This document shows, in pieces, positions 1 to 45,015 of a DNA stretch of 45,015 nt; positions within the stretch are counted from its first letter, which is position 1; each line of letters begins with the position of its first letter. Source of the stretch: an uncultured bacterium (GTDB lineage Bacteria; Verrucomicrobiota; Kiritimatiellia; RFP12; UBA3636). Both the position numbers and the translations under genes were made by a program. Location: positions 1 to 45,015 of the forward strand of contig CADBEF010000006.1 in assembly GCA_902793555.1 (NCBI GenBank), read 5' to 3'. The notes below the pieces were generated by a model. The model had not been told where the DNA came from. It did no database searches and saw only the letters and a list, made by a program, of their open reading frames with translations.

Positions 1-1400
1 GCCTCCCCGCGGCGCGCGCGGCGGCCGAGGACGACGGCCGCGCCCGCGAAGAGCAGCGCGAAGAGCATCGCGGCGGCGGCGGCGAGCCGCGTGGCGCGGA
101 CGGCGCCCGCGGCGCGGCCGTTCTCCGCCGTCGAAAGCTTCGCCCGGAGCGAGTCGTGCGATTCGAGGCGGCCGGCGTTGACGTAGCTCTGGACGATGGC
201 GTCCAGCGCCATGCCGTCCAGATCGCCGCGTCCCGCCCGCTTCGCGTCGGCGCGCACGTCGCGGCGAAGCGCCGCCCAGAGCGCGTCGGCGTCCGTCGTC
301 TCGGGGTAGTAGGTGTAGTAGTAGCGGGGCACGAGGACGGTGCGGCCGTCCGCCGTCCGGGCCATGCGGGGGGCGCCCTTGGCGTCGGTCTCGTAGTCGC
401 CGCGGGGCAGGCCGGTGTCCGGGTCGAGGGAGGCCGACGGAATGCCGAACGGCGTGCGGATCTTGATCCAATCGCCCTGGAACGCGTTCGGGGTTCCGCC
501 GACGGGGAACTCCTCGCCGGGGTTGCACGCGACGAACGGCGCGGAGGATTCCGCGGCGAGTCCGGTCGGCGAGAGGGGAACGTGCTTCTCGAAGCCGGGC
601 AGCCCGGTCTTGGAGCCCAGAGACATGCAGAGCGCGAGAACGGCGGCGGGGACGCCGACCAGCGCGAAGTCCCGGAAGAGCGCGACGTCCTGGAGCAGGA
701 TCACGAGGACGAGGGGAACGACCAGGAACAGGATCACCTGGTAGTTCGTGATGCCGAAGCCGAAGACGAAGGCCGTGAGGACGAGCAGCCGCGCGGACGG
801 CCGGCTCATCCACCGGTAGACCAGCACCAGCAGCAGCATGAGGAAGAACGCGTTGAAGCTGTAGACTTCCACGATGACGCTCTGCGACCACATGACGGGC
901 GAGAAGGCGAACACGAGCGCGCTCGCCGTGCCCGCGGTCCAGGATGCGAGCGATCCGAACCGGGCGTCGTCCGCCGAGGCGGCGCCGGTCCCTTCCGGTT
1001 CGCCGGAAGGGGCGGGGACGCGCGATCCGGGTGCCGCAAAACGGCGGAACGCGAGCAGGTCGGCGGCGGAGCGCGAGACGAGCATCGCGGCGATGCCCGT
1101 CGCGAGGGCGCCCCAGAACGCGGACATGACGGCGATCGCCCACGCGGGGTTGGGCTGGCCGCGGAACGTCACCCACGAGAGCAGGCGCGCGAAGAACCAC
1201 GCGCAGACCGTCCAGGAGGGATACCCCGGGGGGTGCGGCACGCCCATGTAGTCGCCGGCGACGGCGAGCTCGCCGCAGTCCTCGAGCGTGACGGACGGCG
1301 CGCAGGTGAAGAAGTAGACGAGGAACGACACGAGGGTGCCGATCCAGAAGGCGGCCCTGTCGGGGCGCCGGAAGAAGCGTTTGTCCGGGACGTTGTTCAT
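1..1400 (-). CDS. DUF2723 multi-pass membrane protein (GT117-like), 3' end cut by window
   Basis: The reading frame is open from an ATG at 1400 to the window edge, about 466 codons, so the C-terminus is missing. Near the N-terminus, after a first hydrophobic segment (about residues 16-29), comes the motif TLEDCGELAVAGDYMGVPHP followed by PGYP. This is the hallmark of DUF2723 proteins, large membrane proteins related to protein O-mannosyltransferases. Several more hydrophobic segments follow, then a soluble stretch with conserved-looking aromatic residues (PRYYYTYYPE), then a final membrane segment at the edge. The family role, transfer of a sugar from a lipid carrier to exported proteins, is known only in general terms. 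The start codon overlaps the stop of the upstream gene in the sequence ATGA, so the two are co-translated within the tadB operon. Confidence 0.75.
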   Translation of the reverse strand, partial: MNNVPDKRFFRRPDRAAFWIGTLVSFLVYFFTCAPSVTLEDCGELAVAGDYMGVPHPPGYPSWTVCAWFFARLLSWVTFRGQPNPAWAIAVMSAFWGALATGIAAMLVSRSAADLLAFRRFAAPGSRVPAPSGEPEGTGAASADDARFGSLASWTAGTASALVFAFSPVMWSQSVIVEVYSFNAFFLMLLLVLVYRWMSRPSARLLVLTAFVFGFGITNYQVILFLVVPLVLVILLQDVALFRDFALVGVPAAVLALCMSLGSKTGLPGFEKHVPLSPTGLAAESSAPFVACNPGEEFPVGGTPNAFQGDWIKIRTPFGIPSASLDPDTGLPRGDYETDAKGAPRMARTADGRTVLVPRYYYTYYPETTDADALWAALRRDVRADAKRAGRGDLDGMALDAIVQSYVNAGRLESHDSLRAKLSTAENGRAAGAVRATRLAAAAAMLFALLFAGAAVVLGRRARRGE

Positions 1401-3751
1401 TTCGCTGTGTGTTTCGGAACGATGACCTTCCGCGGATTGCGGAATGCCGGTTTCTTCGGGCGGGGGAGGGGTGATTCGTCTCCGTCGGTGAGCGGGACGA
1501 GCTCCGGATCGGCGCCGGCGGCCGGTCCGGTCTTGGGGGCCGGGCGGCGCACCACGGCCGGACCGGCCGCGCGGTTCGCGCCGCCGGTGGCGGGTTGAGG
1601 CGAGGCGGTTTCGGTCTCCGGGGCGGTCGGCCGGGAGGCGTCCGTGCCAGCCGGCTCGTCGTCCCCGCCGCGGCCGGGGGGCGGCGCGACGAGCACCGTC
1701 CAGAGTTCGGGCATCGGGACTTCGGCGGGAGCGCTTTCGGCGCGTTTGCGCCAGTCGGCCGCCTCCGCGCGTTCCCCGGGTTTCGCCTTCCGCCGGTCGA
1801 GCCGCTCCGCGAGGGCGAGCATCGCCTCGCGGTTGCCGGCGGCGGCGGCGCGTTCGAGCGCCTTGCGGCCGGCCTCGGCGGACGGCGGGGTTCCTTCGCC
1901 GCGCTCGAACATGCCGGCCATGCGGAACTGCGCCCACGCGCGCAGCTCGGGGCTGGCGCCCGGCAGGCGGGACAGGACGCGGAGCCACTTGAGGGCCTCT
2001 GCCGGATCGTCGGAGGCGAAGCCGCCGGGCTCGGAGAGCGCGACGAGGGACGGGACGTGGCCGGCGGCGGCCGTCCGCCCGAGCCACTTCGGATAGTCGT
2101 TGTTCATCGCGGGGATCCCGCGGCCCGCGCGGAGCATCGGGGCGATGCGGTCGGCGGCGCGCCAGAGCTGGGGCGCGGGAGCGGTGTCCGGTCCGGCGGC
2201 GCGGCGCCAGGCGGCCACGGCGCGGCGGTCGCGCTCGATGCGGCTTTCGGCGCGCAGGTCGGGCACCTTGACGTCGCTCGCGAGCAGGTCGCCGAAAACG
2301 AGGTAGGCTTCGTTGAGTCCGTCGAGCGTGGCCTTGAGAATCCGCTGGTAGCCCTCCGGAACGTCGCGCCGCGTGCCGAGGCCGAGCAGCTGCGCGCGGC
2401 CGAGGAGAAGTCCCGCCGCGGGGTCGTCCGCCGCGGCTTTCCGGAGCGCGGGCAGGACCGGGGCGATCCGGGCGGCCGCCGCGTCGAACGCCGCCGCGCC
2501 GACCGATTCCGCGCCGTCGAGCGATTCGAGCGCGGCGCGCGCGACGGCGGCCGGGGCGCGCGGATCCCCTTCCGCGGCGGCGGCCAGCTCGAGTTGCGCC
2601 GGAGTGTACTCGAACACGCTGCCGGGCAGTTCCGCGAGGAGGTCCGCAGCGGAGCGTTCCGTCGGGATCACGAGGATCGCGGGGACGGGCGGCCCGGACA
2701 TGGCGGCGAGCCGGCGGCGTTCCGCTTCGGCCGAGTTGGACAGGTAGAAGTAGACGCCGACGCCGACGCCGACGATGAACGCGATGACGGCGAAGATCCG
2801 GACGAGCGACATCAGGCGGCGCGCGACTTCGGAACTGCCGGACGCGGAGGGTTTGCGGTGGTGGCGGCGTCCGTGGCCCTGGTCGGGAGGGGCGGGAACC
2901 GGTTCCGCCGCGGAGTCGTCGTCCGGGACGTCTTCTTCCGGCGCGACCGGCCGGCGGGGGCGCCCCCACTTTTCGCAGAGTGCTCCGAAGGCGCCGGCCG
3001 CTTGGTCGGCGTCGCCGAACACGCCCTGGGCGAGCGCGTCGGCGAACACGGCGAACGCTTCCGCCTCGCGCGGCTTCGTGGTTTCGGAAGAGGCGTCGAG
3101 CGCCGCGTGGAAAAGCGGCGCGGCGAGCGCCAGGTCGGCCGAAAGGTCGGCGGGTTCGGCTTCGCGGGGCCATGCGTAGACGCGCAGGCGCGCGATCGGG
3201 ACGGAGCGGTGGCGGATGTGGCCGAGAGAGATTTCGTCCGGCGCGAGATGTCCGCAGGGCAGCCCCAGCGAATGCAGGTGCGAGAGGCCTTCCAGCACGT
3301 CCCCGAGAAGCGCGTCCCGGTCCGCCGGGGAAAGCCGCCCGCCGGCCGCCCGGAGCAACGCGCCGAACGTCGGGACGACCGGGCCGTCGTCGTCGCGCGG
3401 GAGGTCCGCCGCGTCCGCGAGGGGCGTTTCCAGGATGGACGCCGACGCGCCTTCCTGGTGCTCGCCGCGGAGCCACGGGACGGGCGCGGCGCCGGGGCGC
3501 GGGGACGATTCGCCGGCGGCGAAGTAGCGGACGACGGCGGGATGGCGCACGTGGGAGACGCGCTCGGCGAACGCGCGGTAGTCGGCGAGCGTCGGGGCGT
3601 CGGCGCCCGCGGGCGGGACGCACGCGTCGAGCGCGTGGGTGGTCGAGCCGAAGATGGTTTCGTAGCGTTCGCCGAGCGCGTCGGTGCAGATCCAGCCCTG
3701 GACGGACTGGGAGCCGAGGCGGTCGCCGGGACGGAGTCGGAGTTCGGACAT
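1397..3751 (-). CDS. Membrane-anchored pseudokinase with periplasmic Sel1-like region
   Basis: 784 residues. Residues about 50-260 keep the outline of a Ser/Thr protein kinase (HVRHPAVVRYFAAGES, then LEGLSHLHSLGLP). The catalytic loop is degenerate: where kinases have HxDLKPxN this protein has CGHLAPDEIS, lacking the catalytic Asp and Lys. No VAIK lysine or DFG motif is visible. A charged linker (265-310) precedes one membrane helix (about 315-338). The rest (340-690) is Ala-rich and helical with Sel1/TPR-like units, for example AGMFERGEGTPPSAEAGRKA near 612. A Pro-rich tail ends in basic residues. It lies 12 bases after the TadB-like gene and overlaps the DUF2723 gene by ATGA. A sensor or scaffold role is inferred; kinase activity is unlikely. 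Confidence 0.7.
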   Translation of the reverse strand: MSELRLRPGDRLGSQSVQGWICTDALGERYETIFGSTTHALDACVPPAGADAPTLADYRAFAERVSHVRHPAVVRYFAAGESSPRPGAAPVPWLRGEHQEGASASILETPLADAADLPRDDDGPVVPTFGALLRAAGGRLSPADRDALLGDVLEGLSHLHSLGLPCGHLAPDEISLGHIRHRSVPIARLRVYAWPREAEPADLSADLALAAPLFHAALDASSETTKPREAEAFAVFADALAQGVFGDADQAAGAFGALCEKWGRPRRPVAPEEDVPDDDSAAEPVPAPPDQGHGRRHHRKPSASGSSEVARRLMSLVRIFAVIAFIVGVGVGVYFYLSNSAEAERRRLAAMSGPPVPAILVIPTERSAADLLAELPGSVFEYTPAQLELAAAAEGDPRAPAAVARAALESLDGAESVGAAAFDAAAARIAPVLPALRKAAADDPAAGLLLGRAQLLGLGTRRDVPEGYQRILKATLDGLNEAYLVFGDLLASDVKVPDLRAESRIERDRRAVAAWRRAAGPDTAPAPQLWRAADRIAPMLRAGRGIPAMNNDYPKWLGRTAAAGHVPSLVALSEPGGFASDDPAEALKWLRVLSRLPGASPELRAWAQFRMAGMFERGEGTPPSAEAGRKALERAAAAGNREAMLALAERLDRRKAKPGERAEAADWRKRAESAPAEVPMPELWTVLVAPPPGRGGDDEPAGTDASRPTAPETETASPQPATGGANRAAGPAVVRRPAPKTGPAAGADPELVPLTDGDESPLPRPKKPAFRNPRKVIVPKHTAK

Positions 3752-3763
3752 GGCGGTTCGGGG

Positions 3764-4651
3764 TCAGATGTCGATGCGGACGATTTTCCGGATGGAGAGC
3801 GCGCCGAGGACGAGCAGGACGGCCACGGCGGCCAGCACGAGCAGGCCGGTGGTCGAGCGCAGGAACGGGCCGAAGAGCCCCGGCTCCAGGACGTGGAGCG
3901 CGAGGCCGACGCCGAAGGGCATCAGCGAGAGGACGATCCCCTGCATGCGGCCCTGCGCGGTGAGCGTCTTGACGCGGGCCCGGATGCGGAGGCGCTCGCG
4001 GATCGTCCGGGCGATGTTGTCGAACACCTCGGTGAGGTTGCCGCCGGTGCGCCGCGCCGTCTCGATCGAGAGGACCATCAGCTCGAGGTCCTCCGAGCCG
4101 ACGCGCGCCGAAAGGTTGCGCAGCGCCTCCTCGAACGGAACGCCGACGCGCGTCTGGTGCAGGAACGTGGCGAACTCCTGCGCGATCGGGTTCTCGCCGT
4201 TCTCCGCGACGTGCTCGATCGCCTGCACGATCGAGAAGCCCGAACGCATCGCGTTGCCCATGTCGGGCAGCGCGTCCACGAGCTGCAGCTCGAGCCGCGC
4301 GCGGCGGCGGGCGCGCAGGACCGCGAGCAGGCGCCCCGGCGCGAGCAGCATCAGGCCGCCCAGGACGGCGGAGACGGCCGCCCGGACCGCGATGTCCGCC
4401 GCGCCGCCGGCGATTCCCCCGAGCGCGAGGAACGCGAGCAGCGCCACGACCGCGCCGGCGGTCCACGCCGCTTCGGCGATGCGCCGCGGGGAAACGAAGA
4501 GGAACAGGTCCTCGAGCGCGGTGGCGGTCTTCGAGGAGTACTCGCCCTCGTAGCGCGCCGCCCCGGCGGAGAGGGCGCGCAACAAGACGAAGCAGAGCCC
4601 CGTGAAACAGAGGCCTGCCAGCAAGACGACGGCGGCGGGCAACGCGTGCAT
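3764..4651 (-). CDS. tadB: TadB-like type II secretion F-domain inner-membrane protein
   Basis: 295 residues. The protein has an N-terminal hydrophobic segment, a membrane pair near residues 65-105, and a T2SSF domain (about 115-240) with the expected pattern VDALPDMGNAMRSGFSIVQA, then VPFEEALRNLSARVG and ETARRTGGNLTEVFDNIA. AQGRMQGIVLSLMPF and a C-terminal helix pair match TadB-type platform proteins of tight-adherence (Flp) pili, which assemble pilins at the inner membrane. No other tad gene (ATPase, secretin, prepilin) is present in the window, so the pilus assignment rests on this domain alone and TadC is an alternative. The gene heads an operon with the pseudokinase and the DUF2723 protein, and a promoter lies directly upstream. 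Confidence 0.75.
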   Translation of the reverse strand: MHALPAAVVLLAGLCFTGLCFVLLRALSAGAARYEGEYSSKTATALEDLFLFVSPRRIAEAAWTAGAVVALLAFLALGGIAGGAADIAVRAAVSAVLGGLMLLAPGRLLAVLRARRRARLELQLVDALPDMGNAMRSGFSIVQAIEHVAENGENPIAQEFATFLHQTRVGVPFEEALRNLSARVGSEDLELMVLSIETARRTGGNLTEVFDNIARTIRERLRIRARVKTLTAQGRMQGIVLSLMPFGVGLALHVLEPGLFGPFLRSTTGLLVLAAVAVLLVLGALSIRKIVRIDI

Positions 4652-4662
4652 GTGTGCGCGGG

Positions 4663-4692
4663 ATTCTACCCCAAAAGCCCCCGCGCGTGCAA
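4663..4692 (-). promoter_or_regulatory. Promoter of the tadB operon
   Basis: On the minus strand TTGCAC (4692-4687) and TAGAAT (4668-4663) are separated by 18 bp. The -10 box ends 11 bases before the tadB ATG, so the leader is at most a few bases long. No Shine-Dalgarno sequence is visible. Confidence 0.65.
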
Positions 4693-4707
4693 GCGCTATT
4701 TGCGCGC

Positions 4708-4725
4708 GCGGGCGAGCCGGCCCGC
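4708..4725 (-). terminator. Hairpin just after the beta-helix gene, possible weak terminator
   Basis: GCGGGC and GCCCGC form a 6-bp stem with a 6-base loop starting two bases past the stop codon at 4728. No T-tract follows on the minus strand, so intrinsic termination is doubtful. Confidence 0.3.
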
Positions 4726-4727
4726 AT

Positions 4728-7070
4728 TCACGGCAGCAGCGTGACGGTCACGACCTTGCGCTTGTCGTCGACGGCGAGCTTCCAGCGGGAGGCGTCGGCG
4801 TCGGGGTGCAGCTTGAGGTGCCCGAGGTCCTCGCCGGCGCCCTTCCACTGAAGGACGGGGTAGGTGCCGGGCCTGGCGCCCTTGGCGGCGACGGGGCGGA
4901 CGTAGCAGTCGCCGTACTTCCAGCCGCCGAGCGTGAAGTTGCCGAGGACGCCGATCGGGTGCGTGCCCTGCTTGCCGAAGGCGGGGTTGACGACGATCTC
5001 CAGCGTGTTGCCCGGACCGATGTTGAGCGACTTGACGGGGGCGACGCGCCCGCCGGCGAGGCGCAGGACGTTGCCCTTGGAGACGAGGTCGTTCTGGCCG
5101 GAGGCGCCCACGACGACGTCCCCGAGGTTGCGGATTTCGGCGCCGGGAAGGAACGCGACCTCGTTGTCGCAGGCGCGCGCGCCGGAGCCGCCGCCCGTTC
5201 CGATCCAGAGGTTCCGGCCGCCGAAGTCGAACGTGGCGGCCTGCCCGCCCGCGCCGGCGACCGTCAAGCTGTTCGAGCAGGAGAGGCGGGCGTCGCCGGA
5301 ACCGTCGCAGCCGCCGATCCGCACGGTGCCGCACGGGGCGACGTGCGCGCCCTGGACGCGGACGCGGTTGAAGCAGGCGGGGCCGCCGCGCGAGAGGCCG
5401 ACGACGAGCTCCCCCGCGTTGGTGACGACGGCGCCGGACTTGGCCAGCAACGTGCAGTTGTTCGCGTCGCCGTCCCAGCCCATGCCGACATTGAGTTCCC
5501 GGCCGCCCAGGTCGAGGACGGATCCGGCGTCCGCGACGACCGCGGAGCAGTCGTGGACGGGATGCCCGCGGTCCATGCCGCGGCCCACCACGAGGCCGCC
5601 GCAGCGGAAGGTCGAGCCGCCGGAAATCTTGAGGTAGTTGTCGTGGCACTCGTTCTTCGAGTCGGCCTGCCAGCGGTAGCGGCCGATCGTCATGTTGCCT
5701 TTCGAGAAGAGGCGCGAGCCGTCATCGAGGACGAGGCCGTTGTTGACGGAGCTCCAGCCGCGCCAGTCGCCCTCGATGCCGACGCCGAGGCCCCAGTCGC
5801 CGAGTTCGGCGGTCGTGCCGACGAGCTTGACGAGGGTGTTCGACGTGCCGCAGCCGACGGAGAGGCCGTGGGCGCGGATCGCGACGCCGGGGCCGAACGT
5901 GGCGCGCATGTTGCAGCCGGCGGTCTCGCGGGACGGGACTTCGACCAAACCGCCGGCGAGGATGTCGACGCGGCCCTCGGCGGAGAACGTCGAGCGGCGG
6001 GTGGTGGTCTTGTCGATGCGGCCGCCGATGCGGATGCCGCGATCGGTCGCGCGCAGGACGGTCGGCGCGGCCTTCGCGTCCTTGGGGTCCGGCCCTTCGA
6101 CGACGAACTTGGCGTGTTCGACCAGTTCGTCGGAGTCGCGGCGCGCCCAGCGCTGCCCGAAGAAGTCGATTGCGCGCGCGACGACCGTCGAGCCCGCGGG
6201 GAAGCGCCAGACGGCGCGGTTCGTCTGGCAGGAGGGGACTGCGAAACGGAAGGTGTAGGCGTTCGTGAGCACGCAACCGGGCGCGAACGTGGCGGGCACG
6301 GCGAACGTGACGGGCGTCCCCGTTCCGGGCCCGAGGAAGACGGACGGGTCGCGGGCGGCCTCGGGATCGCCGACCGAGAGCGGCGTGCGCACGAAGGCCT
6401 CGCCCCAGCCGCCGCCGAGCAGGCGCAGCGAGGCGCCGCGGCGCAGGTCGATGCGGCCGGCGTCCCCCTTGTCGACGAGTTCGAGGCCGGGGACGGCCAG
6501 GCTCGCGCGGTCGAGCGTCAGCGGCACGTTCCGCAGCGTGACGGACGAGGGCTTGAGCTCGCCGCCGCGGATCGTGACGGCGCCCGGGCCGGAGATCAGC
6601 AGCGGGCGGCCGGCGGCGTCGAGCCCCTTGAGGAACGCGACGGGGCCGTTCGTCGCGAGGACGGAGAAGTCCCACGGGGCGACCACGGGGCCGGCGAACT
6701 TGAGCTCGGCGGGCGAGCCGTTCGAAACCACGGAGCCGACCGAGCCGTGCGACTCGAGAATCCAGCCGACGTCCGGCTCGGAGACGGGGCGGCCGCCGAG
6801 GCGGAAGCCGGGGCCGCGGAAGGAGACGTCCCCGGAAGCCGGGCCGAGCAGGACGTCGCGGAAGGCGATCGGATCGTCTCCGCCGAAGCCGAACGCGGCG
6901 CCGGCGGGCGCGTCGAAGAACAGGCGCGTGCCGGCGGACGCGGCGGGGGCGCGGCCCTCGGCCCAGTTCGCGCCGTCGTTCCAGCTGTTCTCCTTGCCGC
7001 CGCCGGTCCACGTCTCGGCGAGGGCCGGGACGGCGGAGGACAGCAGGAGGATCCGGAGAAGACGGCGCAT
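4728..7070 (-). CDS. Secreted beta-helix/autotransporter-like surface protein
   Basis: 780 residues with a signal peptide (MRRLLRILLLSSAVPALA, cleavage after about residue 18). The mature protein opens with ETWTGGGKENSWNDGANWAE, the characteristic start of large beta-helical 'autotransporter-associated' proteins in Verrucomicrobia and relatives. The remainder is built from Gly, Asn, Val and Leu-rich strands with repeated phrases such as GGRELNVGMG, GGRNLWIGTG and GNVLRLAGGRV, consistent with a right-handed beta-helix. The C-terminus (VLQWKGAGEDLGHLKLHPDA) shows no barrel translocator and no clear sorting signal. It lies four bases after the ankyrin/MORN gene and is probably last in the operon that starts at the epimerase. 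Cell-surface or extracellular location is inferred; substrate unknown. Confidence 0.7.
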   Translation of the reverse strand: MRRLLRILLLSSAVPALAETWTGGGKENSWNDGANWAEGRAPAASAGTRLFFDAPAGAAFGFGGDDPIAFRDVLLGPASGDVSFRGPGFRLGGRPVSEPDVGWILESHGSVGSVVSNGSPAELKFAGPVVAPWDFSVLATNGPVAFLKGLDAAGRPLLISGPGAVTIRGGELKPSSVTLRNVPLTLDRASLAVPGLELVDKGDAGRIDLRRGASLRLLGGGWGEAFVRTPLSVGDPEAARDPSVFLGPGTGTPVTFAVPATFAPGCVLTNAYTFRFAVPSCQTNRAVWRFPAGSTVVARAIDFFGQRWARRDSDELVEHAKFVVEGPDPKDAKAAPTVLRATDRGIRIGGRIDKTTTRRSTFSAEGRVDILAGGLVEVPSRETAGCNMRATFGPGVAIRAHGLSVGCGTSNTLVKLVGTTAELGDWGLGVGIEGDWRGWSSVNNGLVLDDGSRLFSKGNMTIGRYRWQADSKNECHDNYLKISGGSTFRCGGLVVGRGMDRGHPVHDCSAVVADAGSVLDLGGRELNVGMGWDGDANNCTLLAKSGAVVTNAGELVVGLSRGGPACFNRVRVQGAHVAPCGTVRIGGCDGSGDARLSCSNSLTVAGAGGQAATFDFGGRNLWIGTGGGSGARACDNEVAFLPGAEIRNLGDVVVGASGQNDLVSKGNVLRLAGGRVAPVKSLNIGPGNTLEIVVNPAFGKQGTHPIGVLGNFTLGGWKYGDCYVRPVAAKGARPGTYPVLQWKGAGEDLGHLKLHPDADASRWKLAVDDKRKVVTVTLLP

Positions 7071-7074
7071 GGCG

Positions 7075-8196
7075 CTAGCGGGCGACGGGCTGGGAGGAAA
7101 CGAGGACGCCGTCCTGCCAGACGCCGTAGCTCTGGGCGCCGGAGGTGGAGGAGAAGGTGCCGTTGCCGTCGCGGAGGGCGCCGTTCTTCCAGACGCCGCG
7201 CACGGTGCCGCCGGTGGCGAACGTGAACGAGCCGGGACCGTCCGGCACGTCGTCGTCCCACTCGCAGTCGAGCACGTCGCCGTTCGGGTAGACGTAGCGG
7301 CCGCGTCCGTGGCGGCGGCCGCGGCGGAACTCGCCCTCGTAACGTTCGCCCTCGGCGTTGATCACGTGGACGCCGCGGCCGTCCATGCGGCCGTGGGACC
7401 ACCCGCCGTTGTAGAGCGTGTTGTCGTCGAGACGGAGCGTCCCGGCGGCGTGCGCGAAGGTTTCGTAACATTCGGCGGGGGTCTTGCCGCCCGCCTCGAA
7501 CGCGACCGGGGGCGGCGCGGCGGGGGCCGCGGCGGGTTTGCCCGGCGCCGGCTGGACGTCGGCCGCCGCGGGCGCGGAATCCTTCGCGCCGAAAGCGGCG
7601 CGGGTGGCGGGGTCGTTCGCAAGTTCGACGGGCTTCTTTCCGCGCTTGTTGGCGCGCTCCGGGTCGGCGCCGCGCGCGAGGAGGGCGGTCACCGCCGCGG
7701 CGCGATCCTTCGAAGCCGCGTCGTGCAGGGGCGTGTTGCCGGATTCGTCCGCGGCGTTCGGGTCGGCGCCGGCTTCGAGGAGCCGTTCGATGGACGCGAC
7801 GGCGCCCTTGCGCGCGGCGAGGTGGAGCGGCGTGAGGCCGTATTTCGCGCGGGCGTCCGCGGTGGCGCCGTTCTTGAGCAGGAGGCGCAGCACGTCGGCC
7901 GAATCGGCGTCCGCCGCCCAGTGCAGCGGCGTCGTCTGGGACGCCGGGATCGTGCCGTTCGGGTCGACGCCGGCCTTGAGCAGGACGTAGGCGGCCTCCT
8001 GGCGGTTGAGGTTCGCCGCGTAGTGCAAGGGCGTCATGCCCTTCTTGGCCGGGGTCGTGGCCGCCGCGGGATCGGCCGCCAGGATCGACTTGAGCTGCCC
8101 GATGTTGTTGTTGAAGATGGCGTCGAAGACGTCGGGCGCGGGCGCCGCGGCGGCGAAGGCGGGGAGGAGGGCGAAAAGCGCCAGGAGTCGTTTCAT
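7075..8196 (-). CDS. Exported ankyrin-repeat plus MORN-repeat protein
   Basis: 373 residues. The start at 8196 is chosen because it gives a clean signal peptide (MKRLLALFALLPAFAAAA) and an ATGA overlap with the upstream lipid kinase; longer readings lie inside that gene. Residues about 22-200 hold four or five ankyrin repeats (KGMTPLHYAANLNRQEAAYV, YGLTPLHLAARKGAVASIER, ESGNTPLHDAASKDRAAAVT). A Pro/Ala linker follows, then MORN repeats at about 260-355 (YEGEFRRGRRHGRGRYVYPN, VWKNGALRDGNG). Ankyrin repeats bind proteins; MORN repeats are associated with membranes or serve as spacers. The combination on one secreted protein is uncommon. Partners are unknown; the downstream beta-helix protein is a candidate by position only. 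Confidence 0.8.
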   Translation of the reverse strand: MKRLLALFALLPAFAAAAPAPDVFDAIFNNNIGQLKSILAADPAAATTPAKKGMTPLHYAANLNRQEAAYVLLKAGVDPNGTIPASQTTPLHWAADADSADVLRLLLKNGATADARAKYGLTPLHLAARKGAVASIERLLEAGADPNAADESGNTPLHDAASKDRAAAVTALLARGADPERANKRGKKPVELANDPATRAAFGAKDSAPAAADVQPAPGKPAAAPAAPPPVAFEAGGKTPAECYETFAHAAGTLRLDDNTLYNGGWSHGRMDGRGVHVINAEGERYEGEFRRGRRHGRGRYVYPNGDVLDCEWDDDVPDGPGSFTFATGGTVRGVWKNGALRDGNGTFSSTSGAQSYGVWQDGVLVSSQPVAR

Positions 8197-9140
8197 GGGC
8201 GGGTGTCGGTTGGTGTTGTGAGGTTGGAATCGGAAAGCGGGGCGGTCGGGGCCGGCGGCACGAGGACGCCGAGGGCGGAGGGACGGACCGAGATTTCGAA
8301 ACGGGCCGGGAGGTCTTCCAGTTCGCCGTCGAGCTGGACGGGGGACGCCGCCGGCCGGGAGACTTCGAGGGACCGGAACGTGCGGTGCAGGACGTGGGGC
8401 AGCGCCTTGCCGCCCTTGGAGAAGACGCGCCGCAAGGCCGCGAGCATCCGCGGCGCGTCGCGCCGTTCGCCGGCAATCAGCTCGAGCCGGCCGTCCTCGG
8501 CCGAGGCGTCCGCGTCGATCAACGCGCCGCCGCCCCAGCCCGCGAGGTTGCCGACGGTGAACAGCAGGGGCTTGTCGAAACGGAGCGTTTCGGCGCCGTC
8601 GAGAACGGCTTCGAGCGGTTGCGCCCGGTAGCCGAAAAAGGACCAGAACCCGGCCAGCGCGTAGGAAACCGCGCCGCGGAACGGAATCGCGTCGTAGGCC
8701 CGCACGAGCGCGGCGTCCCACGCGACGGACGCGGACACCAGGAAGGGAATGCCGCCCGCCACGCCGACGTCCATGCGGCGCGTCCCGCCCGCGGCGAGCG
8801 CCGCGACGGCCTTCGCCGGATCGAGGGGGACGCCGAAATGCCGCGCCAGCCCGTTGCCGCTGCCGAGCGGCACGACGCCGAGCGCGACGGACGTCCCGAT
8901 CAGGCGCCGGCCGACGGACGAGACCGTTCCGTCGCCGCCGCAGACGAGCAGGCAGTCCGCGCCCTCCGCCACCGCGGCGTCGACCATCGCGTCCGACTCC
9001 TCGCGGTCCGCCGGGAAGTACCACGCGCGGTCCGCCGTGCCGCGCCAGGCGCTCGACACCGCCCGCCGGACGGTCTCGAAGCGGGAGCGTCCGGGGCCGG
9101 AGCGGCGGTTGTAGAGGATGCGGAGCTTGCGGACGTTCAT
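8193..9140 (-). CDS. Diacylglycerol/lipid kinase family protein (DagK/YegS-like)
   Basis: 315 residues starting at 9140, where ATGA overlaps the stop of the epimerase gene. The DAGK catalytic domain is clear: RILYNRRSGPGRSR near the N-terminus, the nucleotide loop CGGDGTVSS (GGDGT at 68-72) and PLGSGNGLARHFGVP (91-105). The C-terminal beta-sandwich lobe carries FTVGNLAGWGGGALIDADAS and DGRLELI, as in YegS/DgkB enzymes. These soluble enzymes phosphorylate membrane lipids such as diacylglycerol, sphingoid bases or undecaprenol. The lipid is not evident here. The place between a sugar-nucleotide epimerase and two exported proteins suggests envelope lipid metabolism. Confidence 0.85.
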   Translation of the reverse strand: MNVRKLRILYNRRSGPGRSRFETVRRAVSSAWRGTADRAWYFPADREESDAMVDAAVAEGADCLLVCGGDGTVSSVGRRLIGTSVALGVVPLGSGNGLARHFGVPLDPAKAVAALAAGGTRRMDVGVAGGIPFLVSASVAWDAALVRAYDAIPFRGAVSYALAGFWSFFGYRAQPLEAVLDGAETLRFDKPLLFTVGNLAGWGGGALIDADASAEDGRLELIAGERRDAPRMLAALRRVFSKGGKALPHVLHRTFRSLEVSRPAASPVQLDGELEDLPARFEISVRPSALGVLVPPAPTAPLSDSNLTTPTDTRP

Positions 9141-10105
9141 GGATTGCGGGCGGCGGCGACCTGGGCGGCGATCCAGGGGTAGAGTCTCGCCAAGCCGTCG
9201 CGGAGCGCGAAGCGGGGGCGCCAGCCCGTGTTTTCGATGCGGGCGGTGGAGAAGTTGCGGGAGGCCACGCCGACGGGGCCGGGCACGGACTTCGCGGCGA
9301 TGCGCTTGCCGGCGACGTCCGCGATCGCGGCGAGCAGTTCGCGCACGGTCACGTATTCCTGCGTTCCGATGTTCGCGGGCTTGAAGTCGAGGTCGGACGC
9401 CATGAGTGCGAGAATGCCTTCCACGAGGTCGTCCACGTAGATGAAGTTGCGGACGGCGTTTCCGTCGCCCCAGATCTCGACCTCGCCGCCGTCCGGCGTC
9501 TCGGCCACCTTGCGCGACAGGGCCGCGGGCGCCTTCTCCCGGCCGCCGCGCCAGGTGCCCTCGGGTCCGTAGCAGTTCTGGAAGCGCGCCACGCGCACTT
9601 TCATCCCGAACGCCCGGGCGTGGGCGAAGGCCATGCGCTCGGCGTAGAGCTTCTCCCAGCCGTAGTCGTTGTCGGGACGCGCCGGATACGCGTCGTCTTC
9701 GGAGAGCGGCGGCTCGCCCCGGGCCATGTCGCGGTAGACGCACACGGACGAGGAGAAGAAGTACCGGCCGACGCCTTTCTCCGCGGCGGCGCGGACCACG
9801 TTCGCGTTGATCAGCACGCTGTCGTGCATGATGTCCGCGGACGCCGCGTGGATGTAGCCCATGCCGCCCATGTCGGCGGCGAGCTGGTAGACTTCGTCCG
9901 GCGCGGCGCCGCCCGGCAGGGCGAGCGCCGCTTCGGCGGAGGCGCGTTCGCGCAAGTCGAGCAGGAGGAATTCGTCGGCGGCGGTCGGCGAGAACTCCGG
10001 CTTCTTGAGGTCGACGCCGCGCACCCGGTATCCGCGCGCCTTGAGCGCACGCGCAAGATGGGAGCCGATGAAGCCGCCCGCGCCGCAAACGACTGCAGTT
10101 TTCAT
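9137..10105 (-). CDS. gme: GDP-mannose 3,5-epimerase-like SDR enzyme
   Basis: 322 residues, an extended short-chain dehydrogenase. CGAGGFIGSH (7-16) binds NAD. The sequence follows GDP-mannose 3,5-epimerase closely: ADMGGMGYIHAASADIMHDS, SSSVCVY (Cys122), YGWEKLYAE (Tyr148, Lys152), ARFQNCYGPEGTWRGGREKA (Lys191), EIWGDGNAVRNFIYVDDLVE. Cys145, Tyr174, Lys178 and Lys217 of the plant enzyme line up with Cys122, Tyr148, Lys152 and Lys191 at a near-constant offset, so all key catalytic residues appear present. The reaction converts GDP-D-mannose to GDP-L-galactose and GDP-L-gulose. In bacteria this would feed surface polysaccharide rather than ascorbate. A bacterial enzyme of this type has been characterised from the verrucomicrobial genus Methylacidiphilum. 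First gene of a four-gene operon. Confidence 0.8.
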   Translation of the reverse strand: MKTAVVCGAGGFIGSHLARALKARGYRVRGVDLKKPEFSPTAADEFLLLDLRERASAEAALALPGGAAPDEVYQLAADMGGMGYIHAASADIMHDSVLINANVVRAAAEKGVGRYFFSSSVCVYRDMARGEPPLSEDDAYPARPDNDYGWEKLYAERMAFAHARAFGMKVRVARFQNCYGPEGTWRGGREKAPAALSRKVAETPDGGEVEIWGDGNAVRNFIYVDDLVEGILALMASDLDFKPANIGTQEYVTVRELLAAIADVAGKRIAAKSVPGPVGVASRNFSTARIENTGWRPRFALRDGLARLYPWIAAQVAAARNP

Positions 10106-10123
10106 GGAGTGGAATGAATTCGT

Positions 10124-10140
10124 TCCGGCGTTGTGCCGGA
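10124..10140 (-). promoter_or_regulatory. Stem-loop in the leader of the epimerase operon
   Basis: TCCGGC and GCCGGA form a 6-bp stem around GCACAACGCC sequence (loop of five bases as read on the minus strand) inside the 44-base stretch between the -10 box and the ATG. It is one of the few genes here with a real leader. Function is unknown; the hairpin may be an RNA control element or incidental. Confidence 0.35.
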
Positions 10141-10149
10141 TGGCGCGGC

Positions 10150-10178
10150 ATTATACACGGAACGCGCGCCCGGGGCAA
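10150..10178 (-). promoter_or_regulatory. Promoter of the gme operon
   Basis: TTGCCC (10178-10173), 17 bp, TATAAT (10155-10150) on the minus strand, the best -10 match in the window. The -35 lies inside an imperfect GC-rich inverted repeat that begins just after the stop of the EamA gene, so terminator-like and promoter signals are interleaved. Confidence 0.75.
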
Positions 10179-10191
10179 GCCCCCGCGCCCG

Positions 10192-11097
10192 TCACGTGCC
10201 GCGCGCGGTCGCGCGGGCGGCGGCGAGCTGGACGAAAACGACCGCGGCGAAGACGAGCGCGCAGCCCGCGACCTGCCGCGGCGAGAGCGCCTGTCGCAGG
10301 AAGAGCCGCCCGAAGAGCGCCGCGAAGACCGCCTCCAGGCTCATGAGCAGCGACGCGATCGCCGGGCGCGTCCGCTTCTGCGCGACGATCTGCAGCGTGT
10401 AGGCCACGCCCGAGGAGAGGAAGCCCGCGAACGCGACCGCCGGCAGCGCCGCGCGCAGCGATGCGGCCGAGAGGCGCGCGGCCTCGGAGGGAAGGAGCAG
10501 GAACGGCAGCCCCGCGAGGAAGGAGACGAGGAACTCGCCGGCCGCGAGCGCGATCGGGTCGACGCGCGGCGCGAAGCGGTCCACGAACAGGATCTGCACG
10601 GCGAAGAGCAGCGCGCAGAGCAGCGTGAGCGCCTCGCCCCGGCCGATCGCGAGCGAGGCGTCCGGCGCGACGGAGATGAGGAACAGCCCGGCGAGCGCGA
10701 TCGCCACGCCGGCCCACGTGGTCCGCAGCGGCGGCCGCCCGACGAGGAGCCCGAGGAGCGGAACCAGTAGCACGTAGTTCGCGGTGAGGAAGCCCGAGAG
10801 CCCGGCCGACGTCCACTGCAGCCCGACCTGCTGCGCCATCGACGCGGCGAAGAGCGCGAGGCCGCATGCGAGGGACCCCGCCACGAGCGCGCGGGCGCCG
10901 CCCGCCGCCGGGCGCAGGCCGGGCAAGCGCCGCCGCCACGCGATGACGGGCAGCAGCGCGAGGAAGCCCAGGAGGTTGCGCGCGACGCCGAACGTCCACG
11001 GCCCGACATGGTCCATGCCGAGGCTCTGCGCCACGAACGCCGCCCCCCAGATGACGGCGGTGAGCAGCAGCAGCAGCGAGGGGACGATCGAGGTCAC
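10192..11097 (-). CDS. EamA/DMT-family transporter
   Basis: 301 residues from a GTG at 11097, nine bases after the stop of the oxidoreductase gene. Longer readings run into that gene; an ATG 26 codons in would delete the first membrane helix. Ten hydrophobic helices in two EamA halves are evident, with family phrases such as LLLTAVIWGAAFVAQSLGMD at the N-terminus, GLSGFLTANYVLLVPLLGLL closing the first half, and RPAIASLLMSLEAVFAALFG with LSPRQVAGCALVFAAV in the second. The family exports or imports amino acids, nucleotide sugars and other small metabolites; the substrate cannot be told from sequence. Probably co-transcribed with the Gfo/Idh gene. Confidence 0.85.
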   Translation of the reverse strand: MTSIVPSLLLLLTAVIWGAAFVAQSLGMDHVGPWTFGVARNLLGFLALLPVIAWRRRLPGLRPAAGGARALVAGSLACGLALFAASMAQQVGLQWTSAGLSGFLTANYVLLVPLLGLLVGRPPLRTTWAGVAIALAGLFLISVAPDASLAIGRGEALTLLCALLFAVQILFVDRFAPRVDPIALAAGEFLVSFLAGLPFLLLPSEAARLSAASLRAALPAVAFAGFLSSGVAYTLQIVAQKRTRPAIASLLMSLEAVFAALFGRLFLRQALSPRQVAGCALVFAAVVFVQLAAARATARGT

Positions 11098-11105
11098 GGG
11101 CGCCG

Positions 11106-12170
11106 CTACAGGCGGACTTCGCGGCCTTCGGCGGCCGACTTGTAGAACCCTTCGAGGATCGCGATCATGTCGACGCCCTGCTGCGGCCTGTAGCACGGCT
11201 CGGCGCCGTCGAGGACGACGTCGACGAAGTTCTTCAGGTTGCGCGCGTGGCCGTCGTCCTTCTGCTCGCCGGGCGGGAGGACGTCGAGCAGCTCGCCGTT
11301 CTCCTCCGTGAAGATCTTCATCTGCGAGTTTTCGACCACGACGCCGGCCTTCGTGCCCAGGAGCTCGACGAAGCGCCGCTCCTTTTCGACGTTGCTCGCC
11401 CACGAGAACTCGATCTGCAGCACGGCGCCGTTGTCGAAACGGATGAAGCCCATCGCGAGGTCCTCCACGTCGAACGTGCCGCCCGCGACGGCGTCGCCGA
11501 ACTTCGCGTGCTCGGAGTCGGAGACGTCGCTCCCGTCGGCGAACTTGCGGAACGTCTGGCCGGAGACCGCCACGGGCCGCGGGTTGCCCATGAGCCAGAC
11601 CGCCAGGTCGATCATGTGGACCCCCAGGTCGATGAGCGGGCCGCCGCCGGACTGCGCCTTGGTGGTGAACCAGCCGCCCTTGCCGGGGATGCCGCGGCGG
11701 CGCTGCCAGCCGCAGCGGCCGGCGTAGATCTCGCCCGCGCGGCCGTCCGCGACGAACTTCTTGAGGTACTTCGCCGCGTCCGTGAAGCGGTTGTTTCGCA
11801 TCACCATGAGGACCTTGCCGGCCTTCGCGGCGGCGTCGCGCATGGCGGCCGCCTTGGAGGCGTCGATCGCGTCCGGCTTCTCGCAGAAGACGTGCTTGCC
11901 GGCCGCGAACGCGGCGATGGCGATCTCGCTGTGCAGGTAGTTCGGCGTGCAGATGTCGACCGCGTCGATCTCCGGGTCCTCCAGCAGCTCGCGGTAGTCC
12001 GCGTACTGCTTCGCGCCGGGGAAGCTCCCGTCGACGACCGCCTGCGTGCGCTCGGGGAGGATGTCGCAGGCCGCGACGAATTCGATGCGCGGCTCGTGCC
12101 TGTAGAAGAAGTCGATGTGGAAGCGGCCCATGCCGCCGCAGCCGATGAGGGCGATGCGAAGCTTTTTCAT
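11106..12170 (-). CDS. Gfo/Idh/MocA-family NAD(P)-dependent oxidoreductase
   Basis: 354 residues. The N-terminal Rossmann fold has ALIGCGGMGRFH, then DAVDICTPNYLHSEIAIAAF and the signature GKHVFCEKPDA with the catalytic Lys of EKP. The C-terminal domain contains GGGPLIDLGVHMIDLAVWLM with the conserved Asp and His, and an open beta-sheet half ending in CYRPQQGVDMIAILEGFYKS. Such enzymes oxidise or reduce sugars, inositols and their derivatives, or remove sugars by an NAD-dependent hydrolytic route. The substrate is unknown. The next gene is a small-molecule transporter that may move the product or substrate. A tandem 8-bp repeat array lies directly upstream. Confidence 0.88.
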   Translation of the reverse strand: MKKLRIALIGCGGMGRFHIDFFYRHEPRIEFVAACDILPERTQAVVDGSFPGAKQYADYRELLEDPEIDAVDICTPNYLHSEIAIAAFAAGKHVFCEKPDAIDASKAAAMRDAAAKAGKVLMVMRNNRFTDAAKYLKKFVADGRAGEIYAGRCGWQRRRGIPGKGGWFTTKAQSGGGPLIDLGVHMIDLAVWLMGNPRPVAVSGQTFRKFADGSDVSDSEHAKFGDAVAGGTFDVEDLAMGFIRFDNGAVLQIEFSWASNVEKERRFVELLGTKAGVVVENSQMKIFTEENGELLDVLPPGEQKDDGHARNLKNFVDVVLDGAEPCYRPQQGVDMIAILEGFYKSAAEGREVRL

Positions 12171-12226
12171 GGTTAGGTGGTTAGGTGGTTAGGTGGTTGG
12201 GTGGTCTGGTGGTTTGATGGTCTGGA
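12171..12226. repeat. Seven tandem 8-bp units between gatB and an oxidoreductase gene
   Basis: Units on the plus strand are GGTTAGGT three times, then GGTTGGGT, GGTCTGGT, GGTTTGAT and GGTCTGGA. The array starts immediately upstream of the oxidoreductase ATG at 12170, within a 65-base intergenic space, and becomes more diverged away from that start. It occupies the ribosome-binding region of that gene. Confidence 0.85.
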
Positions 12227-12235
12227 AGGGCGGGG

Positions 12236-13672
12236 TCAGGAGAGGAGCTTCTTGAGGGCTTCCGCGGCGAGCTTGGGGTTCGCCTTGCCCTTCGAGAGCT
12301 TCATGACCTGGCCGACGAGGAACTGCAGGCTCGCGGCCTTGCCGCCGCGGAACTCGGCGGCGGGCTTGGGGTTCGCCTCGATCGCGGCTTTCGCGAAGCC
12401 CTCGATCGCGCCGGTGTCCGCGACCTGCGCGAGGCCGCGCTCCTTCACGATCGCGGCCGGGTCGCCGCCCTTCTCGAAGATCTCCTCGAGGAGCGCCTTC
12501 GCGGTCGGGCCGTTCACGGTCTTCGCGTCGACGAGCTTCAGCAGCGCGGCGAAGGACGCGGGCGTGACGGTCGTCAGTCCGGCGACGTCGAGCTCCGCGG
12601 CGCCGAGCAGGCGCAGCAGGTCGCCCATGATCCAGTTGGACGCGAGCTTCGCGGGCGCGCCGGCGGCGACGGCCGCCTCGAAGAAATCCGCGAGCGGCTT
12701 CTGCGCGGCGAGGACGCCGGCGTCGTAGGCCGGGATGCCGAGCGCGGTCTGGAAGCGCTCGCGCTTCGCCTCCGGCGCCTCGGGCAGCGCCGCGCGCCAC
12801 GCCTCGACCTGCTCCTCCGTCAGGTCGACGGGCAGCAGGTCCGGCTCCGGGAAGTAGCGGTAGTCGTGCGCGTTCTCCTTCGTGCGCATCGGGAACGTCT
12901 CGCCGAGGTCGCCGTCCCAGCGGCGCGTCTCCTGCACGACCGCGCCGCCGGCCTCCAGCAGGGCGGTCTGGCGCGCGATCTCGAACTCGAGCGCGGCGTG
13001 GATGCCCTTGAAGGTGTTCATGTTCTTGATCTCGACCTTCGTGCCGAGCCTCTCCGAACCCTCGGGACGCAGCGAGACGTTCACGTCCGAGCGCATGTTG
13101 CCGTCCTCGAGGTTGCAGTCCGAGACGCCCGCGTAGACGAGGATCTCGCGCAGCTTCTGCAGGTACTCCATCGCCTCGTCGGGGGACGCCAGGTCCGGCT
13201 CGCCGACGATCTCCATGAGCGGCGTGCCGCAGCGGTTGTAGTCCACGCCCGAGTGCCGCGCGTAGTGGTTGATCTTCGCGGCGTCCTCCTCCAGGTGGAT
13301 GTGGTTGACGCGGACGCGCTTCGGGGCGCCGGACGGGACGCCGCCCTCGTGGATGTCGACCCCGCCGCCGAGGCAGAGCGGGCGGTCGCTCTGCGAAATC
13401 TGGTAGTTCTTCGACATGTCCGGGTAGAAGTAGTTCTTCCGGGCGAACTCCGCGTGGCGCGCGATCCGGCAGCCGAGCATGAGGCCGGACATGACCGTGA
13501 ACTTCACGGCCTCCTTGTTCGCGCGCGGGAGGGCGCCGGGCAGGCCGAGGCAGACGGGACAGACGTTCGTGTTCGGCTCGCTCTCCGTCGAGAGCAGGCA
13601 CCCGCAGAACATCTTCGTGCGGGTCTTGAGCTGGACGTGCGTCTCGAGGCCGATGTTGACGAGGTATTTCAT
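12236..13672 (-). CDS. gatB: Aspartyl/glutamyl-tRNA amidotransferase subunit B
   Basis: 478 residues, the normal length for GatB. Hallmarks are NIGLETHVQLKTRTKMFCGC, NVCPVCLGLPGALPRANKEA (a Cys cluster), ARKNYFYPDMSKNYQISQSD, EDAAKINHY, DYNRCGTPLMEIVGEPDL and the C-terminal GatB/YqeY region ending in FLVGQVMKLSKGKANPKLAA. GatB with GatA and GatC converts misacylated Glu-tRNA(Gln) or Asp-tRNA(Asn) to the amide form. GatA and GatC are not in the window. The start at 13672 gives MKYLVNIGLE; the promoter ends eight bases upstream, so longer readings are excluded. Divergent from thrH. Confidence 0.97.
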   Translation of the reverse strand: MKYLVNIGLETHVQLKTRTKMFCGCLLSTESEPNTNVCPVCLGLPGALPRANKEAVKFTVMSGLMLGCRIARHAEFARKNYFYPDMSKNYQISQSDRPLCLGGGVDIHEGGVPSGAPKRVRVNHIHLEEDAAKINHYARHSGVDYNRCGTPLMEIVGEPDLASPDEAMEYLQKLREILVYAGVSDCNLEDGNMRSDVNVSLRPEGSERLGTKVEIKNMNTFKGIHAALEFEIARQTALLEAGGAVVQETRRWDGDLGETFPMRTKENAHDYRYFPEPDLLPVDLTEEQVEAWRAALPEAPEAKRERFQTALGIPAYDAGVLAAQKPLADFFEAAVAAGAPAKLASNWIMGDLLRLLGAAELDVAGLTTVTPASFAALLKLVDAKTVNGPTAKALLEEIFEKGGDPAAIVKERGLAQVADTGAIEGFAKAAIEANPKPAAEFRGGKAASLQFLVGQVMKLSKGKANPKLAAEALKKLLS

Positions 13673-13680
13673 GGGCGCGC

Positions 13681-13710
13681 ATTCTACCACAACGTCCCGC
13701 CCGCATGCAA
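13681..13710 (-). promoter_or_regulatory. Promoter of gatB
   Basis: TTGCAT (13710-13705), 18 bp, TAGAAT (13686-13681), preceded by TGG as an extended -10. The box ends eight bases before the ATG, predicting a leaderless transcript. Confidence 0.7.
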
Positions 13711-13725
13711 ACGCGCGCGGGCCGC

Positions 13726-13754
13726 TTGAACGCGGAAACGATTTCGTGTAGAGT
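13726..13754 (+). promoter_or_regulatory. Promoter of thrH
   Basis: TTGAAC (13726-13731), 17 bp, TAGAGT (13749-13754). It is back to back with the gatB promoter; the two -35 boxes are 15 bp apart, so polymerases may compete. The leader is about 24 bases. Confidence 0.6.
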
Positions 13755-13784
13755 TCCGGGCCGTAGCAACCCAACGGAACCGAC

Positions 13785-14390
13785 ATGAACATCGTCTGCC
13801 TCGACGTCGAGGGCGTCCTCGTGCCCGAAATCTGGATCGCGTTCGCCGACGCGACCGGCCTGCCGCAGCTGCGCCGCACCACGCGCGACGAGCCGGACTA
13901 CGCCAAGCTCATGGCGTTCCGGCTCGGCGTCCTGCGCGAGAACGGCCTCGGCCTGCGCCGCATCCAGGAGGTCATCGCCGGGATCGAACCGCTCCCCGGC
14001 GCGAAGGACTTCCTCGACGCGCTCCGCGCCGAGACCCAGGTGATTCTCCTGAGCGACACGTTCGAGCAGTTCGCCGCGCCCCTCATGGAGAAGCTCGGCC
14101 GTCCGACGCTCTTCTGCAACACGCTCGACGTGGCGCCCGACGGCTCGATCGCCGGCTACCGCATGCGCGTGGCGCAGTCCAAGCTCGCCACCGTGCGGGC
14201 CCTCCAGTCGATCGGTTTCGACACGATCGCCGCGGGGGACAGCCACAACGACCTGGCGATGATCCGCGCCTCCAAGGCCGGCTTCCTGTTCCGCAGCACG
14301 CCCGCGATCGAGGCGGCCAATCCCGACCTGCCCGCGTTCGAGTCCTATGCGGACCTGCTCGGCGCCATCCGCGCCGCGCTCGCCCGCTAG
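13785..14390 (+). CDS. thrH: ThrH-type phosphoserine phosphatase / homoserine phosphotransferase
   Basis: 201 residues, a HAD-superfamily enzyme. The first motif is CLDVEGVLVPEIWIAFADAT, with the nucleophile Asp at residue 6; the form DxEG in place of the common DxDxT is typical of ThrH. Further matches are TTRDEPDYAKLM, IQEVIAGIEPLPGAKDF, motif II ILLSDTFEQFAAPLMEKLGR and the acidic motif AGDSHNDLAMI. ThrH hydrolyses phosphoserine and can transfer the phosphate to homoserine, linking serine and threonine synthesis. Single-gene unit with its own promoter; a GC-rich hairpin spans the stop codon. Confidence 0.92.
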   Translation: MNIVCLDVEGVLVPEIWIAFADATGLPQLRRTTRDEPDYAKLMAFRLGVLRENGLGLRRIQEVIAGIEPLPGAKDFLDALRAETQVILLSDTFEQFAAPLMEKLGRPTLFCNTLDVAPDGSIAGYRMRVAQSKLATVRALQSIGFDTIAAGDSHNDLAMIRASKAGFLFRSTPAIEAANPDLPAFESYADLLGAIRAALAR

Positions 14391-14400
14391 CCCGGCGGGC
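14382..14400 (+). terminator. Hairpin across the thrH stop codon, possible weak terminator
   Basis: GCCCGC (14382-14387) pairs with GCGGGC (14395-14400) around a seven-base loop that contains the TAG stop. No T-tract follows. The same six-base stem sequence occurs after the beta-helix gene at 4708-4725. Confidence 0.3.
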
Positions 14401-14428
14401 GCGCTTCCGGAACGGGGCGAAAAATCGG

Positions 14429-14457
14429 TTGCAACCGCGTCCGTTTTCTGGTAGAGT
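14429..14457 (+). promoter_or_regulatory. Promoter of tRNA-Ser and probably the TetR gene
   Basis: TTGCAA (14429-14434), 17 bp, TAGAGT (14452-14457) with extended TGG. The mature tRNA begins 36 bases beyond the -10. Confidence 0.65.
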
Positions 14458-14493
14458 CACCGCCCGTCAAGACGCGACCAGCGCATCATCCGC

Positions 14494-14581
14494 GGAGGGG
14501 TGACAGAGTGGCCGATCGTGCATGACTGGAAATCATGTTTACCGCAAGGTAACGGGGGTTCGAATCCCCCCCCCTCCGCCA
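14494..14581 (+). tRNA. tRNA-Ser (GGA)
   Basis: Acceptor GGAGGGG pairs with CCCCTCC, discriminator G, and CCA is encoded. The anticodon stem CATGA/TCATG encloses CTGGAAA with anticodon GGA. A long variable arm (TTACCGCAAGGTAA region) typical of serine tRNAs follows, then the T-arm GGGGGTTCGAATCCCCC. Length is 88. The TetR gene starts 15 bases after the CCA with no terminator between. Confidence 0.95.
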
Positions 14582-14596
14582 AATCCCTTTTCCCCG

Positions 14597-15268
14597 ATGA
14601 ACCAGCCAGCCGGCACGGGGCGCGCACGCGCCGCCAAGGAGCGCATCCTCCGTGCGGCCCGCGAACTGTTCGCGGAGAACGGGTTCCGCGACACGACGGT
14701 CCGCGACATCGCGAAGCGCGCGGGCGTCAACGGCGCCGCGATCAACTACTATTTCACGTCGAAGGAATCGCTCTACGCGTCGATCTTCGAAGAGGCGTTC
14801 GAGCGCTTCCGCCGGCCGTTCGCCGACATGCTCGAGGGGGTGCGCGACCAGGCGACCTGGCGCGCGGCGCTGGAGGCGTGGTTCGACTTCGTCCTCGAAC
14901 TCTTCCTCCTCGACACGCCCGAGCGCAGCATCTTCCGCCGGCTCGTCGCCCAGGAACGCGCCGCGCCCGGCGAGGCGACCGCGCGCATCGTGGAGAGCGT
15001 CATCCGCCCCGTGGCGGCCGTCTTGCGCGACCTGCTCCGCATGTCGATGCCGGACGCGGAGCCGGCGGTCTTCCACGCCGCGTTCATCACGACGATGAGC
15101 CAGTGCGCCGTTTTCATGCACCGCGACCCGCCGTGGGATCCCTTCGTGGTCAGCGCGCGCGTCCCCCGCGAGACGTGGGTCCGCATGGTCCGCGACGAAA
15201 TCGTCGCCAACGTCTGCGCCCGGCGCTCGTTCGTCCGGCGGACGGAACCGCGCTCCCTTTTCTCCTAG
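14597..15268 (+). CDS. TetR/AcrR-family transcriptional regulator
   Basis: 223 residues from ATG 14597; earlier in-frame starts lie inside the tRNA-Ser gene and are rejected. The DNA-binding domain is standard: AAKERILRAARELFAENGFR, then TTVRDIAKRAGVNGAAINYY and FTSKESLYASIFEEAFERF (about residues 12-66). The C-terminal ligand domain (70-215) includes RSIFRRLVAQERAAPGEATA and resembles the CecR/YbiH-type subgroup that often controls efflux genes, though no target is adjacent. The gene appears to be expressed with the upstream tRNA. Its stop TAG overlaps the stop of trmB in a shared CTAG. The ligand and regulon are unknown. Confidence 0.9.
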   Translation: MNQPAGTGRARAAKERILRAARELFAENGFRDTTVRDIAKRAGVNGAAINYYFTSKESLYASIFEEAFERFRRPFADMLEGVRDQATWRAALEAWFDFVLELFLLDTPERSIFRRLVAQERAAPGEATARIVESVIRPVAAVLRDLLRMSMPDAEPAVFHAAFITTMSQCAVFMHRDPPWDPFVVSARVPRETWVRMVRDEIVANVCARRSFVRRTEPRSLFS

Positions 15269-15987
15269 CGCTTGCGCCAGGCGGCCTCGGAGACGGTCTT
15301 TCCCTGGGCGAGGAACTTGAGCTCGAAGTCCGTCCGTTCGTCCGGGCCGCGGGCGGGCGGCGCGACGCGTTCGAAGCGGTCGTCCGCGGCCATCGTGCCG
15401 AGCATCTGCGCGAAGTAGGGCGCGCTGTCCGTCGCCGCGTGCAGGATCCCGCCGCGGGCCAGGAGCCGGTGGACGAGCTCCACGTTCGGCGCGCGGAAAA
15501 ACCGGTTGCGCGCGTGGCGGTCTTTCGGCCACGGATCGGGGAAGAGCACGTGGACGGCCGCGACGGACCCCGGCGGCACGCAGAACTCCAGCGCGTAGCG
15601 GGCCTCCCCGACGAGGTAGGCGAGATTCGTCTGCCCCGCCCGGCGCGAGATCACGTCCGACCGCGCGACGCGCGCGCCCTCCTGTTCGACGGCGAGCAGC
15701 CGGATTTCCGGGTGCGCCGCGGCGCGTCCGCGCGCGAAGCGCCCGTAGCCCGAGCCGACGTCGATCTCGACGGGCGCGCCGGCGGCGCGGGCGGCGTCGA
15801 AGAACGCGCGGACGGGGCAGGCGGGGTCGCAGGGCGGGGGCGGGCGGTCGCGGCGCTCCAGCCGCTCCTTCATCGCCCCGTCGGCGCGCAGGACCGGGCA
15901 CGCGCCCGGGTCGAGCTCGAGGGTCGGGGGGAGCGAGGGGTCGCGCTGCAGTTCGAGCGCGCGCATGACGTGGCGGTCGCGTGGCAT
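15265..15987 (-). CDS. trmB: tRNA (guanine-N7)-methyltransferase
   Basis: 240 residues. The SAM-binding motif EIDVGSGYGRFARGRAAAHP and the family signature HVLFPDPWPKDRHARNRFFR are present, with the C-terminal TDFELKFLAQGKTV typical of TrmB. The enzyme methylates G46 in the variable loop of tRNAs. The N-terminus (MPRDRHVMRALELQRDPSLP) is longer than in many TrmB proteins and starts 11 bases after the DUF721 gene stop. An internal ATG at residue 8 is also possible. Co-transcribed with the DUF721 gene; 3' end overlaps the TetR gene. Confidence 0.9.
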   Translation of the reverse strand: MPRDRHVMRALELQRDPSLPPTLELDPGACPVLRADGAMKERLERRDRPPPPCDPACPVRAFFDAARAAGAPVEIDVGSGYGRFARGRAAAHPEIRLLAVEQEGARVARSDVISRRAGQTNLAYLVGEARYALEFCVPPGSVAAVHVLFPDPWPKDRHARNRFFRAPNVELVHRLLARGGILHAATDSAPYFAQMLGTMAADDRFERVAPPARGPDERTDFELKFLAQGKTVSEAAWRKR

Positions 15988-15998
15988 GGCGGCGGCGG

Positions 15999-16415
15999 TC
16001 AGGTTGCGGCGCGCAGGACGCGCAGCGAGCGGACGGCGGGCAGAGCCGGCGGAGGCGAAAGCGCCGCGTTGAGCCGCGGGAGCAGGTCGCGCGCGGCGGT
16101 TCGGCGGATCGTGGCGTAGCGGGTCGCGCCGCCGTGGACGAAGACGGTCAGCACGCCGTGCTCGAGCGCCCCCGGCGTTGCGTGCAGCGCGTAGTCGTCG
16201 CCGACGATCGAGCGCCAGTCGCGTTCCAGCCGGAGCGCGGCCGGGTCGGGCGCGGGGACGCCGAGCTGCTTCACGACGCGGGACACCGCGTCCGCCGCGC
16301 TTTCGCCCTCCTTGAACGGCGGGTCGGGAAACGGCGCGTCCGTGCGCAGGAACTCCTTGCGCACGGCCCACGAGCCGGGCGTGTAGTCCTTGGGGAATGT
16401 GCGGCGCCGTTCCAT
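15999..16415 (-). CDS. DUF721/DciA-like protein
   Basis: 138 residues from ATG 16415. A GTG at 16433 would add six residues, but the promoter -10 box (16429-16424) lies between the two, which decides for the ATG. The DUF721 core is in the second half: DWRSIVGDDYALHATPGALE, HGVLTVFVHGGATRYATIRR and DLLPRLNAAL. DUF721 includes DciA, the ancestral loader of the replicative helicase DnaB. The N-terminal 50 residues are specific to this lineage as far as I can tell. Helicase loading is inferred from family membership. Confidence 0.75.
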   Translation of the reverse strand: MERRRTFPKDYTPGSWAVRKEFLRTDAPFPDPPFKEGESAADAVSRVVKQLGVPAPDPAALRLERDWRSIVGDDYALHATPGALEHGVLTVFVHGGATRYATIRRTAARDLLPRLNAALSPPPALPAVRSLRVLRAAT

Positions 16416-16423
16416 GCCGCGGA

Positions 16424-16452
16424 AGGATACCACGTCCCGGTCCGCGCGGCAA
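16424..16452 (-). promoter_or_regulatory. Promoter of the DUF721-trmB operon
   Basis: TTGCCG (16452-16447), 17 bp, TATCCT (16429-16424) with extended TGG. The -10 ends eight bases before the ATG at 16415. Confidence 0.6.
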
Positions 16453-16482
16453 CCCCCGCGCGACCGGCCCGCGCGAATGCGC

Positions 16483-16511
16483 TTGCGCGGGCGGCCGCGT
16501 TTCCGTATACT
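16483..16511 (+). promoter_or_regulatory. Promoter of the ECF sigma-factor operon
   Basis: TTGCGC (16483-16488), 17 bp, TATACT (16506-16511). The ATG follows after eight bases. This looks like a housekeeping promoter rather than an ECF-type autoregulated one. Confidence 0.65.
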
Positions 16512-16519
16512 TCGGGGGC

Positions 16520-17059
16520 ATGTTCGGGCGCCGCGTCAGGAATCAGGGCGAGTTCGAGGGGGTTGTGGCCGCCTACGGCCGGCAGCTTCTCTGGTACGCC
16601 TTGCGCATGGTCGGCGACCCGGACACGGCGCAGGACGTCGTCCAGGACGCGTTCATCCGCCTGTCCGCGCAGTGGCGCGAGCCGTTCGAACCCTCGCCGC
16701 GGATGAACGCGTGGCTCTACACGGCGGTGCGCAACCTGGCGATCGACCACATCCGCAAGGAGCGCCGCCGCGCCGAGTTCCGCCGCCGCGAGTCGGCGGA
16801 ACTCGCCGCCGCGTCCGCGCCGTCGCCCGGGCAGGGCGGGGGAGGGGACCTGCCGGAGCGAGCCGTCCTCGCCGCCGAGGCGCTCGCGGGGCTCGACGCG
16901 CGGGAGCGGGAAATCGTGGTCCTGCGCGTCTACGAAGAGAAGTCCTTCAAGGAGATTTCGGACATGACCGGACTGACGGTCTCCAACCTGTGGTTCATCC
17001 TCCAGGGCGCCCTCAAGAAGCTCGCCCGCGCGATCGAGAGGAAGGAGAAACGCCCGTGA
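16520..17059 (+). CDS. ECF-type RNA polymerase sigma factor
   Basis: 179 residues from ATG 16520. Region 2 (about residues 10-78) contains FEGVVAAYGRQLLWYALRMV, DPDTAQDVVQDAFIRLSAQW and AWLYTAVRNLAIDHIRKERR. Region 4 (about 118-172) contains LDAREREIVVLRVYEEKSFK and EISDMTGLTVSNLWFILQGA, a helix-turn-helix for the -35 element. A Gly/Pro-rich linker joins them. Region 3 and 1.1 are absent, as in group 4 sigma factors. The stop TGA overlaps the GTG start of a single-pass membrane protein, the usual arrangement with an anti-sigma factor. Confidence 0.92.
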   Translation: MFGRRVRNQGEFEGVVAAYGRQLLWYALRMVGDPDTAQDVVQDAFIRLSAQWREPFEPSPRMNAWLYTAVRNLAIDHIRKERRRAEFRRRESAELAAASAPSPGQGGGGDLPERAVLAAEALAGLDAREREIVVLRVYEEKSFKEISDMTGLTVSNLWFILQGALKKLARAIERKEKRP

Positions 17060-17556
17060 ACGACGAGAAGAAGACGCCGCCGGAGGCGGGACGCGAACCG
17101 CCCCGCGCCGAGACCGCCGAGATGCTCGCGGTCGAGGCGTTCCTGCGCGCCCACGACCCCGCGCTGGCGTTCCCGGACGGGTTCGACCGGGCGCGCGAAC
17201 GCCGGCTGCTCCGGTACATGCGCCATCCGCGACTGGCGATGCTGCTGCTGCACCACCGCACCGCGTCGCTCGCCGGCGCCGTCCTCGCCGTCGCGCTCGT
17301 CGCGCTGGCGATGTACTGGCTCCTTCGCAAGCCCCCGGAAGATCCGGTTCTCGCGATCAAGATCCTGCCGGCCCCCGTCGAACGCCCCGCTCCGCCGCTC
17401 GAAGCGGACGCTCCCGCCGAGGATCCGACGGATCGCGCCGAGCCGTTGCCGTTCGCGTTGCCGGAGGGGCCGTCGTCGGACGACGCCGGCGGCGAGGAGG
17501 ACGACGAGGAGTGGGAACCGGACGAACCGGACTTCGAGGGGGTGGGCGAATGGTGA
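17056..17556 (+). CDS. Single-pass membrane protein, putative anti-sigma partner
   Basis: 166 residues from GTG 17056, which overlaps the sigma-factor stop as GTGA. The cytoplasmic part (1-70) has AEMLAVEAFLRAHDPALAFP and a basic stretch RARERRLLRYMRHPRL. One membrane helix follows (about 73-92, TASLAGAVLAVALVALAMYW). The remainder is Pro-rich and very acidic, ending EEDDEEWEPDEPDFEGVGEW. There is no HXXXCXXC zinc anti-sigma motif and I recognise no family. The anti-sigma role is inferred from position, topology and size only. Its last codons overlap the start of the heptosyltransferase gene. Confidence 0.65.
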   Translation: MNDEKKTPPEAGREPPRAETAEMLAVEAFLRAHDPALAFPDGFDRARERRLLRYMRHPRLAMLLLHHRTASLAGAVLAVALVALAMYWLLRKPPEDPVLAIKILPAPVERPAPPLEADAPAEDPTDRAEPLPFALPEGPSSDDAGGEEDDEEWEPDEPDFEGVGEW

Positions 17557-18557
17557 GCGGCGCCGCCACGCTGGTCGTCAGCCCGAACTGGCTCGGCGAC
17601 GCCGTGATGGCGATGCCGGCCGTCCGCCGGTGGCGGGGTCTGCACCCCGCCACGCGGCTCGCCGTCCTCGCCAAACCCGGCGTGGCCCCGCTCTGGGAGA
17701 TGGTCCGGGGCGTGGACGAAGTCGTCCGCCTCGAGCCCGGCAACCGCGGCACGCTGGCCGCGGGGCGCGCGTTGCGCGGGCGCGGGTTCTCCGAAGCCCT
17801 GATCCTTCCCAATTCGTTCCGCTCCGCGCTCGTCCCGTGGCTCGCGCGCATCCCGCGGCGCCGCGGGACGGCCTTCCACGCCCGCTGGGCGCTCGTGAAC
17901 GACCGCGTCCGCTTCGAGGGCGCGGAGAAGGCGATGCACCAGGCGCGCGAAGACTTCAAGATCCTCTGCGGCGACACGGAGGGCGACCCGGCGGACACGG
18001 GCTTCGAGCCGCCGCGCGAGGACGCCGCCTCGCTCGCCGCGCTCGGCGTCCCGGCGGGCGGCGGTCCGCTCGTCGGCGTCATTCCCGGCGCCGCGCGCGG
18101 TCCGTCGAAGCGCTGGCCGCACTTCGCCGCGGCGGCGCGGCTCGTGGCGGCGGCCGTCCCGGGCGTCCGTTTCGCGGTATGCGGCGGCGGCGGCGAAGCG
18201 GCGCTGTGCGAGGAAACCGCGCGGGCGATCGGCCCGGCGGCGGCGAGCGTCGCCGGGCGGACGTCGCTGGCGCGGTTCGCGTCGCTGCTAGCCTCGTGCG
18301 ACGCCGTGCTGTGCAACGACAGCGGCGGGATGCACCTGGCCAGCGCCGCCGGGACGCCCGTCGTGGCCGTGTTCGGCCGCACCGATCCGGACAAGACCGG
18401 GCCGGTGGGCCCGGGCGCGGTCCTCGTGCGGGCCGAAGGCGTGTCCGTTTCGCGCCGGATCGCGCGCGACGACCCCGCCGCGGTCGCGGCGCTCGCGTCG
18501 ATCCCGCCGGAGCGCGTCGCGGACGCGTGCGTCCGCCTGCTCGGCGGCCGGCGCTAG
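17550..18557 (+). CDS. waaF: ADP-heptose:LPS heptosyltransferase II (GT9 family)
   Basis: 335 residues. The GT9 pattern is clear: LVVSPNWLGDAVMAMPAVRR at the N-terminus (donor-domain loop), ALILPNSFRSALVPWLARIP, a mid-protein GVIPGAARGPSKRWPHFAAA and CNDSGGMHLASAAGTPVVAV followed by FGRTDPDKTGP. These match WaaF, which adds the second heptose to the lipopolysaccharide inner core at the cytoplasmic face. Overlap with the sigma/anti-sigma pair suggests that LPS core synthesis is tied to an envelope signal. ATG 17550 is chosen; GTG 17553 is an alternative. The stop TAG is shared in CTAG with the convergent permease gene. Confidence 0.88.
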   Translation: MVSGAATLVVSPNWLGDAVMAMPAVRRWRGLHPATRLAVLAKPGVAPLWEMVRGVDEVVRLEPGNRGTLAAGRALRGRGFSEALILPNSFRSALVPWLARIPRRRGTAFHARWALVNDRVRFEGAEKAMHQAREDFKILCGDTEGDPADTGFEPPREDAASLAALGVPAGGGPLVGVIPGAARGPSKRWPHFAAAARLVAAAVPGVRFAVCGGGGEAALCEETARAIGPAAASVAGRTSLARFASLLASCDAVLCNDSGGMHLASAAGTPVVAVFGRTDPDKTGPVGPGAVLVRAEGVSVSRRIARDDPAAVAALASIPPERVADACVRLLGGRR

Positions 18558-20254
18558 ACGCGGAAGAGCGCGCCCATCTTCTTCCCGAGGAGGACCGACA
18601 CGCCGGCGATCGTCACGGTGAGGAACATCATCGCCCAGACGCCGAGCGCGCTGGCGACGTATTTGCCCGTGCCGAGCAGCTGGAAGAGCTCGTAGATCGT
18701 CTTGGTGATCGGATAGAACCGGGCCTGTTGCGCGAGCATGAGGGAGTCGGACACTTCGAGCATCGAGAAGGCGAACGCGAGCAGGAGGCCGGCGACGAGG
18801 TTCGCCGCGATGAGCGGCAGCGTGATGCGCCGCATCGTGCGCGCCGGCGAGGCGCCGAGGTTCCACGCGGCTTCCTCGAACGCCTCGGAGGTCTGCTGGA
18901 GGCCCGCCACGGCCGATCGGACCATGTAGGGCAGGCGCCGCACCGCGTAGGCGACGACGAGGAAGAGCGTCGGGTTCACGCGGACGTCGAACAGGGCCGT
19001 CCAGAAGCCGCTCGAGCGAACCCAGCCGAGGTTCGAGAGCCAGGACGAAATCGCCAGGTAGCCGAACGCCATCACGAGGCCGGGAACCGCGAGCGGGATC
19101 ATCGAGAGGGCGTCCAGCACGCCCGCGCCGCGGATTTTCGAGCGGACGACGAGGAACGCGATCGAGACGCCGAGAACCAGGTTCGCGCACACGGCCGCGG
19201 ACGCGAAGAGGAGCGAGTTGCGGATCGACGCCACGGTCATCTCGTGGCCGAGCGCCTCCGCGTAGTTGCCGAGCGTGAAGACCTGCGGCAGGACCGTCCC
19301 GTACCACGAGCCGGGCTTCGAGAACGAGGTCAGGACGACGCCGAAGTGCGGCAACAGCGCCACGCCCGTGACGAGCGCGAACGGAAGGAGCGCGGCCGCG
19401 GCGCGCCAGCCGCGCAGGCGTTTGGGGGCGAACGTCACGGCCGCCTTTCCCTGCATCGCGTAGGCGTTGCGCCCGAACGCGCACTTGCCCAGCGCGTAGA
19501 GCAGAACGGACGCGGAGAGCACGACGAACACCAGCGCGTAGGGGAAGTGCGAGGAGCCGATTTCCTTCAGGGCGTCGAAGACCTGCACGGAAGCGCATGT
19601 CGTGTAGCCGAGCATGAGGGGCGCGCCCAGCTCCGTGAAGCTCCAGATGAAGACGATCGTGCAGCCGGCGAAGAGGCCCGGAACGATGAGCGGCAGCGTC
19701 ACGCGGAAGAACCGCTTCCAGCCCGGGCAGCCCAGGTTCGCGGCCGCTTCGTCCATGGCCGGATCCACGTTCGCCAGGGCCGCCGTCGCGTTCAAGTAGA
19801 CGATCGGGTAGAGCGCGAGGGCCTGGATGAAGACGACGCCCCAGTAGCGCGCCTGCCCCAGCCAGTCCACGTGCGTCCCGAGGAGGGAGTTGAGCACGCC
19901 GTACGTGCCGAGGATCTGCGTCATGCCGATCGCGCCGACGAACGGTGGCAGGATCATCGGCACGAGGACGACCGCCGAGAAGATTCCCTTGCCCGCGAAG
20001 TCCCATTTGTGCGAAATCCAGGCGAGCGGCAGCGCCACGAGCAGGCAGAGGGTCGTCGTCCCGAGCGCGATCAGGACGCTGTTGCCGAGCCCCTCGGCGT
20101 AGATCGGGTTGCGGAAGACGGACGCCAGGTGCCGCAGCGTGAAGCCCCCGTCGTCCCAGAAGCCGCCCTTCACCACGAGGAAGACGGGCAGCAGGAACAG
20201 GACCGCGAGGAGGGCGGACACGAGGAGGAAGAGCGGCATCCAGCGGTTTTTCAT
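18554..20254 (-). CDS. ABC transporter double permease (FbpB-like, two MetI domains)
   Basis: 566 residues from ATG 20254, with a promoter eight bases upstream. Two binding-protein-dependent permease domains are fused. Each has an EAA-type loop: DEAAANLGCPGWKRFFRVTL (first half) and EEAAWNLGASPARTMRRITL (second half). About twelve membrane helices are visible. This layout is typical of ferric iron (FbpB/SfuB), thiamine and aminoethylphosphonate importers. No cognate binding protein or dedicated ATPase is adjacent on this strand; the ATPase at 20566 is PotA-like and divergently placed, though FbpC and PotA are close relatives. The substrate is undetermined, with iron the default for the family. 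Confidence 0.85.
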   Translation of the reverse strand: MKNRWMPLFLLVSALLAVLFLLPVFLVVKGGFWDDGGFTLRHLASVFRNPIYAEGLGNSVLIALGTTTLCLLVALPLAWISHKWDFAGKGIFSAVVLVPMILPPFVGAIGMTQILGTYGVLNSLLGTHVDWLGQARYWGVVFIQALALYPIVYLNATAALANVDPAMDEAAANLGCPGWKRFFRVTLPLIVPGLFAGCTIVFIWSFTELGAPLMLGYTTCASVQVFDALKEIGSSHFPYALVFVVLSASVLLYALGKCAFGRNAYAMQGKAAVTFAPKRLRGWRAAAALLPFALVTGVALLPHFGVVLTSFSKPGSWYGTVLPQVFTLGNYAEALGHEMTVASIRNSLLFASAAVCANLVLGVSIAFLVVRSKIRGAGVLDALSMIPLAVPGLVMAFGYLAISSWLSNLGWVRSSGFWTALFDVRVNPTLFLVVAYAVRRLPYMVRSAVAGLQQTSEAFEEAAWNLGASPARTMRRITLPLIAANLVAGLLLAFAFSMLEVSDSLMLAQQARFYPITKTIYELFQLLGTGKYVASALGVWAMMFLTVTIAGVSVLLGKKMGALFRV

Positions 20255-20262
20255 GGCCGGCG

Positions 20263-20291
20263 ATTCTAGCAGATCGCCCGTCCGCCCGCAA
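20263..20291 (-). promoter_or_regulatory. Promoter of the double permease gene
   Basis: TTGCGG (20291-20286), 17 bp, TAGAAT (20268-20263) with extended TGC; the box ends eight bases before the ATG. Confidence 0.7.
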
Positions 20292-20328
20292 CGTGTCCGC
20301 TCGCGTCGGCGCGGCGCGATTTTCGTTG

Positions 20329-20357
20329 TTGACTTCGCGCCGTGCATTTGGTAGCTT
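20329..20357 (+). promoter_or_regulatory. Promoter of tRNA-Pro
   Basis: TTGACT (20329-20334), 17 bp, TAGCTT (20352-20357) with extended TGG. It is divergent from the permease promoter. The tRNA begins 43 bases beyond the -10. Confidence 0.65.
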
Positions 20358-20400
20358 TTCCACCCGTCGCCGCGCGAGCGGCGGCGCTTCGGAACACCGT

Positions 20401-20477
<77 letters not shown>

Positions 20478-20497
20478 TTTTTCCGATGCGCTCGGAT

Positions 20498-20521
20498 CCG
20501 CGCCACGGCGCGGGTTTTTCT
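20498..20521 (+). terminator. Intrinsic terminator after tRNA-Pro
   Basis: CCGCGC-CACG-GCGCGG hairpin (20498-20513) followed by GTTTTTCTT. It is the clearest Rho-independent terminator in the window and stands between the tRNA and potA. Confidence 0.85.
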
Positions 20522-20565
20522 TCACCAAGGAGGGGAACCCTCCGCCGCACTCGGGGTCATCATCG

Positions 20566-21798
20566 ATGGACGATTTCCTGGTGTTCAAGGGCGTGACGAA
20601 GCGCTTCGGGGCCATGACGGCCGTGGACGACGTCACATTCAACGTGAAACGTGGCGAGTTCTTCTCGCTGCTGGGTCCGAGCGGATGCGGCAAGACGACG
20701 CTGCTGCGCATGCTGGCCGGCTTCGAGCGGCCGGACGCGGGGCGCATCTTCCTCGACGGGAAGGACGTCACGGCGATGCCGCCGGACAAGCGGCGCGTGA
20801 ACACGGTCTTCCAGAACTACGCGCTTTTCCCGCACCTGACGCTCTGGGACAACATCGCGTTCGGCCTGCGCCTGCAGCGCCGCCCCAAGGACGAGATCGA
20901 GGAGCGCGTGCGCCGCATGCTCCGCCTCATCCAGATGGAGGGCCAGGAGTGGAAGAAGCCGACGCAGATCTCCGGCGGCCAGAAGCAGCGCGTCGCGATC
21001 GCCCGCGCGCTCGTGCTCGAGCCGCAGGTGCTGCTCCTGGACGAGCCGCTCGCCGCGCTCGACCTGAAGCTGCGCCAGCACATGCAGATCGAGCTGGACC
21101 GCATCCACGACCAGGTCGGCATCACGTTCCTCTACGTCACGCACGACCAGGGCGAGGCGATGAGCCTCTCGGACCGCATCGCCGTGATGAACCGCGGCAA
21201 GGTCGAGCAGATCGACAAGCCGGCCGCGCTCTACGAGGCGCCCCGCAGCTCGTTCGTCGCGGCGTTCATCGGCGACACGAACTTCTTCGAGGGGACCGTT
21301 TCCGAGCTGGTCGACGACAACTACTGCCGCGTCTCGGTCGAGGACTTCGGCGACATCGTCTGCTTCAACGACAAGCACATCAAGGCCGGCGCGAAGGTCT
21401 ACCTCTCGGTCCGCCCCGAGAAGATGCACCTCACCCACGAGAAGCCCGCCGACCTGCACGGCGGCAAGCTCAACGTCTACGCGGCCACGGTCGACCAGAA
21501 GATCTACCAGGGCGCCTGGACGCGCTTCTGGGTGTGGCGCGGCGCGAGCAAGGACGACTGCTGGGAGCTATCCGTGCTGCAGGTCCACAACCGGTACCTC
21601 CTCGACCAGCAGGAAATCGGCTGGGACGAGAAGGTCTGGCTCTCGTGGCACGCGGACGACGGCTTCATGCTCGAGAGCTACGCCGAGCAGGACGAGGAGA
21701 TGCTGCCGCACCCGACCGAGGAGGCGTCCGACGCCTCGGTCGCCCCCGACCCCGCGCCGGCCGCCGCCGGCGCCGCAGACGGCGAGGCCGCAAAATGA
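20566..21798 (+). CDS. potA: Spermidine/putrescine-type ABC importer ATPase
   Basis: 410 residues. Walker A is GPSGCGKTT, the Q-loop FQNYALFPHLT, the signature ISGGQKQRVAIARAL, Walker B VLLLDEPLAALD and the switch VTHDQ. A TOBE-type regulatory domain follows (about 240-380) with NFFEGTVSELVDD and LSVRPEKMHL. The C-terminus is an acidic Ala/Pro tail absent from most PotA proteins. The ATG at 20566 has no obvious Shine-Dalgarno sequence; an AAGGAGGGG sits about 30 bases upstream within a small inverted repeat. No promoter is evident after the tRNA-Pro terminator, so expression may depend on read-through. First gene of potABC. Confidence 0.9.
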   Translation: MDDFLVFKGVTKRFGAMTAVDDVTFNVKRGEFFSLLGPSGCGKTTLLRMLAGFERPDAGRIFLDGKDVTAMPPDKRRVNTVFQNYALFPHLTLWDNIAFGLRLQRRPKDEIEERVRRMLRLIQMEGQEWKKPTQISGGQKQRVAIARALVLEPQVLLLDEPLAALDLKLRQHMQIELDRIHDQVGITFLYVTHDQGEAMSLSDRIAVMNRGKVEQIDKPAALYEAPRSSFVAAFIGDTNFFEGTVSELVDDNYCRVSVEDFGDIVCFNDKHIKAGAKVYLSVRPEKMHLTHEKPADLHGGKLNVYAATVDQKIYQGAWTRFWVWRGASKDDCWELSVLQVHNRYLLDQQEIGWDEKVWLSWHADDGFMLESYAEQDEEMLPHPTEEASDASVAPDPAPAAAGAADGEAAK

Positions 21799-22997
21799 CG
21801 GACGGGCCCGGCCGCCCGCGCACGGGCTTCCTGCGGCGCGTCCGCCACCACGGCGGCGAACTCGCGCTCACCGCGCCGTCGTTCATCTGGATGACGTTCT
21901 TCTTCGTCATCCCGACGGCGATCGTCTTCCTGCTCACGTTCCGCCCGACCGCCGCGGACGGCGGAATCGGGACCGGCTGGACGCTCGAGACGTGGCGGAC
22001 GATTTCCAACCCGAACTACCCGTCGATCGTCTGGCGCACGATCTGGCTCTCGGTCGTCGCGACGGCGCTTTCGATCGGCATCGCGCTTCCGTGCGCGTTC
22101 GCGATGGCCCGCACGAGCGCCCGGTGGCGCTCGGTTCTCGTCGGGCTCGTGATCCTGCCGTTCTGGACGAGCTTCCTCATCCGCGTTTTCGCGTGGAAGA
22201 ACCTGCTCCACCCGCAGGCCGCGCTCGCGCGCGCGCTGCACACGGACCTCGGGGCGGCGGGCTTCCTCGCGCTGCAGGACGTGATGCTCTTCGCGCTTCT
22301 CTTCGGCGCCGGGTGCCTCGCGCTGTTCCTCGCCAACTCGTTGCGGATGTCGTCCACCGCGCGCGGCAAGGCCGCGTGCGCGGCGCTGCTCGCGGCGACC
22401 GTCGCCGGCGCGCTCTGGTGCGCGAAGCTGTGGATCGGCTTCACGTCGTCCCGCATCGGCGCCGGCGTCTGCTCGATCGTCCCGCCCGGCGCGCCGCTGC
22501 TCTACAACTCCTTCGCGATCCTGGTGGTGATGGTGTACACGTACCTGCCCTTCGCGATCCTGCCTCTCTACGCGGCGGCGGAGAAATTCGACTTCGCGCT
22601 GCTGGAGGCCGCGCTCGACCTCGGCGCGCGGCCGGTCCGCGCGTTCGTGAACGTGTTCGTCCCCGGCGTGAAGGCCGGCATCTACTCGGCGGTGCTCATG
22701 GTTCTCATCCCGGCGCTGGGCTCCTACGTGATCCCCGACATGGTCGGCGGGCCGGACGCCGAGATGATCGGCTCGAAGATCTACCAGCGCGCGATCCCGG
22801 ACCGCAACCTGCCGCACGCCAGCGCGCTCTCCGCGCTGCTCATGCTCGGCGTGCTCGTCCCGCCCGGGATCGCGTGGCTCGTCTTCCGCCGCCGCCACAT
22901 CGGCGCGACGGAGACGGACGTCGTGCGCTCGATCGGCTCGACTTCGAACCTCGGCAACCTCGGCGGCCGCCGGCGCCGGGAGGGAGGCGCGGCATGA
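21795..22997 (+). CDS. potB: Spermidine/putrescine ABC permease PotB with an internal insertion
   Basis: 400 residues, about 100 longer than usual PotB. It begins with an ATGA overlap on potA. N-terminal helices include LTAPSFIWMTFFFVIPTAIV; typical PotB motifs are LVGLVILPFWTSFLIRVFAW, LLYNSFAILVVMVYTYLPFA and the EAA loop LLEAALDLGARPVRAFVNVF. Between FAWKNLLHPQ and LLYNSF lies an extra segment (about 155-230) with two additional hydrophobic helices (LFALLFGAGCLALFLA and AACAALLAATVAGALW). The inserted pair is not part of the standard six-helix core. The C-terminus is basic. Inner-membrane channel subunit; the polyamine substrate is inferred from family. Confidence 0.87.
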   Translation: MTDGPGRPRTGFLRRVRHHGGELALTAPSFIWMTFFFVIPTAIVFLLTFRPTAADGGIGTGWTLETWRTISNPNYPSIVWRTIWLSVVATALSIGIALPCAFAMARTSARWRSVLVGLVILPFWTSFLIRVFAWKNLLHPQAALARALHTDLGAAGFLALQDVMLFALLFGAGCLALFLANSLRMSSTARGKAACAALLAATVAGALWCAKLWIGFTSSRIGAGVCSIVPPGAPLLYNSFAILVVMVYTYLPFAILPLYAAAEKFDFALLEAALDLGARPVRAFVNVFVPGVKAGIYSAVLMVLIPALGSYVIPDMVGGPDAEMIGSKIYQRAIPDRNLPHASALSALLMLGVLVPPGIAWLVFRRRHIGATETDVVRSIGSTSNLGNLGGRRRREGGAA

Positions 22998-23836
22998 AGC
23001 GCATGGAACGCCGCTCGCGGGGCGTCTTCTGGACGATCCTGCTGTTCTTCTACGTCCCGATCGTCGTGCTGATCGTGAACTCCTTCAACAAGGACCGCTA
23101 CTGCGGCCCGTGGCGGGGCTTCACCTTCAAGTGGTACGACCGCCTGTTCAACGACCACGAGATCTGGCAGGCGCTCGGCAACACGATCCAGGTCGCGGTC
23201 GGCGCGACGGTCGCGTCCGTCGTCCTCGGGACGCTCGCCGCGCTCGCGATCAGCAAGTACAAGGGCAAGATCCAGGGCGCCCACTACGGCCTGCTCTACA
23301 CGCACCTCGTGCTGCCGGACATCCTGATGGGCATCTCGCTGCTGCTCTTCTTCATCTCGCTCGGGCTGGAGCTGAGCCTGTTCACCGTGTTCCTCGCGCA
23401 CACGACGTTCTGCGTGAGCTACGTCGCGATGGCGGTGCTCGGGCGGCTGGAGGACTTCGACGGCGCGCTCCTGGAGGCCTCGCGCGACCTCGGGGCCAAC
23501 CCGTGGCAGACGTTCTGGAAGGTGCAGTTCCCGCTGCTGCTGCCGGGCATCGCCGCGGGCGGCATGCTCGCCTTCACGCTCTCGATCGACGACTTCGTGA
23601 TCACGTTCTTCGTGAACGGCGCGGGCGCCGAGACGCTGCCGGTGAAGATCTACGGCATGATCAAGCGCAGCCCGAACCTGCCGGAGATCAACGCGCTCTC
23701 GACGCTGATGATGATCGTCACGCTCCTGGCGGTCGTCGCGAGCCGCATGATGCAGCGCTCGCGCAACCCCGCGGCCAAGCCCGCCGCCGGCGCCCCCGCG
23801 CTTCCCGAAGGCCAGGGCGGCCGCGTCCGGCGTTAG
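22994..23836 (+). CDS. potC: Spermidine/putrescine ABC permease PotC
   Basis: 280 residues starting in an ATGA overlap with potB; AGGGAGG about ten bases upstream is a fair ribosome-binding site. Six membrane helices are visible. PotC marks are LIVNSFNKDRYCGPWRGFTF, YTHLVLPDILMGISLLLFF, the EAA loop LLEASRDLGANPWQTFWKVQ and FTLSIDDFVITFFVNGAGAE. The C-terminal tail is Ala/Pro-rich. The periplasmic binding protein PotD, normally the fourth gene, is absent here; the next gene has its own promoter and an unrelated product. Confidence 0.92.
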   Translation: MKRMERRSRGVFWTILLFFYVPIVVLIVNSFNKDRYCGPWRGFTFKWYDRLFNDHEIWQALGNTIQVAVGATVASVVLGTLAALAISKYKGKIQGAHYGLLYTHLVLPDILMGISLLLFFISLGLELSLFTVFLAHTTFCVSYVAMAVLGRLEDFDGALLEASRDLGANPWQTFWKVQFPLLLPGIAAGGMLAFTLSIDDFVITFFVNGAGAETLPVKIYGMIKRSPNLPEINALSTLMMIVTLLAVVASRMMQRSRNPAAKPAAGAPALPEGQGGRVRR

Positions 23837-23849
23837 CGTCCGGCGGGCG

Positions 23850-23879
23850 TTGAAAGGGCCGCGTCCGTTGTGCTAGAAT
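23850..23879 (+). promoter_or_regulatory. Promoter of the unknown protein / M20 peptidase pair
   Basis: TTGAAA (23850-23855), 18 bp, TAGAAT (23874-23879) with extended TGC. The ATG follows after eight bases, which also rules out the in-frame ATG-like start upstream at 23870. Confidence 0.7.
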
Positions 23880-23887
23880 GCGCCGCC

Positions 23888-25540
23888 ATGGACGACGCGC
23901 CGACAACCGGAACGATGGGCCCCGCCGTGGCGGGGTGGGGACGCCGCCACCGCAAGGGGTTGCGGCGCGGCGCGCTCGCCGCGCTCGCCCTGTGGTTCTT
24001 CTGGTATCCCGCCGACCGGCGCGAGCTCTACGTGGCGATGCCGGACGGCGCGGTCGCCGCGGCCTACGTGCGCGGCGTCGCGTCCGAGGAGGCGGCGCTC
24101 TGCTCGCATCCCGTCTTCGACGCGGCCTTCGAGGCGCTCGGGCTCGACGCGGACCGCGCGCGCCGCCACAACGAGGGCGTCTACTGGACGCTCTACTGGC
24201 TCGCCGGCGAGCACGGCGTCGCCGCGCTCGTCCCGGCGGAGAAGGCGTGCGGCGACGACGTCGACTTCTACCTCGCCGCCGCGAGCTACGTCGGCTGGAA
24301 GGCGCGCGCGCTGGAGTTTTTGTGGCGCATCAAGCAGGTGCCGTTCCTCGGGCCGCTCAAGACGACCGCCAAGGGGACGCGCTACATGGAGTTCCCGCAT
24401 GCCGACGAGCTGTACGACCGCGGGGTCGTGCTCGGGCTCGACATCGTGGACGGCGTCCTTGTCGCGGTCCTGGCGACCGATCCCGACCGCGTGGCCGAAC
24501 TGGCGGAGCGCGTCCGCGACGCGAAGAAGACGCCTCTTGCGCCGGTTTTCGCCGCCGCCGGCTCTCCCGAGCCGTGGCGCGAGAAGCCGCCGCTGCGTCA
24601 CCGCGTCTGGTCCGCCGGGGTGCCGGAATTCGGCGTTCCGCGCGCGCGGTTCGAGGTCGGCTCGCTGCGCGGCCCCGGCGCGGAGCTGCACGGCGAGCTG
24701 TTCGACGTGCCGAACCCGTGGGCGGGCGCGGCGGCGTTTTCGGACCGGCGGCCGATCGGGCCGGGCGTCGCGGACGAGACGGTCGAAGGCACGGCGGTTT
24801 TCGCCGCCGGCGACGTGTCGCCGCTGCTGCCGTGGCTCGGCGACGCGGTGCCGGACGCCCGCCCGGGCCTCGGCTGGGCGTGGCTCGCGGACGAGCCCTA
24901 CACGGGCCTCGCGGCAGTGCTGCCCGTTCCGTCCGCCGGCGTCGCGTTCCCGGTGGAGGATTCGTTCGACGCGGAGGACTGGTGGGCCGCCGCGTGGCCG
25001 CGCGTCGCGGAGGCGGGCGCGGACCTCAAGCCACGCCAGCGCGCGGGCGCGGACGGCGCGCGGCTCGTGTGGTCGAAGCAGCTCGCGCTCTTCGGCGGCG
25101 AGGCGCCGGACGCGGCGTGCGCCTTCTTCGCGCCGCTGCCGGACAGGCCCGGCAAGCCGCGCCGCGTCGCGCTGGGAAGCTCCTACGGCGCGTGGCGCGC
25201 GATGCGCGAAGCGGGTGGGGCGACCTTCGAGTCGCAGGTCGCGTCCTGGATCCGCGGCCGCGCCCCGGACCCCGGCGCGCCGGACGCCGCGCTCGCGGCG
25301 CGCATCGACTTCGACCGCGTCGACGAAATCCTCCTGCGCGCCTCGGGCGTGGCGAACCTCGCGCGGCGCTTCGGCGCGGACCTGCCGGTCGAAGCCGCCG
25401 ACTGGCTTCCGTTCGCCGGACCCGCCGCCGCCACGCTCCGCGTCCTGGGCACGGCGCGGCTGCACCTCCTGCCGACGCCTCACGTTTCCTTCCGCTTCCG
25501 GGCGGAGGGGCTCCCTCCATCCAACGACTCCATGCCATGA
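23888..25540 (+). CDS. Unrecognised membrane-anchored protein
   Basis: 550 residues. One N-terminal membrane helix (about residues 30-42, ALAALALWFFWYP) follows a basic stretch, giving a large periplasmic domain. I recognise no family. Visible features are HNEGVYWTLYWLAGEHGVAA, a Trp-rich central region (PYTGLAAVLPVPSAG, DWWAAAWPRVAEAG) and a C-terminal IDFDRVDEILLRASGVANLA. The alternation of short strands and Ala-rich helices and the phrase LGSSYGAWRAM resemble proteins annotated as DUF3352-like, but this is weak. The gene overlaps the M20 peptidase start by ATGA, so the two are translated together. No enzymatic motif is evident. Confidence 0.6.
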   Translation: MDDAPTTGTMGPAVAGWGRRHRKGLRRGALAALALWFFWYPADRRELYVAMPDGAVAAAYVRGVASEEAALCSHPVFDAAFEALGLDADRARRHNEGVYWTLYWLAGEHGVAALVPAEKACGDDVDFYLAAASYVGWKARALEFLWRIKQVPFLGPLKTTAKGTRYMEFPHADELYDRGVVLGLDIVDGVLVAVLATDPDRVAELAERVRDAKKTPLAPVFAAAGSPEPWREKPPLRHRVWSAGVPEFGVPRARFEVGSLRGPGAELHGELFDVPNPWAGAAAFSDRRPIGPGVADETVEGTAVFAAGDVSPLLPWLGDAVPDARPGLGWAWLADEPYTGLAAVLPVPSAGVAFPVEDSFDAEDWWAAAWPRVAEAGADLKPRQRAGADGARLVWSKQLALFGGEAPDAACAFFAPLPDRPGKPRRVALGSSYGAWRAMREAGGATFESQVASWIRGRAPDPGAPDAALAARIDFDRVDEILLRASGVANLARRFGADLPVEAADWLPFAGPAAATLRVLGTARLHLLPTPHVSFRFRAEGLPPSNDSMP

Positions 25541-26610
25541 AAATCGACCTCGACTTCTTCCTCGAACTGCTGCGCATCCCGTCCGTGACGGACGACATCC
25601 CGCAGGTGAACCGCGCCGTGGGCGCGATGCGCGCCTGGCTCGAAGCGCGCGGCGTCTTCTGCGAAACCGAAACGATGCCGGACGGCCGCGAGTTCCTCTA
25701 CGCCTCCGTCGCGAAGGGCGAGCGGACGCCGAAACTGCTCCTCAACGCGCACCTGGACGTCGTGCCGGCCGCCCCGGGGCAGTTCGAGCCGCGCGTCGAG
25801 GACGGCAACGTCACGGCCCGCGGGACGTCGGACTGCAAGGGCAACGCGGTCGCGGCAGCGACCGCGCTCGCGGCGCTGGCCGGGAGCGGCGCGAGCGTCG
25901 GCGCGGTCTTCTCCACCGACGAGGAAGAGGGCGGGACCACGTCCGGCGAGGCCGTCCGGCGGGGATTCCGGGCGAGCGTCCTGACACTTGTCCTCGACGC
26001 CGGCCCCTGGTCGATCACGTATTCGCAGAAGGGCATCGTCTCGCTCCGGCTCGTCGCGAAGGGCGCCGGCGGGCACTCGTCCGAGCCTTGGCGCTTTGAC
26101 AACCCGATCGACAAGCTCTTCGAAGGGTGGACGCGCCTGCGGGAGGCCTGGCCGGCGATCGCCGACGAGAAGGAACACTGGGGCGATTCGCTCGCCGCGA
26201 CGGTCGTCCGCGCGGGCTCCGTCCACAACCAGATCCCCAACGAGGCGTCGATGGTCGCCAACATCCGCTTCGTGGAACCCGGCGCGATCCCGCGGATCGA
26301 GGCGTTCGTCCGCGAGAAGTCCGGCCTGGCGGTCGAGCGCCTCGCGACGTGCGAGCCGGTCGTCTGCGACGCGGGCGCCCCGGCGCTCGTCGCGCTGCGC
26401 GAGGCGATGGCGACGGCCTTCGGGCGCGAGATCCCGATGGTGCGCATGCACGGCGCGACCGACGCGCGGCACTTCGGCGGGCCGGGCGCGGCGCCCGTCG
26501 CCATGATCGGCGTCGAGGGCTGGCGCTGCCACGACGAAGGCGAGGGCGCCACGCTTTCGAGCGTCCAGGCCTACGCCGACTTCCTCGCGGACTTCGCGCG
26601 GACGCTCTAG
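25537..26610 (+). CDS. M20-family metallopeptidase / deacylase (ArgE-DapE type)
   Basis: 357 residues. The di-zinc site is complete: NAHLDVVP (His72, Asp74 catalytic), GTSDCKGN (Asp99 bridging), STDEEEGG (Glu129-131), LDAGP (Asp154) and the last ligand His332 in WRCHDEGEG. The dimerisation domain insert (about 165-270) has VAKGAGGHSSEPW with its conserved His. The family removes acyl or amino-acid groups (acetylornithine, succinyl-diaminopimelate, dipeptides). The usual GXGXXDMKG is GTSDCKG here, so the exact substrate is not deducible. Cytoplasmic; no signal peptide. Second gene of a two-gene unit. Confidence 0.9.
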   Translation: MKIDLDFFLELLRIPSVTDDIPQVNRAVGAMRAWLEARGVFCETETMPDGREFLYASVAKGERTPKLLLNAHLDVVPAAPGQFEPRVEDGNVTARGTSDCKGNAVAAATALAALAGSGASVGAVFSTDEEEGGTTSGEAVRRGFRASVLTLVLDAGPWSITYSQKGIVSLRLVAKGAGGHSSEPWRFDNPIDKLFEGWTRLREAWPAIADEKEHWGDSLAATVVRAGSVHNQIPNEASMVANIRFVEPGAIPRIEAFVREKSGLAVERLATCEPVVCDAGAPALVALREAMATAFGREIPMVRMHGATDARHFGGPGAAPVAMIGVEGWRCHDEGEGATLSSVQAYADFLADFARTL

Positions 26611-26629
26611 GGCGGTCGCGTTCCGCCGG

Positions 26630-27589
26630 CTAGCGGCCGCCGGACGCGGTGTGCTCCGCCCAGGTCCGGACGTGCGCGCCGATCGTTTCGGCCAGGCGGT
26701 CGACCTGCGGTCCCGGGCGCAACGCCCGGGCGCCGAAGAGCACGTGCCAGTCGCCCGAAAGCAGGGCGGGGAAGGGCGTCTTCTCCCAGGCGAGAAGCGC
26801 CGCTTCGAGTTCGGCGGGCGACTCGTCCGTCCCGGCGCGGACCTCGAGGACGACGTCCGGATCGAGCGCCGCCGCGGCCGCGCGCGGCAGGATCGCCGAG
26901 ACGGCTTCGTTCGTGACGGCGTTGCGCGCGCCGAGCGCCTCGACGACGCCGCTTTGCCACGATTGCCGGGCGGCGGCGCGGACCGCGCCGGGCGCGCCCG
27001 GCGCGTCGCCCATCACGAAAAGGACGCTCGGCGCGCGGCCGGCCGAACTCGCGGCGGCGGCGACGCGGCCGCGTTCGCGTTCCAGGACTTCCGAGACGTG
27101 TTCGAGCCAGGCTTCCGCCATCGGAACCGCGTCGAAACGGGTCGCGAGTTCGTAAACGCCCTGCAGCATGTCGTCGAGGGGGTCCGTCTTGACGGCCAGA
27201 TGGCTGATGCGCGCCTTTTCGAGCGCGTCGTGCAACGGCGATTCGGCGAGGGGCGCCGGCAGCACGACGAAGTCGGGGCGGACCGCGGCGAGCGCCTTGA
27301 GGTCGACGGCGCCGCCGGCCGTGAACACGCAGGGCAGGTTGGTCGCGGAGGGCGGTTCGTCGCACCACGGCGTGCGGCCGACGAGATGTCCGCCGAGTCC
27401 GAGCATGAACAGGGTCTCGGTGAGGCCCGGCGAGAGCGCGACCAGGCGCGGGCTCTCCGCGTCGGGCGCGGCGGCGGCGCCGGCGCGCGAGGCGCGCTGC
27501 GCGTTCCCGACGCACCGGACGGCGAGGAGGAGCGCCGCGAGGAGGACGGCGAGCGCGGGGATCGCGAAACGGCGGATGCGCGCGTTCAT
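26630..27589 (-). CDS. Helical-backbone (BtuF/TroA-like) substrate-binding protein
   Basis: 319 residues from ATG 27589, where ATGA overlaps the permease stop. An N-terminal hydrophobic signal (FAIPALAVLLAALLLAVRCV) includes a Cys that could be a lipobox variant, but spacing is imperfect. The mature domain opens with RLVALSPGLTETLFMLGLGG and GRTPWCDEPPSATNLPCVFT, as in cobalamin and siderophore binding proteins, then VRPDFVVLPAPLAESPLHDA and a long backbone helix, and PDVVLEVRAGTD in the second lobe. The expected partner is a BtuCD-type importer; instead an ABC-2 permease and GldA-like ATPase precede it. Ligand unknown. Confidence 0.8.
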   Translation of the reverse strand: MNARIRRFAIPALAVLLAALLLAVRCVGNAQRASRAGAAAAPDAESPRLVALSPGLTETLFMLGLGGHLVGRTPWCDEPPSATNLPCVFTAGGAVDLKALAAVRPDFVVLPAPLAESPLHDALEKARISHLAVKTDPLDDMLQGVYELATRFDAVPMAEAWLEHVSEVLERERGRVAAAASSAGRAPSVLFVMGDAPGAPGAVRAAARQSWQSGVVEALGARNAVTNEAVSAILPRAAAAALDPDVVLEVRAGTDESPAELEAALLAWEKTPFPALLSGDWHVLFGARALRPGPQVDRLAETIGAHVRTWAEHTASGGR

Positions 27590-28320
27590 GACCGGGTCGA
27601 GGACGCCCAGCGGCGCGTTTCGAGCAGGCGGACCGCGCAGAACAGGAAGAAGGCCGCGGCGGTGATGAACAGGACGATCGGGCGCGTGTCCGCCACGCCG
27701 CGCGCGAAATCCAGGATGTCGACCGTCCGGGAAATCCCCGCGTCGCGGAAGCCGGGGAAGCGGCCGGCGAGCAGCGCGGCCGAGGAAAGGCAGAACGCGA
27801 GCGTCGTGGCGCCGGCGGCCGACTCGCGGCGCGCGGCGACGGCCGCCAGCACGCCGAAGGCCGTCCACGCGGCGGAGGCGAGCGCGACCGCGGCCGCGCC
27901 CCAGGCGACGTGCGCGGGAGCGAACGGTGGCGGCGGCGCGGCGAGGTGCAGGTAGACGGCGAACGGGATCGAGCCGAGCGCGAGCGAGAGCAGCACGAGG
28001 CCGTACGCGGAGAGGAACTTGCCGAGCACGACCTCGGCGTCCGTCACCGGCGCGGTGAACAACGTTTCGAGCGTGCCCGACGCGCGTTCGCGGGCGAAGA
28101 GCCCCATCGTGAAGAACGCGACCGCGAAGGGAGCGGCGATCGCGAGTTGCGAGCAGAAGACGACGGGAAGCGACGCGACGTGGCCGGCCGCGGCGCGGAG
28201 GCCCGCGACAAGCAACACGCCGGAGAGCCCCGCGACCGCCGCGAACACGAACCACGTGGAGCGGGCGCGCAGGGCGAGGGAGTTCTCCTTTCGCCAGAGG
28301 ACGAACGGGACGCGGCTCAC
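27586..28320 (-). CDS. ABC-2 type transporter permease (GldF/NosY-like)
   Basis: 244 residues with about six hydrophobic helices. FTMGLFARERASGTLETLFT followed by APVTDAEVVLGKFLSAYG is the typical cytoplasmic loop of ABC-2 permeases, where the membrane anchor meets the ATPase. The protein begins in an ATGA overlap with the ATPase gene and ends in one with the binding-protein gene. Related permeases act in gliding motility (GldF), copper handling (NosY) or drug export. Direction of transport is not certain; ABC-2 systems are usually exporters. Confidence 0.85.
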   Translation of the reverse strand: MSRVPFVLWRKENSLALRARSTWFVFAAVAGLSGVLLVAGLRAAAGHVASLPVVFCSQLAIAAPFAVAFFTMGLFARERASGTLETLFTAPVTDAEVVLGKFLSAYGLVLLSLALGSIPFAVYLHLAAPPPPFAPAHVAWGAAAVALASAAWTAFGVLAAVAARRESAAGATTLAFCLSSAALLAGRFPGFRDAGISRTVDILDFARGVADTRPIVLFITAAAFFLFCAVRLLETRRWASSTRS

Positions 28321-29096
28321 GGTTTCGGTTCCTCCGGGGCGTGGGTTTCGCGGGCGGCGGGCGGCGGGACGGCGTGCGCTGCCGCGGCGGCACGCCAGGC
28401 GTCGAAGAGTCCGGGCAGGTCCCGGTCGCCCAGCCGCGACGGGTCGCGCACGTCCGCCAGGACGCGGCCGTGGTCGAGGCAGATCACGCGCGTGGCCACC
28501 GCGCGGACGAGCGAGGCGTCGTGCGTGGCGAAGAGCAGGACGCGCCCGTCCGAGACTTCCGGCGAGACGAGCATGTCCTCGATTTTGCGTGACTGCACGG
28601 GGTCGAGCGCGGCCAGCGGATCGTCGAAGAGGAGGACGTCCGGTTCGTGCAGGATCGCGTCCGCGATCGCCACCGCCCGGCGGCGGCCGGCCGAGAGCGA
28701 GCGGATCGGGGTGGCGCGCAGCGGCGCCAGGTCGCAGAACGCGACGACGTCGTGCAGGCGGCGGCGCAGGCGCGGCCGCGGCATGCGCCGGAGCCGGCCG
28801 CGGAAACGGAGGTATTCCACGACGCCCATCTCCGGTTCCAGCGGCGAGCCTTCCGGCAGGTAGCCGGCGATTTCCCGGACGGCGTTGGACTGCGAGAAGA
28901 GGTCGAAGCCCGATACGGTCGCGGTGCCGGACGTGGGCGGCAGGAACGTGGCGAGCATGCGCAGGAGCGTCGTCTTGCCGGCGCCGTTCGGTCCGACGAG
29001 CGCGACGCGTTCGCCGGGGTCGGCGCGGAACGTCGCGCCGTCCACGGCGGCCGTGCGGCCGAACCGTTTCGAGAGCTGCTGCACCTCGATGCTCAT
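28317..29096 (-). CDS. ABC transporter ATPase (GldA/CcmA-like)
   Basis: 259 residues. Walker A GPNGAGKTT is at 35-43. The signature is LSAGRRRAVAIADAI, a variant of LSGGQ. Walker B reads DVLLFDDPLAALDP, with Asp in the place of the catalytic Glu, and the switch is FATHD. The Glu-to-Asp change and the altered signature suggest reduced or specialised ATP hydrolysis. SGFDLFSQSNAVREIAGYLP resembles GldA-type export ATPases. The C-terminus is Pro/Ala-rich. First gene of a three-gene operon with its own promoter that overlaps the icd stop codon. Confidence 0.88.
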   Translation of the reverse strand: MSIEVQQLSKRFGRTAAVDGATFRADPGERVALVGPNGAGKTTLLRMLATFLPPTSGTATVSGFDLFSQSNAVREIAGYLPEGSPLEPEMGVVEYLRFRGRLRRMPRPRLRRRLHDVVAFCDLAPLRATPIRSLSAGRRRAVAIADAILHEPDVLLFDDPLAALDPVQSRKIEDMLVSPEVSDGRVLLFATHDASLVRAVATRVICLDHGRVLADVRDPSRLGDRDLPGLFDAWRAAAAAHAVPPPAARETHAPEEPKP

Positions 29097-29104
29097 GGGC
29101 GGAG

Positions 29105-29133
29105 ATTCTAGCCGTTCCGGGGCGGTCTGTCTA
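29105..29133 (-). promoter_or_regulatory. Promoter of the ABC-2 operon, overlapping the icd stop
   Basis: TAGACA (29133-29128), 17 bp, TAGAAT (29110-29105). The -10 ends eight bases before the ATPase ATG. The first three bases of the -35 are the TAG stop codon of icd. Confidence 0.65.
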
Positions 29134-30423
29134 CCCGCGGCGGATGGCGTCCGCGAGCGCGGCGCCGAACTCGCTGCATTTCACCTCGCGGGCGCCGTCC
29201 ATCTGGCGCGCGAAGTCGTAGGTGACGACCTTGCTCGCGATGACGGTGTCCATCGCCTTCTCCACCAGGTCCGCCGCCTCGCCCCAGCCGAGGAATCGGA
29301 GCATCATCGCGCCGGAGAGGATCAGCGAGCCGGGGTTCACCTTGTCGAGCCCCGCGTATTTGGGCGCGGTGCCGTGCGTCGCCTCGAAGATCGCGGCGCC
29401 GTGCGTCGCCTCGAAGATCGCGGCGCCGGTGTCGTAGTTGATGTTCGCGCCGGGCGCGATTCCGATGCCGCCCACGGTCGCGGCGAGGGCGTCGGAGACG
29501 TAGTCGCCGTTGAGGTTGAGCGTCGCGATGACGTCGTATTCGGCCGGGCGCGTGAGGATCTGCTGCAGGAAGGCGTCGCAGATGCAGTCCTTCACGACGA
29601 TCTCGCGGTCGGTCTTCGGGTTGGCGAACTTCAGCCACGGGCCGCCGTCGACCGGCGTCGCGCCGAACTCGCGCGCGGCCAGCGCGTAGCCCCAGTCGCG
29701 GAACGCGCCCTCGGTGAACTTCTGGATGTTGCCCTTGTGGACGAGCGTGACGCTGCGGCGGTCGTTGTCGACGGCGTAGCGCAGCGCGGCGCGGACGAGG
29801 CGCTCGGTGCCTTCGAGCGAGACGGGTTTGATGCCGATCGAGGCGGTCTCCGGGAAGCGGATCTTTTTCACGCCCATCTCCGTGCGGAGCCAGTTCACGA
29901 CCTTGGCGGCCTCGGGCGTGCCGTACTTCCACTCGATGCCGGCGTAGATGTCCTCGGTGTTCTCGCGGAAGATCACCATGTCGGTGTTCTCGGGGTGCTT
30001 CACCGGCGAAGGGACGCCCTGGAACCAGCGCACGGGGCGCAGGCACACGTAGAGGTCGAGCTCCTGCCGCAGCGCGACGTTGAGCGAGCGGATGCCGCCG
30101 CCGACGGGCGTCGTGAGCGGGCCCTTGATGCCGACGAGGAACTCGCGGAAGGCGTCGAGCGTCTCGGCGGGGAGCCATTGGTTCTCGCCGTAGACTTTGA
30201 GCGCCTTCTCGCCCGCGAAGACCTCCATCCAGGCGATCGCGCGCGCGCCGCCGTAGGCCTTCTCGACCGCGGCGTCCCAGACGGGGCGCGCGGCGGCGGT
30301 GATGTCGGGGCCGGTGCCGTCGCCCTCGATGAACGGGACGATCGGATGATCGGGGACGCGGAGCCCCTGCGGGGTCATGGCGATCTTCTCGCCGGCGGGA
30401 ACGGTGATTTTGTCGTAGCTCAT
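29131..30423 (-). CDS. icd: Isocitrate dehydrogenase (NADP-type) with a 9-residue internal duplication
   Basis: 430 residues. It aligns with E. coli-type Icd throughout: [40 protein letters not shown] (Ser113, the site phosphorylated in E. coli), [72 protein letters not shown] and [11 protein letters not shown]. It oxidatively decarboxylates isocitrate to 2-oxoglutarate in the TCA cycle. Residues 334-342 (AAIFEATHG) are repeated exactly as 343-351, just before TAPKYAG, which binds the cofactor adenosine phosphate. The second copy restores the normal HGTAPKY, so the cofactor residues survive but an extra nine residues lie in the loop. Own promoter; leaderless start predicted. Confidence 0.95.
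29371..29424. repeat. Perfect 27-bp tandem duplication inside icd
   Basis: 29371-29397 and 29398-29424 are identical over 27 bases, beginning GCCGTGCGTCGCCTCG on the plus strand. The duplication is in frame and encodes AAIFEATHG twice. Complete identity points to a recent event or an assembly error. Confidence 0.97.
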
Positions 30424-30431
30424 GGCGGGAC

Positions 30432-30461
30432 ATTCTACCACGGCTGGCCGCCGCACCGCAA
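30432..30461 (-). promoter_or_regulatory. Promoter of icd
   Basis: TTGCGG (30461-30456), 18 bp, TAGAAT (30437-30432) with extended TGG; eight bases to the ATG. Confidence 0.7.
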
Positions 30462-30489
30462 GCGCACGCCGCGCAGCCCCAGCCCCCGC

Positions 30490-30518
30490 TTGCGCGAATC
30501 GCGTTTTTGTGGGAGAAT
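30490..30518 (+). promoter_or_regulatory. Promoter of the yhcH-like gene
   Basis: TTGCGC (30490-30495), 17 bp, GAGAAT (30513-30518) with extended TGG; seven bases to the ATG. Divergent from the icd promoter. Confidence 0.6.
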
Positions 30519-30525
30519 CGCCGCC

Positions 30526-30984
30526 ATGGTCCTCGATTCGCTTTCCAACGCTTCCCTCTACGACGCCCTCGGCCCCGGCTTCGCCGCGGCGTTCGAATGG
30601 CTGCGCCGGCACGGCGCGACCGCCGTCGGCGCGCCGGTCGCGGTCGACTGCGACCGCGTGGTCGCCCGTCCCGGCGCCTACGGGACGCATCCCCGCGACG
30701 CCGCGAAGTTCGAGCGCCACCGGCGTTTCGCGGACGTCCACTTCGTCGCGGAGGGGGAGGAGCTCGTCGAGGTCGCCGACCCCGCCGCGCTACGGCCCGT
30801 CGCGGCCTACGACCCCGCGGGCGACATCGAGTGGTTCGCGTCGGACGCGCCGCGCCCCGCCGTCCTCCTGCCGGCGGGATCGTTCCTCGTCCTCTGGCCC
30901 CACGAGGCCCACCAGCCCGGCGTCGCGACCGCACGCGGGCCGGTCGCCGTCCGCAAGGTCGTCGTCAAGGTCGCGCTCGGCTGA
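30526..30984 (+). CDS. YhcH/YjgK/YiaL-family protein
   Basis: 152 residues, the family length. Conserved parts are [20 protein letters not shown] with EVAD, the metal-site region [15 protein letters not shown] and the C-terminal [11 protein letters not shown]. Family members (YhcH, YiaL, EbgC) are small cupin-like proteins tied to sialic acid, anhydrosugar and beta-galactoside use, probably as isomerases or mutarotases. EbgC is a subunit of a beta-galactosidase. No sugar operon is adjacent, though an oxidoreductase of the Gfo/Idh family lies 2 kb away on the other strand. Single-gene unit, convergent with the next gene over a 14-base gap. Confidence 0.85.
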
Positions 30985-30998
30985 ACGGGACGCCCGCG

Positions 30999-32387
30999 TC
31001 AGTCGAGGAACATCCGGATGCCGGGGTAGTCGGCGAGGACCGGCGAGAGCCACGGTGCCAGGTCACTCCAGGTCATGTCGGACGGGGCGAAGACGAGAAC
31101 CACCGGCAGCTGCCGCGGCGTCTTTTCCTTGAGGAGCGCGGGAAGCGCGTCGGGCGAGGGCAGGGGGATTTCCTCCGGGACGAGCGTCGGCTTGAGCGAT
31201 TCGCCCTCCCAGTTCTCCGCGATGGCGACGAGCGTCGCGGCGACGGCGCCGTCCTCGCCCTTCGCGAAGCGCAGCTCGCAGGGCTGCGAGAGGCGCTTCT
31301 CGCGGTCGCGCCATTCCTCGTCCGGCAGGATGAACTGGTAGTAGGGGAAGCCCGCGGGCGGTGCGTCCACGCGGACGCCCGTCCCGTCCTTGTCGAGCGA
31401 CTGAAGCAGCGTCGCGGCGTTCTTGAGCGCGCCGAGCGTCGTGTCGGGCGTCCATTGGAACGAAAGGTAGACGTCGCGTTTCTCGTCTCGGACGCGCTTC
31501 GAAAGATCCTGCACGAAAACCGCGGGCGGGACGGCTGTCGGCGCCTCGGCCCCCGGCGCGTCGCTCCGGTAGTACAGGAACCCCTTCGGATCGAACACGA
31601 CCGCGTCGTCCGCGACGCGGCGCGCGGAGAGCGGCGCCGCGCGCTTCTCGGGCGCGAAGGTCACGACCGCGGGGAGGAACGCCTCGAACGCGGCGTTGGT
31701 GGAGACGACCGTCTTGGTGTAGACGACGCTCTGCGGGGCCTTGGCGGGGATGTCGAAGAGCGTCTGGGGCTCGTTGTAGTCGGGGACGATCGAGCCGGGA
31801 CCCTGCGAATCGACGTCGAGCGAGCCGTCCGCGAGGCGCGTGCCGCCGACGTAGACGAACGCCTGCGCGTCGAGCGTCGCGCCGGAGGCGGCGTCCGCGG
31901 CGAAGGCGCCGAGCGGGCGGGCCGGCGCGCCGTCCACGGACGCGGTCGCGGCGACGCGCTCGCCGGCGCTCCAGAAGCGCATCTTCGGGTAGTCCACGGG
32001 GCGGCCCGCCGGGACGCCGAGGAACTCGAACGCCTTCGCGAGGTCGGAAGCGAACGCAAACGTCTGGAACACGGCCTCGTAGTCGTGGCCGGAGTTGAGC
32101 GTGATGAAGTAGAACTCGCAGATCGAGCCGGGCTGCGTGCCGGTCGTGAACGCGTCCACCTCGACCGTGCCCTTCGCGCGGTCGGCGAGCACGCCCTTTG
32201 CGACGAAGAAGCGGTTCGTGTCGGCGCACGTCTTCGCGCGCTCGGCGAGGTCCGCGTCGAGCTTTTCGGAGAGCACCTTTTTCGCGGCGTCCTTCCTCGC
32301 TTCGTCCTCCAAGTAGGAGTCGGCGGCGGGTTCCTGCGCGGCGGCGCAGACGGCGGTTGCGAGGAGAAGCAGGGCGGTCGCTTTCAT
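30999..32387 (-). CDS. Exported protein with YdjY-like domain
   Basis: 462 residues with a signal peptide (MKATALLLLATAVCAAAQ). A helical charged stretch (24-55) is followed by a region resembling YdjY proteins: AKGTVEVDAFTTGTQPGSIC, EFYFITLNSGHDYEAVFQTF and LAKAFEFLGVPAG. A second part contains FDPKGFLYYRSDAPG and a thioredoxin-free domain ending LPVVLVFAPSDMTWSDLAPW. YdjY domains are found in exported proteins of Planctomycetes and Verrucomicrobia and have no assigned function. The gene lies 27 bases after the second Gfo/Idh gene, so it is probably co-transcribed with it. Confidence 0.65.
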   Translation of the reverse strand: MKATALLLLATAVCAAAQEPAADSYLEDEARKDAAKKVLSEKLDADLAERAKTCADTNRFFVAKGVLADRAKGTVEVDAFTTGTQPGSICEFYFITLNSGHDYEAVFQTFAFASDLAKAFEFLGVPAGRPVDYPKMRFWSAGERVAATASVDGAPARPLGAFAADAASGATLDAQAFVYVGGTRLADGSLDVDSQGPGSIVPDYNEPQTLFDIPAKAPQSVVYTKTVVSTNAAFEAFLPAVVTFAPEKRAAPLSARRVADDAVVFDPKGFLYYRSDAPGAEAPTAVPPAVFVQDLSKRVRDEKRDVYLSFQWTPDTTLGALKNAATLLQSLDKDGTGVRVDAPPAGFPYYQFILPDEEWRDREKRLSQPCELRFAKGEDGAVAATLVAIAENWEGESLKPTLVPEEIPLPSPDALPALLKEKTPRQLPVVLVFAPSDMTWSDLAPWLSPVLADYPGIRMFLD

Positions 32388-32414
32388 GAATGCGGAACGG
32401 TGGATGGAATCGGA

Positions 32415-33476
32415 TCAGTCTTCGAAGGGGAGGATGCGGCGTTCTTCGGCGGAGCGGCGGACCGTCTCCATGAGGCGCATGACGCGCGCGACCTCGGGGA
32501 GCTTGATCTTCGGCTCGGCGAGGCCGTCGATCGTGTCCATCACGTTGCGGTAGAAGTCGCGGATGTCGGAATGGACCTCGGGCAGCGGCAGCTCCTTGAT
32601 CGTGTCGTCCGTGCGCGGGGCCATCGTCTTGGTGAGGCCGGCGGCGGTGCGGATCGGGACGGCGTCGTTCTTGCTGCGGTCGGTCACGCAGACGATCCGG
32701 CCCTTGCAGCCCCAGTCGATTTCGGCCGAGCCGTCGCGCCCGAAGACCTTCCAGCGCGGCTTGCCGATGAAGTGGCTCGTGCCGACCTCGACGTGTGCGA
32801 CGACGCCGTCGTCGAGCGTCAGGTCCGTGTAGAAGCCGTCGTCGACGAGCTCGTTCGTGACGTGGTCCACGGTCGCGTAGACGGTGCGGATCTTCCGCCC
32901 CGGGAACATCTGGCAGATCTGGTCCAGCAGGTGCACGCCCCAGTCCAGGATCATGCCGCCGCCGTGCTCGGGCTCCTGGCGCCAGTCGCCGGGGATGCCG
33001 CGGCAGCCGAGCACCGCGCTCTCGACGCGGAAGACCGGACCGAGCGTGCCGTCGTCCACGACCTTCTTCGCGCACAGGAAGTCCTCGTCCCAGCGGCGGT
33101 TCTGGTGGACGGTGAAGTGCATGCCCGTCGCCTCGGCGACGTCGATCATCTGCTGCAGGTCGGCCGACGAGACGGTGACGGGCTTCTCGCACACGACGTT
33201 CTTGCCGGCGCGCAGCGCCTGGATCGCGAGCGGCCGGTGCAGGTCGTTCGGGACGGCGATCGTGACGATGTCCACCTCGGGGTCGGCGAGCAGCTCCTCG
33301 TAGGAGTTGTAGGCGTGCAGGCCGTGCTCGCGGGCGAACGTCTGGCGCGCGTCGGCGATGTCGAACGAGCCGGAGAGGTGGAGGTTCTCGGTGCGGGAGA
33401 TCGTCTCCCGGTGCCAGTTGCCCATTCCGCCGAGGCCGCAGATGGCGATGTGGAATTGGCGTTTGTCGCTGTTCAT
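32415..33476 (-). CDS. Gfo/Idh/MocA-family oxidoreductase (second copy type)
   Basis: 353 residues. Rossmann motif AICGLGGMGNWH, then DIVTIAVPNDLHRPLAIQAL and GKNVVCEKPVTVSS with the EKP lysine. The C-terminal domain has NRRWDEDFLCAKKVVDDGTL, RGIPGDWRQEPEHGGGMILD and DWGVHLLDQICQMFPGRKIR with the catalytic Asp and His. The sequence is only distantly similar to the Gfo/Idh protein at 11106-12170, so they are unlikely to be recent duplicates. HGGGMILDWGVHLLDQ resembles predicted dehydrogenases acting on oligosaccharides in gut PVC bacteria. Substrate unknown. The leader is 58 bases from the -10 box. Confidence 0.88.
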   Translation of the reverse strand: MNSDKRQFHIAICGLGGMGNWHRETISRTENLHLSGSFDIADARQTFAREHGLHAYNSYEELLADPEVDIVTIAVPNDLHRPLAIQALRAGKNVVCEKPVTVSSADLQQMIDVAEATGMHFTVHQNRRWDEDFLCAKKVVDDGTLGPVFRVESAVLGCRGIPGDWRQEPEHGGGMILDWGVHLLDQICQMFPGRKIRTVYATVDHVTNELVDDGFYTDLTLDDGVVAHVEVGTSHFIGKPRWKVFGRDGSAEIDWGCKGRIVCVTDRSKNDAVPIRTAAGLTKTMAPRTDDTIKELPLPEVHSDIRDFYRNVMDTIDGLAEPKIKLPEVARVMRLMETVRRSAEERRILPFED

Positions 33477-33534
33477 GCCGGACGTGTGTGTCGAGGTTCG
33501 CCGCGGGGTGCTTGGTTGCCGCGGACGGCGGGGA

Positions 33535-33564
33535 ATTCTACCGCACTTCGCGCAGCCGGTTCAA
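33535..33564 (-). promoter_or_regulatory. Promoter of the second Gfo/Idh operon
   Basis: TTGAAC (33564-33559), 18 bp, TAGAAT (33540-33535). A leader of about 50 bases precedes the ATG. Confidence 0.65.
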
Positions 33565-33597
33565 GCAAAATTGGCGGCTTGCCGGATAAAATAGCGC

Positions 33598-33627
33598 TTT
33601 CCATCCGGTACGGGCGGGTGCTAGAAT
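33598..33627 (+). promoter_or_regulatory. Probable promoter of the MFS gene
   Basis: TAGAAT (33622-33627) with extended TGC is clear; the -35 (TTTCCA, 33598-33603, 18 bp away) is weak. Fifteen bases separate the -10 from the ATG. Confidence 0.55.
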
Positions 33628-33642
33628 GACGCCCCGTCTGCC

Positions 33643-34926
33643 ATGAGCGCTCCCCTTCCGTCTCCGTCCTCTTTCTCGCGCACCGACCTGCGCGTGGTGT
33701 TCCTGCTGGTCCTCGGCTACTCGTGCGCCTACCTCGGGCGCCTGGACATGGGCGCGTCGATCCTCCCGATGTCCGCCGCGCTGGGCTGGAGCAACGAGAC
33801 GCTCGGCACGCTGCCCTCCTGCTTCTTCGTCGCCTACGCCTGCGGCCAGCTCGCGAGCGGGATCCTCGCGCATTTCTTCAATCCGTTCTGGTCGTTCGGC
33901 CTCGCGATCGCCGGTTCGGCGCTGTGCAACCTCGCGGTCCCGCTGGCGCCCGGCCTGGCGGCGATGCGCGCGGCCTGGTTCGCCAACGGCGCCGTCCAGT
34001 CGATGCTCTGGTGCAGCCTCGTCAAGGCGATGTCCCAGCGTGTGTCGGAGCGCGCCATGCCGCGCGCGATCGTCTGCGTCTGCGCGACGCTGCCGATCGG
34101 CAGCGTCGCCGCGTTCGGCGGCGCCGCCGCGTTCGCGCCGTCCGGTTTCTGGCAGGGGACGTTCTACCGCGCCGCCGCCGCGCTCGGTCTCTCGGCCGCG
34201 CTCTGGTTCCGCTTCTACCGCTTCCCCGCGCCGCCGGACGGCGCGCCCGCCGCGCATGCCGCCGCGAAGTCGTATCCGCGCGCGACGCGCTTCGCCGCCG
34301 GGTCGGGCGGCGGGGCGGCCGGCCCCGGCTGGCGGTCCGTCGCGGCGCTCGTCGCGGCGACGGCGCTCGCCTGCGGTGCGTGCGGTTTCCTGCGCGACGG
34401 CCTTTCGACCTGGGCGCCCAAGGTCCTGCAGGACGGCTTCGGCCTGCCGGCGTCGATCTCCATCCTCTTGACGCTCGTGCTGCCGTTCGTGGGCCTCGCG
34501 GGTGCGTTCCTCAACAAGCGCTTCCACGAGCGCCAGCCGCTGGTCTCGGCCATGACGACGGTCTGTTTCGTCGCGGGGACGGCCTTCGCGGCGCTCGCGC
34601 TGCTGGGCGTCGCCCTGCCGTCGCTCGCGGTCGCCGTCGTCGCCTTCGCCGGCGTCTACCTCGCGATGGTCATGGTCACCAACGCGATCACGAGCATCTT
34701 CTGCCTGGCCTACCGCCGCCTGTTCGACGCGGCGCTCGCGGCCGGCATCGTGGACACGGTCTGCTACGTCGGCTCGTCCCTGGCGACATGGAGCCTCGGC
34801 CGCGCGTTCGACTCCGGCGGCGGCTGGACGCCCGTCTTCGCGATGCTCGCCGTCTCCGGCGTGGCGGGTCTGCTCTTCTCGCTCGCCGCGCTCCGCGTCG
34901 AGCGCCGCGTCGCGGCGGCGCGCTAG
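33643..34926 (+). CDS. Major facilitator superfamily transporter
   Basis: 427 residues with about twelve hydrophobic helices. The N-terminal helix reads VVFLLVLGYSCAYLGRLDMG, followed by LPSCFFVAYACGQLASGILA, typical of the organophosphate:phosphate antiporter group (GlpT/UhpT-like), and a central loop at about 205-225. The second half contains LRDGLSTWAPKVLQDGFGLP, again like OPA transporters. Substrates of that group are sugar phosphates and glycerol phosphate, but the match is by pattern only. Its stop TAG is shared in CTAG with pyrE on the other strand. Confidence 0.8.
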   Translation: MSAPLPSPSSFSRTDLRVVFLLVLGYSCAYLGRLDMGASILPMSAALGWSNETLGTLPSCFFVAYACGQLASGILAHFFNPFWSFGLAIAGSALCNLAVPLAPGLAAMRAAWFANGAVQSMLWCSLVKAMSQRVSERAMPRAIVCVCATLPIGSVAAFGGAAAFAPSGFWQGTFYRAAAALGLSAALWFRFYRFPAPPDGAPAAHAAAKSYPRATRFAAGSGGGAAGPGWRSVAALVAATALACGACGFLRDGLSTWAPKVLQDGFGLPASISILLTLVLPFVGLAGAFLNKRFHERQPLVSAMTTVCFVAGTAFAALALLGVALPSLAVAVVAFAGVYLAMVMVTNAITSIFCLAYRRLFDAALAAGIVDTVCYVGSSLATWSLGRAFDSGGGWTPVFAMLAVSGVAGLLFSLAALRVERRVAAAR

Positions 34927-35495
34927 GAGCCCGGGTGGACCGGCCTGCCGCCCGACGCGCAGAGCGGGCACGCGGCCGGCTCCCAGGTGACGGGCTCCAT
35001 CTTCAGCAGCGAGAAGTGCGGGATGTCGCCGAACGACGCCTTGCCGCCGCTGCGGTCCACGAGCGTGACGACCGCGAGGACGCGGCCGCCGAGGTTTTCG
35101 ACGATGTCGATCGTCTCCTGCACGCGGCCGCCGCGCGTCACGACGTCCTCCGCGACGATGCACGGCTCGCCCGGCTCGACCGCGAAGCGGCGCATCACGA
35201 GCGCGCCGTCCTTCTTCTCGGCGAAGATGCACTTCTTGTCGAGCGCTCGGGCCACCTCGTGCCCGACGAGGATGCCGCCGAGCGCGGGCGAGACGACCGT
35301 CGTCGCCGCCGCCGCGAGCTCCGCGGGGACCTTCGCCGCCAGCTCCGCGCAGAGCTTCTCGGCCTTGCGCGGCCAGCGCAGCAGGTTCGCGCACTGGAAG
35401 AACTCGGGGCTGTGCAGCCCGGAGCGCAGCTCGAAGTGGCCGCGCAGCAGCGCGCCGGTTTCGGAAAGGACGGAAAGGACGTCTTGTTCGGTCAT
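34923..35495 (-). CDS. pyrE: Orotate phosphoribosyltransferase
   Basis: 190 residues from ATG 35495. The substrate region is GALLRGHFELRSGLHSPEFF, then VVSPALGGILVGHEVARALD and the PRPP-binding motif CIVAEDVVTRGGRVQETIDI, where most PyrE proteins have EDVVTTGGS. The C-terminal part carries two Cys in AACPLCASGG, a feature of some PVC and thermophile enzymes. The enzyme makes orotidine monophosphate in pyrimidine synthesis. The longer open frame upstream passes through the promoter and repeat array and is excluded. Confidence 0.92.
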   Translation of the reverse strand: MTEQDVLSVLSETGALLRGHFELRSGLHSPEFFQCANLLRWPRKAEKLCAELAAKVPAELAAAATTVVSPALGGILVGHEVARALDKKCIFAEKKDGALVMRRFAVEPGEPCIVAEDVVTRGGRVQETIDIVENLGGRVLAVVTLVDRSGGKASFGDIPHFSLLKMEPVTWEPAACPLCASGGRPVHPGS

Positions 35496-35543
35496 GGGAG
35501 GAATCTTTCGGTGGACGCGCCGCCCGCGGCGCAACGGGGGTGC

Positions 35544-35572
35544 ATTCTCGCACAATTCGCTTGCCGTGTCCA
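35544..35572 (-). promoter_or_regulatory. Promoter of pyrE
   Basis: TGGACA (35572-35567), 17 bp, GAGAAT (35549-35544) with extended TGC. The leader is about 40 bases and contains GCGCCGCGGGCGGCGCG, a strong hairpin that could control expression. Confidence 0.55.
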
Positions 35573-35588
35573 CCGGCAACGCCAGCAG

Positions 35589-35731
35589 ATGACTTGCCGA
35601 CGGGTCGGTTGACTTGCCGACTGGACCGGTTTTCCGCCTCAAGTCGCCGAGTCGTCCGGTCGCCAAGTCGCGAAGATGACTTGTCGACTTGCCGACTTGC
35701 CGACGGGACCGAGTTTCCGCCTCAAGTCGCC
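35589..35731. repeat. Degenerate 8-bp periodic array with a 38-bp direct repeat
   Basis: The stretch is built from octamers such as TTGCCGAC, TTGTCGAC and AAGTCGCC. A 38-bp element occurs at 35611-35648 and 35694-35731 with three mismatches. It fills the space between the stop of the large surface protein gene and the pyrE promoter. Confidence 0.8.
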
Positions 35732-35746
35732 CGCTCGCCGCGATCC

Positions 35747-38700
35747 CTACGGCATCTCCACTCTCACGCGGAAGAACCGGTGCGTGGCGTTGGTCGGGCT
35801 CGTCCACCCGGTGTCGGACAGCTTCTCCTTGCCCTCCACGGTGTACACCCGCTCGTTCCTTGCCCCGCCCTCGTTCAAGTCGGGCGACCACTTCACGTCC
35901 GCTACGCCGCCGGTTATGTTGATCGTCGCGATGAACCGTTCATCCGCGTTAGTCGGGCACAACCCCGCCACGTAGCATTCCCAGACTTGGTTTGCGCCAT
36001 TGGCGCCTTGGCCGTTCGCGACTGCTTCATAGTCGTTATTCCATCTCGCGAGCAAGTCGGGAAACCCGTTCAGCCAGATACGGGGAACCGGAACGGGTGT
36101 CGTTTCGGTGAAGCCGCCCGGGATAATTCCGTTCCAGTTCACCCGGTCGAGATATGCACAGTCGGACATCGTTCCTTCCTCGCCGGCGTTCCAGAATTCA
36201 AACCGGATTTCGTGCTCGCCGTCGCCTTTGACCTCCAGGGAGCATTCTGTCCAAGACGTCACTTCGTAGAGTCCGTCAACGAGTTCGCCGTCCAGGAAAA
36301 CGTCAACGCCGGCGCTGCCCGCCATCGACAGCTTCCATGTCCAGGCAAGCGTCCCTGGTCCCGTGACGGTCGTTCGCAGTACGCTTGCATCGTCGCCCCG
36401 AACGCTGCCGCTCTTCGCGGCGTCCTCGCCATCCGAACTCTCGGATTCCTCGGGGAACCAGGCTGCCGGATCGTACGAGAGCCATTTGAGACCGTGTGTG
36501 TCAAGTGAACCGGCCAGCGTCAGCTCGCGTCCGCAAAGCGTGATCCGGCAACTGCGTCCGCACCAGAATGACAGGTTCTCCCCCGACGGGTCGAAAAGGA
36601 CGCGATGGTAGGCGTTTGAACTTTCTAGATGTCCGGTTGTGTCCCAGGAAGCGGGCGACGCCATCGCCAGTTTGTCGCTGAGTGGAGCCATAATCGGAGG
36701 AGGTATCGGTGGGTCGTACCAGAAGTCGTAGATTCCGTATTTGTTTGACGTCTCCAAGTCTTCGACATGCATCGACCACGAAACGTACGGTGCGAGCGGA
36801 ACAACGGATACGCTGTTCGCAGATTGTGTTCCAACCCAGCCGTTTGTGAAAGCGGCTCGGACGCAACCGTCGGTTTCGATTTCGATCCAAACGTCCCTGT
36901 GCCAGCACCAGTGCAACTGGGAGTTATTCGTAATCGCGAACGAAACATGGTTGCTTGAGCCGAATGCCGGAAGACTTCCTGTCCCTCCATACCACCCGGC
37001 ACAGCGGAGCCGTTCCCTTGTTCCGACGATTTCCGCCTCGGCCGACGCCTCGATGGCGTCTCCCCACAGATTGGTGTGAACGCCGATTGCGGGTTCGCAA
37101 TGGTCTGCTATGGACGAAACCGCGAGAGTCACATAGGGACGCCACACCACGTTGTCCAGACATGCCCGGTCCTCGCCCGCAGCCGAGGTTGTCCCTTTGG
37201 CATAGTTCCAGCGAACGGCATGCTCGCCTTCGCCGATTTCGATCGTTTCACCCGTCCACTCGGTCGTTCCGGTGATTCGTTTCCATTGCGTGCCATCCAC
37301 GAGGACCTGCGCATCGTGGCCGCGGTTGTTGCATGACACGCGCCAGTCGAAATCGAGCCGCCCCGGCCCGGTCACGGCGATTTCCGTCCAGGAGTCGCTG
37401 CTTGGACCGATTTGACCGCTTCGGAGGAATCCGGACTCGTCGTTTTCGTCCGCGAAGTCGACGAACCATTCGGCGTCGCCGCCGTGCGTCCACTCGACCG
37501 GTTTGCCGCCGCCGCTCGCGGCTTCGGCGCGCGTCGTTCCCGTGAACTCGATCCGGACCGTCCGCGGTTTGTCCGCCGGGATTGAAATCGTCCGCGCGTC
37601 CGCATCTACCGAAACGCCATTCGTGTCACCCGCCATTGTCCATGCGAAACCGGTGTCCTTCGGTTTGAACGGAATCACGACCGTCGCGCCGAAATTCGTC
37701 CAGCATGGTTCGAAAGCGATGGATGCAAATCCGGTCGCCGAGCAGTCGATCCAGACATTTGTCGCCCAAGTCCAGACAATCGACGAGTCGACTTTAATCG
37801 TGAACGTCACGTTCGTGTCCGTTCCGGTTCCCGGGACGCTGCCCGTGCCGCGCCATCCGTTGCAGAATACATCCCATCCTTCTGCGTCCTCCGGTCCGGC
37901 AACGTTTGCCGATATTTCGTCACCCCAAGACCATTCCGTTGTCCCCGCTGGCGTCGCAGTTCCGTGCGCAGTGTCGACTGCAAGCGAGAGCTTGACCTCC
38001 TCGACCGTCACCGCGATGTTGCGCGGTCCGTCCGACGGAATAGTCAGCGTCGTTCCCGCGAGCGTCACGCCGTTCGTGTCGCCCGAAAGCGAAATCGTGT
38101 AGAGATGCGTAGTCGGCACAATTTTCGCCGTTTTCGTCAATCCGTTCTCAACCCATTGCGTGCCGAAGTCGCACGTTCCAAGCCCTGACATAGTCACGGC
38201 AATCTGGTTGTCTTTTCGCCAGTTCCAGGTTAGTGTCGAATCCACCTCGATTGTAAACGTCATATTCGTCGTCGCGCCACTCGCCGGAGCGCTGCCGGTG
38301 CCCGTCCATCCGGTGCAGACATATCTCACGCCATTGTCGGGAGCGTCGGTGGCAATGCTCGCGGAAACGGTATCGCCCCAAGACCATTCCGTTGTTCCGG
38401 TCGGCGATGCCGTTCCATGAGCCGTCTCGACCTCAAGCGCGAGTTTTACCTCCGAGACCGTCACCGCGATGTTCCGCGGTCCGTCCGATGGGATTGTCAG
38501 CGTCGTCCCCACGAGCGTCACGCCGTTCGTGTCTCCCGAAAGCGAAATTTGATAGAGATGCGTGTTAGGAACGATCTCCGCGGTTGCAGTCGTACCGTTT
38601 TCGATCCATTGAGTTCCAAAAGTGCATGAGGCGTCACCGGTGACGGAAACTACAAGTAGGTTGTCCGTTCTCCAATTCCACGTAATGGACGAATCTTCCA

Positions 38701-39922
38701 GAATCTTGAACATCACGTTTGTCGCCGTCCCGCTTGGCGGGACACTTCCTGTTCCGGTCCAACCCGTACAGACATGACGCATACCATTGGATGAACCTAC
38801 CTCAGCAACGCAAGCCGAAACATCTGTGACTTCTTTGTAGGTCCTTTGCCCGACTTCCGGAGAGGGAATCCCAAAATTGGAAACAATGGTTAACTCAGGA
38901 TTTGCATCAAAGAAATATACCGAACAGTCGGACGGAATGCCCAGCGAACTCGTAGCCCCGTAAAAACTCCGTGGCAGGTATAGTGTTTCTAGTCCGGAAA
39001 TCGAAAACGCACCGAGACCGATGTTCGTTATGCTATTCGGGATCGTTGCGGTCTTTAGTGAAAAACAATATTGAAATGCGCCTTCCCCGATGTCTCCCAC
39101 GTCATCAGGAATCGTGACCGACTTCAATCCGCGAAGCTGGTAAAACGCGTGGCTAGCAATGCTAGTTGTGCCCAAGTGGATGGTAACATTCGTGATGCTC
39201 TCATTCGGAAATCCGAAGACAGTGTGAAGAGCATAGTTTCCAGAAATGGAGACATCGCAAATGTTATCGCAGGCTCCAAACGCATCCTCCCCAATTTCCG
39301 TCACACTGTCGGGAATTGTGATCGAAGTTAGCCCGGAGCAACCGTAGAACGCATTCCATCCAATGCTTGTCACGCTGTCCGGAATCGTGACCGATGTTAG
39401 TCCGGAACAGCCTGAGAACACCGATCTTCCAATGCTCGTCACGCTATCGGGAATGACTAGGCTTGTGACTTCCTCGGCCTCCAAGAACAGATGGTGGGCG
39501 TAGTAGCAAGGATTATCTTCCTTGTAGTACCAATCAAATTTGCACCAGGTCTCCAAATCGGAAATATGGATCGCGTTTAGTCCGGAGCATCCGACAAACG
39601 AATACCGCCCGATTTTAGTCACACTGCTAGGAATCGAGACAGACGTTAAACTGGAACAAGCGTAAAAGGCATAGCCTTTGATTTCCGTCACGGGACAACC
39701 GCCAAGGAGTCCTGGGATAGAAATGTCGCCTGAAGTTGTTTTCGGGATGGACGTTGAAATTTGTTGTGAGTTTTCCCAGTGTCCGTAAAGCGCTGAACAA
39801 CCATTGGATTTTGTATACTTCCATTCGATTCCGTTCACGGTTTCTGTATAGACTGTTTCTGCAGAGGTCGCAATGGGGCAAAGGGCGAATAGACTGACTG
39901 CCAAGCGAAAGAGATGTTTCAT
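35747..39922 (-). CDS. Large secreted BspA-type leucine-rich-repeat surface protein
   Basis: 1391 residues; the start at 39922 is chosen for its signal peptide (MKHLFRLAVSLFALCPIATS). Residues about 60-330 are BspA-type LRR_5 units with a 23-residue period (SGCSGLTSVTIPDSVTSIGW). Then come three modules of about 150 residues (360-790) sharing VCTGWTGTGS, SLSGDTNGVTL and TLTIPSDGPRNIAVTV. Residues 800-1290 contain two jelly-roll-like parts (TVTGPGTLAWTWKL, VLVDGTQWKRITGTTEWTGE). The end has WECYVAGLCPTNADERFIAT and RVYTVEGKEKL...RFFRVRVEMP, a C-terminal module common in Kiritimatiellota-like secreted proteins. GC is below that of the core genes, most clearly over the LRR part. BspA proteins bind host or matrix proteins; the target here is unknown. 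Confidence 0.8.
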   Translation of the reverse strand: MKHLFRLAVSLFALCPIATSAETVYTETVNGIEWKYTKSNGCSALYGHWENSQQISTSIPKTTSGDISIPGLLGGCPVTEIKGYAFYACSSLTSVSIPSSVTKIGRYSFVGCSGLNAIHISDLETWCKFDWYYKEDNPCYYAHHLFLEAEEVTSLVIPDSVTSIGRSVFSGCSGLTSVTIPDSVTSIGWNAFYGCSGLTSITIPDSVTEIGEDAFGACDNICDVSISGNYALHTVFGFPNESITNVTIHLGTTSIASHAFYQLRGLKSVTIPDDVGDIGEGAFQYCFSLKTATIPNSITNIGLGAFSISGLETLYLPRSFYGATSSLGIPSDCSVYFFDANPELTIVSNFGIPSPEVGQRTYKEVTDVSACVAEVGSSNGMRHVCTGWTGTGSVPPSGTATNVMFKILEDSSITWNWRTDNLLVVSVTGDASCTFGTQWIENGTTATAEIVPNTHLYQISLSGDTNGVTLVGTTLTIPSDGPRNIAVTVSEVKLALEVETAHGTASPTGTTEWSWGDTVSASIATDAPDNGVRYVCTGWTGTGSAPASGATTNMTFTIEVDSTLTWNWRKDNQIAVTMSGLGTCDFGTQWVENGLTKTAKIVPTTHLYTISLSGDTNGVTLAGTTLTIPSDGPRNIAVTVEEVKLSLAVDTAHGTATPAGTTEWSWGDEISANVAGPEDAEGWDVFCNGWRGTGSVPGTGTDTNVTFTIKVDSSIVWTWATNVWIDCSATGFASIAFEPCWTNFGATVVIPFKPKDTGFAWTMAGDTNGVSVDADARTISIPADKPRTVRIEFTGTTRAEAASGGGKPVEWTHGGDAEWFVDFADENDESGFLRSGQIGPSSDSWTEIAVTGPGRLDFDWRVSCNNRGHDAQVLVDGTQWKRITGTTEWTGETIEIGEGEHAVRWNYAKGTTSAAGEDRACLDNVVWRPYVTLAVSSIADHCEPAIGVHTNLWGDAIEASAEAEIVGTRERLRCAGWYGGTGSLPAFGSSNHVSFAITNNSQLHWCWHRDVWIEIETDGCVRAAFTNGWVGTQSANSVSVVPLAPYVSWSMHVEDLETSNKYGIYDFWYDPPIPPPIMAPLSDKLAMASPASWDTTGHLESSNAYHRVLFDPSGENLSFWCGRSCRITLCGRELTLAGSLDTHGLKWLSYDPAAWFPEESESSDGEDAAKSGSVRGDDASVLRTTVTGPGTLAWTWKLSMAGSAGVDVFLDGELVDGLYEVTSWTECSLEVKGDGEHEIRFEFWNAGEEGTMSDCAYLDRVNWNGIIPGGFTETTPVPVPRIWLNGFPDLLARWNNDYEAVANGQGANGANQVWECYVAGLCPTNADERFIATINITGGVADVKWSPDLNEGGARNERVYTVEGKEKLSDTGWTSPTNATHRFFRVRVEMP
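37555..38842. repeat. Three tandem modules inside the surface protein gene
   Basis: Modules lie at about 38842-38450, 38449-37996 and 37995-37555. The first two are close at the DNA level around CGTCACCGCGATGTT and GAGCGTCACGCCGTTCGTGT, spaced 453 bp apart. The third is more diverged. Recombination between copies could shorten or lengthen the protein. Confidence 0.75.
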
Positions 39923-40026
39923 GACTTGGAATTGTTGCATGTTGAGGTTGAGTTGTTTCAGAATTCTGGGGTCCTTTGTTTGCCCAATTTTGGTTTGGTC
40001 CGATGCGAAGCGAAATTGCAATCTTG

Positions 40027-43000
40027 TTACGAGAGTAGTCCCAACCTTTCTTCAATCTCTGCTGTTCGACCATCATCTTTTAATTTCGGGTTTGCTAATA
40101 CCAGCTTGCGGACAGTTTCTTGATAACGATGACGTAATGGACGGAGACCTTGTCTTGGAATTGTTCTTATCAAGAATTCAAGAACCGTTTCCGGGAATTC
40201 GGTAACTATGGACTCCTTCTCCATCCAATCAAAGTTCACTAGCATTGGACCAAACTGGTGTTTGACGATGTCAAATGTCTCCTTGAAATGTCGGGGCGCC
40301 AAAATGCAAAGCTTAAACAACCCTTCGGACAAACGGCGAATGATATCTTCCGGACGTTGATGTCTTGCGCAAGCAAATGCGTAGCCATCCGTTTGGCGGG
40401 AAGAAGGTGTCGGTGCGAAAATAGATGGAGGACGAGGAAAATGCCAGTAGTTTCGCAAGAATGGTTCAATGCTTCCTTTCCATTTGTCTTCAATCGTTCT
40501 GTCGGTTCGGTGCAACTCACCTTCCAAAACGCCGACAACCTCCAGAAGTCCGTTTTCAATGGGCAATCTTGAAATCGCTCCCCTCAATTCGGAATAAGAC
40601 AACCTTTTCGTATTAGCCAGAGCGTACCGGGCAAGCAATCTGCTGTATCTTTTCTGTTTATCCCCTAGTCGCGCAAATCGCCGTGGGGTTGACGCATGAA
40701 GGAAATCAGTTCTGAATCGCCAGAGTTGGTCAACATCAACTTCTTCCCAATCAAGCAATTCCATCCAATGCACAGGAGTCGCGGAAGATATTTTCCGGAT
40801 TGCTGCGCGTTTCACAATATGCAGAGGACGCCCAAGCGGACCGTCTCGACAGATTGTATAGCCGCTAATCTCCGCTACATCAAGGCATTGAGACTTCTTC
40901 CATCCGAATTCGGCTTCACACCTACATAGCATCTCGACGGCATCACGTGAAAGTCCAACGCCAGACTGTTCCAGTCGAACCAACCGGGCGAATAGTTGGA
41001 AACACTCCGGATTGTTCATCATATCGGCAGAGGACGCAATCAAACCTTTGGGCCCTGTTCGGATTGCGGCTTCCAAAGAATCAAGATCGCCAATCTTCAA
41101 GCGATTCGCTGTTTTCAAAAGTTTCCCTACTTCCCGTTGCGCCTCCGGATTCCATAAAAGACTGGATTCTGGATGCGTCAGCCACGAACACCACTCCGCT
41201 GGGGGGATGTGTTCCGTAACCGCCGCTCCGTACAGTGCCACACGACGGAAAAGAATAGAAGGGTGGTGAATCCAATGTCGAATATATCTAGATGCCGCAT
41301 TGGGGTCTTTTCTAGACAATGCATTCCAGCATTCTCGCAGAAGAAACACGAGGATTTCCCATTCGCGGCAATGTTCGTTCTGTTCGTGCGAAGAAATTGA
41401 TGGAATGCTTTGTTCTGCCCAATGGCACTGTAAATCGCCTCCAGCGAATTGCGAGAGTTTGAGGTAATCTTCTATGAGTCGTTCATACGTGGAAATCAAG
41501 GCGTCCGACACGAGATGGGGTAATTTGCAGAGTTCGGTCGAGTCGTCAAACACGCAGGAAAAGGACGGCCGCGAAGCTAGAACGACATCAAAATGAAGCG
41601 ATGGTTCCGGTCGATCACCATCTGTGTTTCGAATTACCGGCATTTCGTTATGAAGCGGTCGGAAAACGAGTTTGGGCTCGAACAACCGTGCCAATTCCAC
41701 TTGAACGGTCGTTAAATCTACCGGTTTTGCATCAGGTTCAAAAAGGTGAGAACAGTCAGAATCAAAGTCTTCGACAAGAATCATTTTGCCGGCAAGGAAC
41801 ATGCGTAAAACGGATGCCAATCTGGAATCGGACAACGTTCTTGCGCAATCTAGAAGTTCCAAACGAAAACGCCAATGGATCTGTGTGTTATGAGAAAAGA
41901 GCCAAGAGAAAAAATGTGGCGCTGCGACAAGTTTCCCAAGCCAACCAATGATATGAAAGGCGATGTGCGACACGTTTTCAAAACGATCGGAAAACAGTGT
42001 GGCTACCTGATCGCGAGTGCCATATTCGAAGTCGCTCTCAAATATCCGCAACCAACCCAATTGCGGCGGGGGAGAAATGGATGCGAACAATTCTGCGGGG
42101 ATTCCAGAAGAATCTGATAGCGCATAGAGCAGTTTTTCGTCAAGGCCTTCCGAACGTGCAACATTGGGATCAAGTGGTGCGATCGTGTTAACAAGCTTGC
42201 ACTTTCCGGAAAGACCCGAGCTGAATAAATCAGCCCAACCATGGAGTGTCTTGTGAAGCGAGCTGTGATCTGTCCCCTGAACACAATACCACAGGGGCGT
42301 TACTCCTTTTGAATGCCAGCTTGATTCTTCTTCTTCGCGTTTCTCGGGTTTCGTCCCGCAAAAGGCGAACATTTCGGAAACTGTATCGTCTCCGTTCTTG
42401 TTGGATGCTTGAAGCGATTCTGTCAGGTATCGAAGAATCGGATCGTTGAGGCTGTATCCAACGAAACAAACGGTGAATGACTTGAATAAGCTGGATACAA
42501 AGCTGGATGCCCATCCTTCCGACAGGTATGCCATTCCGAAATCGGCGCTAGTGGCGACGAGAATGGATCGTTTCGAGTCGTCCGGTGAGTCGGTTAGTAA
42601 TCCATGTAGATAGACCAGTCCGTTCCATTGACTCGGTTTCGGAATGGGGAGAGCTGGAGGGATAAAGACTGAAGAGTCATACTTGAGATGTTCGTTCGCT
42701 TTCTCGAATAACCGATCCCAATTCGTTGTAACAAGCCGCAAATCGTACTGATGTGTATTCGGGTTTCTGTGTCGGCTCAATCGTAGTATGTCTGTATGTA
42801 AAGAAATGTCCGGATTGTTCTTTTGGCATTGATTGAAGACCTTCCAAATTGTTGGATTGAGGGCATGAGGTTCTGGATACTCCCTTTCCAGTAGACCGAG
42901 CGCCAAGTCGTACGATTGTGCAGCCAATGCAGCTTTTTGCTCTTCGGTCTTCGTCGGTGACAACTGCAAAAACACACGCTCCGTCAACTCGTCGAAGAGC

Positions 43001-43113
43001 GGAATCCCTGCATCTTTCGAGATCCCCGCGCCGCAAAAGAAGACAACCTCGCCATCCTGGTGCGCGCGCAACAGGGCGGGGGGAATGTCGGGGCCGTTTT
43101 CGACGAACTTCAT
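40027..43113 (-). CDS. SIR2-domain protein, probable anti-phage NADase (DSR-like)
   Basis: 1028 residues from ATG 43113, with GAGGA about ten bases upstream. Residues 15-295 form a SIR2 domain: VVFFCGAGISKDAGIPLFDE (GAGIS at 28-32), VTTNWDRLF (Asn131), YLHG (His170) and FVGYSLNDPILRYL (217-230). Asn131 and His170 correspond to the catalytic pair of defence sirtuins such as DSR2 and ThsA, so NAD hydrolysis is likely. The remaining 730 residues are helical with no motif I recognise; in DSR proteins this part senses phage components. GC is far below the neighbours apart from the first 30 codons. No HerA, TIR or other partner gene is adjacent, so it appears to act alone. Possible alternative: a SIR2 protein with a non-defence role. 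Confidence 0.8.
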   Translation of the reverse strand: MKFVENGPDIPPALLRAHQDGEVVFFCGAGISKDAGIPLFDELTERVFLQLSPTKTEEQKAALAAQSYDLALGLLEREYPEPHALNPTIWKVFNQCQKNNPDISLHTDILRLSRHRNPNTHQYDLRLVTTNWDRLFEKANEHLKYDSSVFIPPALPIPKPSQWNGLVYLHGLLTDSPDDSKRSILVATSADFGMAYLSEGWASSFVSSLFKSFTVCFVGYSLNDPILRYLTESLQASNKNGDDTVSEMFAFCGTKPEKREEEESSWHSKGVTPLWYCVQGTDHSSLHKTLHGWADLFSSGLSGKCKLVNTIAPLDPNVARSEGLDEKLLYALSDSSGIPAELFASISPPPQLGWLRIFESDFEYGTRDQVATLFSDRFENVSHIAFHIIGWLGKLVAAPHFFSWLFSHNTQIHWRFRLELLDCARTLSDSRLASVLRMFLAGKMILVEDFDSDCSHLFEPDAKPVDLTTVQVELARLFEPKLVFRPLHNEMPVIRNTDGDRPEPSLHFDVVLASRPSFSCVFDDSTELCKLPHLVSDALISTYERLIEDYLKLSQFAGGDLQCHWAEQSIPSISSHEQNEHCREWEILVFLLRECWNALSRKDPNAASRYIRHWIHHPSILFRRVALYGAAVTEHIPPAEWCSWLTHPESSLLWNPEAQREVGKLLKTANRLKIGDLDSLEAAIRTGPKGLIASSADMMNNPECFQLFARLVRLEQSGVGLSRDAVEMLCRCEAEFGWKKSQCLDVAEISGYTICRDGPLGRPLHIVKRAAIRKISSATPVHWMELLDWEEVDVDQLWRFRTDFLHASTPRRFARLGDKQKRYSRLLARYALANTKRLSYSELRGAISRLPIENGLLEVVGVLEGELHRTDRTIEDKWKGSIEPFLRNYWHFPRPPSIFAPTPSSRQTDGYAFACARHQRPEDIIRRLSEGLFKLCILAPRHFKETFDIVKHQFGPMLVNFDWMEKESIVTEFPETVLEFLIRTIPRQGLRPLRHRYQETVRKLVLANPKLKDDGRTAEIEERLGLLS

Positions 43114-43403
43114 GGGCGGGGGTTCCTCGGAGACCGCTCGCGGCAGACAGAAAGAAAAAGCACGTCTTTCCTTCGTGTTTCCATGCGAGGCTCTTGCAGG
43201 AGGCCTTTCCCGGATACACGCGGAAAGACGCGCCTTGTCGGGCTCGTCTTCGCCGCCGTTCGTCCGGGAATGTGAAAATCCTGCAAGATTTCGCATGGAC
43301 GTCGTGCGCGATTACGCAAAAGTGGTCAGTGGGTTGATGGGTTCAGGAGGCGGATTTCTCCGGGGGTGGCATGGGCGCGGCGGGGTGCCGCGCGGACAAG
43401 GGG
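43114..43403 (-). other. Long leader upstream of the SIR2 gene
   Basis: About 290 bases lie between the only visible minus-strand promoter (43432-43404) and the SIR2 start. The SIR2 frame stays open up to 43296 without a family match. Short frames on both strands show no recognisable product. Part of the stretch could be a remnant of an older gene or a regulatory leader. I see no tRNA, inverted repeat or integrase site. Confidence 0.4.
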
Positions 43404-43432
43404 AATGTAGCACAAACGGCCGGCCGCGGCAA
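43404..43432 (-). promoter_or_regulatory. Candidate promoter for the SIR2 gene
   Basis: TTGCCG (43432-43427), 17 bp, TACATT (43409-43404). It matches the local promoter pattern and points at the SIR2 gene, but lies almost 300 bases from its ATG. It is back to back with the uvrA-like promoter. Confidence 0.5.
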
Positions 43433-43468
43433 GCCGTTTTCGCGGCACCGCGAACGGGCGCGGGGGCG

Positions 43469-43498
43469 TTGCCCCGGGCGCGGGGGTTGTGCTAGAAT
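43469..43498 (+). promoter_or_regulatory. Promoter of the uvrA-like gene
   Basis: TTGCCC (43469-43474), 18 bp, TAGAAT (43493-43498) with extended TGC; seven bases to the ATG. Confidence 0.7.
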
Positions 43499-43505
43499 GC
43501 GCGGC

Positions 43506-45015
43506 ATGGACGACGCGACCCACGGCGCCGCCGGCTGGATCGAGATCCGCGGCGCGCGAACACACAACCTCCAGGACGTCTCGCTGCGCTTCCCGCGCGG
43601 CGAGATGACGGTCGTGACGGGCGTGTCCGGCTCCGGCAAGACGTCCCTCGCGTTCGACACAGTCTTCGCCGAGGGCCTGCGCCGCTACCTCGACAGCCTC
43701 CCGAACCACGCGCGCCAGTTCCTCGACCGCATGGAGCGGCCGGACGTCGATTTCGTCGGCGGCCTCGCGCCCGCGATCTCCATCGGCCGCTCGGCGTCCG
43801 CCCCCGGCCCGCGCTCCACGCTCGCCACGCTCGCCGACCTGCACGATTTCCTGCGCCTCCTGTTCGCCCACCTCGGCGTCGCGCACTGCCCGCGCTGCGG
43901 CCGGGCCATCCGCGCCGTCGCCCCCGGCGCGCTCGCCGAGGAGCTCCTGCGCGAGCCCGAGGGGACGAAGCTCTCGATCCTCTCGCCGATGCTGCGCCCG
44001 TCGGCGGACCGGCGGTCCGCCGACGGGCGCGAATGCCTCGAGGACGCCGAGAGGGCCGGGTTCGTCCGCGTGCGGATCGACGGCGAGGTGAAGGCGGTCG
44101 AGGACGTGTCGTCCGAGGAAGCCGCCCGCGCGCGGCAGATCGACGCCGTCGTCGACCGCGTGGTCGTCCGCGAGGGCGTCCGCGCGCGGCTCGCCGATTC
44201 GGTCGAGCTCGCGATGAAGCGCAGCGGCGGCGAGATCCGCCTGCTCGTGCAGCGCCCCGGCGAGGCGGAGCCGTCGCTCCGCAACGAGTCGGCGCGCCTG
44301 GCGTGCCCCGACTGCGACGTCGCGTTCGACCGGCTCTCGCCCGCGCACTTCTCGTTCAACTCGCACGCCGGCGCGTGCCCCCGCTGCGAGGGGCTCGGCG
44401 TCGACGCCGCCGGCCGCCGCTGCAAGGCGTGCGGCGGCGCGCGCCTGCGGCCCGAGTCCCTCGCGTGCCGCATCCCGTTCCCGGCGGAGCCCGGCGCCAA
44501 CATCGCGGACCTGCTCGCGCTGCCGCTTTCGGGGCTCCGCGCGTGGGCCGCGGGCTACGCCGCCTCGCTGGGCGGGGCGGCCGCCCGCATCGCCAGGCCG
44601 ATCCTCGCGGGGCTGCGCGAGCGGCTCGACTTCCTCGACGAGGCCGGGCTCGGCTACCTGCAGGCGGAGCGACCGGCCGCGACGCTCTCCGGCGGCGAGC
44701 TGCGCCGCGTGCGCCTCGCCTCCGCGCTCGGCCAGCGGCTGGGCGGCGCGCTCTACGTGCTGGACGAGCCGTCCGCCGGCCTGCACCCGCGTGACGCCGG
44801 CGCGCTCGTCGCGCTGCTGGGGCGCCTCAAGTCGCTCGGCAACACGCTGCTCGTCGTCGAGCACAACCCGGTCGTCGCGGCGGCCGCCGACTGGATCGTG
44901 GAGCTCGGCCCCGGCGCCGGGCGCGAAGGCGGGCGCGTGCTCTACAGCGGTCCGCCGCGCCCCGCGGAGGCCGCGCCCGCGCCGGGCGCGGCGCGGCGTC
45001 CGGCCGCGGCGGCGC
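43506..45015 (+). CDS. uvrA: UvrA-type excinuclease ATPase, 3' part beyond window
   Basis: 503 codons are present with no stop. The first ABC module is complete: WIEIRGARTHNLQDVSLRFP, Walker A GVSGSGKTS, the zinc-finger region CPDC...CPRCEGLG, signature LSGGELRRVRLASALG, Walker B LYVLDEPSAGLHPRD and VVEHN. GLAPAISIGRSASAPGPRST corresponds to the UvrA segment that usually reads GLSPAISIDQ. UvrA recognises DNA damage and loads UvrB. Several normally strict positions differ (for example LSGGELRR in place of LSGGEAQR), and the sequence ends in an Ala/Pro-rich stretch, so this may be a paralogue rather than the housekeeping UvrA. The second half, needed to decide, is outside the window. Confidence 0.85.
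   Translation, partial: MDDATHGAAGWIEIRGARTHNLQDVSLRFPRGEMTVVTGVSGSGKTSLAFDTVFAEGLRRYLDSLPNHARQFLDRMERPDVDFVGGLAPAISIGRSASAPGPRSTLATLADLHDFLRLLFAHLGVAHCPRCGRAIRAVAPGALAEELLREPEGTKLSILSPMLRPSADRRSADGRECLEDAERAGFVRVRIDGEVKAVEDVSSEEAARARQIDAVVDRVVVREGVRARLADSVELAMKRSGGEIRLLVQRPGEAEPSLRNESARLACPDCDVAFDRLSPAHFSFNSHAGACPRCEGLGVDAAGRRCKACGGARLRPESLACRIPFPAEPGANIADLLALPLSGLRAWAAGYAASLGGAAARIARPILAGLRERLDFLDEAGLGYLQAERPAATLSGGELRRVRLASALGQRLGGALYVLDEPSAGLHPRDAGALVALLGRLKSLGNTLLVVEHNPVVAAAADWIVELGPGAGREGGRVLYSGPPRPAEAAPAPGAARRPAAAA

Follow-up and report, generated by a model that had tools for sequence, protein, structure and literature searches.

What is the foreign-looking SIR2 gene near the end of this stretch of DNA, and what does its product do? 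The window is the whole stretch that we analyzed, 45,015 nucleotides of a contig from an uncultured bacterium. The gene (dsr1-like gene; 40027..43113, minus strand, stop codon included) encodes a protein of 1028 amino acids. A sequence-only reading had described this protein as a stand-alone, probable anti-phage abortive-infection effector of uncertain type. We suggest, with a probability of roughly 75%, that the gene was acquired horizontally and forms by itself a Dsr1-type phage defense that depletes NAD and has a shortened helical sensor.

We found that the reading frame is intact. There are 1028 uninterrupted codons on the minus strand between 40027 and 43113, and the three motifs noticed earlier are real: GAGIS at residues 28-32, TTNWD at 129-133, and HG at 170-171. 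A longer frame on the same strand reaches up to 43296. We preferred the ATG at 43113, which is likely the start, because the homologues all begin at the equivalent position (motif M-x-F-x-x-G-P-D-I-P) and because a possible ribosome-binding site (GAGGAA, 43123..43128, minus strand; read directly, by consensus only) lies just upstream. Promoter and terminator scans gave results no better than chance. The GC content of the dsr1-like region is 47-49%, compared to about 70-75% in the surrounding contig, and GC3 is 0.48, compared to 0.96 in pyrE. The sharply deviating base composition described in the sequence-only reading was borne out, and this foreign composition and the absence of the gene from congeners support its proposal of recent acquisition.

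By homology, the window protein is a divergent, shortened variant of the Dsr1 lineage and not canonical Dsr1, and it probably acts like Dsr1. It matched the NCBIfam Dsr1 model (NF041818) with 609.9 bits (E = 9.7e-183) and the PADLOC Dsr1 model with E = 3.5e-149 over residues 1-729. Homology to Dsr1 models extends beyond the SIR2 domain, through residues 1-736 and again through 799-1022. The type is therefore not uncertain, as had been supposed, and the 730 residues said to match no family (residues 300-1028) match Dsr1. In BLASTP comparisons, residues 1-736 were 30-34% identical to many Dsr1 proteins (from Pseudomonadota and other phyla, prophages included). The C-terminal end matched Dsr1 proteins with a best E of 7e-14, aligning to about 1075-1268 of the canonical protein. 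The score of 609.9 bits is below the equivalog cut-off of NF041818 (1400 bits), and most full-length members that we tested scored 1609-1996 bits. This cut-off was also missed by one other homologue (L093; 1145 bits) and by a Zymomonas relative (336 bits). We filed the window protein as a variant because it lacks both a score above the cut-off and the full-length sensor.

Dsr1 proteins come from several phyla, and the searches made found no close relative of the window protein. We scanned for homologues with one genome per species, a search that had been proposed as a check on the sequence-only reading. Nearly all of the best 80 of 457 Dsr1 loci were 30-34% identical to the window protein, and most were 1245-1281 residues long. 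These 80 came from Pseudomonadota, several other phyla, and one archaeon. A further 17 loci were on viral contigs (predicted viral or prophage sequence), and Dsr1 genes are present on plasmids and prophages. The closest relative found in the searches made was only about 34% identical overall. There was no close relative in phage records or on viral contigs searched with peptides of the window protein itself, no full-length match on plasmids, and no close homologue in 59 near relatives apart from one weak SIR2-only match. Ten other congeners did not have the dsr1-like gene. Both the class and the phylum have few Dsr1-like proteins: besides the window's own, 3 of 346 genomes of the class had a Dsr1-like match, and the two of these that were examined had open frames of about 1280 codons. 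In a tree of the SIR2 part, the window protein paired with the Zymomonas relative. We gave this pairing no weight because both branches are long. The Zymomonas protein (Zymomonas mobilis plasmid pZM32; L009:4001-7729) is a very divergent full-length Dsr1 relative, with its 336 bits to the Dsr1 model, and is annotated merely as a SIR2 family protein.

The SIR2 NADase domain (residues 1-305; 42199..43113, minus strand) has a complete active site. It matched Pfam SIR2_2 (E = 3e-19), and no other domain was found in a Pfam search of the protein. Most of the GAGIS, TTNWD, and HG motifs were invariant across 46 Dsr1 homologues, and N131, D133, H170, and the GAG loop (G28-A29-G30) were invariant in the 47-sequence alignment of these homologues and the window protein. 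We counted conserved positions, with a threshold of 90% or more of the homologues, per segment of a canonical member (L016). Of the 128 such positions in canonical 1-300, 94 are retained in the window protein, and the catalytic residues expected of Dsr1 (N131, D133, H170, GAGIS) are all present. N131, D133, and H170 correspond to N133, D135, and H171 of DSR2, and mutation of these DSR2 residues is reported to lower NADase activity (PMC11263360, PMC10973363). We infer that the dsr1-like protein hydrolyzes NAD+. The earlier view of a SIR2 defense-type protein was supported.

The sensor lacks a large block. About 200-235 residues of the conserved sensor are missing, the whole protein is about 235 residues shorter than canonical Dsr1, and the deficit is mostly at one place. 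The first part of the helical sensor (residues 306-736; 40906..42198, minus strand) is homologous to about 301-800 of canonical Dsr1, and the C-terminal part (residues 799-1028; 40030..40719, minus strand) to the C-terminal ~190-200 residues. Between them, a short divergent stretch of about 60 residues (737-798; 40720..40905, minus strand) stands in place of about 801-1050 of the canonical protein and marks the site of the lost solenoid block. The window protein keeps 26/35 conserved positions in canonical 551-700, 12/22 in 701-800, and 8/9 in 1071-1140, but only 5/46 in 801-1070. The full-length helical sensor, about 960 residues in Dsr1, is not present in this protein of 1028 residues. The general layout that had been likened to DSR1 and DSR2, with SIR2 first and a helical sensor after it, is correct; the likeness in length to DSR1 is not, by about 235 residues.

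An internal gap like this one was absent from every other intact Dsr1 sampled. Two other short proteins (L090, 1001 amino acids; L056, 1153 amino acids) were considered as fellow gapped members and rejected, as both are cut at the C-terminus and have no internal gap. Because the loss is localized in 801-1070, the flanks are conserved, and the other short proteins are merely C-terminally truncated, we take the gap to be real as sequence and specific, within the Dsr1 sample at hand. The gap could also be a false join in the assembly of an otherwise ordinary Dsr1 gene. The ~60 divergent residues argue against a clean false join.

Structure models agree with the position of the gap. The AlphaFold2 model of the window protein had a mean pLDDT of 79.6, with values below 50 at residues 744-782, where the block is missing, and high confidence in the C-terminal end beyond it. 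The model of the canonical Dsr1 sensor had a mean pLDDT of 87.3, and the block missing from the window protein was a run of well-predicted helices, with pLDDT mostly above 90. Compared in isolation, this canonical sensor matched only generic HEAT-like solenoids (importins, for example), and none of its 50 best matches was DSR2. Judged from these models, the sensor is a HEAT-like solenoid. A viral fold library gave no match at E <= 0.001, and a sequence search for a solved Dsr1 structure found none.

The fold comparison proposed in the sequence-only reading gave a divided answer. The best PDB matches of the full window model were DSR2 chains (E = 7e-9, >1000 alignment columns), followed by the NADases ThsA and KomC. 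Despite this E value, superposition on DSR2 was poor, with a global TM-score of about 0.23 and an rmsd above 24 A. A sequence-profile search to DSR2 matched only positions 15-57 (E = 0.02). We rejected membership in DSR2 on sequence, since the profile match is confined to about the first 45 residues of the SIR2 domain. The tail tube, which DSR2 senses, should not be taken as the trigger of the window protein, because DSR2 was not among the 50 best matches of the canonical Dsr1 C-terminal model.

The main rival to a working Dsr1-type defense is a decaying Dsr1 copy, in which the sensor core was lost in frame, phage sensing is gone, and only the recent or silent nature of the loss has kept the frame open. 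Near-total loss of the 46-position block (5 kept) could abolish sensing. The block is well folded in canonical Dsr1 (pLDDT mostly above 90), carries conserved motifs, and is present in every other intact Dsr1 sampled, all of which favor decay, as does the long branch of the window protein. However, the 1028 codons are free of stops and frameshifts, the SIR2 site is fully retained, and the C-terminal end past the gap is confidently modeled and keeps 8 of 9 conserved positions. Furthermore, the block was not cleanly excised: roughly 60 divergent residues take its place, which suggests an old, tolerated change. On balance, we consider decay unlikely. A functional minimal Dsr1, with some 200-235 residues of the HEAT-like solenoid gone, control of the NADase kept, and the trigger or the mode of autoinhibition altered, is a possibility that we offer only tentatively.

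The genomic site also bears on function. The dsr1-like gene is in a 7.9-kb variable cargo (35578..43440) between two conserved flanks. The left flank contains pyrE (34923..35495, minus strand), and the right flank a uvrA-like gene (43497..45015, plus strand; Pfam UvrA_inter) that runs off the contig. A congener (G002) has both on one contig and encodes a 97% identical PyrE protein and a 98% identical segment of the UvrA-like protein. DNA homology between the window and G002 ends at 35577 on the left and about 43441 on the right. The window cargo consists of an LRR gene and the dsr1-like gene. In G002, the same site holds a different cargo of 10.6 kb (L125:556-11195), with a methyltransferase, an Eco57I/ResIII-type enzyme, an HTH and M78 protease pair, a DUF4417 protein, and an AAA ATPase that matches the defense-candidate family PDC-S27 (620 bits). 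By gene content, the two cargoes of this one site are unrelated, and that of G002 is plainly of the defense type. The comparison rests on G002, as the other congeners did not have pyrE and the uvrA-like gene on one retrieved stretch. These two genomes suggest that the pyrE/uvrA-like interval is a site of defense-gene exchange in this high-GC genus.

We saw no integrase and no att repeats at the cargo edges; the one repeat there, 38 nt long, is local and close to the left edge. Its direct copies, at 35611-35648 and 35694-35731, are 92% alike and have degenerate copies around them. They lie in the interval that separates pyrE from the LRR gene, near the end of the G002 homology. Elsewhere in the genome this repeat had one weak match only.

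The protein might instead, as an NAD-hydrolyzing SIR2 member of the Dsr1 lineage, be directed against a non-phage target, such as competing mobile elements or plasmids that enter the cell. There are other SIR2 systems that respond to plasmids, and Dsr1 genes are found on plasmids and prophages. However, the nearest characterized relatives are phage defenses, and the G002 cargo at the same site is a restriction-type defense. We regard a non-phage target as improbable.

The other cargo gene encodes a BspA-type LRR surface protein (35747..39922, minus strand; Pfam LRR_5), and long paralogues of this protein are numerous in the same genome. The gene has internal repeats, one of them 270 nt long (at 37898 and 38351). 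In a set of 46 non-redundant Dsr1 loci, recurrent neighbors were mostly restriction-modification genes, at a minority of loci; there was no obligate or recurrent partner beyond these, and the LRR protein was not a recurrent neighbor. The claim of a single gene without a partner held. The neighboring surface protein mentioned in the sequence-only reading belongs to a family that is multi-copy in the genome and does not recur beside Dsr1. It is most improbable that the two genes form a unit in which the LRR protein provides the sensing that the shortened sirtuin lacks: they are on the same strand, about 100 bp apart, and both within the variable cargo, but the start of the LRR protein resembles a signal peptide, its paralogues elsewhere in the genome are many, the genes differ in composition (GC3 of 0.65 for the LRR gene and 0.48 for the dsr1-like gene), and the 46 loci had no such recurrent partner. 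A canonical-length Dsr1 in the same class (G422, L155:1173-11545) interrupts a type I restriction-modification operon, with hsdS on one side and hsdR on the other. At 4 of the 46 other loci, the gene immediately upstream of Dsr1 belongs to a family that has a type I specificity subunit among its members.

We return to the reading of the gene as a Dsr1-type phage defense. It is based on the Dsr1 homology in residues 1-736 and 799-1022, the full catalytic set, the intact frame, the foreign and patchy origin, and the exchangeable site; the 609.9 bits, below the 1400-bit equivalog cut-off, count against it. The C-terminal helical solenoid would hold the N-terminal SIR2 NAD+ hydrolase inactive. Binding of a phage product to the solenoid would release the SIR2 site, which would cut NAD+ to ADP-ribose and nicotinamide and so starve phage replication. 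The shortened solenoid would still work, probably with a changed or narrower range of triggers. We left the abortive-infection label open because DSR1, unlike other SIR2 systems, is reported to block phage without killing the cell (PMC10952713, a review that cites Garb et al. 2022). The earlier assignment to abortive infection is, on that account, not established.

Because this natural variant lacks a large conserved block of the sensor, it can serve as a deletion mutant of Dsr1. If the variant defends, the block is dispensable for control of the NADase and is probably what determines trigger specificity; if it fails to defend, the block is essential. Apart from the gap and the exchange site, the gene is an ordinary extension of a known defense family.

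Compared to known systems, the window protein shares with ThsA, KomC, Avs5, and SIR2-HerA the SIR2 NADase core with GAG and TTN-D motifs. It differs from them in that only the SIR2 domain aligns and there is no SLOG domain, STAND ATPase, or HerA partner. DSR2 (B. subtilis 29R; PDB 8W56, 8WYB, and others) is similar in its N-terminal SIR2 domain, equivalent catalytic residues, helical C-terminal part, and total length (1005 amino acids, compared to 1028), and it gave the top fold matches. In contrast, the sequence profile matches only the first ~45 SIR2 residues, and the TM-score is about 0.23. Canonical Dsr1 is longer (about 1245-1281 amino acids), most of its residues 801-1070 are missing from the window protein, the score is 610 bits against a cut-off of 1400, and the nearest relative is about 34% identical overall. 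Nevertheless, the window protein and Dsr1 have the same start motif, SIR2 NADase domain, helical C-terminal domain, and single-gene organization, about 30-34% identity in residues 1-736 and about 20-28% in 799-1022, and a common setting in mobile elements and defense islands.
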